From an uncultured Selenomonadales bacterium (GTDB lineage: Bacteria; Bacillota; Negativicutes; Acidaminococcales; Acidaminococcaceae), in contig OMWZ01000009.1 of assembly GCA_900314855.1 (NCBI GenBank), positions 1 to 64,000 on the forward strand: 64,000 nt of DNA, in the 5' to 3' direction. Shown here in pieces: positions 1 through 64,000 of this stretch. The position numbers and the translations under genes were made by a program. The notes under the pieces are model-generated. The model did no database searches. It was not told where the DNA came from and saw only the letters and a program-made list of their open reading frames with translations. The stretch's first letter is position 1. Each line of letters opens with the position of its first letter.

Positions 1-648
1 GTCCTGCCTCAACAGGGACCGCAGGCCCGTGACAAAGGTCAGGCCGGCCTTGCGGTTGACCGCCACCTGGTTGATGCCGTCCAGCCTGTATTCCACCGGG
101 TCTTCCAGGGTGACGATGTTCACCTCCGCGTGGTTCAGCTCTGCCAGCGTCGCGTACAGGGTTGTCGTCTTGCCGCTGCCGGTCGGCCCTGTCACCAGGA
201 CCAAGCCGCAGCCGCCGCGGTACAGACGCCGATACCGGGCCAGCGTACGGGCATCCCAATCCCTGTTATCCAGTTTCCCCTGCCCCCGGTCGGCTGCCAG
301 GATCCGCAAGACGATTTTTTCCCCGATCAGCGTAGGCAGGGTGGAAATCCGCAAGTCCGTCCGGACCCCGTCCCGTTCTACGAAGGCCCGCCCGTCCTGG
401 GGCTGCCGCTTCTCCGCAATGTCCATGCCCCCGAGAAGCTTGATGACCGACACCAGGGGCTGGTGCCGGAAAGACGGTACGAGCTGCGTCTGCTGCAGCA
501 CACCATCGATCCGGCAACGGATACGGGTGCCCTCTTCTCCGGGCTCGCAGTGGATGTCACTGGCGTTCCGGCGCAGGGCTTCCTCGAGGATGGAATCCAG
601 CAGGCGCAGAATCGGTGCGTCGTCGATTTTTAAATTATATTGGAACAA
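1..648 (-). CDS. GspE/PilB-type secretion or pilus ATPase, C-terminus off the window
   Basis: Hexameric ATPase that would power assembly of a type IV pilus or type II secretion pseudopilus from the cytoplasm. Reading the minus strand, the protein has the T2SSE N-terminal part (DIHCEP, RCRIDGVL, MDIAEKRQPQDGR), then a Walker A GPTGSGKTTTLYATL and LEDPVEYRLDGINQ, and is cut off after LRSLLRQD. The TTG start lies 6 bases behind GGAGGT. An in-frame ATG 24 bases upstream overlaps a likely -10 box and is less likely. It is shorter at the N-terminus than PilB, lacking the MshEN region, as in compact GspE proteins. The divergent secretin supports the role. Pilus and T2SS cannot be told apart here. 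Confidence 0.93.
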   Translation of the reverse strand, partial: MFQYNLKIDDAPILRLLDSILEEALRRNASDIHCEPGEEGTRIRCRIDGVLQQTQLVPSFRHQPLVSVIKLLGGMDIAEKRQPQDGRAFVERDGVRTDLRISTLPTLIGEKIVLRILAADRGQGKLDNRDWDARTLARYRRLYRGGCGLVLVTGPTGSGKTTTLYATLAELNHAEVNIVTLEDPVEYRLDGINQVAVNRKAGLTFVTGLRSLLRQD

Positions 649-664
649 GCAAACACCTCCTTTG

Positions 665-817
665 CCCCCCATCGTAGCACGGGGAAACAGAAAGAACAAT
701 AAAATTTTTGAATTTTTAGAATTTTGCACTTTCTTCTTTTCCCCGTTTGCGGTATACTGGAAACAGCTTGGAATCGTACAGATAGGGACATTGCGTACGC
801 AACGGGAGGAGCGTACG
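665..817. promoter_or_regulatory. Divergent promoter region between gspE and the secretin
   Basis: On the minus strand TTGTTC, 17 bases and TACGAT (about 671-676) form a plausible promoter for gspE. On the plus strand TATACT at 753-758 is a likely -10 for the secretin, whose TTG start follows GGGAGGAG. The rest is AT-rich spacer. Confidence 0.45.
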
Positions 818-2182
818 TTGAAGCTGAGGAACCACTGCCGCCGTCAGGCCTTCCTGCCGGCGCCTGTCAATTTACTCCGCGCGGCCGCGGCCGTGCTTCT
901 TATGTTCTGCCTTTGGGAGGCAGGACGCTTTTTTGCTGCCATTTTTCCCCTGCCGCGATTCCAGCGGCATCTGCCCGCGAGCCTCTGTGCCACGGCGGCC
1001 GCCGCGGAACCGGGGCAGGACCTTTGTGCCGACGAGGCATTTCCCTCCCTGCCGGCAGGACAATCTCCCCCGCCGGTCCCGCGGGATCCCTTTGCCCTGG
1101 CCGTGCCGGAAGCCTTGCTGCCGGGCAGGGCAGCGCCCTGTCCCCTGCCGGCCGAAGCCGCCTTACGGGCTGCCGGAGACCGCACCGCGGGCCCAGCCCT
1201 TTTCGACGTCCTGCCCTTGGACTACCTCGACGCCGGGGACCTGCAGCAGTCCCTGAAAAACCTGCGCCTAAAGGGCCATCTCGCCGCGAGCGGTGTCAGC
1301 AACGCCCTCCTGTATGCGGGGACTCCCGCCGAAAGAGACCGGCTTCGCGCCCTGATTCGACGACTCGACGTGCCGGGCCGCCAGGTCACGCTGCAGGCGA
1401 CCATCCTCGCCGTCAACCGCTCCGACGAACGGGAGTTGGGCATCCACTGGACCTGGGATACCCTCCCGCAATACGGCAGCCGCCGAGGCGCCCGAAAGGA
1501 CGGCACGGATGCGGAACCCGGCGGGGACTACAACGGTCATCTCCGCCTCTGGCCCGCGTCTGCGGCCCAGTTCCGTTTCAACGCCGCCCTGCATGCCCTG
1601 CTGACGACAGGAAAAGCCCGCGTCCTCGCCACGCCGAGCCTGATCACGCTGCCGGGGAAAGAAGCGAGTATTTTCATCGGCAGCCACATCCCCGTCGTCA
1701 CCGAAAAGCGCTCTGACGGGGAATCCAGTTATGCTACGGAGTATGTCGACGCGGGCATCAAACTGACGTACCTTCCCTTCGTCGGGAAAGACGGGTTGAT
1801 TACCTCCCGTGTCCATACGGAAGTCAGTACGCCCGTACTCGTCAGCGAACTGAAAAATTACCGCATCAACAGCCGCACGGCCGACACGACAGTGCGGATG
1901 AAAAACGGGGAAACCCTGGCCATCGGCGGTCTTGTCAGTGAAGAGGAGCAGCGGCAGCTCCAGCAGATTCCCCTGCTGGCCAAACTTCCCCTGCTGGGCG
2001 AATTGTTCAAGTACCGCTTCCGGAGCAGGACGAAGACGGAAGTCATCCTCCTCCTGACGCCTTATTTGACCGATGCCGGCCAGTCCCCCGCCATTTACGA
2101 CCCTACCCTGACACAAACACAGCCGGCCGGAGGCCCTAATGTCCTCCGGCCGGCTGTGGAACCGACTAAAACTGGCTCGTAA
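818..2182 (+). CDS. Short secretin (GspD/PilQ family) outer-membrane channel
   Basis: Forms the outer-membrane pore of a type II secretion or type IV pilus machine. The 454-residue protein has a hydrophobic N-terminal segment (about 18-45), one small N-domain (LPLDYLDAGDLQQSL onward), then the C-terminal secretin domain: VLATPSLITLPGKEASIF, NGETLAIGGLV, IPLLAKLPLLGELFKYR and TEVILLLTPYL. It is much shorter than the usual 550-700 residues because most N-domains are missing. I start at the TTG at 818 behind GGGAGGAG. The open frame reaches back to base 29, but that part is antisense to gspE. Its last 17 bases overlap the convergent thiE. Confidence 0.88.
   Translation: MKLRNHCRRQAFLPAPVNLLRAAAAVLLMFCLWEAGRFFAAIFPLPRFQRHLPASLCATAAAAEPGQDLCADEAFPSLPAGQSPPPVPRDPFALAVPEALLPGRAAPCPLPAEAALRAAGDRTAGPALFDVLPLDYLDAGDLQQSLKNLRLKGHLAASGVSNALLYAGTPAERDRLRALIRRLDVPGRQVTLQATILAVNRSDERELGIHWTWDTLPQYGSRRGARKDGTDAEPGGDYNGHLRLWPASAAQFRFNAALHALLTTGKARVLATPSLITLPGKEASIFIGSHIPVVTEKRSDGESSYATEYVDAGIKLTYLPFVGKDGLITSRVHTEVSTPVLVSELKNYRINSRTADTTVRMKNGETLAIGGLVSEEEQRQLQQIPLLAKLPLLGELFKYRFRSRTKTEVILLLTPYLTDAGQSPAIYDPTLTQTQPAGGPNVLRPAVEPTKTGS
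2118..2158 (-). terminator. Perfect 16-bp hairpin inside the secretin 3' end, serving thiE
   Basis: CACAGCCGGCCGGAGG and its exact complement surround a 9-base loop. It lies within the last codons of the secretin and just past the thiE stop, and is followed on the minus strand by TTTGTGT. It probably ends thiE transcription and may also act on the opposite strand. Confidence 0.6.
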
Positions 2183-2801
2183 ACTTCCGTACGGCTGCCG
2201 GGATATCCCGTGCCGCAAGGATGGCCGTCACGACAGCCACCCCGTCGGCCCCGGCCGCCCGCACGGCCTTGTAATGTTCCGGTTTAATGCCGCCGATTCC
2301 CACGAAAGGAATCGTCACGGCCGCCCGGATAGAACGCAAGTGCTGGATTCCCCTCGCCTTGACGCCTTCTTTCGTCCGCGTCGGGAACAAGGCGCCACAC
2401 CCCAGATAATCCGCCCCGTCGGCCTGGGCTTGGGCGGCTTCTTCCGCCGTATGGGCCGACACGCCGAGGATAAAGTCCGGGCCGGCCACTTGATTGGCCA
2501 GCTCGCGGGCCACCGCGCAAGGCAGGTCATCCTGCCCCAGATGGACCCCGTCCGCGCCGGCCGCCAAGGCCACGTCCAGCCGATCATCCACTACCAGGGG
2601 AACGCCGTAGCGGTGGCACAATTCCGTCAAGGCCTTTGCCTGGGCCAGCATCTTGCCGCCGTCACCGTGTTTTTCCCGGTACTGGACCAGGGTTACCCCG
2701 GCCTGCAGGGCCTGTTCGACGGCGTCCAACAAAGTCACCCCTGCCGGCAGGCAGTCTTCGTCCGTCACCAGATACAGCCGCAAGTCCAACGTTTTCGCCA
2801 T
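2166..2801 (-). CDS. thiE: Thiamine-phosphate synthase
   Basis: Joins HMP-pyrophosphate and thiazole phosphate to make thiamine phosphate, in the cytosol. The 211-residue TIM barrel shows LYLVTDE, the substrate loop QYREKHGDGG, the Mg site DDRLDVALAAGADGVHLGQDDL, GVSAHT, GADYLGCGALFPTRTKEG and the phosphate-binding end VGIGGI. The ATG chosen follows AGGAGGAAAAGC. An upstream extension of the frame lacks homology. Last gene of a thiD-thiM-thiE set, 28 bases after thiM. Confidence 0.95.
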   Translation of the reverse strand: MAKTLDLRLYLVTDEDCLPAGVTLLDAVEQALQAGVTLVQYREKHGDGGKMLAQAKALTELCHRYGVPLVVDDRLDVALAAGADGVHLGQDDLPCAVARELANQVAGPDFILGVSAHTAEEAAQAQADGADYLGCGALFPTRTKEGVKARGIQHLRSIRAAVTIPFVGIGGIKPEHYKAVRAAGADGVAVVTAILAARDIPAAVRKFTSQF

Positions 2802-2829
2802 GCTTTTCCTCCTTTGTTGCTTCATCCAG

Positions 2830-3666
2830 TCAATTTTCCCGCGTGGGATGCAAATTCTCCTGGATGAGACTCCATTTGTGGACGACATGGTAGAGGCAGT
2901 CCAGGAGGCGGACCTTGAACATGCCCGGGCCGTCCTTCTTTTCCAGCAGCCCCGCCGCCAGTTCCGCCGCCTGGCTCATCAGGACCATGCCCAGGATCGC
3001 GCCCTCCATTTTGTCGTCGGCGACAGCCGTACAGGCGGCCACGACGGTCGTCGCCATGCATCCCGCCCCGGTGATGGAGGTCATGAGCGGATTGCCGCCA
3101 TTCAGCATGACGGCGCGCTTACCGTCACTGACATAATCCACGGCGCCGCTCAGCACGAAAACGCAGCCATACTGGTCGGCACAGTCCTTGACCAGTTTGA
3201 AGGTTTCCGCCTGATCCGGGGCCGCGCCACTGTCCACACCGCGACCGCCGTCGTCCCCGCTCTCCCGGCCCAGGAGGGTCCGGCATTCGCTGTAGTTGCC
3301 ACGGACGACGGTCACCAAGCCGCCTGTCAAAAGTTTGACGGCAAACTCCCGGCGCAACGCGCTGCTCATCACGCCCACCGGGTCCAGCACAACGGGAATC
3401 CGGTTTTTCCGCGCCGTTTTGGCCGCCAGCTCCATGGAGGCCAAAGTCCTGACGTTACAAGTGCCCAGATTCAGGACCAACACGTCCGCGTCGGAGGTAA
3501 TGTCCTCCACCTCGGCCACTTCATCGGCCATGACCGGCGAGGCCCCGATAGCCAGGGCTGCATCGGCGCAGTCCCGGGCCGTCACATAGTTCGTAATATG
3601 GTGGAGGACGGGCTTCGTGGCCAATATATCCTCAATAATCGTCTTAAAATCACCTTTCAGGTTCAT
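2830..3666 (-). CDS. thiM: Hydroxyethylthiazole kinase
   Basis: Phosphorylates salvaged 4-methyl-5-(2-hydroxyethyl)thiazole. The protein is 278 residues, close to the family norm of about 265. Visible motifs are HHITNYVTARDCAD, GASPVMADE, LVLNLGT, PVVLDPVGV, RGNYSE and the catalytic SITGAGCMATT with its ribokinase-like cysteine. A short Gly/Asp-rich stretch (ESGDDGGRGVDSG) lies in the middle. Its ATG overlaps the thiD stop by 4 bases (ATGA), so the two are translationally coupled. Confidence 0.96.
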   Translation of the reverse strand: MNLKGDFKTIIEDILATKPVLHHITNYVTARDCADAALAIGASPVMADEVAEVEDITSDADVLVLNLGTCNVRTLASMELAAKTARKNRIPVVLDPVGVMSSALRREFAVKLLTGGLVTVVRGNYSECRTLLGRESGDDGGRGVDSGAAPDQAETFKLVKDCADQYGCVFVLSGAVDYVSDGKRAVMLNGGNPLMTSITGAGCMATTVVAACTAVADDKMEGAILGMVLMSQAAELAAGLLEKKDGPGMFKVRLLDCLYHVVHKWSLIQENLHPTREN

Positions 3667-4472
3667 GGTTCGAAAATCCCCGCTTTCTGATACAAATCCA
3701 CAAAATGATGCGTCGGGCCAACACCGTGCCCCAGGGCAATCCCGTGCTCGATGGCCTTGGTCACGTAAGCCTTGGCAGCCCGCACGGCTTCCTCCAGGGA
3801 CAGGCCCCGCGCCAAGTCCGCTGCCAGGGCGCTTGACAAGGTACAGCCCGTGCCATGCGTATTGCGAGAAGAGACGCGCCGGCCGGGAATCCAGATGCCG
3901 CGGCTGCCGTCATACAGGTAATCGTCGGAGCGGTCCGTCGCGAGATGGCCTCCTTTGACGAGGACCGCCCTGGCCCCGAGCTGTACGATGGCTCGGCCGG
4001 CCCGTTCCATTTCCGGTTCGTTCGTGATGGAAAAACCGCAGATTTTCTCCGCCTCCGGCAAATTCGGCGTCACCAGCGTGGCCAGGGGCAACAGTTCCCC
4101 GAGGAGAGTCTGGCAGGCTTCGGGATGGAGCAGGTCATAGCCGCTTTTCGAAACCATGACCGGATCCAGGACCACCATGGCAGGCTTCCACTTCCGCAGG
4201 CCCGCCGCAATAGCCCGGATGCTTTCCGAGCGGGAGACCATGCCGATCTTCACGGCGTCGACCGCGATATCCCCGAAGACAGCATCCAGTTGGGCGGTGA
4301 TGATATCCGGATCGATGTCCTGAACCTTCATCACGCCACATGTATTTTGGGCCGTTACGGCCGTAATGACACTCATGCCGAACGTCCCATGGGCGGCGAA
4401 CGTCTTCAGGTCCGCCTGAATGCCGGCGCCGCCGCTGCTATCACTCCCGGCGATGGTCAGTAAATGCTTCAT
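3663..4472 (-). CDS. thiD: Hydroxymethylpyrimidine (phosphomethylpyrimidine) kinase
   Basis: Phosphorylates HMP twice to give HMP-PP, the partner of thiazole phosphate in ThiE. The 269-residue protein begins MKHLLTIAGSDSSGGAGIQAD and has AVTAQNTCGV, VLDPVMVSKSGYDLL, LVTPNLPEAE, VLVKGGHL and the anion-hole end NTHGTGCTLSSALAA. It starts behind GGAAGGAGGACTT. First gene of the thi set. The set makes thiamine phosphate from salvaged precursors; thiC, thiG and thiL are not here. Confidence 0.97.
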   Translation of the reverse strand: MKHLLTIAGSDSSGGAGIQADLKTFAAHGTFGMSVITAVTAQNTCGVMKVQDIDPDIITAQLDAVFGDIAVDAVKIGMVSRSESIRAIAAGLRKWKPAMVVLDPVMVSKSGYDLLHPEACQTLLGELLPLATLVTPNLPEAEKICGFSITNEPEMERAGRAIVQLGARAVLVKGGHLATDRSDDYLYDGSRGIWIPGRRVSSRNTHGTGCTLSSALAADLARGLSLEEAVRAAKAYVTKAIEHGIALGHGVGPTHHFVDLYQKAGIFEP

Positions 4473-4579
4473 AAGTCCTCCTTCCTGCGCGCGCCCGGGA
4501 TTCCCTGCCCGGCTCCCCGGAACGCGGGGACAAGACAGGAACGCCGCGGCGGGGGCGCCGGCCGGCGTCCCGGCAGTGC
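4473..4579. other. GC-rich thiD leader without a TPP riboswitch
   Basis: About 100 very GC-rich bases between the tkt terminator and thiD, with short self-complementary stretches such as CCCCG/CGGGG. I do not see the conserved TPP-riboswitch CUGAGA or ACCUGAUC elements, nor a clear sigma-A promoter. Confidence 0.5.
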
Positions 4580-4609
4580 AAAAAAAGGCGAGCCTTCCAG
4601 CCCGCCTTC
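4580..4609 (-). terminator. Rho-independent terminator of tkt
   Basis: On the minus strand AGGCGGGC, a 6-base loop and GCTCGCCTT (one G-U pair) are followed by seven or more T. It lies 11 bases after the tkt stop. Confidence 0.85.
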
Positions 4610-4619
4610 TCTTTCCTTC

Positions 4620-6605
4620 TTACAGGTTCGCCTTAACCATGGCAGCCACATTGGCTCCCGTCAGGCCATAGTGTTCCATGACGACGCCGCCCGGCGCGGA
4701 AGCGCCGAATCGGTTGATGCCCAGGACGCGGTCTTCCCGGCCCGTGTAGCGGGACCAGCCCAGGGTTACGCCGGCCTCGACAGCAAATGTCGGGACGTAC
4801 TTTGGCAGGACGGACTCCTTGTAGGCGTCGCTTTGCCCTTCAAAGACCTCCATGGACGGCATGGAGACAACAGAAACGTCGATGCCCTCTTCGGCCAGGA
4901 GCTTCTGCGCTTCCAGGCAGATCTTCACTTCGGAACCGGTGCCGATGAGCACCGCCTTGGCCAAATCCCTGGCCGGGCTCAGGACATAGGCCCCTTTCAA
5001 CGCGCCGGCCTCGACGGCAGCGCGATATTCGTTCAGGACCGGCAGATTCTGGCGGGACAGGCACAGTTCCGTCGGGCCGTCTTTGTGTTCCAGCGCGTAC
5101 TTCCAGGCTGCCGCCGTTTCCAGGGCGTCGGCAGGGCGGAAGACCGTATTGTTGGGAATCAGGCGCAGGCTCATGACCTGTTCAATCGGCTGGTGCGTCG
5201 GGCCGTCTTCGCCGACAGCGATACTGTCATGGGTCAGGACAAAGAGGGACTGGATGCCCATGAGGGCCGCCATACGGATTGTCGGACGCAGGAAATCGGA
5301 AAAGACCAGGAACGTGGCGCCGTAAGGAATCAGGCCGCCATGGAGAGCCATGCCGTTGACCACGCAACCCATGCCGTGTTCGCGAACCCCGAAATGCAGG
5401 TTGCGGCCTCCGCGGTCGTCCTTACTGTAATAGCCGTACTTCTTCAGGACCGTCTTGTTGGATGGGCCCAGATCGGCACTGCCGCCGACGAGCTCCGGCA
5501 GGAGGTCGGCTAGTTTCTGCAGCACATCGCCCGAAGCGCCGCGCGTAGCAACGGCTTCCTTCCCCTGGAAGAGATCCATCAGTTCACCCAAGGCAATGGC
5601 ACGCTGACCCGACAGGGCGCCCAGGAAATCCCGGACCAGTTCCGGATACGCCTCCCCGTAGGCTTTCAGCAGAGTATTCCAGTCCGCTTCCGCCTGGGCG
5701 CAGGCCGGCAGTTTTTTTTCGAAATGGACACGGACCTGCGGCGGAACGACGAAGGTCTTGTCCGGATCCCAGCCGGCCTTTTCCTTCGTGGCGCGCAGGG
5801 CTTCCTCGCCCAACGGCTCGCCGTGAGCGGACGGGCTGTCCTGTTTCGGGCTGCCGAAGCCGATGTGGGTCCGCACGATAATCAGGCTCGGATGCTCCGT
5901 ATCGGCTTTCGCTTCTTTCACGGCTGCCTCCAGGGCGTCAAGATCTTCCGAACTGTCCACGCGCAGGACCTGCCAATGATAGGCCTTGAAGCGGGTTTCC
6001 ACATCTTCGCTGAACGCGATATCCGTCGTGCCCTCGATGGTAATCTTGTTGTCGTCGTACATGTAAATCAACTTGCCCAGACCCAGCGTACCGGCCAGGG
6101 AAGCCGCTTCCGAAGCAACGCCCTCCATAAGGTCGCCGTCAGAAACGATGCCATAGGTATAGTGGTCCACGATGGGGAAGCCCGGTTTATTGTACTTGGC
6201 CGCCAGCATGGTTTCGGCGATGGCAAAGCCGACACCCATGGAAAGGCCGTGGCCCAGGGGCCCCGTCGACAAATCCACACCTGGCGTCACGCCGTATTCA
6301 GGATGGCCGGGCGTCCGGCTGCCCCACTGACGGAAATTCTTCAATTCATCCAGCGTCAGTCCGTACCCTGCCAGATGCAGCATGGCGTAGAGCAGCGCCG
6401 AACCATGACCGGGAGATAAGATAAACCGGTCGCGGTCGAACCATTTCGGGTCCGCCGGATTGTATTTCATAAACTTGTCCCAAAACGTATACAGAAGCGG
6501 CGCCGTACCCAGGGGCAGGCCGGGATGACCGGAATTCGCCTGTTCCACCTCATCAGCCGCCAGAAAACGGAGCGTCTGCACACATTCAGTTTGGATTGTT
6601 TCCAT
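4620..6605 (-). CDS. tkt: Transketolase
   Basis: Thiamine-diphosphate enzyme of the non-oxidative pentose phosphate pathway, moving two-carbon units between sugar phosphates. The 661 residues match full-length Tkt: LRFLAADEVEQANSGHPGLP, LSPGHGSALLYA, GPLGHGLSMGVG, the TPP motif starting GDGDLMEG (here SDGDLMEGVASEA), VREHGMG, THDSIAVGEDGPTHQP and a C-terminal domain with IGTGSEV. The start follows GGGAGG. The longer upstream frame is unrelated. Standing next to the thi genes links the cofactor with a user, though the genes have separate transcripts. Confidence 0.97.
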   Translation of the reverse strand: METIQTECVQTLRFLAADEVEQANSGHPGLPLGTAPLLYTFWDKFMKYNPADPKWFDRDRFILSPGHGSALLYAMLHLAGYGLTLDELKNFRQWGSRTPGHPEYGVTPGVDLSTGPLGHGLSMGVGFAIAETMLAAKYNKPGFPIVDHYTYGIVSDGDLMEGVASEAASLAGTLGLGKLIYMYDDNKITIEGTTDIAFSEDVETRFKAYHWQVLRVDSSEDLDALEAAVKEAKADTEHPSLIIVRTHIGFGSPKQDSPSAHGEPLGEEALRATKEKAGWDPDKTFVVPPQVRVHFEKKLPACAQAEADWNTLLKAYGEAYPELVRDFLGALSGQRAIALGELMDLFQGKEAVATRGASGDVLQKLADLLPELVGGSADLGPSNKTVLKKYGYYSKDDRGGRNLHFGVREHGMGCVVNGMALHGGLIPYGATFLVFSDFLRPTIRMAALMGIQSLFVLTHDSIAVGEDGPTHQPIEQVMSLRLIPNNTVFRPADALETAAAWKYALEHKDGPTELCLSRQNLPVLNEYRAAVEAGALKGAYVLSPARDLAKAVLIGTGSEVKICLEAQKLLAEEGIDVSVVSMPSMEVFEGQSDAYKESVLPKYVPTFAVEAGVTLGWSRYTGREDRVLGINRFGASAPGGVVMEHYGLTGANVAAMVKANL

Positions 6606-6648
6606 GTTTAAACCTCCCGGAAAATGAAATGGCAAAATTTGCATAGAC

Positions 6649-6657
6649 ATTATACCA
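6649..6657 (-). promoter_or_regulatory. Extended -10 promoter for tkt
   Basis: The minus strand reads TGGTATAAT, a perfect -10 with the TG extension, about 45 bases before the tkt ATG. The -35 is weak, which fits an extended -10 promoter. Confidence 0.6.
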
Positions 6658-6750
6658 TTATTCCACGGCGAATACCACCCGGAATCACGAAGGACCGCAA
6701 ATCCTACGTCCCGTTTCGGCCGCGGCGGGGATGTCCCCTGGCACGGGAAA

Positions 6751-6790
6751 CGGAAAAAAGCCACACGGCCGGAGCCGTGTGGCTTTGCTT
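6751..6790 (-). terminator. Rho-independent terminator of the EF-G-like gene
   Basis: AAAGCCACACGG and CCGTGTGGCTTT form a 12-bp stem with a 6-base loop; the minus strand continues in TTTTTT. It lies 23 bases past the stop codon. Confidence 0.88.
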
Positions 6791-6812
6791 TTCCCATGGT
6801 CGGGATACGGGG

Positions 6813-8882
6813 TTACTTGGCCTCCCGCTCCTTCGCGTCGGCAATGATCTTTTCCGCCATCTTGGCCGGTACATCTTCGTAATGATCGAATTTCATTTCG
6901 AAGGTGCCCATACCCTGGGTGAGGGCGCGCAAATCCACGGCATATTCCGTGATTTCCGCGTAGGGAACCTGGGCCTCGACACGGCTCAGACCTTCCTCGA
7001 CGCTCTGCATGCCGAGGATACGGCCCCGCTTGGAGTTCAGGTCGCCGATGACATCACCCATCATGCTTTCGCCGCAAGTGACATACAGGTTGTAATAGGG
7101 TTCCATCAGGACAGGCTGCGCTTCTTCCATGGCTTTCTTGAAAGCAATGCTCGACGCCGTCTTGAAGGCCATTTCCGAGGAGTCGACCGGATGGTAGGAC
7201 CCGTCGACGAGGGTGATGCGGACATCCACGACGGGGTAGCCGGCGAGAACGCCGTGTTCCATGCATTCCGTCATGCCCTTTTCGACGGCCGGGATATACT
7301 GGCGGGGAACAGCGCCGCCGAAAATCTTATCGACGAATTCGAAGCCGCTTCCCGGCGGCAGTGGTTCCATGTCGATGACGACGTCGCCGTACTGGCCGTG
7401 GCCACCGGACTGTTTCTTGTGTTTGCCCTGGACGTGGGCCTTGCCGCGGATGGTTTCGCGATATTCCACGATAGGCGCTTTCAAATCCGCTTCCACCCCG
7501 AATTTGCGTTTCATCCGTTCCATGATGATCTCGATGTGCTGGTCGCCCATGCCGCTGATCAGGGTTTCCTTGGTCACGGGGTTGCGGGTGACGATGATAG
7601 TCGGGTCTTCGTCCATCAGGCGGTTCAGGGCGTTCATGACCTTATCTTCCTCGCCCTTCTTCTTCGCCCGGATGGCACGGGTGTACATGGGCAGCGGGAA
7701 CGCGATAGGCGCGAAGAGGACAGGGTCGTTCTTGTCGCTCAGCGTATCGCCCGTCGCCGTAAATTGCAATTTCGACGTCACGCCAATGTCACCGGCCGTG
7801 ATTTCCGGCATGGAAATCTGCGTCTTGCCGCGCATGGTAAAGACGTTGGCCACTCGTTCCTCTTTCTCCCGGCTGGCGTTGTAGACCGTGCTGTCGGCCT
7901 TGATGGAGCCCGAGAAGACACGAATAAAGCTCAGCCGTCCGACGAAGGGATCCGACGTGGTCTTAAAGACCAGGGCCGCCATGGGAGCGCCCGCGTCGCG
8001 GACTTCTTCCTTGCCCGTGGCAACATTGGTCACCTGGAAGTCGTTCAGGATGGCCGGATAGGTGTAGTCGATGATGGCATTCATCGTACGGCCCAGGCCG
8101 ATATTCTTGGCGGCGCTGCAGCAGATCATCGGGAAAATGACGGCCTGCCGGATGCCCTTGATCAGGCACTTGTGGATTTCTTCGTCGCTGATTGTCTCGC
8201 CGTCCAGATAGCGCATCATGCAGTCGTCGTCCGCTTCCACCGCGGCTTCCACCATCTTTTCATGCATGTCGGCGGCGTATTCTTTGTATTGATCGGGAAT
8301 CTCGATTTCATCGGAACCATTGCCGTTTTTCCGATAGGCTTTCATGGCGACACAATCGATAATGCCTTCAAAGTTCTCTTCTTTGCCCAGCGGCAGTTCC
8401 AGTGGCAGCACTTTTTTGCCGAACTTGCTGCGCAGGTTGTCCAGGATGCTGTCGAAGTCCGCATTTTCCCGGTCCATCTTGTTGACCAGGATGATGCGCG
8501 GCAGCTTCGCTTCTTCCGCCAGTTTCCAGCACTGCTCCGTCCCGACCTGGACGCCGGCCGTCGCACTGACGACGATCAGGGCGCTGTCCACGGCGCGGAA
8601 AGCCCCCTTGACTTCCGCCACGAAATCGGCGAAGCCCGGCGTATCGATAAAGTTGATCTTTGAATCACGCCATTCGACAGGAGCCAACGTGGCATTGACA
8701 GAAACTTTGCGTTTGATTTCCTCGGGCTCAAAGTCCGTGGTGGTAGCCCCATCTTCCACCTTGCACATCCGGTCGATTGCCCCGGACCGGTACAGCAATG
8801 CCTCGGTGACAGATGTCGTTCCGGCTCCACCATGACCCACAATGGCCACGTTTCTGATTTTGTCGCCTGTATACGCTTTCAT
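6813..8882 (-). CDS. EF-G-like translational GTPase with a degenerate P-loop
   Basis: A 689-residue protein with full EF-G domain order, so it should act on the ribosome. It belongs to the EF-G-like (EF-G2) branch rather than housekeeping FusA: switch II is DTPGFADF (FusA DTPGHVDF) and switch I differs (KRKVSVNAT). Other GTPase parts are NKMDREN and CCSAAKN. The P-loop reads GHGGAGTTS, so residue 22, normally the Walker A lysine, is threonine; the codon ACG is clear in the sequence. GTP binding or hydrolysis may be altered. No str operon is nearby, which supports a paralog. A normal FusA probably exists elsewhere. Confidence 0.85.
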   Translation of the reverse strand: MKAYTGDKIRNVAIVGHGGAGTTSVTEALLYRSGAIDRMCKVEDGATTTDFEPEEIKRKVSVNATLAPVEWRDSKINFIDTPGFADFVAEVKGAFRAVDSALIVVSATAGVQVGTEQCWKLAEEAKLPRIILVNKMDRENADFDSILDNLRSKFGKKVLPLELPLGKEENFEGIIDCVAMKAYRKNGNGSDEIEIPDQYKEYAADMHEKMVEAAVEADDDCMMRYLDGETISDEEIHKCLIKGIRQAVIFPMICCSAAKNIGLGRTMNAIIDYTYPAILNDFQVTNVATGKEEVRDAGAPMAALVFKTTSDPFVGRLSFIRVFSGSIKADSTVYNASREKEERVANVFTMRGKTQISMPEITAGDIGVTSKLQFTATGDTLSDKNDPVLFAPIAFPLPMYTRAIRAKKKGEEDKVMNALNRLMDEDPTIIVTRNPVTKETLISGMGDQHIEIIMERMKRKFGVEADLKAPIVEYRETIRGKAHVQGKHKKQSGGHGQYGDVVIDMEPLPPGSGFEFVDKIFGGAVPRQYIPAVEKGMTECMEHGVLAGYPVVDVRITLVDGSYHPVDSSEMAFKTASSIAFKKAMEEAQPVLMEPYYNLYVTCGESMMGDVIGDLNSKRGRILGMQSVEEGLSRVEAQVPYAEITEYAVDLRALTQGMGTFEMKFDHYEDVPAKMAEKIIADAKEREAK

Positions 8883-9031
8883 ACGGTGATTCCCCCTTTT
8901 TCGATATTTGCATACTTACACCATTCGCCGTCCGGGCACATTTTCCTGCTGCCACCGGGACAGGGTCCGTGTCTTTTTTGAAATTGTTACGACTGTTACA
9001 CTTTTGGATTTTCGGTCACTTTCCGGCACTG

Positions 9032-9586
9032 TTACAGCCTCCCCAACAAGGACGCGGCCCCCAGGGCCGCCAGGGATTTGGCGTCGTACAGGCGGCCATC
9101 CCGCACGGCCGCGCGGATCTCCTCCATCGTAAAGGCTTCCAGTTTCAGCGTCTCGTCCTCATCGAGATGCTGGCCGTGCTGGTGCAGGCCCGTCGCCTTG
9201 TACAGATGGATAACTTCGTCCGTAAACCCCGGCGTGGTAGCGATAGCCGTCAGGTATTCCCACCGGTCCGCCTCATAGCCCGTCTCCTCGGCCAGTTCCC
9301 GGCGCGCGCAGTGCTCCGGCTCTTCCCCCGGATCGAGCTTGCCCGCCGGGATCTCGTACATCACCGTGCCCAACGCGTAGCGATATTGTTTTTCCAGGAG
9401 GATGCGGCCATCCGCCAGGACCGCCAAAACGGCCGCCGCGCCAGGATGTCGTACCACTTCCCGCGTCGACGTGCGGCCATTGGGCAATTTCGCCTTGTCC
9501 ACAAAAACCTTCAACATGCGTCCTTGAAAAGCAGGCTCACTGGAAATCCGGAGTTCGTCCAGCTCCGGATCGGACATCTTTTTCAT
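9032..9586 (-). CDS. NUDIX hydrolase, ADP-ribose pyrophosphatase type
   Basis: Likely cleaves ADP-ribose to AMP and ribose 5-phosphate. The 184-residue protein carries an intact Nudix box, GKLDPGEEPEHCARRELAEE followed by TGY, preceded by QYRYALGTVMYEIPAG, which is typical of the ADP-ribose group (NudF/YqkG). The MKKM start lies 4 bases after the recN stop behind AAAGGA. The longer frame overlaps recN and is not used. Last gene of the long minus-strand run. Confidence 0.88.
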   Translation of the reverse strand: MKKMSDPELDELRISSEPAFQGRMLKVFVDKAKLPNGRTSTREVVRHPGAAAVLAVLADGRILLEKQYRYALGTVMYEIPAGKLDPGEEPEHCARRELAEETGYEADRWEYLTAIATTPGFTDEVIHLYKATGLHQHGQHLDEDETLKLEAFTMEEIRAAVRDGRLYDAKSLAALGAASLLGRL

Positions 9587-9590
9587 CTCG

Positions 9591-11315
9591 TTATCCTTTC
9601 CGGCCCTGCGGCTGCCTTGTTTTGCCGTCCCGGGCCGCTTCCCTCTTAAAATGATCGGCTGCCTCCAATAATTCGCGGGCATTCGCTTCGGCGGAACGGC
9701 TCACGTGGGAGCCAGTGGCCATGCGCATGATTTCCTGCACCCGCTCTTCCCGATCCAGGGCCGCCAGCCGCGTCACCGTGCGGTCTCCCTCGGACTCCTT
9801 GCGGATGCGGATCTGATGGTCCGCGAAGGCTGCGATCTGGGGCAGATGCGTAATGCACAGCACTTGGCTGTCCCGCGCGATCAGGGCCAGTTTTTCCGCC
9901 ATTTTCTGCGCCGTCACGCCGCCGACGCCCGTATCGATTTCGTCGAAAACCATGGTCCGCACGCCCGACGTGTGGATGAGGACCGTTTTCAAGGCCAACG
10001 CCAGACGGCTCAATTCCCCGCCTGACGCCACCTGGGCCAGGGGCCGGAGAGGCTCGCCGCGGTTCGCCGAAAAGAGGAATTCCATCTGGTCCCGTCCGTC
10101 TTCCCCGAAATCAGGCTTTTCAGAAAATTGGATGGTAAACCGCCCCTCCGGCATGGCGAGATCCCGCAAAGGGACCGTCACGGCCTCGCAAAGCGCCTGC
10201 GCCGCGCGCTGCCGCTCCTGCGTCAGGGTTACCGCCGCCGCGCCTAGGGACTCCGTTTCCCGCTGGCACCGCTCCCGGGCCCGGGCCACGCGCCGGTCCA
10301 GGTCCTGCAGTTCCTCGTACTGTTCCCGGGCCCGCTGCCCGTAGGCAAGGATAGCCGCCTCCCCCGGGCCGTATTTTTTCTGGAGCCGATACAACAGGTC
10401 GAGCCGCTCCTGGACTTCGCCCAGGCGGGCGGGGTCGAAATCCTGGCTTTCCTGGTAATCCCGTAGGCGGCTCTTCGCATCATCGGCGGCAATCCAGGCA
10501 CTGTCCAGGCCCTCGTAGATTTCCTGCAGCGCCGGATCGAAGCGCTTGGCCGTTTCCACGGCGCCGCGGCTGGCAGCCAGCAAATCCAGGGCTCCCTTCT
10601 CGCTGTCCAGCAGTGCGAAGGCCTGCGTCAAGGACGAGCGTATCCGGTCGGCGTGCTGCAGGACCTTCTCCTCGTCCCGGAGCCGTTCCTCCTCGCCCGG
10701 CGCCACGGCCGCCTCCTCGATTTCCTGGATTTCCCACTGGAGCCGGTCCATGAGGCGCTCCCGCTGACTGCCCTTCGCTTCCAGCTCCGCCAGGGCCCGA
10801 CACGCTTCCTGCCAGCGCCCGTATCCTTCCTCGTAGCGACGGCGCGCGCCGCTCCCGGCTTCTCCGCCGAAGGCGTCCGTAAGGCGCAGGGGCATCCCGG
10901 GATGCAGCAGGGACTGGTTCTCGTGCTGCCCGTGGATGTCGACGAGAAGGCGGCTCACGCGTTTCAGCACCGCCAGTGGCACGGGAACGCCGTTGAGACT
11001 GCTGCGGCCCTTGCCCGCCGCCGTCAGGGTCCGTTTCAAAAAGAGGCTTTCCTCTTCGTCGATATCCTGCTCCCGAAGCAAGGCCGTTATCCGCGGGTCC
11101 CCCTCCGTGTCGAACACGGCCTGGACGCGGAATTCATCCGTGCCGGAACGGACAAATGAAGTCGACGCCCGTCCTCCCAGGACGATGCCGAAGGCGTCGA
11201 CGAGAATCGATTTGCCCGCGCCGGTCTCGCCGGTAAAGATATTGAGGCCCCGCGTGAATTCCACCTGCGCGTCCTCAATTAGGGCAAAATTATGGACTTG
11301 CAATGATTGAAGCAT
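9591..11315 (-). CDS. recN: DNA repair protein RecN
   Basis: SMC-like ATPase acting early at double-strand breaks. The 574 residues match the family: LQVHNFALIEDAQVEFTRGL, Walker A GETGAGKS, VDIHGQHENQSL, long coiled coils (about 150-360), the signature ASGGELSRLALALK, the Walker B region VFDEIDTGVGG and CITHLPQIAAFAD. Five bases separate it from argR upstream, the usual argR-recN pairing of Firmicutes. Confidence 0.97.
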   Translation of the reverse strand: MLQSLQVHNFALIEDAQVEFTRGLNIFTGETGAGKSILVDAFGIVLGGRASTSFVRSGTDEFRVQAVFDTEGDPRITALLREQDIDEEESLFLKRTLTAAGKGRSSLNGVPVPLAVLKRVSRLLVDIHGQHENQSLLHPGMPLRLTDAFGGEAGSGARRRYEEGYGRWQEACRALAELEAKGSQRERLMDRLQWEIQEIEEAAVAPGEEERLRDEEKVLQHADRIRSSLTQAFALLDSEKGALDLLAASRGAVETAKRFDPALQEIYEGLDSAWIAADDAKSRLRDYQESQDFDPARLGEVQERLDLLYRLQKKYGPGEAAILAYGQRAREQYEELQDLDRRVARARERCQRETESLGAAAVTLTQERQRAAQALCEAVTVPLRDLAMPEGRFTIQFSEKPDFGEDGRDQMEFLFSANRGEPLRPLAQVASGGELSRLALALKTVLIHTSGVRTMVFDEIDTGVGGVTAQKMAEKLALIARDSQVLCITHLPQIAAFADHQIRIRKESEGDRTVTRLAALDREERVQEIMRMATGSHVSRSAEANARELLEAADHFKREAARDGKTRQPQGRKG

Positions 11316-11320
11316 GGTCC

Positions 11321-11773
11321 TCAGCGTCCTTTGAAATTAAAGTGTGACGCGAACACAGCCGCGCTTTCCGGCTTGTCGAGCACACAGAAAATCGTGTCAT
11401 CCCCGGCGACCGTGCCGAGGACTTCGGGCCACTTCATGTAGTCGATGACATACGCCACGGCGTCAGCCGTACTGGGCATGGTGTGAAGGACGGCCATGTT
11501 GCCGCCGAACTTCAGGGTCAGGACAGAATCGCGGAACGTGCGTTCCAGCCGGTCCTGCGTCACCATGTGCCCGTGTTCCTTCGGGTAGGCATACCGGTAA
11601 GTGCCCTGCGCGTTCGGGACCTTGACCAGCATCATTTCCTTGATGTCCCGGGAAACCGTTGCCTGGGTCACGGAAAACCCCTCCCGCTCCAGCGCGTTGG
11701 CCAGTTCTTCCTGTGTTTCGATGTTGTTCGCTTCGATGATTTCCCGGATCTTTGCCTGTCTCAGACTTTTCAT
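11321..11773 (-). CDS. argR: Arginine repressor
   Basis: Hexameric regulator of arginine metabolism. The 150-residue protein has the winged-helix N-terminal domain (REIIEANNIETQEELANAL, VTQATVSRDIKEM) and the arginine-binding C-terminal domain ending VAGDDTIFCVLDKPE. RBS GAGGAG precedes the ATG. It sits in the nadK-argR-recN order common in Firmicutes. Confidence 0.96.
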   Translation of the reverse strand: MKSLRQAKIREIIEANNIETQEELANALEREGFSVTQATVSRDIKEMMLVKVPNAQGTYRYAYPKEHGHMVTQDRLERTFRDSVLTLKFGGNMAVLHTMPSTADAVAYVIDYMKWPEVLGTVAGDDTIFCVLDKPESAAVFASHFNFKGR

Positions 11774-11852
11774 ATTTCAAACTCCTCGTAACCGCGTCCC
11801 CGCGGAATTCCTATTTTCTTTCGCAGGGCGGCGCCATACCGTCCTGCCCGCC

Positions 11853-12710
11853 TCAAAGATTGCGAATCAGTTTCTCCTGCCAGGTCTCGTAATAATCGCG
11901 GTCTGTCAGACGGATGAGGCGCAGCGTTTTCGGGCTGCGCGTAATCTCGGCCCGCTCCCCCTGGGACAAACTGCACAAGCTGATGCCGTCCGATGACAAG
12001 ACCACATCGGCCATGTTTTCCTGCAAAAGCTGGATTTGGACCAGCTCCGACGCCGGGATGACCAGCGGGCGGGAACTCAAATTATGGGACGCGATAGGCG
12101 TGATAATCATGACATCCAGCCCCGGTTCCACCAGAGGTCCGCCGGCAGACAGGGAATAGGCCGTGGATCCCGTGGCCGTGGAGATGATCAGCCCGTCGGC
12201 AGCATAGGTACCCGACGGCTTGTGGTTAATCCACATGGCGAAATGATTGATGGTGGACAGGTTATCCCGCGCCGCCACAAACTCATTGATGGCCAGAAAG
12301 GTATCCCCCTCCTGCCGGCCGTCGGTGCCGACGACCCGCAATTGCAGCAAGTGGCGCCGCTCCTCTTTCAGATGTCCCCGGCTCAAGGCCTGCAGGGCCG
12401 CGCGGGCGCAATCCGCATCGACTTCGGCCAGGAAACCAAGATGGCCGAAATTGATCCCGAAGACCGGAATATCCTTTTCCACCATGCAGCGGGCCATGCG
12501 AAGGAAAGTCCCGTCGCCGCCAAGGGAAACCGCCACGTCTATGGCCGGCGTCCCCCCTGTCCACGCGTCCGTCCCGAACGCCCGGGCCCATTCCGGCGGC
12601 AGCTGGACGGCAATCCCGTCGTCCGCGCATTCCCGCAGGATGGCCGGCAGGGAGTCCTGCACTTTGTCGATCTTCATGTTGGGGAACAACCCCAGACACA
12701 ACTTTTTCAT
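11853..12710 (-). CDS. nadK: NAD kinase
   Basis: Makes NADP from NAD. The 285-residue protein has the GGDGTFLRM motif, FGINFGHLGFLAEVD, the NE motif in LAINEFVAARD, DGLIISTATGSTAYSLSAGGP and ITPIASHNLSSRPLVIP. It lies 12 bases downstream of tlyA, in line with the asp23-to-recN run. Confidence 0.96.
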   Translation of the reverse strand: MKKLCLGLFPNMKIDKVQDSLPAILRECADDGIAVQLPPEWARAFGTDAWTGGTPAIDVAVSLGGDGTFLRMARCMVEKDIPVFGINFGHLGFLAEVDADCARAALQALSRGHLKEERRHLLQLRVVGTDGRQEGDTFLAINEFVAARDNLSTINHFAMWINHKPSGTYAADGLIISTATGSTAYSLSAGGPLVEPGLDVMIITPIASHNLSSRPLVIPASELVQIQLLQENMADVVLSSDGISLCSLSQGERAEITRSPKTLRLIRLTDRDYYETWQEKLIRNL

Positions 12711-12722
12711 ACGTCCATCCCC

Positions 12723-13580
12723 TCACGCATCCAACGTGGCATGGGACCAGGAGACGAGGGCATCGACATCCTCCGGCGCGACGCAGTCCGGAAGCCCCTT
12801 CTCCGTCGTTAGATACAGCAAATATTCGATATTGCCTTCCGGTCCCTTGACCGGCGAAAATTCCAGTCCACCAAGGCCGAAACCCTGCGCCTTGGCAAAA
12901 GCGATGACGCGATGAAGCACGTCGCGGTGCACCGCCGGGTCCCGGACGACCCCCTTCTTGCCGACGTGTTCCCTTCCCGCCTCAAATTGCGGTTTCACCA
13001 AGGCCAGGACAAACCCGCCCGGCGCCAGGATCCGGCGCACGGCCGGCAGGATTTTCTCCAGGGAAATGAAAGCGACGTCGATAGACGCGGCCCCGACCGG
13101 TTCCGGCAGGCTCGTTTCGTCCAGCAGCCGCGCATTGGTCCGTTCCATGTTCACCACCCGCGGGTCCGTCCGCAGTTTCCACGCCAGCTGCCCGTAGCCG
13201 ACATCGATGGCGTACACGCGGGCCGCGCCGTTCTGGAGGGCGCAGTCCGTAAAGCCGCCCGTCGAGGCGCCGATGTCGGCCATAACCTTTCCGGCCACGG
13301 AGATGGGAAAGACCTGTAGGGCCTTTTCCAGCTTCAGGCCGCCGCGGCTGACATACCGCAGCTTTTCGCCCAGCAGGCGGATAACGGCCCCTTCCTGGAC
13401 CGGCGTTCCCGGTTTGTCCACCTTCTGGCCGCCGACCAGGATCTGTCCCGCCATAATGGCCGCCTGGGCCTTGGCACGGCTTTCAAAGTGGCCTTGCTCC
13501 ACCAGGTAGGCGTCCAAGCGCAGTTTTTTCTTTTTCTTTGGTTTTTCCCCCTGCACGAGGGGTTCCTGTTCATGCTCCAT
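12723..13580 (-). CDS. tlyA: TlyA family rRNA 2'-O-methyltransferase
   Basis: Predicted to 2'-O-methylate rRNA (the family was first named haemolysin). The 285-residue protein joins an S4 RNA-binding domain (RLDAYLVEQGHFESRAKAQ, residues about 20-80) to an FtsJ-like methyltransferase: VSRGGLKLEKAL, the SAM motif DIGASTGGFTDC, DVAFISLEKILP and LVKPQFEAGRE. A lysine-rich N-terminal tail is visible. Its start overlaps the dxs stop by 11 bases. Confidence 0.94.
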   Translation of the reverse strand: MEHEQEPLVQGEKPKKKKKLRLDAYLVEQGHFESRAKAQAAIMAGQILVGGQKVDKPGTPVQEGAVIRLLGEKLRYVSRGGLKLEKALQVFPISVAGKVMADIGASTGGFTDCALQNGAARVYAIDVGYGQLAWKLRTDPRVVNMERTNARLLDETSLPEPVGAASIDVAFISLEKILPAVRRILAPGGFVLALVKPQFEAGREHVGKKGVVRDPAVHRDVLHRVIAFAKAQGFGLGGLEFSPVKGPEGNIEYLLYLTTEKGLPDCVAPEDVDALVSWSHATLDA

Positions 13581-15483
13581 GAGTCGTTTCGCCGTCCTTC
13601 GCGTCCAGGAAACGGAGAATCCGTTCCTTCATGGTTTTCTCATCCAGCCCCATATCCCGGAGCAGCAGCTTCACGTCCCCATGGGGGACGAACTCATCCG
13701 GAATGCCAAAGCGGAGCACCCGGACCGCCCCCAGGAGTCCCTTCTTGTTCAACGTCTCTAGGATGGCGTCGCCGACCCCGCCCTTGAGGACGCCCTCTTC
13801 CATCGTCACGATGCGGCCCGTACGGCGGGCGTCCCGTTCCAGGAGCGCCTCGTCGAGAGGCTTGGCAAAGCGCATGTTCACGACTCCCGCGTCAATCCCG
13901 CAGGCCCGCAGGTCTGCGGCGACGCGGCATGCCGGCGCGACCATGCTGCCGATAGCCCAGATGGCCAGGTCCCGACCTTCGGACAAGGATTCCGCCTTGC
14001 CGACCGGCAGCGCGTGCAGGGGTGCCGAGCAATCGACACCCAGCCCGCTGCCGCGCGGATACCGCAGGGAAATGGGTCCCTGGTCGTATTCCATGGCCGT
14101 TTTCAGCATGTGACGCAGCTCGTCCTCGTCCTTCGGGGCCATGATGACCACGTCCGGAAGGGGCAGCAGATAAGCGTAATCGAACACGCCGTGGTGCGTC
14201 GGCCCGTCATCGCCGACCAGGCCCGCCCGGTCCATGCACAGTTTGACCGGCAAGCGCTGGAGGCACACATCGTGCACGATCTGGTCATAGGCCCGCTGCA
14301 TGAAGGTCGAATAAATGGCCGCCACGGGCTTCATGCCCTGCGTCGCCAGGCCGGCGGCGAAAGTCACGGCATGCTGTTCCGCGATGCCCACGTCGAAGAA
14401 ACGGTCCGGGAAGCGTTCCTTGAAGGCTTCCGTCCCCGTCCCGTCGGGCATCGCCGCGGTAATGGCGACGATGGACGGATCCGTTTCCGCCAGCTCGATC
14501 AAGGTTTTGCCAAAGACATCCGTATACTTGGGCGCCGGGCTGGACGAAGGCACTTTTTTGCCGGTGGCGATGTCAAACGGTCCCGTGCCGTGGAAAGAAT
14601 TGGGTTTCTCTTCCGCCGGCCCGTAGCCCTTGCCCTTTTTGGTAATGACGTGGACCAGGACTGGGCCCGGTTCCTCCTTGGCCTTGGACAAGACATCCAC
14701 CAATTCCTCGATGTTGTGGCCATCGATGGGGCCGAAATATTTGATACCCAAGTGCTCAAAGACCGACTCCGGCAAGACCAGGTATTTCACACCGGCCTTG
14801 ACGCGGCCTATGGCTTCCAGCACGTCCTGGCCGCGGTCAATGCCGCCAAGCCACTTCTCTAGGTCGCCCTTGAGTTTCTTGTACGTGTCCCCGGTCCGCA
14901 GGGCGTACAGATAGTGGGACATGGCGCCGACGTTCCGGGAAATGGACATTTCGTTGTCATTGAGGATGATGACCATGCGGCGTTTCGTGTCTCCCACATG
15001 GTTCAGCGCCTCAAAGGACATGCCGCCCGTCATGGCCCCGTCGCCGATCACGGCGGCGACGTTGAAGCGTTCCCCCTTCAAGTCCCGCGCCGCCGCAATG
15101 CCATCGGCAGCAGAGATGGAAGTGCTGGCATGACCGACGCCAAAGGCATCGCAGGGGCTTTCCGTCAACTTCGGGAACCCGCTGAGCCCGCCATACTGGC
15201 GCAGCGAATCGAAGCGGTCCTTGCGCCCCGTCAGGATTTTATGCACATAGGCCTGGTGGCCGACGTCAAAGACAATCTTGTCCTGGGGGCAGTCAAAGAC
15301 CTTGTGCAAGGCCAGTGTCAATTCCACGACGCCAAGGTTCGGGGCCAGATGCCCTCCCGTGCGGGACACGATGTCGACGAGGAACGCGCGGATTTCCGCG
15401 GCAAGCCCCTGCAATTCCGGCAAGGACAAGGCGCGCAGATCCTGGGGACAGTTCACCCGGTCCAGTATTCGGTATTTGCTCAT
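13570..15483 (-). CDS. dxs: 1-deoxy-D-xylulose-5-phosphate synthase
   Basis: First enzyme of the MEP isoprenoid pathway; condenses pyruvate and glyceraldehyde 3-phosphate with thiamine diphosphate. The 637 residues include HLAPNLGVVELTLALH, DVGHQAYVHKILTGR, VIGDGAMTGGMSFEALN, ILNDNEMSIS, FDVGIAEQHAVTFAAG, DRAGLVGDDGPTHHG and RYPRG. The ATG has no close ribosome-binding site. AAAGGAG lies upstream of an 18-base perfect palindrome that stands between it and the start. It follows ispA, as in many Firmicutes. Confidence 0.97.
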   Translation of the reverse strand: MSKYRILDRVNCPQDLRALSLPELQGLAAEIRAFLVDIVSRTGGHLAPNLGVVELTLALHKVFDCPQDKIVFDVGHQAYVHKILTGRKDRFDSLRQYGGLSGFPKLTESPCDAFGVGHASTSISAADGIAAARDLKGERFNVAAVIGDGAMTGGMSFEALNHVGDTKRRMVIILNDNEMSISRNVGAMSHYLYALRTGDTYKKLKGDLEKWLGGIDRGQDVLEAIGRVKAGVKYLVLPESVFEHLGIKYFGPIDGHNIEELVDVLSKAKEEPGPVLVHVITKKGKGYGPAEEKPNSFHGTGPFDIATGKKVPSSSPAPKYTDVFGKTLIELAETDPSIVAITAAMPDGTGTEAFKERFPDRFFDVGIAEQHAVTFAAGLATQGMKPVAAIYSTFMQRAYDQIVHDVCLQRLPVKLCMDRAGLVGDDGPTHHGVFDYAYLLPLPDVVIMAPKDEDELRHMLKTAMEYDQGPISLRYPRGSGLGVDCSAPLHALPVGKAESLSEGRDLAIWAIGSMVAPACRVAADLRACGIDAGVVNMRFAKPLDEALLERDARRTGRIVTMEEGVLKGGVGDAILETLNKKGLLGAVRVLRFGIPDEFVPHGDVKLLLRDMGLDEKTMKERILRFLDAKDGETTHGA

Positions 15484-15493
15484 AGTATCGATA

Positions 15494-15511
15494 GACGGCG
15501 CGCGCGCCGTC
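15494..15511. promoter_or_regulatory. Perfect palindrome between the Shine-Dalgarno and the dxs start
   Basis: GACGGCGCGCGCGCCGTC is an exact 18-base palindrome. In the dxs mRNA it would fold between AAAGGAG (15514-15520) and the ATG, leaving about 12 unpaired bases between SD and start. It may tune dxs translation. Confidence 0.5.
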
Positions 15512-15573
15512 TTCTCCTTTCTTCCTGTTCCGTCCTGCCGTCGCGCCGGCAGTTCGTCCGTGGCGGCAACGTA

Positions 15574-16455
15574 TCAGCTGCGTCGGTGGCACATGAGTTT
15601 TGCCAGTTCCCGCAGGGCATCGGCCTTTTCCCCGAACATATCCAGGCACCGCAAGGCTTCTTCCGTCGTCTCGTCCGCCATTTTCCGCGCCTCTTCCAAC
15701 CCAAAGAGACTGACATAGGTCGATTTTTCGTTCTTGGCGTCGCTGCCGATGGGTTTGCCCAATTCTTCCTGCGTACTTGTCACGTCGAGGATATCATCCT
15801 CGATCTGGAAGGCCAGACCTACCAGTTCCGCGAAGCGTGTCAACGCCAGGAGCTGTTCCTCCGTCGCGCCGGCCAAATGGGCCCCGCCGCGGACGGCGGC
15901 AATGAACATAGCGCCGGTCTTGCCCTCGTGCAGGGTCTTCAGCTCCTTCGCCGAGATAGCGCGTCCCTCCGCTTCCAGGTCCAGAGCCTGGCCGCCGACC
16001 ATCCCGAAATTGCCGGCGCACATGGCTGTCTCATGGATGAATTCCACCAGCGTCGACGGCTTCACATTCCGCTGTTCCGCCATGACCTCGAAAGCCAGCG
16101 TCAGCAGGCCGTCCCCGGCCAGAAGGGCCAGGGCCTCGCCGAAGACCTTGTGGTTCGTCAGGCGTCCCCGACGGTAATCGTCATTATCCATGCACGGCAG
16201 GTCGTCATGAATCAGGGAATAGGTGTGGATCATTTCCAGGCCGCAGGCCGCCGTCAGGAAATCGTACCCATTGGCGCCCAGGGCGTCGGCCGTTGCCATG
16301 AGCAGGATAGGCCGCAGCCGTTTCCCGCCGGCCAGAAGGCTGTATTTCATGGCGTCGTCCACATTGGAGATGCCCCGTTTCTGCATGCGTTTTTCCAAAA
16401 AGTTGTCGACGAGCTGCTTGCGACTCTCGTAATATTTCTCAAAATCCAGTGCCAT
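15574..16455 (-). CDS. ispA: Polyprenyl (farnesyl) diphosphate synthase
   Basis: Short-chain trans-prenyl synthase making farnesyl or geranyl diphosphate. The 293-residue protein has GGKRLRP, the first aspartate motif in LIHDDLPCMDNDDYRRG, GKTGAMFIAA, and the second, DDILD, in FQIEDDILDVTST. It overlaps xseB by 17 bases and lies 90 bases before dxs, the usual xseB-ispA-dxs order. Confidence 0.95.
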   Translation of the reverse strand: MALDFEKYYESRKQLVDNFLEKRMQKRGISNVDDAMKYSLLAGGKRLRPILLMATADALGANGYDFLTAACGLEMIHTYSLIHDDLPCMDNDDYRRGRLTNHKVFGEALALLAGDGLLTLAFEVMAEQRNVKPSTLVEFIHETAMCAGNFGMVGGQALDLEAEGRAISAKELKTLHEGKTGAMFIAAVRGGAHLAGATEEQLLALTRFAELVGLAFQIEDDILDVTSTQEELGKPIGSDAKNEKSTYVSLFGLEEARKMADETTEEALRCLDMFGEKADALRELAKLMCHRRS

Positions 16456-16759
16456 TGCTTCCGTTCCCTTCCCCTTCTACCGACTCCGCTTCGCTGGGCA
16501 TGCTTTCCTGTCGGAACTCCTTCAGGGGTTCCGTCGCGACTTCGTCCCGGCCGGCGGCTTCCAAGTTCAACTGTTCCACCTGCGCCTTGGCGAGATTCAG
16601 CTTCGCCAGGCAGGCTTTGCTCAGTTCCGTCCCGTACTGGAACTCCTCGATGGCCTCATCCAGCGGCAGTTCCCCGCTTTCCAGGGCCGCCACGGTTTCC
16701 TCCAGTTTCTGCAAGGCCTCTTCGAATTTAATTCCTTTCGGTACTTTTTTGACAGCCAT
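16439..16759 (-). CDS. xseB: Exonuclease VII small subunit
   Basis: Partner of XseA in single-strand DNA exonuclease VII. The helical core is clear: FEEALQKLEETVAALESGEL, PLDEAIEEFQYGTELSKACL and LNLAKAQVEQL. At 106 residues it is longer than the usual 70-80; the acidic, Gly/Ser-rich tail (after residue 75) is extra and overlaps ispA. Confidence 0.95.
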   Translation of the reverse strand: MAVKKVPKGIKFEEALQKLEETVAALESGELPLDEAIEEFQYGTELSKACLAKLNLAKAQVEQLNLEAAGRDEVATEPLKEFRQESMPSEAESVEGEGNGSNGTGF

Positions 16760-16774
16760 ATGCGTTCCTCGTTT

Positions 16775-18367
16775 CTATGTTTCCCGCCTTCCGGCCTGGG
16801 GCCGCGCGGGCAGTATTTGTTCGCCTAGTTGCGGGAGCGTGTCCCTGTGGATGTCCTGGACAACCGTTTCCAAGGTGCCGTCCCCGACTTGTGTCACCAG
16901 GGTGTCTCCCCAGCGCACCTGCCCGACGGACCGGATCAGTCGTCCCGTCGCATCTTTAGTCCAGCTGTATCCCCGGCCCAGGATGGCCAGGGGACTCACG
17001 CCGTCCAGCCGGGCCGCCTGCAGCGCGAGCCGATTCCCGTCCCGGGCCAGCTGCTGGTCCATGGCAGCCTGCAGCCGCCGCTGCAGTTCCTGCCACTGCC
17101 GTTCCCGTCCCTCTACCAGCTGCCGTCCTTCGGGCAGGCGCGATTTTACCTGTCCCCACCGGTCTGCCGCCACGTACAGGCACGCCTGCAGGGCGGCCGG
17201 CAGTTTTTCCCGGGACCGTGCCAACCGATACTCCAGTTGTTCCACCCGGCGCGGCAGGCCATGGGCCAGCCTCTCCCAAACCCGGTCGTACCGTTCCGAC
17301 GGCAGCTCCAAAAGTTTGTCCGGGCGCTGCAGATATGGCGACCGGCGGCAGCGGCCGACCCGGTCTTCCACTCGGTCCAGCTGGGACCTGACAGCGTGGT
17401 ACATCCGCAGCCACTGGTTTCGGATGGCCGCTGCCTGGGTGTTCCGGTCCGGTACCACAAGACGGGCCGCGTCCGTCGGCGTCGCCGTTTCCATCAGGGC
17501 GACGAAGTCCGCTACGGTCATATCGATCGAATGGCCAATGGACGTGATGACAGGGATTTTCGACGTCGCCACGGCCCGGGCCACCATTTCCTCGTTGAAA
17601 GCCCACAAGTCTTCCTTGCTGCCGCCGCCGCGTCCGACAATCAGCACGTCCGCCAGATGATGACGGTTCAGGAAGCGGATGCCTTCGGCGATTTGCGTGG
17701 GGGCGGCGCTGCCCTGGACCTGGACGGGATACAGCAGCAGACGGACGCCGGGCCAGCGATCCCGGGCCACGCGGACAATATCACGGACAGCCGCGCCGTC
17801 CGGCGACGTAACCAACCCGATTCGCTCAGGCAGGACCGGCAGTTTCCACTTTGCCTGCTTGACAGCGGGATCCATGTATCCTTCGGCATACAGCTGCCGT
17901 TTCAGCCGCTCCCTGGCTTCTGCCTTGGCTCCTTCCCCTGTCAGCTGCAGGGACTGGACGACAAGGCGGTACTCCCCGCCCACCGTGTAAAGGTTGACAG
18001 CCCCGCCGGCAAGGCAGGTCTTGCCGTTTTGTGGGGGTGTAAGCCCCTTGTGTTGGGCCGTGCCCGAAAAAACAACGCAGCGGAGCTGGTACGTCGACCG
18101 CCCGTCCTTCTGGACGAGGGTGAAGAACCAGTGGCCGCTGACGCTGATCTTGAGGGAACTGACTTCGCCTACCACCAGGACATGCTGCAGCCGGTCGTCC
18201 CCGGTCAAGGCGTCATTCACCAGTTCATTCAGGCCGCGCACCGTAAAAGGGGCCGGCGCTTCCGTCCCGCCCGAAGACCCGGCGTCAGGCAGGGTCCCGC
18301 CAAAAAGGGAATCCGTTTCCTGCAGGGCGTTGGCGAAACCGCCATAACTGCGTTTCCGACGATACAT
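16775..18367 (-). CDS. xseA: Exonuclease VII large subunit
   Basis: Catalytic subunit of exonuclease VII. The 530 residues show an OB-fold domain (LQHVLVVGEVSSLKISVSGH), the nuclease core (GLVTSPDGAAVRDI, VLIVGRGGGSKEDLWAFNEE, SIGHSIDMTVADFVA), a coiled-coil C-terminus and the final ILGRGYSWTKD. It is somewhat longer than the usual 400-460 because of a 40-residue N-terminal stretch. The usual GHE.D motif reads GHSID. Its ATG shares one base with the upstream stop (TGATG). Confidence 0.93.
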   Translation of the reverse strand: MYRRKRSYGGFANALQETDSLFGGTLPDAGSSGGTEAPAPFTVRGLNELVNDALTGDDRLQHVLVVGEVSSLKISVSGHWFFTLVQKDGRSTYQLRCVVFSGTAQHKGLTPPQNGKTCLAGGAVNLYTVGGEYRLVVQSLQLTGEGAKAEARERLKRQLYAEGYMDPAVKQAKWKLPVLPERIGLVTSPDGAAVRDIVRVARDRWPGVRLLLYPVQVQGSAAPTQIAEGIRFLNRHHLADVLIVGRGGGSKEDLWAFNEEMVARAVATSKIPVITSIGHSIDMTVADFVALMETATPTDAARLVVPDRNTQAAAIRNQWLRMYHAVRSQLDRVEDRVGRCRRSPYLQRPDKLLELPSERYDRVWERLAHGLPRRVEQLEYRLARSREKLPAALQACLYVAADRWGQVKSRLPEGRQLVEGRERQWQELQRRLQAAMDQQLARDGNRLALQAARLDGVSPLAILGRGYSWTKDATGRLIRSVGQVRWGDTLVTQVGDGTLETVVQDIHRDTLPQLGEQILPARPQAGRRET

Positions 18368-19350
18368 CAGACGTCTCCTTCCCCGTGCCGCACAGCGTAG
18401 GCCGCGCAGCCCGCGGGGTTGTCACTACTATATTTGCCTTCGGCGAACCAGGCGTGGATATGCCGTTTCGCCAATTTTTCCGTCACCTGTTCCCGGATCC
18501 AGGTATTGGACGACACGCCGCCGGCCAGGAGGACCTGGCGAACGCCGTACTGCGCCGCCCCATTGCGGATCAGGCGCGTAAAGGTCTCGGCCAGCACCCG
18601 TTGGACCCCGGCGGCCAGGTCCGCCGGCGCCATTCCCTGGGCCAGGGCGCGCAAGGCCGCCGTGCAGGGGCCGGACAAACTGGCCTGAAGGCCACGGACC
18701 GCGACGGGCAGCTCCGGGATTTCCCCGTGCCGCGCCGCCAGCCGCTCCAGAGCCGGGCCGGCCGGAAAGGCCAGGCCCAGGGCCACGCCGACGCGATCCA
18801 CGAACTGGCCGGCATGCAAGTCCAGACTGCCGCCCACCGGCGTCAGGGCACAGCGGTCCCCTACCCGTTCCGCTAGGAGCAGATCCGTTGTCCCGCCGGA
18901 GGCGTGAAGAAACAGGAACCGATCTTCCCCCGGTCCGCCGGCAGACCACAACGCAGCCTCCAAGTGGTTCTCTTGATGGCTGATTTCCCAGAGTGGCACC
19001 TGATACAGCGCCGCCAGGGAGCGCGCCAGCCCCTGCCCGGCCAAAAAAGCGGGCATGTAGGAATCGGCCAGGGGACGGGGACGCGCGGATACGCCAATCC
19101 CGAGAAGGCGGAACCGGTGCCCTGCCGTGGCCTGTTCCATCAAGTCGGGCAGGTTACGCGTGTGCTGATAGACCATCTCCGACTGCTGCAGGCCGCAGCG
19201 GCCCGGCTTGACCTCCAAAAGGCGCCTCGCCTCGGACAGGACCCTGCCCTGCCGGTCCATGAACAGGACCGATGTGGTGTAACAGCTCGTATCGATCCCG
19301 AGGTACGCGTCCTCCCTTTCTTTCCCCCGAGTTTCCCTCATCGGCGCCAT
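18367..19350 (-). CDS. TsaD/Kae1-like protein, a paralog in the xseA-nusB run
   Basis: Member of the ASKHA Kae1/TsaD (Gcp) family. It begins LGIDTSCYTTSVLF where TsaD has LGIETSCDDTSVA. It keeps the metal-binding HQENH (HxxxH) and FLHASGGTTDLLL, and ends LLAGGVSSNTWIRE and SSDNPAGCAAYA. True TsaD is more conserved and usually sits with tsaB/tsaE, so this is better read as the paralog seen near xseA/nusB in some Clostridia and Negativicutes. Whether it has t6A activity is unknown. 327 residues; starts at 19350 or 19341 are both possible. Confidence 0.75.
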   Translation of the reverse strand: MAPMRETRGKEREDAYLGIDTSCYTTSVLFMDRQGRVLSEARRLLEVKPGRCGLQQSEMVYQHTRNLPDLMEQATAGHRFRLLGIGVSARPRPLADSYMPAFLAGQGLARSLAALYQVPLWEISHQENHLEAALWSAGGPGEDRFLFLHASGGTTDLLLAERVGDRCALTPVGGSLDLHAGQFVDRVGVALGLAFPAGPALERLAARHGEIPELPVAVRGLQASLSGPCTAALRALAQGMAPADLAAGVQRVLAETFTRLIRNGAAQYGVRQVLLAGGVSSNTWIREQVTEKLAKRHIHAWFAEGKYSSDNPAGCAAYAVRHGEGDV

Positions 19351-19354
19351 CCCG

Positions 19355-19807
19355 TCACTTGCCGGCGCGGTCGCGCATCAGCTTGCCCAGGACGCCGTTC
19401 ACAAAGCGGGACGACTCGTCGGAACCGAATTCTTTCGCCAGTTCCACGGCTTCGTTGACCCCCACATTGACCGGCACCTTGTCTTCGGCAAAACACATTT
19501 CATAAATGGCCAGCCGCAGGATATTCCGGTCGATGCCGGGCATACGGGGCACCTCCCAATTGATGGCGTACTTGCCGATAAGGGCGTCGATTTCCGCCAG
19601 ATGGGCTTCCGTTCCCAAGAGGACCGTCCTGGCATAGGGCATGGCCTTGGCCACTTCGTCCCGATGGGCCGCCGCCGCGGCCGGCAGGCCATTCATCCCA
19701 TCCTGCACTTCCTCGGCGATTTCCAGGGCTTCCTCCGGCTTCGCGTCGGTGAAATCCATCTGGAACAAACTCTGCAATACCATTTCTCTTGCTGTTCTGC
19801 GAATCAT
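19355..19807 (-). CDS. nusB: Transcription antitermination factor NusB
   Basis: Binds boxA with S10 for rRNA antitermination. The 150-residue helical protein has RRTAREMVLQSLFQMDF, LAEIDALIGKYAINWEVPRM and DRNILRLAIYEMCF, ending VNEAVELAKEFGSDESSRFV NGVLGK. It lies downstream of the asp23 genes, as is usual in Firmicutes. Confidence 0.97.
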   Translation of the reverse strand: MIRRTAREMVLQSLFQMDFTDAKPEEALEIAEEVQDGMNGLPAAAAAHRDEVAKAMPYARTVLLGTEAHLAEIDALIGKYAINWEVPRMPGIDRNILRLAIYEMCFAEDKVPVNVGVNEAVELAKEFGSDESSRFVNGVLGKLMRDRAGK

Positions 19808-19819
19808 GCAACAGCCTCC

Positions 19820-20047
19820 TTATCTGTGATACCCCGGGGGAAGCAGCCGGTCCAGCCACTCCACGAGATCTTCCTTTTTATCGATTTTGTAGCCGATGAA
19901 AAAGCCACCGCCCGCAAAAACAAGCACAAACAACGTCGCCCAAAATCCCAGCAGCAGAAACAGGGAGCTGATGACCAGCCCCGTCAGGGAGCACAGGAAG
20001 CGGCCGCGATAGTTGTTCCAAATATCCTCGATAATGTCTTTCAACAT
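19820..20047 (-). CDS. DUF2273 small membrane protein
   Basis: A 75-residue protein with two hydrophobic segments (about 17-35 and 37-52), then a charged tail, KIDKKEDLVEWLDRLLPPG. DUF2273 proteins are regular partners of Asp23/AmaP genes. Here it lies between amaP and nusB. The biochemical role is unknown; it probably sits in the envelope complex with AmaP and Asp23. Confidence 0.85.
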   Translation of the reverse strand: MLKDIIEDIWNNYRGRFLCSLTGLVISSLFLLLGFWATLFVLVFAGGGFFIGYKIDKKEDLVEWLDRLLPPGYHR

Positions 20048-20064
20048 GATCGTCGCCTCCTTCC

Positions 20065-20601
20065 TTACCCTTGTTCCTTGCCGCTGCTCTTGATCTTCTT
20101 GAAGTAGACTTCGATATTCTTCACGTCGAGGCCCGTCACTTTCTTAATGGTCTCCTTGACGTTGTCCTTCACTTCTTCCGTCGTCTCAAAGACATTGACG
20201 CCGGGTTCCAGGCAGGCGTGGATGTTGGCATGGATGGTCGTGCGGTCCTCCATGGTAACGACAACCTTTACGCGGTAAATGCCATAGACTTCCTGGGCGA
20301 TATCGGCAATGTAGTCCTCCAGGGCCCGTTTCGACACCGACGTTTTCCCGTTCTCCGTATCGGACAAGACGAGGGTGCTCGACCCGCCGAAAACCCCAAG
20401 GCCCGCCAGCAGCAGCCGGATGCTGATCAGGAACACGATGACGCCGCCTATAGTAAAGCGCCAGTCACCAGGCAGGCTCGAAATCATCGCGACCAAAGGC
20501 CCGTCCGGCAGCAGGGACAACGTCAGCCCTACCATGAGAAGGGCGAAGACGGCCATCAGGAAGGTATACAGCGTTAAAATAATTCGATCGGGAATTCCCA
20601 T
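20065..20601 (-). CDS. amaP: Alkaline shock response membrane anchor protein AmaP
   Basis: In staphylococci AmaP tethers Asp23 to the membrane. The 178 residues have two N-terminal membrane spans (about 6-30 and 47-73) and a cytosolic Asp23-like domain (VSKRALEDYIADIAQEVYGI, VKDNVKETIKKVTGLDVKNI). It lies directly between asp23 and the DUF2273 gene, the standard arrangement. Confidence 0.88.
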   Translation of the reverse strand: MGIPDRIILTLYTFLMAVFALLMVGLTLSLLPDGPLVAMISSLPGDWRFTIGGVIVFLISIRLLLAGLGVFGGSSTLVLSDTENGKTSVSKRALEDYIADIAQEVYGIYRVKVVVTMEDRTTIHANIHACLEPGVNVFETTEEVKDNVKETIKKVTGLDVKNIEVYFKKIKSSGKEQG

Positions 20602-20629
20602 AGATTGTCACTCCTTTGCACAGGTCCCA

Positions 20630-21115
20630 TCACCGGAACACGAGATCGTTCCGGTCCAGACTGTCCTCTTCCGGCGTATTCAGACTGATTTCCAGGGCGC
20701 TTTTTTCACGGCGCTTGACGCCTTCCACATGGACATCGACGAACTCCGCCGTATATTCCGTCATATCCTCCACGGCAGCCTTGACCTTTTTCTGCAGCTT
20801 CATAGCCACCTCGGGAATGTTGCTGCCGTACTCGACCACGACATAGACGGCAATGCGGCAGGAATGGCCCGTCACCTTGACGCGCACGCCCCGCGCGGGG
20901 CTTTTCTTTCCCAAAAAGTTGCTGATGCCTTCGCGGAAGCCCGTGCTCATGTCGATCACGCCGGGCACATCCAGCGCGGCCAGGCTGGCCACAATGCCGA
21001 TGACCTCATCGGCCACCTCGATATACCCTACGTCTTCTTCCTCCGGCGGCGCCGGGCTCCGTCCCTCTATCTTTTCCGGTCCCGGATCCACGGCCCGGTT
21101 CTCCTCTTCTGCCAT
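20630..21115 (-). CDS. Asp23/Gls24 family envelope stress protein
   Basis: Cytosolic, membrane-associated stress protein of the DUF322 family. After an acidic Pro/Glu-rich N-terminus the domain reads GYIEVADEVIGIVASLAALD, VPGVIDMSTGF, GVRVKVTGHSCRIAVYVVVE and YTAEFVDVHVEGV. The 161-residue start (MAEEEN) follows GGGAGGTGTGAC. The longer frame has no such support. First gene of the 14-gene run. Confidence 0.9.
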   Translation of the reverse strand: MAEEENRAVDPGPEKIEGRSPAPPEEEDVGYIEVADEVIGIVASLAALDVPGVIDMSTGFREGISNFLGKKSPARGVRVKVTGHSCRIAVYVVVEYGSNIPEVAMKLQKKVKAAVEDMTEYTAEFVDVHVEGVKRREKSALEISLNTPEEDSLDRNDLVFR

Positions 21116-21227
21116 GTCACACCTCCCGTGTCCTGAGGAAAGGCCGTCCAAGGCCCTTCCGGCACAGCGCGGCAGTCCTGTTTCGGACAAACAGTCTGCC
21201 ATTATTTCCTTATACAATCCGTGAATT

Positions 21228-21236
21228 ATTATACCA
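21228..21236 (-). promoter_or_regulatory. Extended -10 promoter for the asp23-to-recN run
   Basis: The minus strand reads TGGAAA, 17 bases, TATAAT, with a TG extension just before the -10. It lies about 110 bases upstream of the asp23 start, leaving a moderate leader. Confidence 0.6.
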
Positions 21237-21299
21237 TGATATACGCTTCATTTCCACTCTTTTAATGGCCTTCCCCCGCCTTTCCGCCTGCCGGAACGA

Positions 21300-21344
21300 C
21301 AAAAAGACACCGGGAAAATCGGAGGGATCTTCCCAGTGTCCTTT
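21300..21344 (-). terminator. Rho-independent terminator of efp
   Basis: The minus strand has AAAGGACACTGGGAA, a 12-base loop, and TTCCCGGTGTCTTTTTGT. It is a long stem with one G-U pair and a T run, 44 bases past the efp stop. Confidence 0.8.
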
Positions 21345-21387
21345 TCGTTTCTTTCAGTGGCTTTCCTTCCCGTACAGGGCGCCCGGC

Positions 21388-21945
21388 TCAGGCGCGCTGG
21401 ATGTATTCGCCGGAGCGGGTATCGATGAGCAGGTGATCGCCTTCGTTGATGAACAGCGGTACCTTGACGACATATCCCGTGTCCATGGTGGCCGGTTTGT
21501 TGCCGCCCGTCGCCGTATCTCCACGGATTCCCGGTTCCGTTTCGACAACAACCAGTTCTACCGTGTTCGGCAGTTCGACGCCGAGGATACGGCCCTCAAA
21601 AGACGTAACCTTGACGTCCATGTTCTCTTTCAGGAAATTGATGCCATTGCCCAGCTGTTCCTTCGTCAGCTCGAGCTGTTCATACGTCTCGTTGTCCATG
21701 AAGACGTACATTTCGCCTTCCTGGTACAGGTACTGCATGGCGCGGCGGTCAATATTCGCGTTCGGCAGACGTTCGCCGGCGTTGAAGGTCCGTTCCACGA
21801 CGGCCCCCGTCGCCAGGTTGCGCATCTTGGCGCGGACAAAGGCGGCGCCCTTGCCCGGTTTTACATGCTGAAATTCCACGACCTGCCAGGGATCGTTATC
21901 GATTGTGACAGTCAGACCCGTTTTGAATTCGTTGGTGGATACCAT
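21388..21945 (-). CDS. efp: Elongation factor P
   Basis: Relieves ribosome stalling at polyproline. The 185 residues match [23 protein letters not shown], the loop [10 protein letters not shown] with the lysine that may be modified, [10 protein letters not shown], and a C-terminal OB domain with [32 protein letters not shown] precedes the ATG. A likely promoter TTGTCG-17-TAAAAT lies in the 95-base gap after the peptidase gene. Confidence 0.97.
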
Positions 21946-22040
21946 ACAAAAACCTCCTAATATTCCTTGTATCTATAAAAAATTTTAATGATACCGTACG
22001 TTGCCGACAACCGTTCCCGCCGTTTTTTCCCGGGCTCCGC

Positions 22041-23111
22041 TCAGACGATTTCCAGCAGGCTGTCCTTCAGTCCCGTCAGGCTCCGAGCCCCGTCGGCCGT
22101 CAGGACCACCGTATCCTCGATGCGGACGCCGCCCTTTCCAGGGATGTAGATCCCCGGCTCGATGGAAAAGACCATGCCCGGCTCCAGGATCACGTCCCCG
22201 CGGGAGTTGATGTTGGGCAGCTCGTGGATTTCCAGCCCGACGCCATGACCCAGGCCATGGTTGAAATACTTGCCATAGCCGCGCGAGGTGATGTAGTCCC
22301 GGATCAGGCCGTCCAGTTCTTTCCCCGTCATCCCCGGTTTCGCGTTCTTGATGCCGCGGTAATGGGCTTCTTCCACAATCGTGTAGATTTCCCGGTGCCA
22401 CGAATTGGCCATCCCCAGGACAACCGTGCGGGTCGTGTCGGAATGATAGCCATCGCAGATGGCCCCGTAATCAAAGGTGACAAAATCGCCGACCTCCAGG
22501 GTCTTGTCCGTCGGCGCTCCGTGCGGCAGGGCCGACCGGTAACCGGACGCAACGATGGTATCGAAGGAAACCCCTTCGGACCCAAGGCTGCGCATGTAAT
22601 ATTCCAGCCGCGCCGCGGCTTCCTTTTCGGACATGCCGCTGTGCAGTTCCTTCAGCAGATGTTCAAAGGCCGCGTCGGCAATCTTGAAGGCCTGCCAGAG
22701 GCTTTTCAATTCCCGCTCGTCTTTCACCATCCGCAGGGGCCGCAGGTCTACCGGCACAAGCCGCGCCGATTCCGGCAGCAGTTCCCCCAACAGGGATCCC
22801 TCTGTGTAGGAATAGGCATCCGCGTCGAACCCGACCCGGGCCTTGGCGCCGATCAGTTCCACGGCGGCATCCCAGATCGCATGAGACGAAGCGGGCTTGT
22901 ACTCCAGGACCCGGCAGTACTTCATCTGGGACCGCGCCTGTTCCGTATAGCGTCCGTCCGTCAGGAGGATGGCCACCCGGTCGTCGGCGTACAACAGACT
23001 CGAATCCCCTGTAAACCCGGTCAAATAACGGATCGTCGGCACATCCTTCACGAGGATGCAGTCCAGTTCATGCCCGCGCAGGAATTTGAACAGTTTTCCC
23101 AAGCGTTCCAT
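22041..23111 (-). CDS. Xaa-Pro aminopeptidase (M24 family)
   Basis: Metallopeptidase removing N-terminal residues before proline. The 356-residue protein has a creatinase N-domain (TIRYLTGFTGDSSLLYADD) and the pita-bread catalytic domain: FDTIVASGYRSALPHG, VTFDYGAICDGYHSDTTRT with two metal Asp, GLGHGVGLEIHELP, MVFSIEPGIYI and VRIEDTVVL. I start at ATG 23111 behind GGGAGGT rather than at the TTG upstream. It precedes efp, the common pepP-efp pairing. Confidence 0.94.
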   Translation of the reverse strand: MERLGKLFKFLRGHELDCILVKDVPTIRYLTGFTGDSSLLYADDRVAILLTDGRYTEQARSQMKYCRVLEYKPASSHAIWDAAVELIGAKARVGFDADAYSYTEGSLLGELLPESARLVPVDLRPLRMVKDERELKSLWQAFKIADAAFEHLLKELHSGMSEKEAAARLEYYMRSLGSEGVSFDTIVASGYRSALPHGAPTDKTLEVGDFVTFDYGAICDGYHSDTTRTVVLGMANSWHREIYTIVEEAHYRGIKNAKPGMTGKELDGLIRDYITSRGYGKYFNHGLGHGVGLEIHELPNINSRGDVILEPGMVFSIEPGIYIPGKGGVRIEDTVVLTADGARSLTGLKDSLLEIV

Positions 23112-23169
23112 AGAACCTCCCAACTTTCACTACGCGGCCGGAAGATAGACTCCCTGCCGCAGTCGATTT

Positions 23170-23214
23170 GAAATTGCACGGCAATATTTTACCATAAAAC
23201 AAAGGGCCGTGCAA
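23170..23214 (-). terminator. Terminator of the U32 gene with a promoter for the peptidase in its loop
   Basis: TTGCACGGC and GCCGTGCAA form a 9-bp stem with a 23-base loop followed by TTT on the minus strand. The loop contains TGGTAAAAT, an extended -10 for the Xaa-Pro peptidase gene, so stop and start signals are superimposed. Confidence 0.55.
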
Positions 23215-23216
23215 AA

Positions 23217-24452
23217 TTATTCTTGGATATTCCGGATTTTCCGGCGCAGCAGTGTATACGGAGGCAGCGGGTCCGCGCAGGTACAGGTAAAAATCTGCTG
23301 CGCATGGGGCGCGCTGTCCATGGGCCGGCCTTCCGCATCCCGCAAATCCTCCAGCACGAGGACCGCCAGGGACCCGTCCGGGCGGAACACTTCCAGCCGT
23401 TCTCCCTGGGACATCTTGTTGCGCTGCTCCACCGTCAGGCGCCCATCCTGCCAGCCGCGCACCAGGCCCGTGAATTCCTCGGTCTGGAGATATTGCGACG
23501 TGCCGTACTCCTGGGCCGACCCATCGGGCTGCTGTACGGCAAAGGCCGTCGTATACGGCCGGTGGGAGACCTTTTCCAGTTCGTCCGTCCATTCCGGCCG
23601 GATTTCATAATGGTCCGGATTATTCCAGCACGCGTCGATGGCGCGCCGGTAGACGCTGACGACCGAAGCCGCGTAGTGGGCGCTTTTCATGCGGCCTTCG
23701 ATTTTAAAACTCGCCACGCCGGCCTTCATCAGATCCGGCAGATACGGCAGCAGGCACAGGTCCTTCGAATTGAGGATATACGTACCGTGTTCATCCTCGG
23801 CGGCCTCAAAGACTTCGCCGGGATGCTCCTTATGGGTCAGGCCAAACTCCCAGCGGCAAATCTGGGCACAGGCCCCGCGATTGCCGTCGCGCCCCGTCAG
23901 GTAGTTGCTCAGCCAGCAGCGGCCCGAATAGGAGATGCACATGGCGCCGTGCACAAAGGCTTCCAGCTCCACGGATGTCCGGGACCCGATTTCGGCGATT
24001 TCCGCCAGGGACAGTTCCCGCGCCAGGACGACACGGGACGCACCGAGCCTTTCCCAGGCCAGGACCGAGGCGTAATTCGTCGTATTCGCCTGGGTGCTCA
24101 CGTGAAGCGGCATATGCGGCACCACCTCCCGGGCCAGGGACCAGATGCCCAGATCGGAAATGAGAAGGGCGTCGACGCCACAGGCTTCCAGGCCGCGAAG
24201 ATAGTCCGGCAGCCCCGTCAGGTCCGCGTTATGGGCGAAAATATTGACGGTCACATAGACCTTGCGCCCCAGGCCGTGGGCAAAGACGACGGCCTCCCGC
24301 AGCTCGTCGTCTGTGAAATTCGACGCGAAGGCCCGCAGGCCGAACGCTTTCCCGCCCAAATAGACCGCATCGGCCCCGTACAGCAGGGCCATCTTCAATT
24401 TTTCCATACTGCCCGCCGGGGCGAGCAGTTCCGGTTTGACAAGTTTACGCAT
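23217..24452 (-). CDS. Peptidase U32 family protein (tRNA/rRNA hydroxylation type)
   Basis: U32 proteins such as TrhP and RlhA take part in prephenate-dependent hydroxylation of RNA rather than ordinary proteolysis. This 411-residue member shows PELLAPAGSMEKLKMALLYG, ADAVYLGGKAFGLRA, the family signature ELEAFVHGAMCISYSGRC and later cysteines (GACAQICRW) that could bind Fe-S, then SKDLCLLPYLPDLMKAGV and KIEGRMKSAHYAASV. The start follows GGGAG. The reading upstream belongs to the intergenic terminator. Which RNA is modified cannot be told. Confidence 0.85.
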   Translation of the reverse strand: MRKLVKPELLAPAGSMEKLKMALLYGADAVYLGGKAFGLRAFASNFTDDELREAVVFAHGLGRKVYVTVNIFAHNADLTGLPDYLRGLEACGVDALLISDLGIWSLAREVVPHMPLHVSTQANTTNYASVLAWERLGASRVVLARELSLAEIAEIGSRTSVELEAFVHGAMCISYSGRCWLSNYLTGRDGNRGACAQICRWEFGLTHKEHPGEVFEAAEDEHGTYILNSKDLCLLPYLPDLMKAGVASFKIEGRMKSAHYAASVVSVYRRAIDACWNNPDHYEIRPEWTDELEKVSHRPYTTAFAVQQPDGSAQEYGTSQYLQTEEFTGLVRGWQDGRLTVEQRNKMSQGERLEVFRPDGSLAVLVLEDLRDAEGRPMDSAPHAQQIFTCTCADPLPPYTLLRRKIRNIQE

Positions 24453-24500
24453 CTTCCACTCCCTTGCTGACCGCAGGCCAGCCCTTGGCGAAAGCCTGCG

Positions 24501-24555
24501 AAAGAAAAAGGAAAGCTCCCCGGGAAGGAACGAAGCCGTTCCGGCCAAAGGGAGC
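24501..24555 (-). terminator. Rho-independent terminator of mltG
   Basis: GCTCCC...GGAACG and CGTTCC...GGGAGC form a long interrupted stem, followed on the minus strand by TTTCCTTTTTCTTTC. It separates mltG from the U32 gene. Confidence 0.75.
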
Positions 24556-24582
24556 AGGCCGTCCGCCGTCCGGCGGCTCTGG

Positions 24583-25599
24583 TCAGGGCTGCTTGCCGTT
24601 GATGTCCTCAATGGCCTGCAGGTGTTCCTGGTATGTTTTGGTAAAGCGGTGGTGTCCATCCTTCTCGGCCACAAAATACAGATAGTCCGACGCTTCCGGA
24701 TGGAGGACCGCCTGAATCGCCCTCAGGCTCGGTGACCCGATGGGTCCCGGCGGCAGGCCGTCGTGCAGGTACGTGTTGTACGGACTCTGGATCTTCGTAT
24801 CCGCGATGGTCACTTCCTGCTTCTGCGTCCCCAGGATATACTGGATGGTCGTATCAGACTGGATTGGCATATACAAGTGCAGCCGGCGCAGGAATACCTG
24901 GGCAATGCGGGGCTGCTCCTCCGGGAACACGGCCTCCAGCTCCACCATGGACGCCAGATTCACGACATCCCGCAGGGAATACTTCTGCTGCCGCACTTCG
25001 TCGGGAATCCCGGCCTTGTTCATCTCCGTGTTGAAGGCCTTCACCATGACCGCCAGGATATCCTTTTCCGACATGCCCGGCTGCAGGCTATACGTTGCGG
25101 GGTAAATGAATCCCTCCGCCTTGTAGGCCACGTCGGGATTGGTTGTTTCCATATAGGGATACGGGGTGTAATTCCGCGCCGCTTCCCGGAACTTAGCCGC
25201 GTTTCCCAACCCTTCGGCTTCCAGTTTTTTTGCCGTCTTGGCCACATTGAATCCTTCGGGCACGGTGAATTTCACCACATACGTCTGCCCCTGAGACAGG
25301 ATATCCACGATTTCCCGGTTGGACATGCCGCCTTCGATTTCGTACTGGCCTGCTTCCAACTTGCCGGCCAGCCCGCGCAGGCGCGCTTCCATGCGAAACG
25401 CTTCGGGCGTCTTCACCAGATGTTTCTTGTGCAGCAGGTCGGCAATGTCCGCTGTCGTCATGCCCGGTTTAATGGTAACGAGATATTGGTGCCCCTTCGC
25501 GTATTCCGTGTTATTACCCGTAAAGTACAGCGCCCAGTACGCCCCCAGCAGAAGGACGAGAAGCGACGCCACCAGCAGGGGCAATCCTCTTTTGAACAC
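24583..25599 (-). CDS. mltG: Endolytic murein transglycosylase MltG
   Basis: Membrane enzyme that cuts nascent glycan strands. The 338 residues have one N-terminal membrane span (about 6-26), a LysM-like N-domain (VTIKPGMTTADIADLLHKKH) and the YceG catalytic domain: FIYPATYSL, ASMVELEA with the catalytic Glu, IQSDTTIQYILG, SPYNTYLHDGLPPGPIGSPS and YLYFVAEKDGHHRF. It lies 23 bases after the DUF1292 gene. Confidence 0.95.
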   Translation of the reverse strand: MFKRGLPLLVASLLVLLLGAYWALYFTGNNTEYAKGHQYLVTIKPGMTTADIADLLHKKHLVKTPEAFRMEARLRGLAGKLEAGQYEIEGGMSNREIVDILSQGQTYVVKFTVPEGFNVAKTAKKLEAEGLGNAAKFREAARNYTPYPYMETTNPDVAYKAEGFIYPATYSLQPGMSEKDILAVMVKAFNTEMNKAGIPDEVRQQKYSLRDVVNLASMVELEAVFPEEQPRIAQVFLRRLHLYMPIQSDTTIQYILGTQKQEVTIADTKIQSPYNTYLHDGLPPGPIGSPSLRAIQAVLHPEASDYLYFVAEKDGHHRFTKTYQEHLQAIEDINGKQP

Positions 25600-25622
25600 C
25601 TGAAAGCCTCCTAGCCTTTCCT

Positions 25623-25997
25623 TCAGTCTTCGTCCGCTTCATCCAGGAGCCGTTCGTATTCGGCCTTGGCCGCTTCAAACTCTTCGTCCGTCGGGACCTG
25701 GATGTCGACACTGCCATCTTCCAGTTCCACCATCTTGGCGATAATCAGGTTATCCGGCTCGAATTCCTCTTCGTCCTCATGGTCATGGTCGTCATGATTG
25801 TGGTCATGATCATGGTCGTGCCCTTCGTCGAAAAATTCCGGGTCTACTTCAAAGAAAGCCGCGTACTGCGTGCCGTCGACATCAAATTTCGCGTCGATGA
25901 CCAGGATATGCTCCTTGCCTTCCTCGTCGGTATACTCCAACGTCTCCAGTTCCGTATCTTCTTCTTCCATCTGGCGGATATCTTCGTTGTTTGCCAT
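25623..25997 (-). CDS. DUF1292 protein with a histidine/aspartate-rich insert
   Basis: Small acidic cytosolic protein of the YrzB/DUF1292 family, often found next to ireB/ruvX/mltG genes. The core is YTDEEGKEHILVIDAKFDVD and YAAFFEV; the end is LEDGSVDIQVPTDEEFEAAK. Between them lies GHDHDHDHNHDDHDH followed by acidic residues, a likely metal-binding stretch not normal for the family. About 124 residues. Starts at 25997 or 26000 are both possible; the GAGGTG spacing favours 25997. Confidence 0.85.
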   Translation of the reverse strand: MANNEDIRQMEEEDTELETLEYTDEEGKEHILVIDAKFDVDGTQYAAFFEVDPEFFDEGHDHDHDHNHDDHDHEDEEEFEPDNLIIAKMVELEDGSVDIQVPTDEEFEAAKAEYERLLDEADED

Positions 25998-26065
25998 CAT
26001 GTTCACCTCATTCGATAAAATAGGGGGATCGCTTCGGTAAGCTGCTTTTCGATAAGCTAAGCTGA

Positions 26066-26094
26066 ATTCTAATATAAGCGGGGTAGACTGTCAA
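26066..26094 (-). promoter_or_regulatory. Sigma-A promoter for DUF1292-mltG
   Basis: The minus strand has TTGACA, exactly 17 bases, then TAGAAT. It is a near-consensus promoter 70 bases upstream of the DUF1292 start. Confidence 0.85.
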
Positions 26095-26103
26095 CACGAG
26101 GGG

Positions 26104-27732
26104 TCAAAAGAAAGATGCGCTGACCACTTCCCCCAGGCGGAGAACCGCATGGTCCCCATCCTCGGGCGCCACCGTTATGGCGTACTTGCGCCGATCCAAT
26201 TTCAGGAATCCGTTGCGGACCGTGAACGCGCCGTCCTTCACCAGGATGTCCCCCTCCAAGAGGCGCACCTCGCCATTGGCCTCGCGCCCGCCGGCGTCAT
26301 AGAAGAAGCGGCCCTTTTCCGGCAGGGTGAAAAAGCCCGCGCCCTCGCAGGAATCCGCGGCGTTCCGGCCCAGCAGGTTCAGGCGGAAGTTCAGGAGGCC
26401 CGTCAGCTTGTTCTTCGTCAAAAGGGCCGCATCCACGCGGGACGCGTCGACACGGATCCGGTAGTCCCGCGCCGCCATGCCCACATAGCCGTCTAACTTG
26501 ACAGTGCCGCCGCCCAGGAGGCCTTCCGTTTCGCCAAGGACCAATTTTCCCGCCTTCCAGTCGAAGTTGCCTTTAATCCGTTCCAACGTCAGGAAATCCA
26601 ATTTGGCGGTATCCGCCGTAAAGGAGCCGTCGAGCTTCGGCTCCAGGGAGCTTCCCGACAGCCGGCCTACCAGGCGGAGCGAAGCCCCGCCCAGGACCAT
26701 CCCTTCGCTGAGGGCCTGGGTTTTGAACGCGTCGGAACGGAAGGTCAGGTCATACCCCGGCGGCAACGGTGTCCCGCGGCCGCTCGTGATCTTACCTTGC
26801 GCGGAAACCAGCATGCCGTTCAGCTTGCCGTCGAGCTTGCGGATCAGGGCCTCGCTGCGGTTCGCCGAAAAGTCCACCTGGGCGTCCTTCAGCGCCCAGC
26901 CGAAGACCTTGCCTTCCAGCTGCTGCACCTGTCCTTCCACGGTCAGGTGCCAGCCTTTGTCGTCCCGGGAGGCCGCGATCTTCATGCTCGGCACCGTGCC
27001 ACCGGACACGCTGATGTCCTTCAGCTCCGGATAAAGAGCCAGCAGGTCCGCCGCCGACGTATTCTTCGCCTCGCCCGTGACGGTCGCCTGACCGTCTTGA
27101 TAATCCATGTTGACAATGAGGTCGCAAGCATCCTTCCGCGCCGTCGCCGTCGAATGGATCAGGGGATACTGCTTGAAAGCCGTCTGCGTGGAAATTTTGG
27201 TCAGATTCACCTTTTTTCCGTTCGACTCCAGGTCCAGCAGCCCGTCCTTGATTTCCACAAGGCCGCGGAACTTCGTCGGCACAATCGTGCCGGTCTTCTG
27301 GTACGGTGTATTTTGTTTGCGGTCGGCGAAACGGACCAGATCCAGCAGATCCAGTCCCTTCCCTTCCTCATAGACGCCATAGAAATGAGGCTTGTTCAGG
27401 ACCACGTTGGACACGCTGCCGGTCCCGCCGCCCTTGCGCAGAACGTCGATAAAGTTGATGGACAGCGTCACCAGGGGCACCTCGGCCTTGATTGCGCCGT
27501 TGGGCGCCTTCCACGTCAGATCGCGGATTTCCACGTCGCCGGCCATACCGGCGCCGATGCGCTCATAGGAAATCCGCCCGTCGACAATGTTCTGATGGGC
27601 CAGCATCTCTTCGGTCAGTTTCGCGGCGGCCGTCCCGCCAATCTTGATCAGCAGGGCGATCCCGATGAGAACCACCAGGGCCGCGCCCATGACGATTTTC
27701 GTTTTACTCGAACTTTTTTCCACCAAAATCAC
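26104..27732 (-). CDS. AsmA-like envelope protein
   Basis: Probably an inner-membrane-anchored periplasmic protein of the AsmA/TamB type, a group tied to lipid movement or outer-membrane assembly in diderms. The 542 residues have one N-terminal span (about 13-30), then repeats of beta-rich segments typical of the group (GGASLRLVGRLSGSSLEPKL, IKGNFDWKAGKLVLGET, GLLGGGTVKLDGYVGM). No lipoprotein motif. The start is a GTG; a second GTG 9 bases on is equally possible. Last gene of the rarA-to-here run, 7 bases after ruvX. A second AsmA-like gene lies at 35.4 kb. Confidence 0.7.
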   Translation of the reverse strand: MILVEKSSSKTKIVMGAALVVLIGIALLIKIGGTAAAKLTEEMLAHQNIVDGRISYERIGAGMAGDVEIRDLTWKAPNGAIKAEVPLVTLSINFIDVLRKGGGTGSVSNVVLNKPHFYGVYEEGKGLDLLDLVRFADRKQNTPYQKTGTIVPTKFRGLVEIKDGLLDLESNGKKVNLTKISTQTAFKQYPLIHSTATARKDACDLIVNMDYQDGQATVTGEAKNTSAADLLALYPELKDISVSGGTVPSMKIAASRDDKGWHLTVEGQVQQLEGKVFGWALKDAQVDFSANRSEALIRKLDGKLNGMLVSAQGKITSGRGTPLPPGYDLTFRSDAFKTQALSEGMVLGGASLRLVGRLSGSSLEPKLDGSFTADTAKLDFLTLERIKGNFDWKAGKLVLGETEGLLGGGTVKLDGYVGMAARDYRIRVDASRVDAALLTKNKLTGLLNFRLNLLGRNAADSCEGAGFFTLPEKGRFFYDAGGREANGEVRLLEGDILVKDGAFTVRNGFLKLDRRKYAITVAPEDGDHAVLRLGEVVSASFF

Positions 27733-27739
27733 CTGTGTC

Positions 27740-28174
27740 CTAGATTCCCGAACCCCGGACCCGGCTCCGGCTGTCCAGGTAGTTTTGCAGGATAACGACG
27801 GCCGCCATCATGTCAATGACCTTCCGCCGTTTCTTGCGGCGCAGGTCCGCGTCCAGGAGGACCCGTTCCGCCGCCACCGTCGAAAGGCGCTCGTCCCACA
27901 ACGTGACAGAAACAGCAGAAAAGCGGGTTCGCAGTTCTTCCGCAAACGCTTCGGAAAGCTTCGCCCGCTCGCCGATGGTACCGTTCATATTCTTGGGATA
28001 GCCCAGGACGATCTCCGCAACCTCATATTCCCGAATCAACGCTGCCAGGCGGGAGAAATCCCGCTCCGGCGAGGTCCGGTGGATGGTTTCCACCCCGTTG
28101 GCGATAATCCCCGTCACGTCACTGACGGCCACGCCGATCGTCCGACTTCCCAAATCCAGTGCCATCACTCTCAT
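27740..28174 (-). CDS. ruvX: Holliday junction resolvase-like / pre-16S rRNA nuclease (YqgF)
   Basis: RNase H-fold nuclease implicated in 16S rRNA 5' maturation. The 144 residues show ALDLGSRTIGVAVSD with the catalytic Asp, VLGYPKNMNGTIGERA, WDERLSTVAAERVL and a C-terminal DMMAAVVILQNYLD. It overlaps ireB by 4 bases, the standard ireB-ruvX pairing. Confidence 0.96.
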   Translation of the reverse strand: MRVMALDLGSRTIGVAVSDVTGIIANGVETIHRTSPERDFSRLAALIREYEVAEIVLGYPKNMNGTIGERAKLSEAFAEELRTRFSAVSVTLWDERLSTVAAERVLLDADLRRKKRRKVIDMMAAVVILQNYLDSRSRVRGSGI

Positions 28175-28434
28175 GATTCTGTCCGAATAGTCGACAAATA
28201 ATGTTCCAGCAAGGCCTCCACCAATTCATACCGCTCATATTGACGGATTTTATTGCGGGCGTCGTTGAAACTGGTAATATAAGTCGGATCCCCCGACAGG
28301 AGATATCCTGCCAGCTGGTCCTTGGGGTCGTATCCACGGGCTTTCAAAGCGTCGCACACTTCGCGGATGGTCTGGGCCACCGGTGCCTTGTCCCGTTTCC
28401 GTTTAAACATCATGGTTTCCTCGGATATGCTCAT
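28171..28434 (-). CDS. IreB family regulatory phosphoprotein
   Basis: Small DUF965 protein; the enterococcal member is phosphorylated by the kinase IreK and modulates cephalosporin tolerance. The 87 residues include VAQTIREVCDALKARGYDPK, QLAGYLLSGDPTYITSFNDA and RNKIRQYERYELVEALLEHY. RBS AAAGGAG precedes the ATG. It is the standard neighbour of ruvX. No PASTA kinase gene is in the window. Confidence 0.93.
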   Translation of the reverse strand: MSISEETMMFKRKRDKAPVAQTIREVCDALKARGYDPKDQLAGYLLSGDPTYITSFNDARNKIRQYERYELVEALLEHYLSTIRTES

Positions 28435-28480
28435 GTTATCAACTCCTTTGGCACCCTCATTGTATCATATTTTTACGAAA

Positions 28481-28501
28481 CCGGTACTGTTTTCTTACCG
28501 G
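28481..28501 (-). terminator. Weak hairpin overlapping the addA stop codon
   Basis: CCGGTA, a 9-base loop and TACCGG, followed on the minus strand by TTTCGTAAAAAT. The 6-bp stem includes the addA stop. It may reduce but not block read-through into ireB. Confidence 0.4.
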
Positions 28502-31500
28502 CGGCACATGTAGTGATACGGACAGCGTCCGCAAGCTCCCTCCCGCGTCGTCGGGGCAAAATCCGCCTCGCCGCCCTTGCCGCGGATTTCCAGGCACAGG
28601 GCCTGGACCCGCGCCAGCCAACGGTCCTTTTCCTCGGCCGATGCCAGACCGACGCACCGGGGCCCGCGCAGATAATGGAGTACGGCCCGCGCCACCGTAC
28701 GGGGCGGCTGTCCTTCCGTGCCGCCGGACAGGTCCTGCACCAGTTGTTCCACGGCGTACCAATACAAGGCCAGCTGGTAAGCGTACCCCGGTTTCAGGGC
28801 GCCTTCCTCGTCTCCCCGCGGCAGCTGTCCTGTCTTGTAGTCCACGATTTCCCAGTTTCCGTCGCCGTCCCTGCCAATCGCGTCGATAGTGCCGGTCACG
28901 TGGAAGAGAGGCTGTTGTCCCGATGGGAACGGCAGGCGGAAATCGAATTCCGCCCGCGTCTGCTTCCGCGCAAATTCCCTGTAGAGAGAACTGGCGCGGT
29001 ACCCTTCCAGCATGGCGGGAATCCCGCAGGCCCCGGCCTTCTCCTTCCGTTCCGCCAGGGTCGCCCCGGCAACGAACTCATAGAGGGCGTTTTCGTAAGC
29101 GCGGCGCCACTCTTCCTCGCCAGCCAGGGTTCCTGTTTCCACGAACCGCAGACCCACCCGTTCCAAGGTGCGGTGAATCACGTGGCCCACAGCCGTCGGG
29201 GACAGTACCCCCGCCGGCAGCACGCCCGCGGGCAGGCTGGAAAGATTCCCTCGGGACCCTTCCCTCACCGCACCGCCGTCGACGATATCCTCCTGTTCCT
29301 CGTCAAAAAAAGGAACGATGTGTTCCACGTTTTTGTAGTAGAAACGACGCTGGCAGAATTCGTAGTCCTGCAGCATGGACGGCGTAAACTCCGCCAGGCC
29401 CGTCGCCTCATAGCCGGGCAGCGGGGCCAGGGCCTCCGCCGACAGACGCGGCGAGGATGGTGTCCTTTTCCCTGACCGTGTGGCTTTCGACGCCGGTGCG
29501 TCCGCCGCCATGTTCCGCGCGGCAGCCGCCGCTTGCGCAGCCTCTTCCTTCTCGGCGCCCACAAAATAGACCAGGGGGCGGGAGGCGGCCCGATTCCCCG
29601 GAACGTCGCCCTCTTCCCCGGCGTCCCGCTTCGCCTTCGCCATCAGGTCCTGGAGGCTGCCATAGTCATACAGTGCCCGGGCTGTCTCCATCCCGAAGGA
29701 ACGCTTGCCAGCCTTCGTGATGTGATACAGTCCCGTCACAAGAAGGCGTTGTTCCGCCCGTGTCAGGGCCACATACAGCAAACGCCGCGCTTCCTGTTCC
29801 TCCGCCGTTTTGCCGTCCTCCAGCAACTCCGTCAGGAGAGTACTCTTCACCGGATCGGAACCATCCCCCGAGGCGCCTTCATACGACAGGCCGACGCCTT
29901 TGCCGGGACGGTAGGCCAGGCAGGGAGTTCCCTGGCTGCCACCTCCCTTCTGCCCCGTAAAGGGCAGGGCCACGACGGGAAACTCCAGCCCCTTCGATTT
30001 ATGGATGGTCATCACCGTGACCGTATCGTCCGCCGCGGCCGTCGCCGCCGCTTCCTTGCTGTAATTCGCCTGCAGAAAAGCGAGCCGTTCGGCAAAGGCA
30101 GAAACGGTTCCGTCCTGCTCTTCCGCGAACGTCAGGGCCAGATTCCGGAACTTGCGGTAGTTGGCCAGCTTTTCCGTCCCGTTTTCCTGCCCGGCCAGCC
30201 GGGCCTCCGGATGAAGGATCCGTTCCATGTACGGCACAAACTGGGACAGATTCATGGCAACGCCCTGACGGTGCAATTCGTCGAGGCGGTGCACCAGGTC
30301 CCGTACAGGGACCGGCAGGGTCTCGTCCCGCAGCAACAGGCTCCACAAATCCGGCAACGTCACACCTTCCTTGTCCTCCGCCTCCTTTTTCGCCTGCTCG
30401 TAGTCGAGGGCCCGCTGCGCACACAGACGCAGGAGGAACGAATCGGGGACTCGGAAATAGGGCGAGCGCAGCAAGCCCAGGAGCGGACCGTCCTGATGGG
30501 GATCCGCCACAAAGGCAAAAAGGTTCAGCAAGTCGCGCATATCTTGACGGTTGTAAAAGTCGCGCCCGTCCACGACTTTCACCGGAACACCTTCCTCTTT
30601 CAGGGCCTGCAGCATAATCTGGATACTGCCCATGGTCCGCATGAGGATGGCCATGTCCGCGTAAGGGACGCCCTCTTCCTCGTGCAGTTCCCGCAGGCGG
30701 CGGCTCACGGTCCGGGCTTCCCAGGGGGAGTCCGTCTTGCCTTCCCGGAAATACAGTTCCGGCAAGGGGGCCTCCTTGTCCTCTTCCCGCCGAAAGGCGG
30801 GGATTTCCTGCGTTTCAGACCATACGTTCCGTGTGTCCGGGGACGTGTCGCCCCAGGTGCGCCGGAAAAAGTCATTGCAGAACGCGATGACTGGCGCGCG
30901 GGAGCGAAAATTCAGGGATAAGGACAACGTGACGCCGCCGGACTGCCGGATTTCTTCCTGGACTTTTTGGAATACGCTCACGTCGGCTCCGCGGAAGCGG
31001 TAAATCGACTGTTTGGCATCGCCGACGACAAACAGGTTCCTCCCCTTCAGGGTCTCCGCGTCGCCGCCGGACAGTAGGTACACTAGTTCCTTCTGGCGAT
31101 TGTTCGTGTCCTGGAACTCGTCCACCATGATGTATCGGAAGCGGTTCCGGTACCGGGCACACAACTCCGGCGAATGTTTCAGCATGTCCACGGCCCGCTG
31201 TTCCAGGTCATTGAAGGTCAGGACATTAAGCCGTTCCTTCGCCGCCTTCATATGGGCGGCAAACCGGGGCAGCAGCTCCTGCCAGGCCGCCAGGAGCTGC
31301 TTCTCTTTCGCCGTATTCCGCGCCGCGTCGTCCGGAGACTCGTACTCCGGCTCTTCCTGCTTTTTCGATTTGCCCGCGCCCGGTATTTCACGGGGATTCT
31401 CGGCACGCCGCAGGGCGTCCTGCCAGTCCGCCTCCGTCGGATACTCCCCGTCGGCAAACTGTTCCTTCAAGGTTTCTTCCAGGACGGAAGCGCCGTATTC

Positions 31501-32001
31501 GTCCAACAGGATCGACAGGGTTCCCCGGCGCGCCTCCTGAAGCACAAAGGTACGGGTTTCTTCCTGCAAAAAGCGGTCCAAATCCGGGTCCAGCAAAATC
31601 TGGAAGGCCGGATCAACATGACTCTCCAAAGGATTCATGCGCAGCAAGGAGCTACAGAGACTGTGCAGGGTCCCGATTTGCGTCCGTGGCAGTTCCTGTA
31701 TCCGGTTGCGCCAGAACTGCAGGGCTTCCCTGTCTTGTCCTGCCCCGCGCAACCGCTCCTGCAAGGTCTCGCGGATGCGTTCGCGCATTTCCGCGGCCGC
31801 CTTTTCCGTAAAAGTAACCGCCAGGATTTCCTGGGTGCGGGTCATGTTCTCCGGATGGGCCAGGCCTGTTTCCAGGATATGGACGAACCGTTCGGTCAGG
31901 ACCCGGGTCTTCCCGCTCCCGGCGCCGGCGGAAACCGCGACGTTGCGGTCCAGCGTCCGCACGGCTTTTAACTGTTCAGCGGTCAATTGCGGCATCGTCA
32001 C
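28495..32001 (-). CDS. addA: AddA helicase-nuclease with a C-terminal cysteine cluster
   Basis: Subunit of the AddAB double-strand-break resection enzyme. The 1168 residues carry UvrD-type helicase motifs (Walker A AGAGSGKTRVLTERF, motif II MVDEFQDTNN, VTVMTIHKSKGLEFPVVALP, YVALTRAEQRL) and a RecB-type nuclease with EIVDYKTGQ. The last residues have Cys1157, Cys1160 and Cys1166 (CGRCPYHYMC), with Cys883 in DYEFCQRRF upstream: the Cys...Cx2Cx5C pattern of an Fe-S nuclease, which is usual in AddB and not in B. subtilis AddA. Its start overlaps the addB stop by 4 bases. Confidence 0.93.
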   Translation of the reverse strand: MTMPQLTAEQLKAVRTLDRNVAVSAGAGSGKTRVLTERFVHILETGLAHPENMTRTQEILAVTFTEKAAAEMRERIRETLQERLRGAGQDREALQFWRNRIQELPRTQIGTLHSLCSSLLRMNPLESHVDPAFQILLDPDLDRFLQEETRTFVLQEARRGTLSILLDEYGASVLEETLKEQFADGEYPTEADWQDALRRAENPREIPGAGKSKKQEEPEYESPDDAARNTAKEKQLLAAWQELLPRFAAHMKAAKERLNVLTFNDLEQRAVDMLKHSPELCARYRNRFRYIMVDEFQDTNNRQKELVYLLSGGDAETLKGRNLFVVGDAKQSIYRFRGADVSVFQKVQEEIRQSGGVTLSLSLNFRSRAPVIAFCNDFFRRTWGDTSPDTRNVWSETQEIPAFRREEDKEAPLPELYFREGKTDSPWEARTVSRRLRELHEEEGVPYADMAILMRTMGSIQIMLQALKEEGVPVKVVDGRDFYNRQDMRDLLNLFAFVADPHQDGPLLGLLRSPYFRVPDSFLLRLCAQRALDYEQAKKEAEDKEGVTLPDLWSLLLRDETLPVPVRDLVHRLDELHRQGVAMNLSQFVPYMERILHPEARLAGQENGTEKLANYRKFRNLALTFAEEQDGTVSAFAERLAFLQANYSKEAAATAAADDTVTVMTIHKSKGLEFPVVALPFTGQKGGGSQGTPCLAYRPGKGVGLSYEGASGDGSDPVKSTLLTELLEDGKTAEEQEARRLLYVALTRAEQRLLVTGLYHITKAGKRSFGMETARALYDYGSLQDLMAKAKRDAGEEGDVPGNRAASRPLVYFVGAEKEEAAQAAAAARNMAADAPASKATRSGKRTPSSPRLSAEALAPLPGYEATGLAEFTPSMLQDYEFCQRRFYYKNVEHIVPFFDEEQEDIVDGGAVREGSRGNLSSLPAGVLPAGVLSPTAVGHVIHRTLERVGLRFVETGTLAGEEEWRRAYENALYEFVAGATLAERKEKAGACGIPAMLEGYRASSLYREFARKQTRAEFDFRLPFPSGQQPLFHVTGTIDAIGRDGDGNWEIVDYKTGQLPRGDEEGALKPGYAYQLALYWYAVEQLVQDLSGGTEGQPPRTVARAVLHYLRGPRCVGLASAEEKDRWLARVQALCLEIRGKGGEADFAPTTREGACGRCPYHYMCRR

Positions 32002-35000
32002 TTCCCCTTCCCATATACACTAAACCGGCAAAATGGGGCAGCCGGGCAATATTTGTCACAAGAAGCCTCCGGCGTCGGCCGGAATTCGCCCCGCTCGATC
32101 GAGGACAAAATCGCGTCGACGCTCTCTTCCAACAGCCTTGTCAATGCCTGAGCATCGTCCACGTCGGTTTCGTCGGCGTCGTCCTGGGGACTCCAGGGTT
32201 TGCCCTTCCCGTACATGGACGAGAGTCCCAGTTCCTGCTTCACGGTTTTCCTGTCTTCCCCCATGGCGTCCCTGGCATAGAGAAAATTGTTGGAACGGCG
32301 GGACTCCCTGTTCACCAGGTAATATCCCCCGCCGGCAACGACACCGCTTTTCAGCAGCGCTGCCGTGTCCGGCCGCGTCCTCCCGTTCCCGGGATTTTTC
32401 CCTTCCCTGTCGTTCCCCCGCGCCAGCTGCGCCGCCGCGTAGAGATACACGGGCATTTGCAGGTTCCTGTTCAGGAAGTCGGCCTGCCCGGGAATCGATC
32501 CCGTCTTATAGTCCGTCAAAAACAAACGGTTTCCCAGGGCATCCAGGTCAAGCCCCACGTTTTGGTCCACACGATCGATGCGTCCCTGGATGGCAAGCTC
32601 CCGGCCCTTTCGGGAAAGGGGCACCAGGAAGGGGACTTCCGCCGCCACGGGGATTAAATAGGGTTTCGGCTTCTTCTTTTTCCCCTGGGAGCTCCCGGAT
32701 ACCTGCCGCAAGGACAGTTCCTGCCGCAGCCAAGTGTCCAGGCGCTTCGCTAAGCGGGCCTTTTGGGAATCCCAGTAAGGACCGGGGACGACCTTGCCCG
32801 ACTGTTCCACTTCGTCACAGGCCTCCCGGAACAGGACGCGCAGCGTCTTTCGCAAAGATTCCGGGGTTTCGCCGGACGGATCCAGTTTCCTGTCGGCCAG
32901 CAGCTTGCGGTCTTCCTCCGTTTCCGGAGCGAACAGGGCCGTGTTCGTCAGGCCCTTGCAGCGATCCACAAACCGTTGGAGAACCGTGTGAATCAACGTG
33001 CCGACCGTCCCGCCGTCCGCCTCTTCCGCCAGGGCGTCGTCCTGCCGCAGGCCACAGATGTACTGGGACAGGAATCGGAAAGGACAACGGACATACGCCT
33101 CCAGGCGGGAGGCGCTGAAATGGTCCCCCAGCCGCTCCTGCACGATATGCCGGCTCGCTTCGTCCGCCAGGACACCTTGTTCGGGGAAGCAATCCGGTTC
33201 CTTGGGACCCGCTTCCGCCAGGGCCAGATCCCGCTCCTCCGCGCAGAGGGCGTCGGCCTCTCCCGCCGGAAGAAGCGGCGTTTCCACCGCCAAATCGGAA
33301 AAGAGCGCCTGCACTTCCGCCAAATAAGGCGACAACGTCTGGCGTTCATCCTTGTAGCACGTAAAGATCAAGGTCTCCCGAGGCGCCGCGCAAACCGAGA
33401 GAAAGAAATGCAGGTCCTCGTCGTACGATTCCGCCGTTCCCGGCAAATCCACGCCCATGGCCTTCAAAGACTGCCGTTCCTGGTCGTTGTAGATCCAGCT
33501 TTCCTGCCGCGCGTAAGGGAACTTGTCCTCGAACATTCCCAGAAGATAGACCTTGTCGAAGTCCGCCTCTTCCATGTTGGACGCCTCGAGGATTCGCACG
33601 CCGTCAGGCTTGCCACGTTGCAGGTCCACTTGCAGGTCCGCCGCCGTTTCCGTCAGCAGGGCCACGAATTCCCGCGGCTGCAGTTTCTGTTCCAGGGCGC
33701 CGATGCCGCCATAGTCGTTGCGGATATGCTCCAGCAGGACCCGCGCCTGCTGACGGCCGCCGGACAAGTTCTTGAACGCCGGCAGCGTCAAGGCGCCCTG
33801 CCGATACAGCGCGCCGGCCCGACGCAGCCACGGGTCCCCCTTGTTTTCCGCCGGGGTTGCCGACGAATCAGCGCCGGAGAACAAGGCCTCCACGAGGGCG
33901 CAGTACCCCTCGATGGGATGGGTGTTGGTCAGGACGGCGTCTTCCCACAGATCCTGGATAGCCGCCAATTCCGGCGGCAGGACGCCGCCTTCGCCCATAT
34001 CCTGCCACAGTTCCCCCGCATCCGTGTAGAACTTGCGCTTCATGGCCTCCTTAACCTTGTCGATACGAAACCCCCAGAGCAATTCCTGCAGGGGCAGCGT
34101 CAGGAAGACGGCCAGCTGCAAGGCCTGGTCCCGGCCGTGGCCCTGCAGGCTCGTCAAGAAAGCAAGGGCATACTGCAAAACCGGCGAGGCGCTGAACGAA
34201 GCCGTTTCCGGGAAACGGGCCGGGATGCCGTAGGCGTCACAGCCGCGCCGCAGGCCGCTGTAATCTCCGAGCTGCCGCACGACGATGGCAATACGCTCCG
34301 GCGTCATGCCTTCCAAAATGGAGCGTTTCGCGTCCCGCAGGACGAGAGACAGTTCGGCCCGCGCGTCGGCGGCTTGCCAAATCCGCACGTGCCCCTCCGT
34401 GGAAACCGTTTTCCCCACAGGGCGGCGAAACTGCTCCAAGAGCCATGCCAACGCCGCAGGGCGCCGGTCCGGCCGGGCCGGCGGCACCGTTTCTTCCCGT
34501 TCTTTGACGCTGCCCAGATCGAGGCGGCTGTCGCGGGACACGTTGTATACCGTGCCGCGGTAGTCGAGAGCCTCCTCCCCGGCCTCCCCGGGCAGGGCCA
34601 CGGAAACATGGCAGTGCTTCGCCAGGGCCAGGATGATCTTCCGCGCGAGGGAATCGAAACTGTGGAACCCTGCCACATAGATCCGTCTCCAGGGCAGCCC
34701 GGCGCCACTTTTTTCCGCTTGCAGGCACTGCAGGGCCTCCGTGTACAGGCTTTCCAGGTCGCAGGCCTTTCCCCCCCTGCCGGACAGGGACGCCAGGAAG
34801 GTGCCGTAGGCGCCGTAGATCGCGCAGATCGTTTCGCTGATATATGCCAGACGGTCCTTGTCCGGCATGTCGTTGTCCCGCAGCCATGTTTCCGTAATCC
34901 GGCGGAATTCTTCCGACGTCACGCCGGCGCGGCCCAACTGGCCGATCAAGGCCACCATGGCCTGGCGGAAACTTTTCTTCCGGGCCAGTTCCCGCAGGTT

Positions 35001-35342
35001 TTCCCGCTGGCGGTACGCCCGGCTGTCCGGATCCAGTTCCAGCAGAAACGTTTCATCCAGCAGCCGCTCCAGCAGCAGTTCCTGAGTTTTGCGGCTGATT
35101 GGCACGCGCTGTACGCCGGCAGGCGCGCAGCGGCGCAGGATCTCATGGACCAGATACTCGAAATTGACGGCGTTCAGCCTCCGTCCCCGCGCGCGCTGGA
35201 CCAATTCCCGCGACGACGCGACAAAGAGAGTTTTCTCCCGTTCCGTACCGCCGTAGGCCGCGGCCAGGTCCATCAACGTGTCCATGCCGCTCCGCCCGGC
35301 GGGGACAACAAACAACTCCAAGGCTCCCTGTTCCGTATCCAT
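31998..35342 (-). CDS. addB: AddB nuclease/inactivated helicase subunit
   Basis: Second subunit of AddAB. The 1114 residues show the UvrD-like fold without most helicase motifs, then the nuclease domain: FSASRLEAYVRCPFRFLSQY, GTLIHTVLQRFVDRC, LFLTDYKTGSIPGQ, and an end with Cys1095, Cys1099 and Cys1105 for the Fe-S cluster. The N-terminal Walker A, usually GRxGSGKS, reads GRSGMDTL, so the ATP-binding lysine is missing. I start at MDTEQG behind GGAAGG, 25 bases after the upstream stop; the longer frame has no homology. Confidence 0.92.
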   Translation of the reverse strand: MDTEQGALELFVVPAGRSGMDTLMDLAAAYGGTEREKTLFVASSRELVQRARGRRLNAVNFEYLVHEILRRCAPAGVQRVPISRKTQELLLERLLDETFLLELDPDSRAYRQRENLRELARKKSFRQAMVALIGQLGRAGVTSEEFRRITETWLRDNDMPDKDRLAYISETICAIYGAYGTFLASLSGRGGKACDLESLYTEALQCLQAEKSGAGLPWRRIYVAGFHSFDSLARKIILALAKHCHVSVALPGEAGEEALDYRGTVYNVSRDSRLDLGSVKEREETVPPARPDRRPAALAWLLEQFRRPVGKTVSTEGHVRIWQAADARAELSLVLRDAKRSILEGMTPERIAIVVRQLGDYSGLRRGCDAYGIPARFPETASFSASPVLQYALAFLTSLQGHGRDQALQLAVFLTLPLQELLWGFRIDKVKEAMKRKFYTDAGELWQDMGEGGVLPPELAAIQDLWEDAVLTNTHPIEGYCALVEALFSGADSSATPAENKGDPWLRRAGALYRQGALTLPAFKNLSGGRQQARVLLEHIRNDYGGIGALEQKLQPREFVALLTETAADLQVDLQRGKPDGVRILEASNMEEADFDKVYLLGMFEDKFPYARQESWIYNDQERQSLKAMGVDLPGTAESYDEDLHFFLSVCAAPRETLIFTCYKDERQTLSPYLAEVQALFSDLAVETPLLPAGEADALCAEERDLALAEAGPKEPDCFPEQGVLADEASRHIVQERLGDHFSASRLEAYVRCPFRFLSQYICGLRQDDALAEEADGGTVGTLIHTVLQRFVDRCKGLTNTALFAPETEEDRKLLADRKLDPSGETPESLRKTLRVLFREACDEVEQSGKVVPGPYWDSQKARLAKRLDTWLRQELSLRQVSGSSQGKKKKPKPYLIPVAAEVPFLVPLSRKGRELAIQGRIDRVDQNVGLDLDALGNRLFLTDYKTGSIPGQADFLNRNLQMPVYLYAAAQLARGNDREGKNPGNGRTRPDTAALLKSGVVAGGGYYLVNRESRRSNNFLYARDAMGEDRKTVKQELGLSSMYGKGKPWSPQDDADETDVDDAQALTRLLEESVDAILSSIERGEFRPTPEASCDKYCPAAPFCRFSVYGKGK

Positions 35343-35367
35343 CCGAACCTTCCCTTTCCCGCGGCCT

Positions 35368-36837
35368 TCAGGACCGCGCATCTTCGATATCCGACTTGAT
35401 GGCCCGCAATGACTCGCGCAGCCGCTGCAAATTCCCCTTGATATTCATGGGGCTTTCCTGGTCCGCCTTGTCCCCCGATATTTCGCTGCGGTCCCCCGTT
35501 TCCGGATTGACCAGGGTCAGGTAATTCAGGGACAATTTGCCCCGCTTTACCTGCAGCAGGTTCGTGCGGACCTCGCCCATGGGCATGGTAATTTTCACAT
35601 CGTAAAAATCCAGCTTCCGGTGCTGATTGGAAAACCCTCCTTCCAGACGCCGGAAAGGGATGATGTTATAGTGTCCCGGTCCGGAAACAAAGGTTCCGTA
35701 GGTCAGCGTATTCCGGGGATTTCCGTCGCATTCCAGGGCCAGCCGCGCGTCCACCAGGCAGTAGAAGTTCATGTCGCGCAGGGCGAAGCGGCTGTCCAGC
35801 GCTTTAGCCTCGCCGTACAACTGGTATTTCCGTGTGTCCACGTTGTAAATTCCCCGGGCCTTGAGGCGGCCGTTGTAGATTTTCGCCGTCACATCGGAAA
35901 AGCGCACTTTCCCGTCGCGGTAACTGATGTCGCCAATGACATTTTCGAACTTCATCGGCGGGATATTCAACACGTCCATGCGCACCGTGCCCGTTGCCAC
36001 CGGGGTTGTCACCGGTCCCAGGGCCTTCGCCACCAGGGTCATCTTGTCGTGGAGGCCCACGCCGAACCCCAGGGAGGAGGGATCGACACCGCGGAAGGCG
36101 AAATCCACGTCCATCTCCGGAATCTCCTTCTTGAAATCCGCCGTACCGTCCACCGTCATGCCTTCCCCGACCATGGTGCCCCCGAACTCTCCCGTCGTCA
36201 CGGACAGCTTCACCCGGTCCGCCGTATTGAGGTCCATGGCCAGATTCACATGATTCAGGACATAGTTCCGCCGCAAATACCGCACTTCGACACGGCTGTC
36301 CTGCAAAATCACCTCCAACCGCAGTTTCCGGTCGTTCCTATTGAAGTTCCGCACCCGTTCCTCCAAGGTTTTCCGTCCGCGCTGCTCCCCAGGCTTGCGG
36401 GGCGGCCGTTCGACGCGCACAAAATCCACATCCATGTCCTGATTGAACCGGATGGCAATACGCGCCCCATTCAGGGTCAGCCGCTGCAGGGTCGTCGATT
36501 TGAAATTGCGGGTCACTACATCCCACAGACGCAGGTGGAAGGAACCGTCCGGCACCTGGAGAAGCGTATTTCCCCGGGAATCCCGCCAGACAAGGTTAGT
36601 GAACTTCGCGTCGCCCAAAGGGCTCATGTAAATCTGTTCCACCGTGACCGTCCCACGCAGCATATCCTGCTTCTGCATCTGCTGGTTGAAGATAAAGGCG
36701 AAACCGCGGCTCGTCACCTCCGCCACGGCGAAAAAGACGAGGGCAAACACGATGGCTGCCCCGAAGATTCCCTTCAGGAAACGGGTCGCGCCCCGGTCTC
36801 GTCGACAGAGCCGCCAAAAATGGGAAAGCCAATGCAT
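35368..36837 (-). CDS. AsmA-like envelope protein, second copy
   Basis: A 489-residue protein with one N-terminal membrane span (about 22-44) and a long beta-rich periplasmic part (VTVEQIYMSPLGDAKFTNL, WDVVTRNFKSTTLQRLTLNG, ISYRDGKVRFSDVTAKIYNG, GRLKARGIYNVDTRKYQLYG) typical of AsmA/DUF748 proteins. It ends in a Lys/Arg/Glu-rich helix. The start (MHWLSH) follows AAAGGA. It lies between the repair genes and is probably cotranscribed with them. It shares architecture with the gene at 26.1 kb. Confidence 0.65.
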   Translation of the reverse strand: MHWLSHFWRLCRRDRGATRFLKGIFGAAIVFALVFFAVAEVTSRGFAFIFNQQMQKQDMLRGTVTVEQIYMSPLGDAKFTNLVWRDSRGNTLLQVPDGSFHLRLWDVVTRNFKSTTLQRLTLNGARIAIRFNQDMDVDFVRVERPPRKPGEQRGRKTLEERVRNFNRNDRKLRLEVILQDSRVEVRYLRRNYVLNHVNLAMDLNTADRVKLSVTTGEFGGTMVGEGMTVDGTADFKKEIPEMDVDFAFRGVDPSSLGFGVGLHDKMTLVAKALGPVTTPVATGTVRMDVLNIPPMKFENVIGDISYRDGKVRFSDVTAKIYNGRLKARGIYNVDTRKYQLYGEAKALDSRFALRDMNFYCLVDARLALECDGNPRNTLTYGTFVSGPGHYNIIPFRRLEGGFSNQHRKLDFYDVKITMPMGEVRTNLLQVKRGKLSLNYLTLVNPETGDRSEISGDKADQESPMNIKGNLQRLRESLRAIKSDIEDARS

Positions 36838-36915
36838 GCTGTAATCCTTTCCTGTCTCCTGTTTCTTGTTCCTGTTCGCTCGCGCAGGACGCGGCCGGGC
36901 GTCTCCTGCCATTAC

Positions 36916-37746
36916 TCATCCCTTATTGTAGTACTTTTGCAAGCCTGCGGCAACATGGGGCGTCGTCATGAATTCCGTCAGGAATTCCCAATACCGTTTT
37001 GGCATATGTGTCCGCCGGCACGTTTCGTTGTGCCGCTGTTTGATTTCGATCGTGTCGTAATAGAGCTTCCACAACTGCCGGTACTGCTGTTCCTCCGGCG
37101 ACGGGGCGGCCATGCGGAAGCCTTCCATGGGCACAATGGCCGTCTCGCCGGGGCGGTGGACCAGGGCCATATGATGTGTCTTGTCGAAGATCAGGAACTG
37201 CTCGTTTGGGTACCGGGCGCAAAAATGGGGCGCCAGAAACGGCAGGACACAGTTTTTCGGCCCAATGACCGATACGAGGACGCCTTGGATATCGCTGAAG
37301 CGGACGAACCCCCACCATTTATCGATTTCGCTGCCCAGGCGCGTCAGGGCCCGGTGTACCTGATGGACCGTTTCCTCGTCCTCGTACAGTAGGATACCCG
37401 TGCCATAGCGGAAAGCCTTCCGGGTCAGGAGCAGCATGCGCCACTCCTTCGCCGGCAGGCAGGTACAAAAAGTCCGCTGCAGGGTCCGTACAAACGGCAA
37501 TCCCAGCCGTTCTTCCACGCCTTTCCGGACGCGGGCCGCGCCCGCCTCGTCCGTCCTGATTTCCCGGCAGCCGAAGAGACTGGAAGCCTCTTCCCCGCCG
37601 GCAGGGACAATCCGCTCGGGGATTTCCCTGTCCAGGTAACTGCGGAGGACGCAGCAAAGCCATCCCTCCCAGGTTCCGTCGTAAACATAGCACAATCCGG
37701 GTACGCACGGCGGCAGCGGCGCCCGCCCCATGTCCCTCACTCCCAT
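36916..37746 (-). CDS. TIGR03915-type DNA metabolism protein, partner of the radical SAM gene
   Basis: Belongs to the DUF4130/TIGR03915 family, described as a probable DNA metabolism protein that travels with a radical SAM enzyme. The 276 residues include CYVYDGTWEGWLCCVLRSYL, FGCREIRTDE, KEWRMLLLTRKAFRYG, WWGFVRFSDIQGVLVSVIGP and HFCARYPNEQFLIFDKTHHM, ending with CRRTHMPKRYWEFLTEF. It overlaps the upstream radical SAM gene by 10 bases. No catalytic role is established. Confidence 0.88.
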   Translation of the reverse strand: MGVRDMGRAPLPPCVPGLCYVYDGTWEGWLCCVLRSYLDREIPERIVPAGGEEASSLFGCREIRTDEAGAARVRKGVEERLGLPFVRTLQRTFCTCLPAKEWRMLLLTRKAFRYGTGILLYEDEETVHQVHRALTRLGSEIDKWWGFVRFSDIQGVLVSVIGPKNCVLPFLAPHFCARYPNEQFLIFDKTHHMALVHRPGETAIVPMEGFRMAAPSPEEQQYRQLWKLYYDTIEIKQRHNETCRRTHMPKRYWEFLTEFMTTPHVAAGLQKYYNKG

Positions 37747-39281
37747 AACGGCAGGGGCACGGCAGTCAGTGCCTCTTTCTGCTTTTCCGTCAGCCGCGGG
37801 ACAGCGCTGCCGGCCAACAGGCCCGCGTCCCCCCGTTCCCAGGACATCTCGTCAAACAAGGACGGCTGGTACAGGTCCCGTTCCTGTCGGCGGAACAGAG
37901 CCCGCTCGCGGGCCGACATCATAGCGGCCAAAAAGGCGCCGCGGTCCCGTGTCAAATGGGGAAACCGGCGTCCCTGGCACAACAGGAAATAACGGGCCCG
38001 TTTCAGGACGACACCCATATTCCGCAGTCCGTCCCAGGAGAGGGCGGCGATTTTACGGGCCCGGACGATGCGCAAGGCGCTCTCCACCCCCAGTCCGGGG
38101 ACTCGCAGGAGCGCGTCGTACGACGCGCGGTTCACTTCCAGCGGGAAAAAGCCCAGGTGTCTCAGGGCCCACTGGCACTTGGGATCCAGATAAGGATGAA
38201 GTTCCGGCTCTTCCGCCGGCAGGAGCTCCTCTGCCTGAAAGCCGTAAAACCGCAGGAGCCAGTCCGCCTGGTACAGGCGGTGCTCTCGCCACAGGGGCGG
38301 CGGCGTGTCGGCCGACGGCAGCAGGTCGCTTTCCACGGCCGGCACATAGGCCGAATAGAAAACCCGTTTCAAGTCGTAGGCGTGATACAGCCGTTCCGTC
38401 AACTGCAGGATGTGGCGGTCCGATTCGGGGCTGGCGCCGATGATCATCTGCGTACTCTGCCCCGCCGGGGCGAAACCGGACCGTTGGCGGCGCGCGCCGC
38501 CGTACCGGGTGGGAGAGACGCTCTCCGGCACCGCCACGGGGCGGGCCGTGTTCCTCGCGCCCACGCCGCTGCCGCCGTCCAGCGCAATTTTCGCCGCTTG
38601 CCCCTGCAGGGCAGCTCGGTCCCGACTGCCCGTGTTGCGCCCGACCGGCTGGATGCCGCCGAAGCGGCCGTACCCCTCCGTATTCTCCGCCACCAGCCGG
38701 CGGACCTGCTTCATCGGCGTCAGGAGTGTCTCCTTGCGCTTTTGCGGGGCCAGTTTTGCCAAACTCGCCGCCGACGGCAGCTCGATGTTGACACTCACGC
38801 GGTCCGCCAAATAGCCCAACCGTTCAATCAGAAGGGGATCCGCGCCGGGGATGATTTTTATGTGGATATAGCCGCTGAACAGGTACTCCTCCCGCAGGAT
38901 CCGCAAGACCTTCAGCATCTGTTCGCACGTGTAATCGGGGGAGCGCCAGACGGCGGAACTTAAAAAGAGTCCCTCGATATAGTTGCGGCGGTAAAACTGC
39001 CAGGTTAATCCAGCCAGTTCCCGAGGTTCGAAAGAAACCCGGCGCGTCGTGACGCTGCGCCGGTTGACACAATAGGCGCAATCGAAGCAGCAGTCGTTGC
39101 TCAACAGCACCTTCAGCAAGCTGATGCAGCGGCCGTCCGCGGAAAAACTGTGGCAGATGCCGCAGGCCCGCGCCGTCCCCATGGCAGCGCCCGCGCCGCT
39201 CCGGTCCACCCCGCTCGACGTACAGGCCGCGTCGTATTTGGCCGCGTCTGCCAGGATTGCCAGCTTTTCCGTCACATCCAT
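37737..39281 (-). CDS. Putative DNA modification/repair radical SAM protein (TIGR03916)
   Basis: Radical SAM enzyme predicted to repair or modify DNA. The Fe-S motif is Cys64-x3-Cys68-x2-Cys71 (CCFDCAYC). Further cysteines lie ahead at 40, 43 and 52. Later parts are FLSSAVWRSPDYTCEQM, NIELPSAASLAKLAPQK, AGQSTQMIIGASPESD and a helix-hairpin-helix DNA-binding motif (LLRVPGLGVESALRIV). A Gly/Arg-rich stretch (about residues 206-270) interrupts the usual sequence before AGQSTQ. It sits between rarA and the TIGR03915 gene. Family members are often linked to uracil-DNA glycosylase; none is here. Confidence 0.88.
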   Translation of the reverse strand: MDVTEKLAILADAAKYDAACTSSGVDRSGAGAAMGTARACGICHSFSADGRCISLLKVLLSNDCCFDCAYCVNRRSVTTRRVSFEPRELAGLTWQFYRRNYIEGLFLSSAVWRSPDYTCEQMLKVLRILREEYLFSGYIHIKIIPGADPLLIERLGYLADRVSVNIELPSAASLAKLAPQKRKETLLTPMKQVRRLVAENTEGYGRFGGIQPVGRNTGSRDRAALQGQAAKIALDGGSGVGARNTARPVAVPESVSPTRYGGARRQRSGFAPAGQSTQMIIGASPESDRHILQLTERLYHAYDLKRVFYSAYVPAVESDLLPSADTPPPLWREHRLYQADWLLRFYGFQAEELLPAEEPELHPYLDPKCQWALRHLGFFPLEVNRASYDALLRVPGLGVESALRIVRARKIAALSWDGLRNMGVVLKRARYFLLCQGRRFPHLTRDRGAFLAAMMSARERALFRRQERDLYQPSLFDEMSWERGDAGLLAGSAVPRLTEKQKEALTAVPLPLWE

Positions 39282-39302
39282 GTCCTGCTCCTTTCCGCGT
39301 TG

Positions 39303-40652
39303 TCAACGGCCCCCATGCCGCCGCTTCCACTCCTTGATGCGGGCCAGGCGGTCCTTATACCGTTCTTCCAGCCCCTCTTCCGTCGGTTGGTAATAACATC
39401 GCCCGGCCAGGGAATCGGGCAGGCACTGCATGTTCGTCAGCTTCTCCTCCGCGTCATGGGCGTACTGATATCCCTTGCCGTACTCCAGGTCCGCCATGAG
39501 TTTCGTCGGCGCGTTCCGCAAGGCCAGGGGGACCGGTTCGTCGAGCCGGGTCCGGGCATCATGGCTGGCCCGCAGGTACGCCCTGTACAAGGCATTGGAT
39601 TTCGGCGCCAGGGACAAATAAACCACGGCTTCCGTCAAATGGACCGAACATTCCGGCATCCCAATCAGGTGGCAGGCCTGAAAGGCCGCTACGGCGATTT
39701 CCAGGGCCTTCGGATCCGCCAGGCCGATATCCTCACTGGCAAAGCGCGTCACCCGACGCGCAATATAGAGGGGATCCTCGCCGGCTTCCAGCATGCGGGC
39801 CAGCCAGTAGACTGCCGCGTCGGGGTCGGAATTGCGCATGGATTTGTGCAGGGCCGAAATAAGGTTGTAATGTTCTTCCCCTTTCTTGTCGTAGAGCAGG
39901 GACTTTTTCGAGGTACACTGTTCCAGGACTTCCCGCGTGATTCGTACGACTTCGCGCACGGCTCCCTTGCCGTCCTTCTCCGTCCGGGTTTCGCCGTTCA
40001 GGACCGCCATTTCCAGGGTGGACAAGGCCGTACGCGCGTCGCCATTGGCAAAATTGGCCACCGCTTCCAGCATCTCCTCGTCGATTTCCACGGTCAGCCC
40101 GCCAAATCCCCTGGGGTCCGTCAGGGCACGCCGGAGCATGCGGACCAAGTCTTCCATCCGCAAGGGCTGCAGGACGAAGACTTTACACCGCGACAAAAGA
40201 GCGCTGTTGACCTCAAAAGACGGGTTTTCCGTCGTTGCCCCAATGAGGATAATACTCCCTTTTTCGACATATGGCAGGAACGCGTCCTGCTGGGCTTTGT
40301 TGAACCGGTGGATTTCGTCCACGAACACAACCGTACGGATGCCCATAGACCGGTTTCGCTCCGCTTCTTCCATGACTTTGCGGATTTCCCGGATTCCACT
40401 CGACACAGCGGAAAAGTTCAGGAAGGCCGACTTTGTTACGTGGGCGATAATCTGGGCCAGCGTCGTTTTTCCGACCCCCGGCGGCCCCCAGAAAATCATG
40501 GACGAAAGGCTGTCGTTCTCAATCATACGGCGGAGTACCTTGCCCTTTCCAAGGAGATGTTCCTGGCCTACATAGTCCGCCAGGGATTCCGGCCGCAGGC
40601 GCGCGGCCAGCGGCTGTCCCATTCCGTCGTCAAATAAGTTCTTTTCTTCCAT
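39303..40652 (-). CDS. rarA: Replication-associated recombination protein RarA (MgsA)
   Basis: AAA+ ATPase acting at stalled forks. The 449 residues have LAARLRPESLADYVGQEHLL, Walker A GPPGVGKTTLAQII, Walker B VVFVDEIHRFNKAQQDAFLP, the sensor GATTENPSFEVNSALLSRC, then the MgsA C-terminal domain (MRNSDPDAAVYWLARMLEAG, EDIGLADPKAL, KGYQYAHDAEE). The MEEKN start follows GGGAGA. It would be the first gene of a run reaching to the AsmA-like gene at 26.1 kb. Confidence 0.95.
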   Translation of the reverse strand: MEEKNLFDDGMGQPLAARLRPESLADYVGQEHLLGKGKVLRRMIENDSLSSMIFWGPPGVGKTTLAQIIAHVTKSAFLNFSAVSSGIREIRKVMEEAERNRSMGIRTVVFVDEIHRFNKAQQDAFLPYVEKGSIILIGATTENPSFEVNSALLSRCKVFVLQPLRMEDLVRMLRRALTDPRGFGGLTVEIDEEMLEAVANFANGDARTALSTLEMAVLNGETRTEKDGKGAVREVVRITREVLEQCTSKKSLLYDKKGEEHYNLISALHKSMRNSDPDAAVYWLARMLEAGEDPLYIARRVTRFASEDIGLADPKALEIAVAAFQACHLIGMPECSVHLTEAVVYLSLAPKSNALYRAYLRASHDARTRLDEPVPLALRNAPTKLMADLEYGKGYQYAHDAEEKLTNMQCLPDSLAGRCYYQPTEEGLEERYKDRLARIKEWKRRHGGR

Positions 40653-40687
40653 GGCAGTGTCTCCCATCCCCCGATTGCGCGGTTCAC

Positions 40688-40720
40688 TTTGTTCGCTCTG
40701 TTTATTATAAATCGAACAAA
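40688..40720 (-). promoter_or_regulatory. rarA promoter with a perfect dyad around the -10
   Basis: TTTGTTCG and CGAACAAA are perfect 8-bp arms 17 bases apart. Between them the minus strand carries TATAAT (40704-40709), with TATACA as a possible -35 17 bases upstream. The dyad is a candidate operator. Its half-sites face the other way from the Gram-positive LexA box (CGAAC-N4-GTTCG). Confidence 0.55.
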
Positions 40721-40769
40721 TGTTTTTGTATACCTTTTTTTAGAAATTTTTTCAAGGCCACGCCGCGCG

Positions 40770-40797
40770 AAAAAAGCCAGCCCGGCAGGGCTGGCTT
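40770..40797 (-). terminator. Rho-independent terminator of the MetQ-type gene
   Basis: GCCAGCCC and GGGCTGGC with a 4-base loop, followed on the minus strand by TTTTTT. It lies 41 bases past the stop. Confidence 0.9.
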
Positions 40798-40837
40798 CGG
40801 AACCGTCAGGACGCGGCGTCTTGCCCGCGCGCCTTGC

Positions 40838-41665
40838 TCAGAAGGCCGGCAGGACAGCGCCTTTGTACTTGTCTTCAATAAACTTTTTCACTTCGGGGCT
40901 CGTCAGGGCTTTGGCCAATTTCTGCAGTTCCGGACGCTTTTCATCGCCTTCACGGACGGCGACGACGTTCGCGTAGGGAGAGTCCTTTTCCGTGAACAGG
41001 GAATCCTTGGCCGGGTTCAGCTTCGCTTCCATGGCGAAGTTGGAGTTGATGACGGCAATATCACAATCTTCCAGGGAACGGGGCAGCATGGCGGCTTCCG
41101 CCTCGACAATCTTCAGGTTCTTGGGATTGCTGACTACATCCTGTTTCGTGGCGGCGATTCCTTTGCCTTCCTTCAGCTTCAGGAGCCCCGCCTTTTCCAG
41201 CAGGACCAAGGCGCGGCCACCGTTTGTCGGGTCATTGGGGATACCGACCTTGGCGCCCTCTTTCAGGTCCTTCAAATCCTTGATCTTATGGGAATAGACT
41301 CCCATCGGTTCAATGTGGACTTTCACCAGGACGGCCAGTTTCAGGTTGCGGTCCTTGGAGAATTTTTCCAAATACGGGATATGCTGGAAGTAGTTGGCAT
41401 CCAATTCCTTATCCGACAGGGACAGGTTCGGTTTGACATAATCCGTGAATTCCACGACCTGCAGGTCGACGCCTTCCTTCGCCAGCTGGGGCTTGACAAA
41501 GTTCAGGATTTCCGCGTGCGGGACCGGCGTGGCGCCGACTTTCAGGACAACTTTCTTGCCGTCCTGCGGCGCGGCGGCTTTCTTATCGCTGCCGCCACAG
41601 CCGGCAATCAACAGCCCGGCCGTTGCCAGTGCCAGGGCGCCGCATAACAACTTCTTCAACTTCAT
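40838..41665 (-). CDS. MetQ/NlpA family substrate-binding lipoprotein
   Basis: Binding protein of methionine-type ABC importers, anchored by a lipid. The 275 residues start with a signal ending in the lipobox LIAGCGG (Cys about 23), then KVGATPVPHAEILNFVKPQL, DANYFQHIPYLE, VGIPNDPTNGGRALVLLEKA and the binding part DIAVINSNFAM. No metN or metI gene stands beside it, so it is an orphan that may serve a transporter elsewhere. It may bind methionine or another amino acid. Confidence 0.9.
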   Translation of the reverse strand: MKLKKLLCGALALATAGLLIAGCGGSDKKAAAPQDGKKVVLKVGATPVPHAEILNFVKPQLAKEGVDLQVVEFTDYVKPNLSLSDKELDANYFQHIPYLEKFSKDRNLKLAVLVKVHIEPMGVYSHKIKDLKDLKEGAKVGIPNDPTNGGRALVLLEKAGLLKLKEGKGIAATKQDVVSNPKNLKIVEAEAAMLPRSLEDCDIAVINSNFAMEAKLNPAKDSLFTEKDSPYANVVAVREGDEKRPELQKLAKALTSPEVKKFIEDKYKGAVLPAF

Positions 41666-41719
41666 GAATGAACACTCTCCTTTACACTATGGGCAAAATT
41701 GCCATTTAAACTAGTGTCC

Positions 41720-41748
41720 ATGATACATTTCGTCGTTCCGTATGTCAA
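41720..41748 (-). promoter_or_regulatory. Promoter of the MetQ-type gene
   Basis: TTGACA, 17 bases, TATCAT on the minus strand, about 55 bases before the start. I see no SAM riboswitch or T-box in the leader. Confidence 0.8.
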
Positions 41749-41806
41749 CGAAAAAAATTCACAATTCCTTCCCTGGTCCTGATTCCCTGGCATTCTGTAA
41801 GGTTTG

Positions 41807-42115
41807 TTACGGAGTAATGACCTGCACCTGCGCCTGGAAGCGTCCAAACTGCAAGGCCGCCGCATGGGATTCCATAAAGATGTCCACGTGCCGCGACTGG
41901 GACGGATGCATCCGGTCCTGCACATGGTATGTGACACCATTATAGACAATCAGGCTGCCTAGGGGCACGAAATTCGCAGCGCACGTATATCCTTCGACAG
42001 CGTCCGCCCCGGAAGAAGTCCGGCGTGTCCCCGTCTCATGGGGCGTATACGCGGACATGGTCACGGTCGTCCAGAAGACGGCTGCCAACGACAACACTTT
42101 CCAATACTTTTGCAT
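41807..42115 (-). CDS. Small secreted 3D-domain protein
   Basis: A 102-residue protein with an N-terminal signal or membrane segment (about 6-21) and a single 3D (double-psi beta-barrel) domain related to MltA/YuiC-type muralytic folds: MSAYTPHETG, SSGADAVEGYTCAANFVPLG, SLIVYNGVTYHVQDRM, HVDIFMESHAAALQFGR. The Asp residues of QDRM and HVDIFM fit the 3D active site. It follows GGAGG, 43 bases after the ADP-ribosylglycohydrolase gene. Probably acts on cell wall in the periplasm; activity unproven. Confidence 0.8.
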   Translation of the reverse strand: MQKYWKVLSLAAVFWTTVTMSAYTPHETGTRRTSSGADAVEGYTCAANFVPLGSLIVYNGVTYHVQDRMHPSQSRHVDIFMESHAAALQFGRFQAQVQVITP

Positions 42116-42158
42116 GCATTTCCTCCTGCCGGAACCAGTCCGGCCGACTGCGGTCCCC

Positions 42159-42956
42159 TCAGCGGGACGGCCAGGGGTAGGTCCGCTCGAATTCCGTCAG
42201 GATGCGGTGCATCTCGCTGTCCAGATAGGGCAGGACGCCGGCGCGGATGGCATCGGGCACGCCATAAAACGCCTCGGCGACGCTGCAGGCAATAGCAGCA
42301 ATGGTATCGCTATCCCCTCCGATGGAAATGGCGTTCCGGAGGACATCTTCAAAATCCTTCCCCTCAAAAAAAGCTTCCAGGGCCTGGGGCACGGAACCTG
42401 GGCACGTCTCATCGAATTGGTACGTGTCGCGGATACCATCCAGCGTGAAATCCAGGGCATAGTACCGCTCCGTGATTTCCTTCCGGATTTCCTCCTTCGA
42501 CTTCCCTTCCCGGGCCAGGAAAATAGCGACCGTCACCACCTCAGCGCCTTTCAGCCCTTCCGGATGATCGTGCGTGACGGCGGTCACGGTGAACGACAGT
42601 TCCTTCGCTTCCGTCAGGGTCTTCGCTGCCTGGGCACAGGCACTGACACGCATGGCCGCGCCGTTGCCGAAACTTTGGTAGGGATGGGGATTCCGCTCGT
42701 CCAGCCAACGGGAAAACCGTCCCCCATATCCCGCGTTCGGATAGCGGCGGCCCATGTGCTGCATCCGTTCTATCACGCGCGCCGCCAGGGCAGACCGGTC
42801 TTCTTTTGTTTCCAACAACGCCTGGGCAATGGCTAGGGTCATAATGCTGTCGTCCGTCGGTTCACAGCCGAACGCGAACAACGGGAATTCCTTGCTCCGG
42901 CAATTGTCCCACTCGAATCGCGACCCCACGACATCTCCAATAATCGCTCCCAACAC
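42159..42956 (-). CDS. ADP-ribosylglycohydrolase family protein
   Basis: DraG-like hydrolase removing ADP-ribose from targets. The 265-residue form starts GTG at MLGAIIGDVVGSRFEW behind GAGGTGA, which is how family members begin; an upstream ATG at 42977 has no ribosome-binding site. Metal ligands lie in PTDDSIMTLAIAQAL and IGGDSDTIAAI, with GNGAAMRVSACA between. No ADP-ribosyltransferase is nearby, so the substrate is unknown. Confidence 0.87.
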   Translation of the reverse strand: MLGAIIGDVVGSRFEWDNCRSKEFPLFAFGCEPTDDSIMTLAIAQALLETKEDRSALAARVIERMQHMGRRYPNAGYGGRFSRWLDERNPHPYQSFGNGAAMRVSACAQAAKTLTEAKELSFTVTAVTHDHPEGLKGAEVVTVAIFLAREGKSKEEIRKEITERYYALDFTLDGIRDTYQFDETCPGSVPQALEAFFEGKDFEDVLRNAISIGGDSDTIAAIACSVAEAFYGVPDAIRAGVLPYLDSEMHRILTEFERTYPWPSR

Positions 42957-43052
42957 AACAGTCACCTCGTTTTCCATCACTGTGTTTCTATTACTATACC
43001 ACAGAATGGCGGCGAGCACACGCCTTTCCCGGGAAGGTCTCCGGCCGTACGA

Positions 43053-43098
43053 CAAAAAAGACCGTCCCCCGTGAGGCGTCTCACGGAGGACGGCCCTA
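43053..43098 (-). terminator. Rho-independent terminator of the TonB-dependent receptor
   Basis: GGCCGTCCTCCGTGAG and CCTCACGGGGGACGGTC form a long stem with a 3-base loop, followed on the minus strand by TTTTTT. Confidence 0.9.
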
Positions 43099-43148
43099 TT
43101 AGCCCCGGGCCCGCGCGGGAGGCGACAGTGTCTTCCCCGCAGGCGAGG

Positions 43149-45131
43149 TTAGAAGCGATATTTGTATTCGACGAGGAAATTGCACGGCATCTCATAATAC
43201 TGGGCAGAGCTGTGGCTGATGACATCGTCCCGATCCAGCAGGTTGTCGATGGTCAGGCTGACAGACTGGTTCTTGTCCGGTTTGTACTGAGCCGTAAGGG
43301 TCGTCAGGAAATACGGCCGTTCTTCCACGGAGTGCTCTGCCGACGGGGTGCGGACCCGGTCCCCCAGGAAGCTGCCGCTGAGGGCCGCGTCCAGTTTATG
43401 GTACGTATACCCTATGCCGCCACTGATTTGATAGCGTCCGAATTTACGGTCCCAGTAGTCCTTTTTCTCACTCTTGCTCTTCGGGTTGTTGAGATTGACG
43501 GCCCAATGATAGGACCACGGCCCCTGGCTGTGGACAGTATCCCCGAACTCGAAGCCCAGATTCTTGAAATCTTCGTTATTGTACTGCCACCCACCGGATT
43601 TGCGATTCCAGGTGGCGCTGATGTTATCCTTGATGCGGATCGCGTACAGCGCCGCTTTCCAGTTGTGGGCCCCGGCCATCCGTTTCCAGCCGGCTTCATA
43701 ATGGAGCCCTTTCTGGGGTCTCAAGTCCAGATTGTAGAAGGACTGGTATCCCGTCGGGAACATCTGACCGAAGGTCGGCATGATAAAGGACTGGGCCACG
43801 CTGACATAGGCCGAATCGTTTTCGTCGAACTTGTGCAGGTATTGGCCGGCAGCGCTGAAATTGCTATAGTTGTTCCCGTTGAAAGCATCTGTCGTCCACG
43901 TTTCGCGGGCGCTCACGATACAGGAATTCTTGTCGTCGAATTTTTGATCCCACTGGCCATATACGCCGAAAAGGTTTCGGGAATAACTGTCGTGAGAACT
44001 GCCGGAACCGGCAAAGAGTTTCTGGTAGTTTTCCCGCTTGTAATCGAAGCCCAGGATTGCCTTCGCTTTGGGACCCACTTCCCAGTTCCGCTGAATATCC
44101 GCGCCCAGGGTACGGTTCTTTTCCCGCGTATTGTAGAGGGACGAGGCCGGCGCGACAGCCGTGCCCGTCGGCGAGTAATACGTGTGCCCGAACGATTCCA
44201 CGGTTCCCGTCGTAAAGTACACGGATCCCTTGTAGCGTTCCCCCTGATACTGCAGCTGGGCCATATGCTGCTTCGTCGTGTACAGGCGGTCGTTAAAGGG
44301 CGTGCCGACCAGGAAGCCATTTTTGGAGGATTCGATGACGTCCCTCAGGTAACGCGCCTGGGATTCGAAGTAGTGATAACCCAGGCTCCAATCTTTGGTG
44401 ATGTTATAATTGACGCCCACATTCTCCCGGCTCACATCCTGCGTGGAAGTTTTCGTTTTCCCGACAATCTGGGTTCCTCCCACTTCCGATTCCGAAATGC
44501 GGTCCAGAGTGCGATCCCATTTTTCCCGATCGTAGGAAACCTGGAATTTGTCCGTGCCGGCGCGGAACCCATAATTTTTCCGTCCGAAATTCCCCACACC
44601 GACTTTCACAAAATTAGCGCGGCCTTTCCGGGTGATAATGTTGATGACACCTCCCATGCCCTCGGAACCGTAGAGGACGGAACCGCCCCCCTTCACGATT
44701 TCGACGCGCTCGATGTCCTCAGCGCTGACAGCCTCCAGATTGTACTTGCCGCGCCAGTTGATCGGGTTTCCGTTGAGCAGGACCAGCGTCCCATTGTCTA
44801 CCCCGCGGATGATGGCTTCGTTCGTCATCGTCCCCATGGACGCGCCGGACTGGCCAAAGGACTTGAACGTGAAGCCCGGCACTTTCCGCAATACCATGGC
44901 CAGGTTCTGCCCACCTGTTTTCCGGATATCTTCTCGGGTCAACACCTCCGTGCTGGCCGGGATATCGACATCCCGCCGGGAATCCCTGGTCGCCGTAACG
45001 ACGACCTGGTCCAGCGTAAATTGTTTCAGTTCCTCTGTTTCGGCCGTCATGGCCGGTTCTGCCGCCAGCACATTGCCCGTCAGCAGGAACGCCATCACGA
45101 CGCCCAACGGAATCCTTTTTTTCTGTTGCAT
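43149..45131 (-). CDS. TonB-dependent outer-membrane receptor
   Basis: Active-transport channel for a chelated metal or cobalamin-like ligand. The 660 residues have a signal peptide (IPLGVVMAFLLTGNVLAA), a TonB box region (FTLDQVVVTATR), the plug domain (DIPASTEVLTREDIRKTGGQ, AIIRGVDNGTLVLLNG, VEIVKGGGSVLYGSEGMGGV) and a 22-strand-type barrel ending NFLVEYKYRF with the aromatic terminal residue. ATG at 45131 follows GGGGG; a TTG 6 bases earlier is less likely. The TonB-ExbD-ExbB genes directly upstream would power it. The ligand cannot be read from sequence. Confidence 0.93.
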   Translation of the reverse strand: MQQKKRIPLGVVMAFLLTGNVLAAEPAMTAETEELKQFTLDQVVVTATRDSRRDVDIPASTEVLTREDIRKTGGQNLAMVLRKVPGFTFKSFGQSGASMGTMTNEAIIRGVDNGTLVLLNGNPINWRGKYNLEAVSAEDIERVEIVKGGGSVLYGSEGMGGVINIITRKGRANFVKVGVGNFGRKNYGFRAGTDKFQVSYDREKWDRTLDRISESEVGGTQIVGKTKTSTQDVSRENVGVNYNITKDWSLGYHYFESQARYLRDVIESSKNGFLVGTPFNDRLYTTKQHMAQLQYQGERYKGSVYFTTGTVESFGHTYYSPTGTAVAPASSLYNTREKNRTLGADIQRNWEVGPKAKAILGFDYKRENYQKLFAGSGSSHDSYSRNLFGVYGQWDQKFDDKNSCIVSARETWTTDAFNGNNYSNFSAAGQYLHKFDENDSAYVSVAQSFIMPTFGQMFPTGYQSFYNLDLRPQKGLHYEAGWKRMAGAHNWKAALYAIRIKDNISATWNRKSGGWQYNNEDFKNLGFEFGDTVHSQGPWSYHWAVNLNNPKSKSEKKDYWDRKFGRYQISGGIGYTYHKLDAALSGSFLGDRVRTPSAEHSVEERPYFLTTLTAQYKPDKNQSVSLTIDNLLDRDDVISHSSAQYYEMPCNFLVEYKYRF

Positions 45132-45205
45132 CCGCAATTACCCCCTTTTGCTTTATCCTGGCGCCCGGCCCCTGCCCGGCACCCTTGTGTATCTCCCACC
45201 GCTTC

Positions 45206-45901
45206 CTACCGCGTCCGCAAGCGGAACGCGAACGGCTGATAGGCATAGCAACGTACCGGCCGCCCGTACCCGTCCAGCCCTGGACGGAACCGGAATCCGC
45301 GGGCTGCCGCCAGGGCTTCCTGGTCCAATGCGCCGTTCCCCGACGAACGCGCCAGGGACAGATTTTCCACGCCGCCGTCCTTGCCAATCAGGAAGCGGAC
45401 AACGGCTGTCCCTTCTATACCGCTGTTCCGGGCCGACAGCGGATACTGCGGAGCCCGGGAACGAGTAACGCGCGGCGCCACGGCCGGGGCCTGGATAGAA
45501 TCCGAGGCAGGGCCGACACCGCTCCCCTGGCCGCCGCCGGAACCGCCGGAACCGAGCCCGGCGCTCGTACCGCTACCTGTACCGCCCGCCGCCCGCTGAA
45601 CCGACGAGCTGGCTTTCTTTTTCACCGGATGGTGCTGCCGCGGCACTACTTGCCGCTGTTCCTGGATATCGTCCGGCTGGGGAGTGGCTTCTTCCTCTTC
45701 CGCTTTGTCTTCCGGCTCTTCCGGTTCCGCCTGATCTTCCAGGGGAGCCGCATCGCCGCCGCCCCCCATGAGGGCCACGTCATACACAGGGTCGGCTGTC
45801 GGAACCCGGTGTCCGTACAGCACGACGACCCCGACCAGGGCGAAGCAGACCAAGTGGAAGACTACGGAAAAGAGTAGTCCCTTTTTACCGTCCTGATTCA
45901 T
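45206..45901 (-). CDS. tonB: TonB energy transducer
   Basis: Links the proton-motive force at the inner membrane to outer-membrane receptors. The 231 residues have an N-terminal span with the conserved SxxxH (FSVVFHLVCFALVGVVVL), an acidic and Pro-rich then Gly/Ser-rich spacer (about 45-145), and the C-terminal TonB domain (PQYPLSARNSGIEGTAVVRF, ALDQEALAAARGFRFRPG). It overlaps exbD by 4 bases. Confidence 0.93.
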   Translation of the reverse strand: MNQDGKKGLLFSVVFHLVCFALVGVVVLYGHRVPTADPVYDVALMGGGGDAAPLEDQAEPEEPEDKAEEEEATPQPDDIQEQRQVVPRQHHPVKKKASSSVQRAAGGTGSGTSAGLGSGGSGGGQGSGVGPASDSIQAPAVAPRVTRSRAPQYPLSARNSGIEGTAVVRFLIGKDGGVENLSLARSSGNGALDQEALAAARGFRFRPGLDGYGRPVRCYAYQPFAFRLRTR

Positions 45902-46311
45902 TTTCGGGCTTCCTTATCCGTTGCCAGGCCAACCCGGGTGATGCCGGCCTTCTTGAATTCGTCCAAGAGATGAATAACCGCACGATAGGGAACGTTTTCG
46001 TCGGCCCGGATCACGACGGCGAAGTCCTTGTTTTCCTTCTTCCCCTGCCGGGCCCGGTGAATCAGCTGCGCTTCGCCCATGACCTGGTCCCCCAGCCAGT
46101 AGGCGCCGTCATCTTTGATGGTAACGCTGAATTTCACGACGCTCTGCGTCACGGTCTGCGTCGCCACAGGGAGCTTGACCGGAATGGTGCGCAGCTCGCT
46201 CATGTACATCGTGCTCACAATGAAGAAAATCAACAGCAGGAACATCATATCAATCATAGGGCTCAACATGATTCCCGGAGAGGCATGGCCCCGTTTTTTC
46301 AATTTAATCAT
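45898..46311 (-). CDS. exbD: ExbD/TolR family proton channel subunit
   Basis: Inner-membrane partner of ExbB. The 137 residues have the single span with its essential Asp (MLSPMIDMMFLLLIFFIVST) and a periplasmic domain ending VIRADENVPYRAVIHLLDEF KKAGI. Its ATG overlaps the exbB stop by 8 bases. The longer frame reads through exbB and is not used. Confidence 0.95.
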   Translation of the reverse strand: MIKLKKRGHASPGIMLSPMIDMMFLLLIFFIVSTMYMSELRTIPVKLPVATQTVTQSVVKFSVTIKDDGAYWLGDQVMGEAQLIHRARQGKKENKDFAVVIRADENVPYRAVIHLLDEFKKAGITRVGLATDKEARK

Positions 46312-46951
46312 GACGCGACCGCCCCTCCTCTGCCGTGTCCAGATTCTTGGCAATGGCCTCCAGCAGGGTATTGCTCATCTCCTCCAGATTCATGGAGATG
46401 CCTTTCAGGCGCCGTTCGAAGTAGGCGTACATGAGGATGGCCACGATGGAAACACACAGGCCGAAGACCGTGGTAATCAGGGCTTCGCCGATGCCGGCCG
46501 TCACGGCCAGGGGGTTATCCAGCCGCTGGTTGAAGTTGTGGAAGGATCCGATCATGCCCGTGACCGTACCCAGCAGGCCCAGGACCGGCGCCAACGTGAC
46601 GATGACATTCAGGTAATTCAGGCGGTTTTCAAATTTATCGAGGGCCCGTTCCGCCCGGGCGGAAATAAAGCCTTCCAGACGCTCGAATTTCCCATGCCGG
46701 GCCATGACGATAGTCGCTAATTTGGCGATTTCCCCTTCCGTCTGGTCCGCCAGTTCCTTTGCCGCCGTCCAATCGTCGTTTTCAATGTCCATGCAAAACG
46801 TCTTCGTGAACTCCCGTCCGCTGTCCGCCCGCTTGAAGAACAGATAGCGTTCCACGGAAATGGCGACGGCCGCAACGGAACAGAAGAGCAAGGGGTACAT
46901 GACCGGACCCCCTTTGACGAAATAATCCAACCCGGTTGCAAAAATGTTCAT
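46304..46951 (-). CDS. exbB: ExbB/TolQ family proton channel subunit
   Basis: Inner-membrane ring subunit. The 215 residues have three spans: MYPLLFCSVAAVAISVERYL (about 18-38), a second at LNYLNVIVTLAPVLGLLGTV TGMI, and a third in EALITTVFGLCVSIVAILMY. ATG 46951 follows AGGAGG. First gene of exbB-exbD-tonB-receptor, apparently one transcript. Confidence 0.95.
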   Translation of the reverse strand: MNIFATGLDYFVKGGPVMYPLLFCSVAAVAISVERYLFFKRADSGREFTKTFCMDIENDDWTAAKELADQTEGEIAKLATIVMARHGKFERLEGFISARAERALDKFENRLNYLNVIVTLAPVLGLLGTVTGMIGSFHNFNQRLDNPLAVTAGIGEALITTVFGLCVSIVAILMYAYFERRLKGISMNLEEMSNTLLEAIAKNLDTAEEGRSRHD

Positions 46952-47034
46952 CACGCGCCTCCTGAAATATTGATATGGGACTAGCGGAAAATCTTAAAGC
47001 ACGATGGGCTTTTTGGTAATTCACTACATATCAA

Positions 47035-47066
47035 ATTATATCCCTATTTTAATAAGTTTATTATTA
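47035..47066 (-). promoter_or_regulatory. exbB promoter region with an AT-rich dyad
   Basis: The minus strand has TATAAT at 47035-47040. The dyad TAATAA-GTTTA-TTATTA (47050-47066) covers the place of the -35. It could be a metal-regulator operator, but it does not match a canonical Fur box well. Confidence 0.35.
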
Positions 47067-47091
47067 GGACTTCATATCGATAATTCTAGTC

Positions 47092-47123
47092 AAAAAAAAG
47101 ACGGATGTCAACCGACATCCGTC
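47092..47123 (-). terminator. Rho-independent terminator of the feo/ZIP operon
   Basis: GACGGATGTC and GACATCCGTC with a 4-base loop, followed on the minus strand by eight T. It is 16 bases past the ZIP gene stop. Confidence 0.93.
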
Positions 47124-47139
47124 GAAACAAGGAGTTAGT

Positions 47140-47928
47140 TTAACCCAACATGACATCCAATGCCATCATCAGGGTGAAACCGGTCGCAAAAGCCAGTGTC
47201 CCGATGTTGGAATGCTCCCCTTCGGACATTTCGGGAATCAGCTCCTCCACCACCACATACAGCATGGCCCCCGCCGCAAAACTGAGAAAGTACGGCAGAA
47301 ACGGCAGCAGATATTGGATAGCGGCAATCATGGCCACGGCGCTGACAGGTTCCACGACGCCCGACAGGACGCCGTAGACAAAAGACTTGAGCCGCCCCAC
47401 TCCCTCGGCCCTCAAGGGCAGGGAAATGATGGCGCCTTCCGGAAAATTTTGAATGGCGATGCCCAAAGACAGGGACAGGGCCGCTGCCCCGGAAATCGTC
47501 GCATGTCCCGTGGCAAGGCCAGCATACACGACGCCGACAGCCATGCCTTCCGGGATATTGTGCAAGATAACGGCCAGGACCAGCTTGATTGTACGGGACA
47601 ACCCAACGGCCGGGCCTTCCGTTTTGGTACTGTTCAAGTGCAAATGGGGAATGACATGATCCAGGAAGAGAAGAAAAAGGATACCAATCCAAAACCCGAT
47701 GACGGCAGGCACAAAGGCCGGTTGCCCTGAGGCGGCAGCCTGATCCAGAGCCGGAATCAGGAGACTCCAGACGGACGCGGCCACCATCACCCCGGCGGCG
47801 AATCCCGTAAAGATTCGCTGTACCTGACGGTGCAGCGTGCCTCGCAGCAAAAATACGCAGGCCGCGCCGAAAGTAGTTCCCGCGAAGGGAAGAAGAATAC
47901 CTTGGATTACCTCAGGGGACAGGGACAT
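47140..47928 (-). CDS. ZIP family metal transporter
   Basis: Divalent metal (Zn/Fe/Mn) importer. The 262 residues have about eight spans. The metal motifs are HNIPEGMAVGVVYAG in span IV and IQNFPEGAIISLPLRAEG in span V, with HVIPHLHL in the loop before. It matches the GufA/ZupT subgroup. It follows the feoA-feoA-feoB genes in one run and shares their terminator, so iron is a likely substrate; zinc is possible. Confidence 0.9.
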   Translation of the reverse strand: MSLSPEVIQGILLPFAGTTFGAACVFLLRGTLHRQVQRIFTGFAAGVMVAASVWSLLIPALDQAAASGQPAFVPAVIGFWIGILFLLFLDHVIPHLHLNSTKTEGPAVGLSRTIKLVLAVILHNIPEGMAVGVVYAGLATGHATISGAAALSLSLGIAIQNFPEGAIISLPLRAEGVGRLKSFVYGVLSGVVEPVSAVAMIAAIQYLLPFLPYFLSFAAGAMLYVVVEELIPEMSEGEHSNIGTLAFATGFTLMMALDVMLG

Positions 47929-47950
47929 CAGAAACCCACCTTTCTAAAGG

Positions 47951-48151
47951 TCAGGCATCGCTCGCCTTCTTGTCCTCCAAGGGGGTACGGCCGATGTGAT
48001 AAGGGCAGCCGCCGCCCGAACAACGGCCTGCGGAACACCCGCCCGAACAATGCGGGCAGGAACCGGTGGACAAATTCCGAAGGGCATGACGCAATGCCAG
48101 GATAAAACAAAGGATGATAGCTGCCAGAACGACAGCGGACAGGAAATTCAT
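47951..48151 (-). CDS. FeoB-associated Cys-rich membrane protein
   Basis: A 66-residue protein with one N-terminal span (SAVVLAAIILCFILALRHAL) and a cysteine-rich tail (SCPHCSGGCSAGRCSGGGCP). This type regularly follows feoB in Firmicutes and may pass or sense iron at the pump. Its function is not established. Confidence 0.85.
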   Translation of the reverse strand: MNFLSAVVLAAIILCFILALRHALRNLSTGSCPHCSGGCSAGRCSGGGCPYHIGRTPLEDKKASDA

Positions 48152-48217
48152 AGAAACTCCTTTCTACCCGAAGGCGTCAAATTCCTGCTTCCGTGAGAAG
48201 CAAATTCTATTTTTTAC

Positions 48218-50362
48218 TCAGTCTGCCTCCTGGAGCTGCGTCTTCCCAATGGGAGCCTTGGGAGCCGGGCGCAGGATAAAGTACAGGGCTGCCGCCACCA
48301 GGACGATTGCCACGGTCTGCGCCACGCCGAAGGGTGCGCCATAGAAGGCCCAGCCGCCCAGGTTATAGACGACGAACGCCAGACCGTATCCGACAAGGAC
48401 CTGGAAAGAGATGGCCAGCGCCGCCCACTTCCTATCCCCCATCTCGCGGGCGGTCGTTGCCATGGCAACGAGGCAAGGCGGGTCAAAGAGATTCAAAATC
48501 ATATAGGTGAACGCCGTAAGGGGCGTAAACATCGCGGCGATGGCCTGGAAAGTTTCGGCTTCGCTGTCCGGGCTGGCCCCGGCCAGGATTCCCAGGGTGC
48601 CGACCGCCTGTTCTTTCGCCATAAAGGCGGAAACGACAGCGACGGCGTTCTGCCAGGAGCCCAACCCGATGGGGGCGAAAATCCAGGCAAAGGCATTGCC
48701 TGCCACCGCCAGCATGGACTCATCGACATTCTCGACCAATTCCAGGCTCGTGTTGAAGGACTGGAGAAACCAAAGGAGGACGCAGACCGAAAAGATAATC
48801 GTGCCGGCCTTGACGATAAACCCTTTAGCGCGTTCCCACATATGAAGGAGGACGCCCTTAAAGGACGGAATATGGTACGCCGGCAATTCCATGACGAAGG
48901 GCGCCGGGTCCCCGGCAAAATAATGGGTCTTTTTCAGGGCAATGCCGCCGAGGATGATAATGGCAATACCCAGAAAGTACATGGCCGGGGCAATAAACAG
49001 GGACCCGGGAAAGAAAATCGTCGTCACCATGGCAATGATTTCCGTCTTCGCGGAGCAGGGAATGAACGTGGACAGCAAGATTGTCATGCGCCGGTCGCGG
49101 GGATTTTCAATCGTACGTGCCGCCATGATGGCCGGTACGCCGCAGCCCGTGCCGATGAGGACCGGGATAAAGGATTTGCCGGACAGGCCAAATTTACGGA
49201 ACACACGGTCCATAATGAAAGCGACACGAGCCATGTACCCGGAATCTTCCAGGAGGGACATGAAAAAGAAAATCAGCAGGATTTGCGGGGCGAAGCCCAG
49301 AACCGTACCGACGCCGCCGAGGATGCCGCCAACGAGGAGGCTCGTCAACCATTCAGGAGCCGCAATGCTTTCCAGGAAACCCGTGGCCGCGTCCGAAACA
49401 ATTTCCCCGAAAAACACGTCGTTCGTCCAATCGGTCATCCAGGCGCCTACGGTAGTGACAGAAATGTAATACATGAGAAACATGAGGAGCGCGAAAATAG
49501 GAAGGGCCAGGAAGCGGTTCGTCACGATGCGGTCGATTTTGTCAGACGTGGTCAGGGCATGCTTTGGCGCCGTTTTGCGGACAAATCTCTCCACCAGCTT
49601 CGCGATGTATTCATAGCGCTGGTTGATGATAATGCTTTCCGCGTCGTCTTCCAATTCCGCTTCGCAGTCCTGGATGTGCAAGTCCAGATGCTGCAGCAAT
49701 TCCGGTGGCAGCCCAAGGGAGGCCGTCGCGTCCCGGTCGCGTTCAAAGAGTTTCACGCTGTACCACCGCAGATTACGGGAATCGACACGATCCGCAATGG
49801 ATTCCTCGATATGGGCCAGGCAATGCTCCACGCTGCCCGTGAAGACATGGGGCAGTTCTTTACCCGGCTTGCGCGCCCTGGCGACCGCCACGGCCGCTTC
49901 TGCCGCTTCTTTGCAGCCTTTGCCCTGAAGGGCGCTGATTTCGCAGACGGGACAGCCCAGCGCCGCGGACAATTTGCGGATGTCGATAACGTCTCCCTTC
50001 GCTTTCACCAAATCCATCATATTGACGGCGAGGACGACGGGGAGCCCCACTTCAATCAGCTGTGTCGTCAGATACAGGTTGCGTTCGATGTTAGTGCCAT
50101 CGATGATGTTCAGGATCACATCGGGCCTTTCCTGTACCAGATACCGGCGCGACACTTTCTCTTCCAACGTGTAGGGGGATAACGAATAAATGCCGGGTAA
50201 GTCCTGGATGATGACATCCTGGTGGCCTTTCAGGCGGCCTTCCTTCTTTTCCACCGTGACACCGGGCCAGTTGCCGACATACTGGCTGCTGCCTGTCAGC
50301 TCATTGAACAAGGTCGTTTTCCCGCAGTTCGGGTTGCCCGCCAGGGCGATTTTCAAATCCAT
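48218..50362 (-). CDS. feoB: Ferrous iron transporter FeoB
   Basis: Inner-membrane Fe2+ transporter with an N-terminal G domain. The 714 residues show G1 GNPNCGKTTLFNELTG, switch region QYVGNWPGVTVEKKEG, G3 DLPGIYSL, G4 NMMD, then a transmembrane part with two gate regions (GVPAIMAARTIENPRDRRMT, FIPCSAKTEI, PPCLVAMATTAREMG). Upstream are two feoA genes, downstream the Cys-rich protein. Confidence 0.97.
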   Translation of the reverse strand: MDLKIALAGNPNCGKTTLFNELTGSSQYVGNWPGVTVEKKEGRLKGHQDVIIQDLPGIYSLSPYTLEEKVSRRYLVQERPDVILNIIDGTNIERNLYLTTQLIEVGLPVVLAVNMMDLVKAKGDVIDIRKLSAALGCPVCEISALQGKGCKEAAEAAVAVARARKPGKELPHVFTGSVEHCLAHIEESIADRVDSRNLRWYSVKLFERDRDATASLGLPPELLQHLDLHIQDCEAELEDDAESIIINQRYEYIAKLVERFVRKTAPKHALTTSDKIDRIVTNRFLALPIFALLMFLMYYISVTTVGAWMTDWTNDVFFGEIVSDAATGFLESIAAPEWLTSLLVGGILGGVGTVLGFAPQILLIFFFMSLLEDSGYMARVAFIMDRVFRKFGLSGKSFIPVLIGTGCGVPAIMAARTIENPRDRRMTILLSTFIPCSAKTEIIAMVTTIFFPGSLFIAPAMYFLGIAIIILGGIALKKTHYFAGDPAPFVMELPAYHIPSFKGVLLHMWERAKGFIVKAGTIIFSVCVLLWFLQSFNTSLELVENVDESMLAVAGNAFAWIFAPIGLGSWQNAVAVVSAFMAKEQAVGTLGILAGASPDSEAETFQAIAAMFTPLTAFTYMILNLFDPPCLVAMATTAREMGDRKWAALAISFQVLVGYGLAFVVYNLGGWAFYGAPFGVAQTVAIVLVAAALYFILRPAPKAPIGKTQLQEAD

Positions 50363-50437
50363 TTTCTATCCTTTCCACATGCCGGGGAAGTACTCCCCTG
50401 AGATTTCTTGACGACGCGTCCCAAGGGAAGCGTTCCG

Positions 50438-50662
50438 TTACAGGGCTTCCACTTCGATGGTCGCCGCCTCGTTTTTCCGGACGGACAAATCGTACCCCCG
50501 CACGTTCAGTTCCATCGGGTCTCCCAGTGGCGCAATCTTCACCACTTTAATTTCCGTTCCCTTGGTAATGCCCATGTCCATAATACGGCGTTTCAGCGCG
50601 CCCATTCCATGAAGGCGCACGACCTTGCAAAGGCCGCCGATAGCAATCTCGTTCAGTGTCAT
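50438..50662 (-). CDS. feoA: FeoA domain protein
   Basis: Small SH3-like partner of FeoB. The 74 residues read LCKVVRLHGMGALKRRIMDM, GITKGTEIKVVKIAPLGDPM and ELNVRGYDLSVRKNEA, the full FeoA core. The start follows GGAGTGGAAC; the longer frame overlaps the upstream feoA region and is not used. Confidence 0.95.
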   Translation of the reverse strand: MTLNEIAIGGLCKVVRLHGMGALKRRIMDMGITKGTEIKVVKIAPLGDPMELNVRGYDLSVRKNEAATIEVEAL

Positions 50663-50691
50663 GTTCCACTCCTTCCTGCTCCCTGCGGGAC

Positions 50692-50904
50692 TCAATACAG
50701 GATGCGGCGTGCCATCGCTTCCCCGATGCCGACGCGGCTGTCCCTCACATTAAGGATCATATTGCCGGCCAAATGGCTGACTACGGTGACCTTCGCATCC
50801 ACGGTAAAGCCCATTTCCGCCAAATGCTGCCGCACCTGGTCATTGCCGGTGATTTTTCGGATGACGACCGTCTCGCCAACCTCCGCCATCATCAAAGGTA
50901 TCAA
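50692..50904 (-). CDS. Second FeoA domain protein
   Basis: A 70-residue FeoA-like protein: VGETVVIRKITGNDQVRQHL, AEMGFTVDAKVTVVSHLAGN and MILNVRDSRVGIGEAMARRI. TTG 50904 is the best start, behind GGAGGTGAT; a GTG further upstream lies inside the ribosome-binding site. First gene of the feo run, followed by a diverged feoA. Two tandem FeoA proteins are common in Firmicute feo operons. Confidence 0.9.
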   Translation of the reverse strand: MIPLMMAEVGETVVIRKITGNDQVRQHLAEMGFTVDAKVTVVSHLAGNMILNVRDSRVGIGEAMARRILY

Positions 50905-50926
50905 GCTTATCACCTCCCACAGGATG

Positions 50927-50956
50927 ATTATTAGCTTGCGCTAACTATGCCTTCAA
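50927..50956 (-). promoter_or_regulatory. Second feo promoter with a DtxR-like dyad
   Basis: TTGAAG (50951-50956), then AATAAT after 18 bases, just upstream of the first feoA. The dyad TTAGC-N4-GCTAA (50931-50944) covers the spacer and touches the -10. It resembles DtxR/IdeR-type half-sites. Confidence 0.5.
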
Positions 50957-50991
50957 AAAAAACAGGCCCACAGGGGCCTCTTCGTTGAGGC
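50955..50991 (-). terminator. Leader terminator with an overlapping alternative hairpin in the feo leader
   Basis: The minus strand has AGGCCC-CTGT-GGGCCT followed by G and eight T, a clear intrinsic terminator. Immediately upstream GCCTC-AACGAA-GAGGC shares the bases AGGC, so the two hairpins exclude each other, like a terminator/antiterminator pair. It lies between two promoters and before feoA. Confidence 0.65.
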
Positions 50992-51001
50992 GTATTTTTA
51001 A

Positions 51002-51017
51002 GTTAGTTATTACTAAC
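51002..51017 (-). promoter_or_regulatory. DtxR-like dyad just downstream of the first feo promoter
   Basis: GTTAGT-N4-ACTAAC, a perfect 6-bp dyad that falls at about +9 to +24 of the upstream promoter. It matches the second dyad in the TTAG...CTAA half-site pattern. Confidence 0.55.
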
Positions 51018-51032
51018 CCATTTCATTTTTAC

Positions 51033-51061
51033 AATTTAGCATTGCTTTGCTGTTTTGTCAA
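51033..51061 (-). promoter_or_regulatory. First feo promoter
   Basis: TTGACA (51056-51061), 17 bases, TAAATT on the minus strand. It lies about 130 bases before the first feoA, leaving a leader with the dyad and terminator above. Confidence 0.6.
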
Positions 51062-51177
51062 GAGAACCGCAGAAAAAAGTTAGCTATGCGCAACCAAATC
51101 TCCTACAAAAACGCTGCCGCCAAGCGCCGGGCGCGCCGAGGACAGTCCGCCGTGCCGGCAGGGGTACGTCGGAACGC

Positions 51178-51211
51178 AAAAACCGCCGGCAGGTCTGGCC
51201 TGCCGGCGGTT
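51178..51211 (-). terminator. Rho-independent terminator of mscL
   Basis: AACCGCCGGCAGG and CCTGCCGGCGGTT, a perfect 13-bp stem with a 5-base loop, running into TTTTT on the minus strand. Confidence 0.9.
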
Positions 51212-51240
51212 GTCCTGGTGTGCTGGGAACGATTCTTTCC

Positions 51241-51678
51241 TCAGTCTTTCGTCAATTCGCTCGTGCAATGCGGGCAACGTGTCGCGTCATCCGGGATTTC
51301 CGTCTTGCAGAACGGGCACAGGCGCGGGGCCTTGGCCGGTGCTTTCGGCGCGATGCGGTTGATCTGCTTGATGACCAGGAAGACGGCGAAAGCCACGATC
51401 AGGAAGTCGATGATCGTGTTAATAAAGTTACCGTAAGCAATAACAGCCAGGCCGGCTTTTTTGGCTTCCGCCAGGGTGGCGACGTGCTTATCGGACAGGT
51501 TGAGGAACAGGTTGGAAAAGTCCACGTCCCCCATCAATTTGCCCAAAGGCGGCATAATGATGTCATTGACAAGGCTCGTCACGATTTTTCCGAAGGCGCC
51601 GCCGATGACAACGCCGACAGCCATGTCGACGACATTGCCCCGCATGGCGAACTCTTTGAACTCCTTCAACATACCCAT
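51241..51678 (-). CDS. mscL: Large-conductance mechanosensitive channel
   Basis: Emergency osmotic release valve in the inner membrane. The 145 residues have [20 protein letters not shown] (first span), NDIIMPPLG and [20 protein letters not shown] (second span). A C-terminal zinc ribbon, [18 protein letters not shown], extends the protein, as in a known subset of MscL. RBS GGAGGG. Confidence 0.96.
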
Positions 51679-51768
51679 TGTGTGGTTTCCCTCCTATAAG
51701 GCATACGGCACCGCCCCTTCCCTATCCCGCCCACGCGGGCAGCAGGACGGCCCGTACTTTCTTTTAAC

Positions 51769-51797
51769 ATTAAAGCATTATCCAAAAAGACTGTCAA
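51769..51797 (-). promoter_or_regulatory. Promoter of mscL
   Basis: TTGACA, 17 bases, TTTAAT on the minus strand. It lies about 90 bases before the mscL start and just after the azlD stop. Confidence 0.75.
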
Positions 51798-51819
51798 CAG
51801 AAATCTGTTCGCCATAAGT

Positions 51820-52152
51820 TCACGTCGGGAAGACCGCCTGGACGAGATACATATACAAAGCCGTCCCGGCTGCCATGGACAGGAACATGCTGCGCCGCCA
51901 TACGTGTAGCCCGACCGTCACGGCCAGGGCCAGGATCTCGGGGATGCCATGACTGCCGCCGGTGAGGCTGACATGCCGCAGGCAGTACACGACCAGGAGG
52001 GCAAAGATAGCCGACGGCAGCATCCGTCCCAGGTATCGGACGTAGGCCGGCGTCTCTTTCCCCGACGGAAAGAGGAGAAAGGGGAGATAGCGTGTCCCCA
52101 TGGTGGTGGCGGCGCACAGGGCAATCGTAATCAGTTGTTCTGTCAGGCTCAC
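51820..52152 (-). CDS. azlD: AzlD family branched-chain amino acid export subunit
   Basis: Small membrane partner of AzlC. The 110 residues start at a GTG that overlaps the azlC stop (GTGA) and contain four spans: LTEQLITIALCAATTMGTRY LPFLLF, MLPSAIFALLVVYCLRHVSL, EILALAVTVGLHVW and a last span with TALYMYLVQAVF. The long open frame upstream is azlC in another frame. Confidence 0.9.
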   Translation of the reverse strand: MSLTEQLITIALCAATTMGTRYLPFLLFPSGKETPAYVRYLGRMLPSAIFALLVVYCLRHVSLTGGSHGIPEILALAVTVGLHVWRRSMFLSMAAGTALYMYLVQAVFPT

Positions 52153-52907
52153 GGTCCTTCCACCTTCCTTTCTCCGGCGTAGCGGCGCAGGGGGCGGCGC
52201 AGCAAGGTCAAGGCCACGAGGATCAGGCCCAGGGACGGCAGCAGGAAATGGTCCGGCCCCCAGACGGCTAGGCTTCCCAGACAGGCAGCCAGGCCGACGA
52301 GGGAGCTGACGTGCATCTCTTCCCGCAGCCACTGCTCGACGAAAATGACGGCAAAGAGGGAGGTCATAATAAAGTCCAGCCCCTTCATGGGGAACTGGAC
52401 CAGGGTCCCAAAGGCACTGCCCAGCGCGACGCCGGCAACCCAGTACAGGTAATTCAGGACGGATACCCACCAATAGAACCAGCCCCTGTCGATGCCGAAC
52501 GGGACTTCCACCGAATAGTTGATGGCGAAAGTCTCATCACACAGGAACTGGAGGAGAAACGGCTTTTTCCAACCCATGCCACGGTATTTTTCCAACAGGG
52601 AAATCCCATAGAAAAGATGACGGGACTGGATGACCAGCGCCAGAATCAGGACCTGGAACGGAGCGAATGGTGACAAAAGCAAGGACACCGCGACAAACTC
52701 CAGGGACCCGCCGAAGATAGCGGCTGCCATGACGGGTGCAACCCAGGGAGCCAACCCCATGCCGTGGGCGAAGACGCCGCAGCCAATGCCCAGGAATAAA
52801 AATCCCAAAAGCATCGGGATCGTATGGGGAAACGCCGTCCGGAAAGCCGCCCGCGCCACACTCTGCCCCGCAGTGGACGCGGGAGAAGGGGAAAAACGGG
52901 AATCCAT
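52149..52907 (-). CDS. azlC: AzlC family branched-chain amino acid exporter
   Basis: Inner-membrane exporter of leucine/isoleucine/valine or analogues. The 252 residues have about six spans with the family pattern: TIPMLLGFLFLGIGCGVFAH, IFGGSLEFVAVSLLL, QSRHLFYGISLLEKYRG, LCDETFAINYSV. The start follows AGGAGA, 7 bases before the ATG. The longer upstream frame is promoter DNA. Confidence 0.92.
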   Translation of the reverse strand: MDSRFSPSPASTAGQSVARAAFRTAFPHTIPMLLGFLFLGIGCGVFAHGMGLAPWVAPVMAAAIFGGSLEFVAVSLLLSPFAPFQVLILALVIQSRHLFYGISLLEKYRGMGWKKPFLLQFLCDETFAINYSVEVPFGIDRGWFYWWVSVLNYLYWVAGVALGSAFGTLVQFPMKGLDFIMTSLFAVIFVEQWLREEMHVSSLVGLAACLGSLAVWGPDHFLLPSLGLILVALTLLRRPLRRYAGERKVEGP

Positions 52908-53018
52908 GGAACACTCTCCTTCTTTTACAGTAACTATCCCTGTTTTACGCACAGTTAAAATGGATATGTCCTCCATTGTAACTGCGGGCAGAAGGATTTG
53001 TCAAATTTGGCGGAAAAG

Positions 53019-53047
53019 TTGAAGAAAAACAGTTCGTATCGTATAAT
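53019..53047 (+). promoter_or_regulatory. Promoter of the first NSS transporter
   Basis: TTGAAG, 17 bases, TATAAT, about 95 bases before the start. The leader is GC-rich with short complementary stretches; I recognise no riboswitch in it. Confidence 0.7.
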
Positions 53048-53142
53048 TGAAATATATTTTTACAGATAAAGCGTGAAAAAGTAAACGGCACTGGGACGGC
53101 AGGATACCAGCCGCTCCCCGCCGGCAAGGAGTTGGATTCATC

Positions 53143-54513
53143 ATGGGAAACAGCAGCTTCTCCACCCGCCTCGGATTTATCCTCGTATCGGCCGGCTGCG
53201 CCATCGGCCTGGGCAATGTATGGCGTTTCCCGTATATTACGGGCAAGTACGGCGGGGCAACCTTTGTCCTGCTCTACCTGGTCTTTCTGGCCATCCTTGG
53301 CCTGCCCATCATGGTGGCGGAATTTGCCGTAGGCCGCGCCAGCGTGCACAGCGCGGCAAAATCCTTCGATATCCTGGAACCGAAGGGTACCAAGTGGCAT
53401 TGGTACAAATACGGAGCCATCCTGGGCAACATTATGCTGATGATGTACTACACCACCATTTCGGGATGGATGTTCTACTACTTCTACAAGATGCTGATAG
53501 GCGGTTTCACCGGTCTGGACCCGAAACAGGTCAGCGCCATCCTGGGCGGCCTCGTGACGGATCCCGTCACCATGACAGGCTGCATGACCCTCGTCGTCTG
53601 CCTCGGCGGCGCCGTATGCTATCTGGGCGTCCAGTCCGGTGTGGAACGCATTACAAAGGCCATGATGACGGCCCTCCTGTTCCTGATGGTAGCCCTGGCC
53701 GTCAATTCCGTCCTCCTGCCAGGCAGCGAGGCCGGTCTCGCCTACTACCTGCTGCCGGACTTCAGCCGCTTCAGCCAGTACAGCCTCAACGAGGTCATCT
53801 TCAACGCCATGGGGCAGGCCTTTTTCACTCTGAGCCTTGGCATCGGCGCCCTGGCCATCTTCGGCAGCTACATCGGCAAGGAAAAACGCCTCACGGGCGA
53901 AGCCCTGTGGATCATCGTCCTCGACACCTTCGTGGCTCTCATGGCAGGTCTCATCATTTTCCCGGCCTGCTTCAGCTACGGCATCAACCCCGGCGCCGGC
54001 CCGAACCTGCTCTTCGTGACGCTGCCCAATGTGTTCAATCATATGCCCGGCGGCCGCTTCTGGGGCAGCCTGTTCTTCCTCTTCATGATTTTCGCGTCCA
54101 TGTCGACGGTCATCGCCGTCTTTGAAAACCTTATCGCCTGTTTCATGGACCTGACGGGCCTGGATCGCAAGACCATCGTGCGCCGCGGCGCGCCGGTCAT
54201 CATGCTCCTTTCCCTGCCCTGCATCCTGGGTTTCAACGTTTGGAGCGGCTTCCAGCCCTTCGGCCCTGGTTCGGGCGTCCTCGACCTGGAGGACTTCGTC
54301 GTCAGCAACAATCTCCTACCCTTGGGCAGCTTGATTTACCTCGCCTTCTGCACGTCCCGCTACGGATGGGGCTGGGACAACTTCCTTAAAGAAGCCGACA
54401 CCGGCAAAGGCGTGCCCTTCCCTCAATGGATCCGCGTGTACGCCACGTACCTTTTACCCCTTATTGTGCTCTATATCTTCGTGAACGGGTATATCGGTAT
54501 TTTCGGCAAGTAA
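53143..54513 (+). CDS. Sodium-dependent amino acid transporter (NSS/SNF family)
   Basis: Na+-coupled importer of the neurotransmitter:sodium symporter family, amino acid type. The 456 residues have about 11-12 spans. The Na-site region is FILVSAGCAIGLGNVWRFPY in span 1; later FFTLSLGIGALAIFGSYI (span 6) and STVIAVFENLIACFMDLTG. Many bacterial members move tryptophan, tyrosine or leucine. The specificity is open. A paralog, very similar at the start, follows after the mobile element. Confidence 0.92.
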   Translation: MGNSSFSTRLGFILVSAGCAIGLGNVWRFPYITGKYGGATFVLLYLVFLAILGLPIMVAEFAVGRASVHSAAKSFDILEPKGTKWHWYKYGAILGNIMLMMYYTTISGWMFYYFYKMLIGGFTGLDPKQVSAILGGLVTDPVTMTGCMTLVVCLGGAVCYLGVQSGVERITKAMMTALLFLMVALAVNSVLLPGSEAGLAYYLLPDFSRFSQYSLNEVIFNAMGQAFFTLSLGIGALAIFGSYIGKEKRLTGEALWIIVLDTFVALMAGLIIFPACFSYGINPGAGPNLLFVTLPNVFNHMPGGRFWGSLFFLFMIFASMSTVIAVFENLIACFMDLTGLDRKTIVRRGAPVIMLLSLPCILGFNVWSGFQPFGPGSGVLDLEDFVVSNNLLPLGSLIYLAFCTSRYGWGWDNFLKEADTGKGVPFPQWIRVYATYLLPLIVLYIFVNGYIGIFGK

Positions 54514-54543
54514 CCGTTCGTGTCCGGGAAAGACAGCCCGGTA

Positions 54544-54561
54544 TCACATACTTAAAGATAT
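54544..54561 (+). repeat. Left arm of the 18-bp dyad at the element's insertion site
   Basis: TCACATACTTAAAGATAT; its near-perfect inverted copy (17 of 18) is the right arm at 63314-63331. The two arms belong to the target, not to the element. Confidence 0.8.
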
Positions 54562-54567
54562 TGGTGT
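54560..54567 (+). repeat. Left core copy of the element (attL)
   Basis: ATTGGTGT, repeated directly at 63305-63312. This is the likely crossover core of the serine recombinase. Confidence 0.8.
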
Positions 54568-54570
54568 CAT

Positions 54571-56193
54571 TCAATCAATTTTGCCGATGAAGCGGTAGAA
54601 GATTTCTACCTCCTGTTCCCGGCTTCCGTCTTCGTTCTTGACCGCCTCATGGACAAGGATTTTTTCAATCAGCGTGTTCAAGAGTTCAGCGGTGAGTTCC
54701 GTGGGATTGACGCACTCTTTCATCAAGGCAATCCATTTTTCTGCGTCTGCGGCACTCTGGCTTTCAGCGGCAATAGCAGATTGAAGCTGTTCAATCTTTT
54801 CTTCCAGTTCCGCCTGTTCGCTTTGGTACTTCCCGGACAGCATATTGAAGTTGTATTCTGTGATACGCCCCGCCGCCCAGTCCTCATACATCCGGGCAAA
54901 CAGGGTATCGACCTCGGCTTTCCGCTTCTCCGCTTTTTTCAGTTCAGCAGCCTGTTTTTTTCTTGCGGCGGCCTGTCCTTTGTCATTGGCGTTCAGCAGC
55001 CGTTTCAAAAGCTGTTCTTCATCGTGCTGTACCAGCGCCGACCAGTATTGCAGACGGGAGAGGACATAGGCGTAAAGCACATCATAGCGGATGTAGTGCA
55101 TGGAGCATTGGCGTGTGCCTTGCCCGTTCTTGCTACAATGGTAGTAGCCATAGGGCTTGCTGTTCTGTCTGTTCTCCCCGTAGGCCAGCGACCAGCCGCA
55201 GTCCGCACACTTTATCAGCCCCGCAAAAATCTGTGTCGTGCCATTCTTGCGCTCCCTCCGGCGGCTTGCGATCTGCTCCTGTACCTGCCGGAAAACCTGT
55301 TCGCTGATAATCGGCTCCTGCGTGTTCTCCACCCGCACCCATTCGCTTTGGGGCTTGCGTATCCTCCGCTTGTTCTTAAAGGAAATATTGGTCTCCCGGT
55401 AGTGGATGGTATGGCCGATGTAGGTTTCATCTTTCATAATGCTTTTGACCTGCGCTATCGTCCATGCGTAGCCTTTTTCCTCTGGTGCGCCAGCATAGAT
55501 ATTGGCGAAAGTCCCGTCACGCTGGAAGTTGATAAATCCCGGCGTCGGTACTTTTTCCGCAATCAATATCCTTGTAATGCTGGCCGCCCCTTTGCCGTGA
55601 ATAGCAAGGTCAAAAATCTTCTCCACGATCCAGCGGGTTTCCTCGTCGATTATCAGCTTGTTCTTGATTTCCGGGTGCTTCTTGTACCCGAGGGGAGCAT
55701 AGGCGCTGATACGCTGTCCGGCGGCAAACTTTGCCTTGAAAGCAGTTTTTACCTTGCGGCTGGTGTCCTTTGCGAACCATTCGTTGAACAGGTTTTTGAA
55801 TGGCACAAAATCGGACAGTCCCTTTTCTGTGTCCTCATTCTCCGCAACGGCGATGTACCGCACCCGTTTTTCCGGGAACAGAAATTCCAGATAGTAGTCC
55901 ATCATCACATGCTCCCGCCCGAAACGGGACAGGTCTTTGGTGACAATGCAGTTTACTTTTCCGGCTTCCACATCGTCCATCATGCGCTGGAAACTCGGAC
56001 GCTCGAAGTTTGTCCCACTCCACCCATCGTCCACATATTCTCCGACCACATGAAGCCCCTGCTCCCTTGCGTACTGTTGCAGGATTGTCCGCTGCGTTTC
56101 AATGCTTACGCTGTCACCATAGCTTTCATCGTCACGGCTTAACCGCATATAAAGAGCCGTGTTGTAAATGGTAGTATTGTAAGGTTGTTTCAC
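54571..56193 (-). CDS. Large serine recombinase
   Basis: Catalyses integration and excision of the element. The 540 residues show the resolvase N-domain with the catalytic Ser in ALYMRLSRDDE and the Arg in TKDLSRFGREHVMM, the recombinase domain (APLGYKKHPEIKNKLIIDEE), a zinc-ribbon (IKCADCGWSLAYGE and YYHCSKNGQGTRQC), a coiled coil and a C-terminal DUF4368-like end. GTG 56193 follows AAGGAGGAT; the upstream frame is unsupported. Group of TndX/TnpX-type recombinases. Confidence 0.92.
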   Translation of the reverse strand: MKQPYNTTIYNTALYMRLSRDDESYGDSVSIETQRTILQQYAREQGLHVVGEYVDDGWSGTNFERPSFQRMMDDVEAGKVNCIVTKDLSRFGREHVMMDYYLEFLFPEKRVRYIAVAENEDTEKGLSDFVPFKNLFNEWFAKDTSRKVKTAFKAKFAAGQRISAYAPLGYKKHPEIKNKLIIDEETRWIVEKIFDLAIHGKGAASITRILIAEKVPTPGFINFQRDGTFANIYAGAPEEKGYAWTIAQVKSIMKDETYIGHTIHYRETNISFKNKRRIRKPQSEWVRVENTQEPIISEQVFRQVQEQIASRRRERKNGTTQIFAGLIKCADCGWSLAYGENRQNSKPYGYYHCSKNGQGTRQCSMHYIRYDVLYAYVLSRLQYWSALVQHDEEQLLKRLLNANDKGQAAARKKQAAELKKAEKRKAEVDTLFARMYEDWAAGRITEYNFNMLSGKYQSEQAELEEKIEQLQSAIAAESQSAADAEKWIALMKECVNPTELTAELLNTLIEKILVHEAVKNEDGSREQEVEIFYRFIGKID

Positions 56194-56253
56194 CGTAAAA
56201 ATCCTCCTTCTAAAGAAACAACCCACGCTTACAATACTTTTGCTCTATGGCAA

Positions 56254-56445
56254 TTATATCATAAGCGTGGCCGTGTGCCGGACGACATCCACAATCAGAT
56301 CGCCAATCGGACGACCGCCAGCGGCAAAATGTTCGGAGATTTTGATACGGTTTTTCCCACATACAAAATACTGTGTGCCGTTCTCGTCAGTAATGACCTG
56401 CCCGGTGTGTATTGTATCAATAATGTCGCTTTCGCTTTTTACCAT
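56254..56445 (-). CDS. Small element protein of unknown function
   Basis: A 63-residue protein preceded by GGAGGACACTGG and ATG. The middle is GTQYFVCGKNRIKISEHFAA followed by GDLIVDVVRHTATLM. It lies just upstream of the recombinase. Similar-sized proteins lie beside recombinases in related elements, sometimes with regulatory roles, but I cannot assign a family. Confidence 0.6.
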   Translation of the reverse strand: MVKSESDIIDTIHTGQVITDENGTQYFVCGKNRIKISEHFAAGGRPIGDLIVDVVRHTATLMI

Positions 56446-56503
56446 CCAGTGTCCTCCGTATGATTATTTTTCATCATGCAGCTTGAATTTCTGTTCATAG
56501 CGT

Positions 56504-57442
56504 TTACCTCCCTCTTGTTCGCTGCTGCCGTTTCAGCTCCGCCAGCACTTCCGGCGGGATACGGCCAACCAGCCTTTGCATATTTTCCAGTTCGCTTTCC
56601 AGCTTTGCCCGTTCCATGCGGTCTTTCATCTTGCCGCTTTCACTGGCCTTTGCCCTTGATTCCAGCTTTTGATTTTCTTCCAAAAGGTCTTTGATCGTGA
56701 CCTTGTATTTTTTCAGCTGCCCGGAGAAGTTCTCCATCTGCGGAAACCATTTTTTCAGCATGGAGAGGGCTTCTTCTTTTTTCTTTCCGGCGTTCAGCGG
56801 GTTTATGCCGTCAAGGGCGGCTTCAATGGCTCTGGCCTGTTTGGAGAGGGAAACCGCCTGTTTGAACAGCCGGGTGGGAATGTGCTTCCGGCCTGTCTTG
56901 CTGGCGCTCTCCCCACGCTCCAAATCCGGGTATTTTTCCACCATGTAAGCGTGAAAATCGTCCTGCCACTTCGTCAGGTTTGCCCGGTTGCCAATGATTT
57001 CTTTGGCGCACAGGCGGTTGTCCTTTGTCAGCGGCACAAAGGTCAAATGCAGGTGGGGCGTTTTCTCGTCCATGTGTACCACCGCCGACACGATATTTTC
57101 CCGGCCTACCCGGTCAATGAGGAAATCCGCCGCCCGCTGGAAAAATGTCTGTATTTCCTTTGGGGATTTCCCCTTGAAAAACTCCGGGCTGGCAGTTATC
57201 AGGGTATCGACAAACCGGGTGCTGTCTTTTCTCGTCCGGCACCCGGCCTGCTCGATACGGCTCTGAATGAAGTGGTAATAGCGTCCCTCCGGCTTGACGA
57301 TATGGAAGTTGTACTTGCTTTTGGCTGTGTCAATGTCGGGGTTGCTGGCGTACTGTTCTTTCTGGCGTTCGTGATGGGCTTCCAGCGGCCTTGCCGGGTT
57401 GCCCTTGTGCTTCTCAAAACGCAAGATTGCGTGTTGTGCCAT
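56504..57442 (-). CDS. MobV/Pre-type relaxase
   Basis: Nicks the element at its origin of transfer and pilots the strand. The 312 residues begin MAQHAILRFEKHKGNPARPL with HHERQ, then the HUH metal motif HMDEKTPHLHLTFVPL. A coiled-coil region fills the rest (about 210-312). The start follows AAAGGAG; the longer frame is not supported. It fits the MobV (Mob_Pre) family. Confidence 0.88.
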   Translation of the reverse strand: MAQHAILRFEKHKGNPARPLEAHHERQKEQYASNPDIDTAKSKYNFHIVKPEGRYYHFIQSRIEQAGCRTRKDSTRFVDTLITASPEFFKGKSPKEIQTFFQRAADFLIDRVGRENIVSAVVHMDEKTPHLHLTFVPLTKDNRLCAKEIIGNRANLTKWQDDFHAYMVEKYPDLERGESASKTGRKHIPTRLFKQAVSLSKQARAIEAALDGINPLNAGKKKEEALSMLKKWFPQMENFSGQLKKYKVTIKDLLEENQKLESRAKASESGKMKDRMERAKLESELENMQRLVGRIPPEVLAELKRQQRTRGR

Positions 57443-57577
57443 GAAACTCCTTTCCCCATTCCTTTCCCATCCGGGGTTTTCCACAGGGAAAATCCCGCCG
57501 GAAATAGCTCGGATAAGATTGGAATGGATAGAATCTAAATCAATCTTTTAATCTTTGTATTTCTATATACCGTCCGG

Positions 57578-57621
57578 TTTCCGTACTTCTCACGGGTGAT
57601 TTCCGTACTTCATGGGTACGG
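57578..57621. repeat. Direct 12-bp repeats and a dyad upstream of the relaxase
   Basis: TTTCCGTACTTC occurs at 57578-57589 and again at 57600-57611, 22 bases apart. CCGTAC-N7-GTACGG (57603-57621) overlaps the second copy. They stand between the RepA-like gene and mobV. They may be iteron- or oriT-like, or relics of a repeated coding tail of the RepA-like gene. Confidence 0.5.
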
Positions 57622-57624
57622 TTT

Positions 57625-58020
57625 TCAGCCCTCCGGCGTACCATAACCGGATTTCTTGAAGTCGGTGTTTGGAACCGCTTCATAGGATTTTGGGTAAATG
57701 CGATTGGGTTTTCCACAGCCCTGCTTCTGGATCTCTATCAGCCCGGCGTATTGCAGTTCCCGCAGGGTATTCACCGCCTTTTGCCGCCCACAGCGGAGCA
57801 GGTCAACCACCTCGCAAATGGGATAATACAGATAAATCCGCCCATACTCGTCCGCCCACCCATTTTCCCGGGATAACTCCGTCCGGCGCAGGATAAAGGC
57901 ATACAGCAGCTTTGTCTCATTGGACAGGGGCTTGAATGTAGGTGCTTCAAAGAGGAAATTGGGGAGCCGGGTGAAGCTGAACGCCTGTTCCGGCTGATGA
58001 ATGTAAATCGTGTTTGTCAT
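57625..58020 (-). CDS. Short RepA_N-like replication initiator protein
   Basis: The 131 residues carry the winged-helix N-terminal domain of RepA_N initiators: FSFTRLPNFLFEAPTFKPLS, NETKLLYAFILRRTELSREN and QKAVNTLRELQYAGLIEIQK. The normal C-terminal part is absent. Beyond the stop the DNA still codes, in another frame, for a tail (THEVRKSPVR) of the kind seen in longer relatives, so this may be a frameshifted remnant. No good ribosome-binding site precedes the ATG. It may still help replication during transfer. Confidence 0.6.
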   Translation of the reverse strand: MTNTIYIHQPEQAFSFTRLPNFLFEAPTFKPLSNETKLLYAFILRRTELSRENGWADEYGRIYLYYPICEVVDLLRCGRQKAVNTLRELQYAGLIEIQKQGCGKPNRIYPKSYEAVPNTDFKKSGYGTPEG

Positions 58021-58030
58021 AGCGTGTTTT

Positions 58031-58143
58031 GTGGACGGTTAGAAGCCTGTTTTCCGGGGTGGGCGATAATTTATACCACCCGCCCCGGTTTGGGGCTTGC
58101 GAAGCCTGATAAATCAAGGCTTTTTTCGCTCCTAACTGTCCAC
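58031..58143. repeat. Long-range inverted repeat around the RepA-like start
   Basis: GTGGACGGTTAG (58031-58042) and CTAACTGTCCAC (58132-58143) match in 11 of 12 positions. Between them lie CCCCGG/GGGG pairs and a plus-strand hairpin with T run (AAGCCTGATAAATCAAGGCT then TTTTT). Confidence 0.5.
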
Positions 58144-58545
58144 ACAAGACCTCCTTTTCCGTTCACTTTCTGTTTTCTGCCGCCTGTGAACTCTGGCGGC
58201 ACAGCCGGGGCAGTATTTAGCCCGGTTGGATTTGGGGACGAACACGCCGCCGCAGACTGCACAGCGTTTCAAGTCCTTATCCCGGAAAATCTCTGCTTCC
58301 AACGCCCCGTCCAGCGGCAAGACTGCCCAGCGGAACCACTTGCAGCAGACCGAGAAAGAAACCGTCTGCGGGCAGGTGCAGGTGTCCCCATCGTCAAGGG
58401 CAATGCAGTTGCCGTCCTCACAGCAACAGCACTCCCGGCGTATCAGGGCGCTTGCCCGTTTCCGCTGCGCCGGGGTCATGCGGTAAAGGGAACCGTCCGG
58501 CCTGCATTCCAGCGGCGGCAAGTCTTTGTAGGGATTATTTTTCAT
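58132..58545 (-). CDS. Cysteine-rich VLP-domain-like element protein
   Basis: A 137-residue protein preceded by GGAGGGAACGC. It has three cysteine groups: RRECCCCEDGNCIALDDGDT with CTCPQ, then CCKWFRWAVLPLDGAL, then CAVCGGVFVPKSNRAKYCPG. The last resembles a treble-clef zinc finger. It matches the cysteine-rich VLP proteins common in mobilizable elements of gut Firmicutes. Probably binds zinc; the role is unknown. Confidence 0.7.
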   Translation of the reverse strand: MKNNPYKDLPPLECRPDGSLYRMTPAQRKRASALIRRECCCCEDGNCIALDDGDTCTCPQTVSFSVCCKWFRWAVLPLDGALEAEIFRDKDLKRCAVCGGVFVPKSNRAKYCPGCAARVHRRQKTESERKRRSCVDS

Positions 58546-58925
58546 GCGTTCCCTCCGTTTTGCTTTCCGCTGCCGTTCTCCCCGAAAAGGCTTCCTGCCC
58601 CATTCCTGCGGCGTGTTCCGGCGTTGGCACGCTCCCCATAACTTCGGGACAACTTGTCCCAAAGTGACCTCTGGACAAAGTGTCCAGAAGTCGGCTCCTT
58701 GCGGTGCTTCCCCAGCCGGGGGTATTCCTTTTCGGACGGTCATTCGGTTTTCAAGGTGCTGTCCATCGATGAACTAACCTAAGTCTACACCGAAATGACC
58801 GCCCGTCCCGTATATCCGAAAGGTGGGAAATCTGCCTGAAAATCCCCCCATTTCCACGCTCTCGGAATTGTGGTAGAATGGAAGAAACTGAACAGTAAAT
58901 TTGAAGTTGTGGAGGTAACACATAG
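58546..58925. other. 380-base spacer with paired palindromes and the kinase promoter
   Basis: No convincing gene. It holds GGGACAACTTGTCCC (58646-58660) and CTGGACAAAGTGTCCAG (58671-58687), both built on GGACA-N3-TGTCC and centred 26 bases apart. Near the right end TTCCAC-17-TAGAAT (-10 about 58874) is a weak promoter for the kinase. Confidence 0.6.
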
Positions 58926-59471
58926 ATGGATCAAGGTAGAATTATTGTAATCACAGGTTCGCCGGGGACGGGGAAAACTACAACGGCATCTACTGTTGCA
59001 AAAGAATCGGATTTGGAAAAATCTGTGCATATGCACACAGATGACTTTTATCATTATTTGAGTAAAGGGGCAATACCACCATATTTGCCAGAATCAAATG
59101 AGCAAAATTTGATTGTCATTGAAGCATTTTTAGAAGCCGCGAAGCGATATGCTCGTGGTGGATATGATGTAATTGTAGATGGTATTGTAGGACCGTGGTT
59201 TTTAGAGCCGTGGCTCAACATTGTTCAAGAGCATTATGAAGTACACTATATCGTTTTAAGAGCAAGTAAAGAAGAAACTATGAAGAGAGCTATCAAACGC
59301 TCAAAGTTAGACAGAGAAACAAATATTGAATTAGTTGAAACGATGTGGGAACAATTTTCCAATTTAGGAATCTATGAATCAAATGTTATTGATACAACTA
59401 CGCACTCAGTCAAAGATACTGTATCAGCAGTAAAAGAAAAAATTGTAAGGGGTACTGCTTTACTGCTTTAG
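58926..59471 (+). CDS. P-loop kinase-like protein (AAA/zeta/CPT-like)
   Basis: A 181-residue P-loop protein: IIVITGSPGTGKTTTASTVA, VHMHTDDFYHYLSKGAIPPY, VDGIVGPWFLEPW and a lid-like RASKEETMKRAIKRS. The pattern is that of chloramphenicol-phosphotransferase-like and nucleoside-kinase-like proteins. It may phosphorylate a small molecule, perhaps an antibiotic. Its codons are much more AT-rich than the element's backbone, so it is probably a later acquisition. Confidence 0.65.
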   Translation: MDQGRIIVITGSPGTGKTTTASTVAKESDLEKSVHMHTDDFYHYLSKGAIPPYLPESNEQNLIVIEAFLEAAKRYARGGYDVIVDGIVGPWFLEPWLNIVQEHYEVHYIVLRASKEETMKRAIKRSKLDRETNIELVETMWEQFSNLGIYESNVIDTTTHSVKDTVSAVKEKIVRGTALLL

Positions 59472-59508
59472 GCAATTCCAGTTTGTCGAGCAGACAAGGA
59501 GGGAGAAC

Positions 59509-60309
59509 ATGGAACTATCCATACAAGAACGCCTGAAAGACCTGCGTGTGGAGCGTGGCCTGACGCTGGAGCAGCTTGCGGAAGAAACCCATCTCTCCAA
59601 GTCTGCGTTAGGCAGCTATGAGGGGGACAAGTTCAAGGACATCAGCCACTATGCCCTTATCCAGCTGGCAAAGTTTTACGAAGTGTCCGTTGATTATCTG
59701 CTGTGCCGTTCTGAAACAAAAAATCACCCAAACGCCGATCTTGCAGACCTGCGTTTGAGTGATGATATGATTGAATTTTTGAAAAGCAGGCTGGTGGATA
59801 ATGCCCTCCTGTGTGAACTGGCGACGCACCCGGATTTTCCCCGGCTCATGGCTGACCTTGAAATCTATGTAAACGGCATAGCGGCAAAGCAGGTACAGGG
59901 GGCAAACGCCATTGTGGACGCTGTGAGTGCAACGATTATGAAACAACACAATCCCGGCTTGACTGACCCGCAGCTGCGACAGCTTATCGCCGCCCACATT
60001 GACGACGACAGCTTTTGCCGCTATGTGATACAGCAGGACATAAACAAGATAGCCCTTGACCTGCGGGAAGCCCACAAGGACGATTTTTTCAGTGTCCCGG
60101 AGGACAATCCTCTGGAAGATTTCTTGCAGACCGCCGAAGAAGCCGCCAGCCCAAACAGCGACCCGGAACAGGCTGCGATGGCCTTTATCTGCAAGCGGCT
60201 CAAACTGAACTATGGGAAGCTGTCGGAGGAGGAAAAGAAATGGCTGAAAAGGATTGCACAGAAGTCGGACTTGCTGAAAAATCCAAACCCGCAGCGGGGA
60301 AGAAAATGA
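59509..60309 (+). CDS. XRE-family HTH regulator
   Basis: A 266-residue protein with an N-terminal Cro/C1 helix-turn-helix (ERLKDLRVERGLTLEQLAEE, THLSKSALGSYEG, YALIQLAKFYEVSVDYLLC) and a helical C-terminal part with no recognised domain. The start follows GGAGGGAGAAC. It could control the element or the cargo around it. The palindromes at 58.65 kb are possible binding sites. Confidence 0.85.
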   Translation: MELSIQERLKDLRVERGLTLEQLAEETHLSKSALGSYEGDKFKDISHYALIQLAKFYEVSVDYLLCRSETKNHPNADLADLRLSDDMIEFLKSRLVDNALLCELATHPDFPRLMADLEIYVNGIAAKQVQGANAIVDAVSATIMKQHNPGLTDPQLRQLIAAHIDDDSFCRYVIQQDINKIALDLREAHKDDFFSVPEDNPLEDFLQTAEEAASPNSDPEQAAMAFICKRLKLNYGKLSEEEKKWLKRIAQKSDLLKNPNPQRGRK

Positions 60310-60334
60310 GAAATTAGATATGCAAAAAGGAAAA

Positions 60335-60787
60335 ATGAGATTCATTGAAGTAGAAACCAAAAACAGGACGGCGGATTTCATAAATCGGCTGCTGACGGTA
60401 TGGGAAAGTTCTGTAAGAGCGACACACCTGTTTCTGTCGGACAGTGAAATCAAAAAGATAAAAGAATATGTACCGCAGGCGCTCGCTGGAATTGCGCATT
60501 TGATGATTGCAGAAGATGATAGGGGCTGCCCCGGGGCTTTTATGGGGATCAAGGACGGCACCTTGGAAATGCTGTTCATTTCCCCGGAAGAAAGAGGAAA
60601 GGGGCTCGGAAAGCGCCTGCTCCAATATGGGATTAAAACCTATGCCGTAGAGCGGGTGGCTGTGAATGAGCAAAACCCACAGGCCAAGGGCTTTTATGAA
60701 CACATGGGCTTTCAGGTTTATAAAAGGACAGACCTTGACGAACAGGGCAATCCTTATCCGCTTTTATACATGAGCCTTAACATCTAA
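60335..60787 (+). CDS. GNAT family N-acetyltransferase
   Basis: The 150-residue protein has GNAT signatures: LMIAEDDRGCPGAFMGIKDG, LEMLFISPEERGKGLGKRLL (the acetyl-CoA loop) and NEQNPQAKGFYEHMGFQVYK. ATG 60335 is preceded by AAGGAAAA; an ATG 15 bases earlier lacks a site. Cargo acetyltransferases can modify drugs or toxins; the substrate is unknown. Confidence 0.85.
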   Translation: MRFIEVETKNRTADFINRLLTVWESSVRATHLFLSDSEIKKIKEYVPQALAGIAHLMIAEDDRGCPGAFMGIKDGTLEMLFISPEERGKGLGKRLLQYGIKTYAVERVAVNEQNPQAKGFYEHMGFQVYKRTDLDEQGNPYPLLYMSLNI

Positions 60788-60875
60788 ATCGGATTTTACG
60801 AAATCTCATATCTCGCAGAGAAGCAAAAACAGAAAGTACCCTGCCTTATACTCATTATCATCATTGCCCTTTTCC

Positions 60876-60904
60876 TTGACTTGCTTGTGTCTTTGTGATA
60901 CACT
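60876..60904 (+). promoter_or_regulatory. Promoter of the ABC-F leader
   Basis: TTGACT, 17 bases, TACACT, about 33 bases before the leader-peptide ATG. Confidence 0.7.
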
Positions 60905-60936
60905 AACATACATAAAATTAGAGGTGAGGTGGAAAG

Positions 60937-60960
60937 ATGATTAACTTTTCTTGCAAATAA
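60937..60960 (+). CDS. ABC-F leader peptide MINFSCK
   Basis: A 7-residue open frame behind GAGGTGGAAAG and ATG. Its codons contain attenuator segment 1. A ribosome stalled here by a drug would free segment 2. No homology is expected for so short a peptide. Confidence 0.75.
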   Translation: MINFSCK

Positions 60961-61127
60961 ATTGGAATATACAGTGATACTGTGTTTTACAGTACCATTG
61001 TACCCATTGCAAGAAAGTTAAAAGTCTATTCACTCGATATATCGTAGGCGTATCACTCTTGATAGGGGTGGTACTATTATGCTGTGACGAGCTGCAAGAA
61101 TTGACTTTCTTGCAGCTCTTATTTTAT
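60941..61127 (+). promoter_or_regulatory. Ribosome-mediated attenuator upstream of the ABC-F gene
   Basis: Segment 1 TTAACTTTTCTTGCAA (60941-60956) lies in the leader peptide and pairs with segment 2 TTGCAAGAAAGTTAA (61007-61021). Segments 3 and 4, GAGCTGCAAGAA and TTCTTGCAGCTC (61089-61118), form a perfect 12-bp terminator stem followed by TTATTTTAT. Segment 2 can instead pair with 61101-61115 (13 of 15, plus a wobble), opening the terminator. Confidence 0.85.
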
Positions 61128-61161
61128 GTTCTTTATCCCCGGAATAAAGGAGGAATGCGAT

Positions 61162-62664
61162 ATGTCGATGATCCGAGTCGAGAACCTTACCTTTGCCTAT
61201 CCATCCAGCTATGATAACATTTTTGAAAATGTCAATTTTCAAATTGATACAGATTGGAAACTTGGGTTTGTTGGAAGAAACGGTAGAGGGAAAACAACTT
61301 TTCTAAATCTCTTGCTTGGAAAGTATGAATACCACGGGAAAATACAAGCCTCTGTGCAATTTGATTACTTTCCATATCCTGTGAACGACAAAAACAGATT
61401 AACTACGGATATTCTCTCGGAAGTCTGCCCGCTGGCGGAAGAGTGGGAGCTGTTGAGAGAACTATCCTATCTGGAAGTCCGTGATGATGTGCTTTGGAGG
61501 CCATTTTTTACGCTTTCCAATGGAGAGCAGACCAAGGTGCTGCTTGCCGCTCTATTTCTGAATGATGGACACTTTTTACTGATTGATGAACCGACAAACC
61601 ATTTGGATATGAAAGCCAGAGAAACCGTTTCAGCATACCTGAAACGGAAAAAGGGATTTATCTTAGTCTCTCATGATCGCTGTTTTTTAGATGGCTGTGT
61701 TGACCATATCCTGTCGATCAATCGGTCAAACATCGAAGTGCAAAGCGGAAATTTTTCTACTTGGTTCACCAACTTCCAGCGTCAACAAGAATTTGAACTC
61801 GCTCAAAATGTGAAGCTGAAAAAAAGCATTGATAATATGCAAAAGGCCGCTAAAAGAACTTCTGTCTGGTCAGACCGAATTGAAGCGTCAAAATATGGGA
61901 ACGGCCCGGTTGACCGAGGGTATATTGGTCACAAATCTGCCAAAATGATGAAACGCTCAAAGGCTATCGAAGTGCGGCAGCAACGGGCAATCGAGGAAAA
62001 GTCCGGCCTTCTCAAAAATTTGGAAACCGTAGAAGATTTGAAAATCGCTCCGCTTCTTTATTTTTCAGATACCTTAGTGACTTTCTCTGATGTTGTACCG
62101 ATTTTTGACGGCAAAAATGTCTGCCAGCCAATCTCGTTTACAGTAAAACAGGGAGAACGCATTGCCCTTGATGGGAAAAATGGTTCTGGGAAAACGAGCC
62201 TTCTAAAGCTACTGGTCGGGCAACAAATAGAACATCGTGGGACAGTTGCAATAGGTTCTGGCATGATATTGTCCTATGTACCTCAAGATACTTCTATGCT
62301 GAACGGGTCGTTATCAGAGTTTGCGGAAGCCAATCGTGTTGATGAAACTTTGTTTAAGGCAATCTTACGGAAAATGGATTTTTCACGAATACAGTTTGAA
62401 AAGAAAATGGAAGATTTTTCAGCGGGACAAAAGAAAAAAGTGTTGATAGCAAAAAGCCTTTGTGAACAAGCACATCTGTATGTGTGGGATGAACCTCTTA
62501 ACTATATTGACATCTATTCCCGAATGCAAATTGAAAATCTGATTAGGGAATTTTCTCCTACAATGATCTTCGTAGAACATGATCTTGCTTTCAGAAATAC
62601 GATTGCTACAAAAACAGTATATATTGAAAGCACTCCCGGTCAAAGCTGTCAATGGTCAAGATGA
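61162..62664 (+). CDS. ABC-F ribosome-protection protein of the Lsa/CplR type
   Basis: Likely resistance to lincosamides, streptogramin A and pleuromutilins by displacing the drug from the ribosome. The 500 residues contain two ABC domains without membrane spans: GRNGRGKT, LSNGEQTKVLLAAL and LLIDEPTNHLD; then GKNGSGKT, FSAGQKKKVLIAKS and YVWDEPLNYID. The start, ENLTFAYPSSYDNIFENVNF, resembles CplR and Lsa. Between them is the interdomain linker that reaches the peptidyl-transferase centre. RBS AAAGGAGG. The C-terminal tail after KTVYIES is unusual and may come from the downstream sequence. Confidence 0.88.
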   Translation: MSMIRVENLTFAYPSSYDNIFENVNFQIDTDWKLGFVGRNGRGKTTFLNLLLGKYEYHGKIQASVQFDYFPYPVNDKNRLTTDILSEVCPLAEEWELLRELSYLEVRDDVLWRPFFTLSNGEQTKVLLAALFLNDGHFLLIDEPTNHLDMKARETVSAYLKRKKGFILVSHDRCFLDGCVDHILSINRSNIEVQSGNFSTWFTNFQRQQEFELAQNVKLKKSIDNMQKAAKRTSVWSDRIEASKYGNGPVDRGYIGHKSAKMMKRSKAIEVRQQRAIEEKSGLLKNLETVEDLKIAPLLYFSDTLVTFSDVVPIFDGKNVCQPISFTVKQGERIALDGKNGSGKTSLLKLLVGQQIEHRGTVAIGSGMILSYVPQDTSMLNGSLSEFAEANRVDETLFKAILRKMDFSRIQFEKKMEDFSAGQKKKVLIAKSLCEQAHLYVWDEPLNYIDIYSRMQIENLIREFSPTMIFVEHDLAFRNTIATKTVYIESTPGQSCQWSR

Positions 62665-63304
62665 ACGGCGCATTTCATGCGCCGCCATTGACAGCCCCGC
62701 CCGTCTTTGCAAAAGGTAATCAAGGCGGGAAAGCCACAAAATGGCTTCCCGCCCATTTCAATTTTGCAAGGGAGAACGCTCCCAAATTAAAAAAAGTGCG
62801 GCCAAGCACTTTGAGGGATTGGCCGCCTTGTCTGCCCGTTCAGCGGGACGGAGGGCGGCGGTCAAGGCCGGGTATAAAACCGTTCATTTCAGCCTTGACG
62901 GTTGCCCGCTGTCCTGCTACTTTTCCGGGAGTGTGGCCACAGCTTCGGGACATTTTGTCCACAAGTCGGAGCGTAGGACGAGGGACGGGGCTTTCATATA
63001 CCTGCCGCCGTTCTCTGAAACCAGCCCGATTTTTTGTTCATTCCCATTCACAAAAATTCAGCCTGTTTTCCTGCCGGAGCAAACGGGGCGCAAAAAGCAC
63101 CGCACCCCGTTTCCCCCGTCAGCCACGCCAGCAGGTATAACACACTACACTTTGCTTCGCAAAGTCGTGTGCCAAATGGGGGCTTTGCCCCCTTTGGAAA
63201 CCCCCACAAGAAAAGGCGGTACGCTACCCCTCCACGGGGCGCATACCGCCTTTTCTTGTTATCCAGCCCTCCGGCTGTATCGGTTGAGCAAAAGTCAGCA
63301 TGGG
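62665..63304. other. 640-base non-coding right end of the element, rich in hairpins
   Basis: No gene I can support; two long open frames here lack a start signal. Hairpins include CTGTCAATGG/CCATTGACAG with an inner GGCGCA/TGCGCC (about 62646-62694), GGCGGGA-AGCCA/TGGCT-TCCCGCC (62724-62753) inside TTGCAAAA/TTTTGCAA, GGACATTTTGTCC (62948-62960), GGGGGC/GCCCCC (about 63176-63191) and a 15-bp stem CAAGAAAAGGCGGTA (63207-63258) that ends in TTTTCTTG. A transfer origin or terminators may lie here. Confidence 0.6.
63207..63258. terminator. Long hairpin near the right end of the element
   Basis: CAAGAAAAGGCGGTA pairs perfectly with TACCGCCTTTTCTTG across about 22 bases; an inner CGC/GCG pair extends it. 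The right arm's T-rich end gives a possible terminator in either direction, shielding host DNA from the cargo. Confidence 0.65.
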
Positions 63305-63312
63305 ATTGGTGT
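63305..63312 (+). repeat. Right core copy of the element (attR)
   Basis: ATTGGTGT, identical to 54560-54567. Next to it begins the right arm of the target dyad. Confidence 0.8.
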
Positions 63313-63313
63313 G

Positions 63314-63331
63314 ATATCTTTAATTATGTGA
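63314..63331 (-). repeat. Right arm of the 18-bp dyad at the insertion site
   Basis: ATATCTTTAATTATGTGA, the inverted partner of 54544-54561. It lies 59 bases before the second NSS gene. Confidence 0.8.
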
Positions 63332-63390
63332 AACTCCCGGATGGCATTCCCTTACTTTTCCAAAAATCAGACAGGAGTCTTTCTTTTCCC

Positions 63391-64000
63391 ATGGGTACCA
63401 CTACGTTTTCCTCTCGTCTCGGATTCATCCTCGTCTCCGCCGGCTGCGCCATCGGTCTCGGCAATGTATGGCGGTTCCCCTTCATCACGGGGAAATACGG
63501 CGGCGCTTCCTTCGTCGTCCTTTATTTGATCTTCCTGGCCCTCCTCGGCCTGCCCATCATGGTCGCGGAATTCGCCGTGGGCCGCGCCAGCGTTCACAGC
63601 CCGGCCAAGGCCTTCAACGTCCTGGAGCCGAAGGGCACGTACTGGCACAAGTACAAATACATCATGATTGCCGGCAACGTGCTCCTCATGATGTATTACA
63701 CGACCATTTCGGGATGGATGTTCTACTACTTCTATAAAATGCTCACCGGCGCTTTTGAAGGCAGGACGCCGACCCAGGTCGAAGCCGTCCTCGGCGGCCT
63801 GCTTCAGGATCCCCAGACCATGACAGCCCTGCTTCTCTTCGTCATCCTGCTGGGCTTCTTTGTCTGCTACCTGGGCGTCCAGGCCGGCGTGGAACGCATC
63901 ACCAAGGTCATTATGAGCCTGCTCCTCCTCCTCATTTTCCTCCTGGCCATCAACTCCCTCCTCCTGCCAGGCAGCGAGGCTGGCCTGCGCTACTATCTCT
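63391..64000 (+). CDS. Second sodium-dependent NSS transporter, cut by the window edge
   Basis: The first 203 residues of a paralog of the gene at 53143: SSRLGFILVSAGCAIGLGNV, AEFAVGRASVHSPAKAFNVL, MYYTTISGWMFYYFYKML, LLLLLIFLLAINSLLLPGSE. The frame stays open to the end. AGGAG lies 13-15 bases before the ATG, which is far. No strong promoter stands between the element and the start, so it was probably transcribed with the first gene before the insertion. Confidence 0.9.
   Translation, partial: MGTTTFSSRLGFILVSAGCAIGLGNVWRFPFITGKYGGASFVVLYLIFLALLGLPIMVAEFAVGRASVHSPAKAFNVLEPKGTYWHKYKYIMIAGNVLLMMYYTTISGWMFYYFYKMLTGAFEGRTPTQVEAVLGGLLQDPQTMTALLLFVILLGFFVCYLGVQAGVERITKVIMSLLLLLIFLLAINSLLLPGSEAGLRYYL

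Follow-up and report, generated by a model that had tools for sequence, protein, structure and literature searches.

The feo leader of this genome raises the question why an operon that has an operator in its first transcribed bases should have, further downstream and still ahead of its first gene, a terminator-like element and a second operator. The window (the whole stretch of 64,000 nucleotides that was analysed) comes from an Acidaminococcaceae genome of a Succiniclasticum-like genus, which holds Succiniclasticum genomes; the assembly comprises 1.83 Mb and is 89.5% complete. The leader lies on the minus strand, as do all features of the leader and the operon located below, 5' of feoA1 (50692..50904), feoA2 (50438..50695) and feoB (714 aa, 48218..50362). 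According to the alignment with relatives feoA1 probably starts with TTG at 50904. Downstream of feoB follow a gene for a small Cys-rich membrane protein (47951..48151, by inspection) and one for a ZIP-type metal transporter (47140..47928), homologs of which are found elsewhere in the genus with a terminator-operator module of their own (L155, L157). A large serine recombinase gene of 551 aa (54571-56226) near the feo region possibly marks the edge of an integrated element.

In the order of transcription the leader consists of the mscL terminator, promoter P1, operator 1, a small hairpin, an overlapping terminator stem with a T8 tract, 10 nt of spacer, operator 2, the ribosome-binding site and the TTG start. 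All strings quoted by the first-pass annotation were found on the minus strand where it had placed them, and promoter-like as well as terminator-like sites are locally more frequent than in shuffled sequences. P1, TTGACA-17-TAAATT, occupies 51033..51061. Operator 1, GTTAGTAATAACTAAC (51002..51017), is a DtxR-type dyad, GTTAGT-N4-ACTAAC, in the first transcribed bases; it had been described as lying right after P1, which is worded loosely, as the dyad is present but starts 15 nt past the -10 element. All 11 leaders of the genus have a perfect TTGACA-17 and a -10 element, with an operator starting 3-16 nt past the latter, and more distant relatives show either the same arrangement or an operator over the -10 element. 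Operator 2, TTAGCGCAAGCTAA (50931..50944), is the dyad TTAGC-N4-GCTAA and is conserved too.

Of the two promoters that had been proposed for this leader, P1 is conserved together with its dyad and P2 is most probably none. The P2 match, TTGAAG-18-AATAAT (50927..50956), scores 9 of 12 in the window, which is what speaks for two independent promoters with an operator each and a terminator in between that keeps P1 transcripts from entering feo. Its -35 element is the end of the T8 tract, however, and its -10 element overlaps operator 2. No comparable match was found in the leaders of the relatives, whereas U tract and operator 2 are conserved there, and it would make little sense to repress a promoter from which no transcript reaches the operon. 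We therefore rejected P2, which is very probably a by-product of U tract and operator, and the two-promoter arrangement appears very improbable.

Which protein should recognize the dyads? In the window the pattern TTAG-N6-CTAA occurs twice, both times in the feo leader, with 0.22 sites expected, and the whole genome contains only six such sites including these two. The genome-wide total is not above that of a reversed-pattern control, so that the signal is carried by the position of the sites and not by their number. At least one dyad was identified upstream of 40 of 42 main feo operons, with 77 sites in all against 0.96 in shuffles. None was found upstream of 11 second feoB copies or, small as that number is, upstream of feo in the three genomes without DtxR (genus g15; loci L187, L188 and L189 of genomes G027, G037 and G042, a DtxR ortholog was not detectable in this genus of the family, and its feo genes are not preceded by operators). 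The second, diverged feoB of the window's genome (G000:C6:89943-91961), which shows 42% identity and one internal stop in the match, lacks DtxR-type operators upstream. Two Veillonellaceae leaders (L011, L019) are without dyads and contain by eye a Fur-box-like sequence.

Dyads at other metal genes, which the first-pass annotation had proposed to look for, were found at flavodoxin, ahpC and other iron genes. The list of the regulon, which was built from pattern searches and with genes named from their translations by inspection, comprises sites upstream of flavodoxin, ahpC, TonB receptor, ZIP, DUF3793, OmpM and peptidase-like genes. In the window's genome, the sites L180:1803, L179:883 and L181:1824 lie upstream of an OmpM-like porin, flavodoxin and ahpC, respectively, and the first of them is preceded at 9 nt by a U tract. 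We regard a site inside the coding sequence of a TonB receptor (L006) as a chance match. Two further ideas were dropped: a fixed helical phasing between tandem dyads, as spacings range from 25 to 75 bp, and an autoregulation of dtxR, as its own upstream region is without a dyad except where it shares the intergenic region with feo.

The DtxR-family protein on which the proposed regulation depends is indeed encoded in the genome, as a single copy (G000:C6:25479-25856; PF02742, E 8.9e-17; PF01325, E 3.6e-13). It is short, and its relatives in the PDB are MntR and IdeR. By inspection of the translation, dtxR (L078, G000:C6) is followed by a gene for a secreted CbiK-like chelatase. Among 36 DtxR orthologs His78, Cys101, Glu104 and His105 are invariant; the position of DtxR Cys102 (MntR Glu99) is Cys in 36 of 36, and that of Met10/Asp8 is Asn in 35 of 36. 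Iron is favoured over manganese as the signal, though not proven, by this invariant DtxR-type Cys ligand. For one IdeR dimer a 14-bp single-dimer site, TTAGGNNNNCCTAA, has been described (PMC8464063). The dyads studied here fit that size, and the protein is likewise a family member with the Cys-Glu-His ligands of DtxR. In contrast to DtxR and IdeR, the core TTAG(C)-N4-(G)CTAA comes without a second overlapping dimer site, the regulator has no SH3-like domain and carries Asn at the Met10 ligand position, and the operators often lie inside the transcribed leader.

That the dyads are bound by another regulator, be it a Fur-family protein or an unrelated factor, is hardly to be expected. The assembly is incomplete and two Fur-family proteins exist in the genome; both are, however, closest to PerR, one of them reaching the NCBIfam PerR cut-off, and a classical Fur was not found in this 89.5% complete assembly. 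Moreover, genus g15 lacks both the sites and DtxR, and dtxR adjoins feo in six relatives with the dyads in the intergenic space. Predicted control of feo by a DtxR/MntR-type protein rather than by Fur, as first suggested from the dyads, is thus strongly supported by the conservation of the operators, their co-occurrence with the regulator, the neighbourhood of dtxR and feo, the other genes of the regulon and the absence of a classical Fur. In this family of gut and rumen bacteria the iron regulon would then belong to a regulator of the DtxR type and not to Fur. A literature search covering papers open without subscription found none that links DtxR and Acidaminococcus.

The element between the two operators (50955..50979) consists of a 6-bp GC-rich stem, AGGCCC-N4-GGGCCT (50979-50964), a G and the T8 tract (50962-50955). 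With its stem directly before the U tract it has the form of an intrinsic terminator, at -10.1 kcal/mol. In 10 of the 11 genus leaders a terminator-like stem and its U tract lie between operator 1 and an operator further downstream (mean in shuffled sequences 1.1, maximum 4). The stems themselves come from unrelated sources: in the window the stem is GC-rich, in the two closest species it is formed by the middle operator itself, and in the Succiniclasticum group operator 1 serves as its 5' arm. They are weak, -4 to -10 kcal/mol versus -27 kcal/mol for the mscL terminator, as a conditional element should be. It had been considered that the hairpins simply protect feoA from upstream transcripts; this is unlikely to be their main role, because the leader terminator lies downstream of P1 and mscL has its own strong terminator (51211-51181).

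A possible attenuation had also been suggested, and of this idea the conserved leader terminator stands, while the scheme of alternative hairpins does not. In classical attenuation the small hairpin GCCTC-N6-GAGGC (50976..50991, -7.3 kcal/mol) would act as an antiterminator competing with AGGCCC/GGGCCT, the outcome being set by a protein, a ribosome or a ligand. The two hairpins are in fact mutually exclusive, and the 5' one would form first and be replaced once the terminator stem is complete. However, the small hairpin is peculiar to the window and absent from the leaders of its closest relatives, where no conserved antiterminator was found; an Rfam scan of the feo leader gave no match, and inspection revealed no conserved leader peptide. 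We consider this explanation quite improbable. As in attenuators and metal riboswitches a leader terminator would decide on expression, but here there is no conserved alternative fold and no Rfam match, and the signal would act via a DNA-bound protein.

The constant feature of the leaders is instead a U tract, 9-12 nt and an operator. In the window the spacer between U tract and operator 2 measures 10 nt (50945..50954), and in all 11 genus leaders the distance is 9-11 nt. A wider test covered both orientations of 119 non-redundant operators from Negativicutes loci, near-identical contexts being merged; as a U tract we counted at least four consecutive T no more than 25 nt away from the operator. 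A T run was present in 82 orientations, and 47 of these runs end 9-12 nt upstream of the operator compared to 6.3 in shuffles (sd 2.5, maximum 15), a comparison that is in part not independent, since the range was first seen in the feo leaders, which are included in the set, and the genomes are related. When the sites are oriented by gene, the U tract is on the coding strand in 49 cases and in the mirror image in 5. This asymmetry led us to discard the idea that the U tract is part of a symmetric protein site, which would lack a strand bias, and an effect of the tract on transcription is therefore most likely. Of 48 U tracts with this spacing, 29 directly adjoin a stem (10.7 in shuffles, where the maximum is 19), and by the criteria used the other 19 have none. 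Outside the Negativicutes the spacing signal is weaker, with 7 coding and 3 mirror cases.

Operator 2, between P1 and feoA1, is an operator inside a transcribed region, and the same holds for modules within operons. In three loci (L071, L173, L174) a hairpin with T6-T8 between feoA and feoB is followed after 9-10 nt by an operator and then by the ribosome-binding site of feoB. Upstream of the ZIP genes of G001 (L155, L157) a promoter is followed by a terminator, 10-11 nt and the sole operator about 50 nt into the transcript, where bound DtxR, as far as can be judged from the layout of the sites, cannot cover the promoter. Both kinds of modules argue for a control of elongation. Against it speaks that many genes of the regulon have a promoter-proximal operator only.

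From these arrangements we propose that feo is subject to an iron-gated termination via DtxR at the downstream operator, besides ordinary repression at P1, and we give this reading a probability of roughly 0.45. The operon would be iron-repressed under the single DtxR-family regulator of the genome, with transcription starting at P1. Iron-loaded DtxR at operator 1 would hinder initiation or escape, and at operator 2 it would be a roadblock which holds the polymerase with its active site in the U tract of the weak terminator, so that the hairpin releases it. At low iron DtxR would leave the DNA, the polymerase would pass the weak terminator and feoA1-feoA2-feoB would be expressed. DNA is gripped by RNA polymerase 10-20 bp ahead of the active site (PMC9758054); therefore an operator 9-12 nt past the U tract would be struck with the RNA end in or near the tract. 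On the other hand, the polymerase might come to a halt with the U tract still incomplete. Extended to leaders and operon-internal sites across the iron regulon of the Acidaminococcaceae, the proposal makes iron-loaded DtxR a conditional termination factor, whose operators 9-12 nt behind U tracts would switch weak intrinsic terminators on; for this general form we remain tentative and somewhat short of an even bet.

The conserved features of the leader can also be read as ordinary DtxR repression, in which P1 is blocked at operator 1, each downstream operator is a plain roadblock dependent on Mfd, and the terminators act separately as constitutive dampers or insulators. The position of the operator at P1 agrees with this, and roadblocks aided by Mfd are known for CcpA (at sigL), CodY and LacI (PMC4132739, PMC10310618). 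What it leaves unexplained is the strand-specific spacing of 9-12 nt and the fact that terminators in one and the same position were built anew from unrelated stems, and we regard it as unlikely, though by no means negligible. Iron-gated termination would share with the CcpA, CodY and LacI cases that elongating polymerase is halted by a repressor bound to the DNA past the promoter. Unlike in those systems, the putative roadblock here follows a U tract, in most cases one with a terminator stem, at a constant distance, an arrangement that would give release without Mfd, the hairpin replacing it as the release aid. RNA polymerase I, too, is stopped and released where a T-rich stretch has a bound protein, TTF-I or Reb1, about 11 bp behind it. 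The order of T-rich stretch and bound protein is the same as proposed here; that system is, however, eukaryotic, constitutive, located at gene ends and without a hairpin, and there is no homology. Among papers open without subscription none was found on repressor-gated intrinsic terminators. If iron-gated termination is true, a DNA-bound repressor can gate an intrinsic terminator by geometry alone, and attenuation of this kind does without a riboswitch and without an RNA-binding protein. Such gating would also account for operators inside operons and for those far downstream of promoters, and it predicts that the iron response depends on the spacing between U tract and operator.

DtxR-type operators were also found at a conserved RNA gene of about 210 nt, which is present in ten genomes of the genus and comprises a strong TTGACA promoter, covarying stems and a terminator (L140:559-716, plus strand; homologs in L139, L142, L144, L151, L154, L161, L167, L171 and L172). 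It is located outside the window, and a search of the window's own genome with a model of the RNA did not find it. The gene has two operators 33-34 bp apart, the second of which is degenerate in L172, an invariant TGATGATTCCTCTTC stretch and stems with compensatory changes. An Rfam scan of six of the loci gave only tRNA and weak YrlA overlaps and no family match. From these features it looks like an iron-regulated small RNA. Its operator 1 lies inside a hairpin whose outer pairs covary, with 17 cells changed on both sides versus 4.7 in shuffles, a count that includes two feo leaders. In an alignment (A2) that combines operator 1 of the small RNA with that of feo from L049 and L050 the flanks of the operator core form a covarying inverted repeat, and the operator is therefore also the stem of a predicted 5'-terminal RNA hairpin. 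The operators of the ZIP and OmpM genes are flanked by extended palindromes as well, which are of other sequence.
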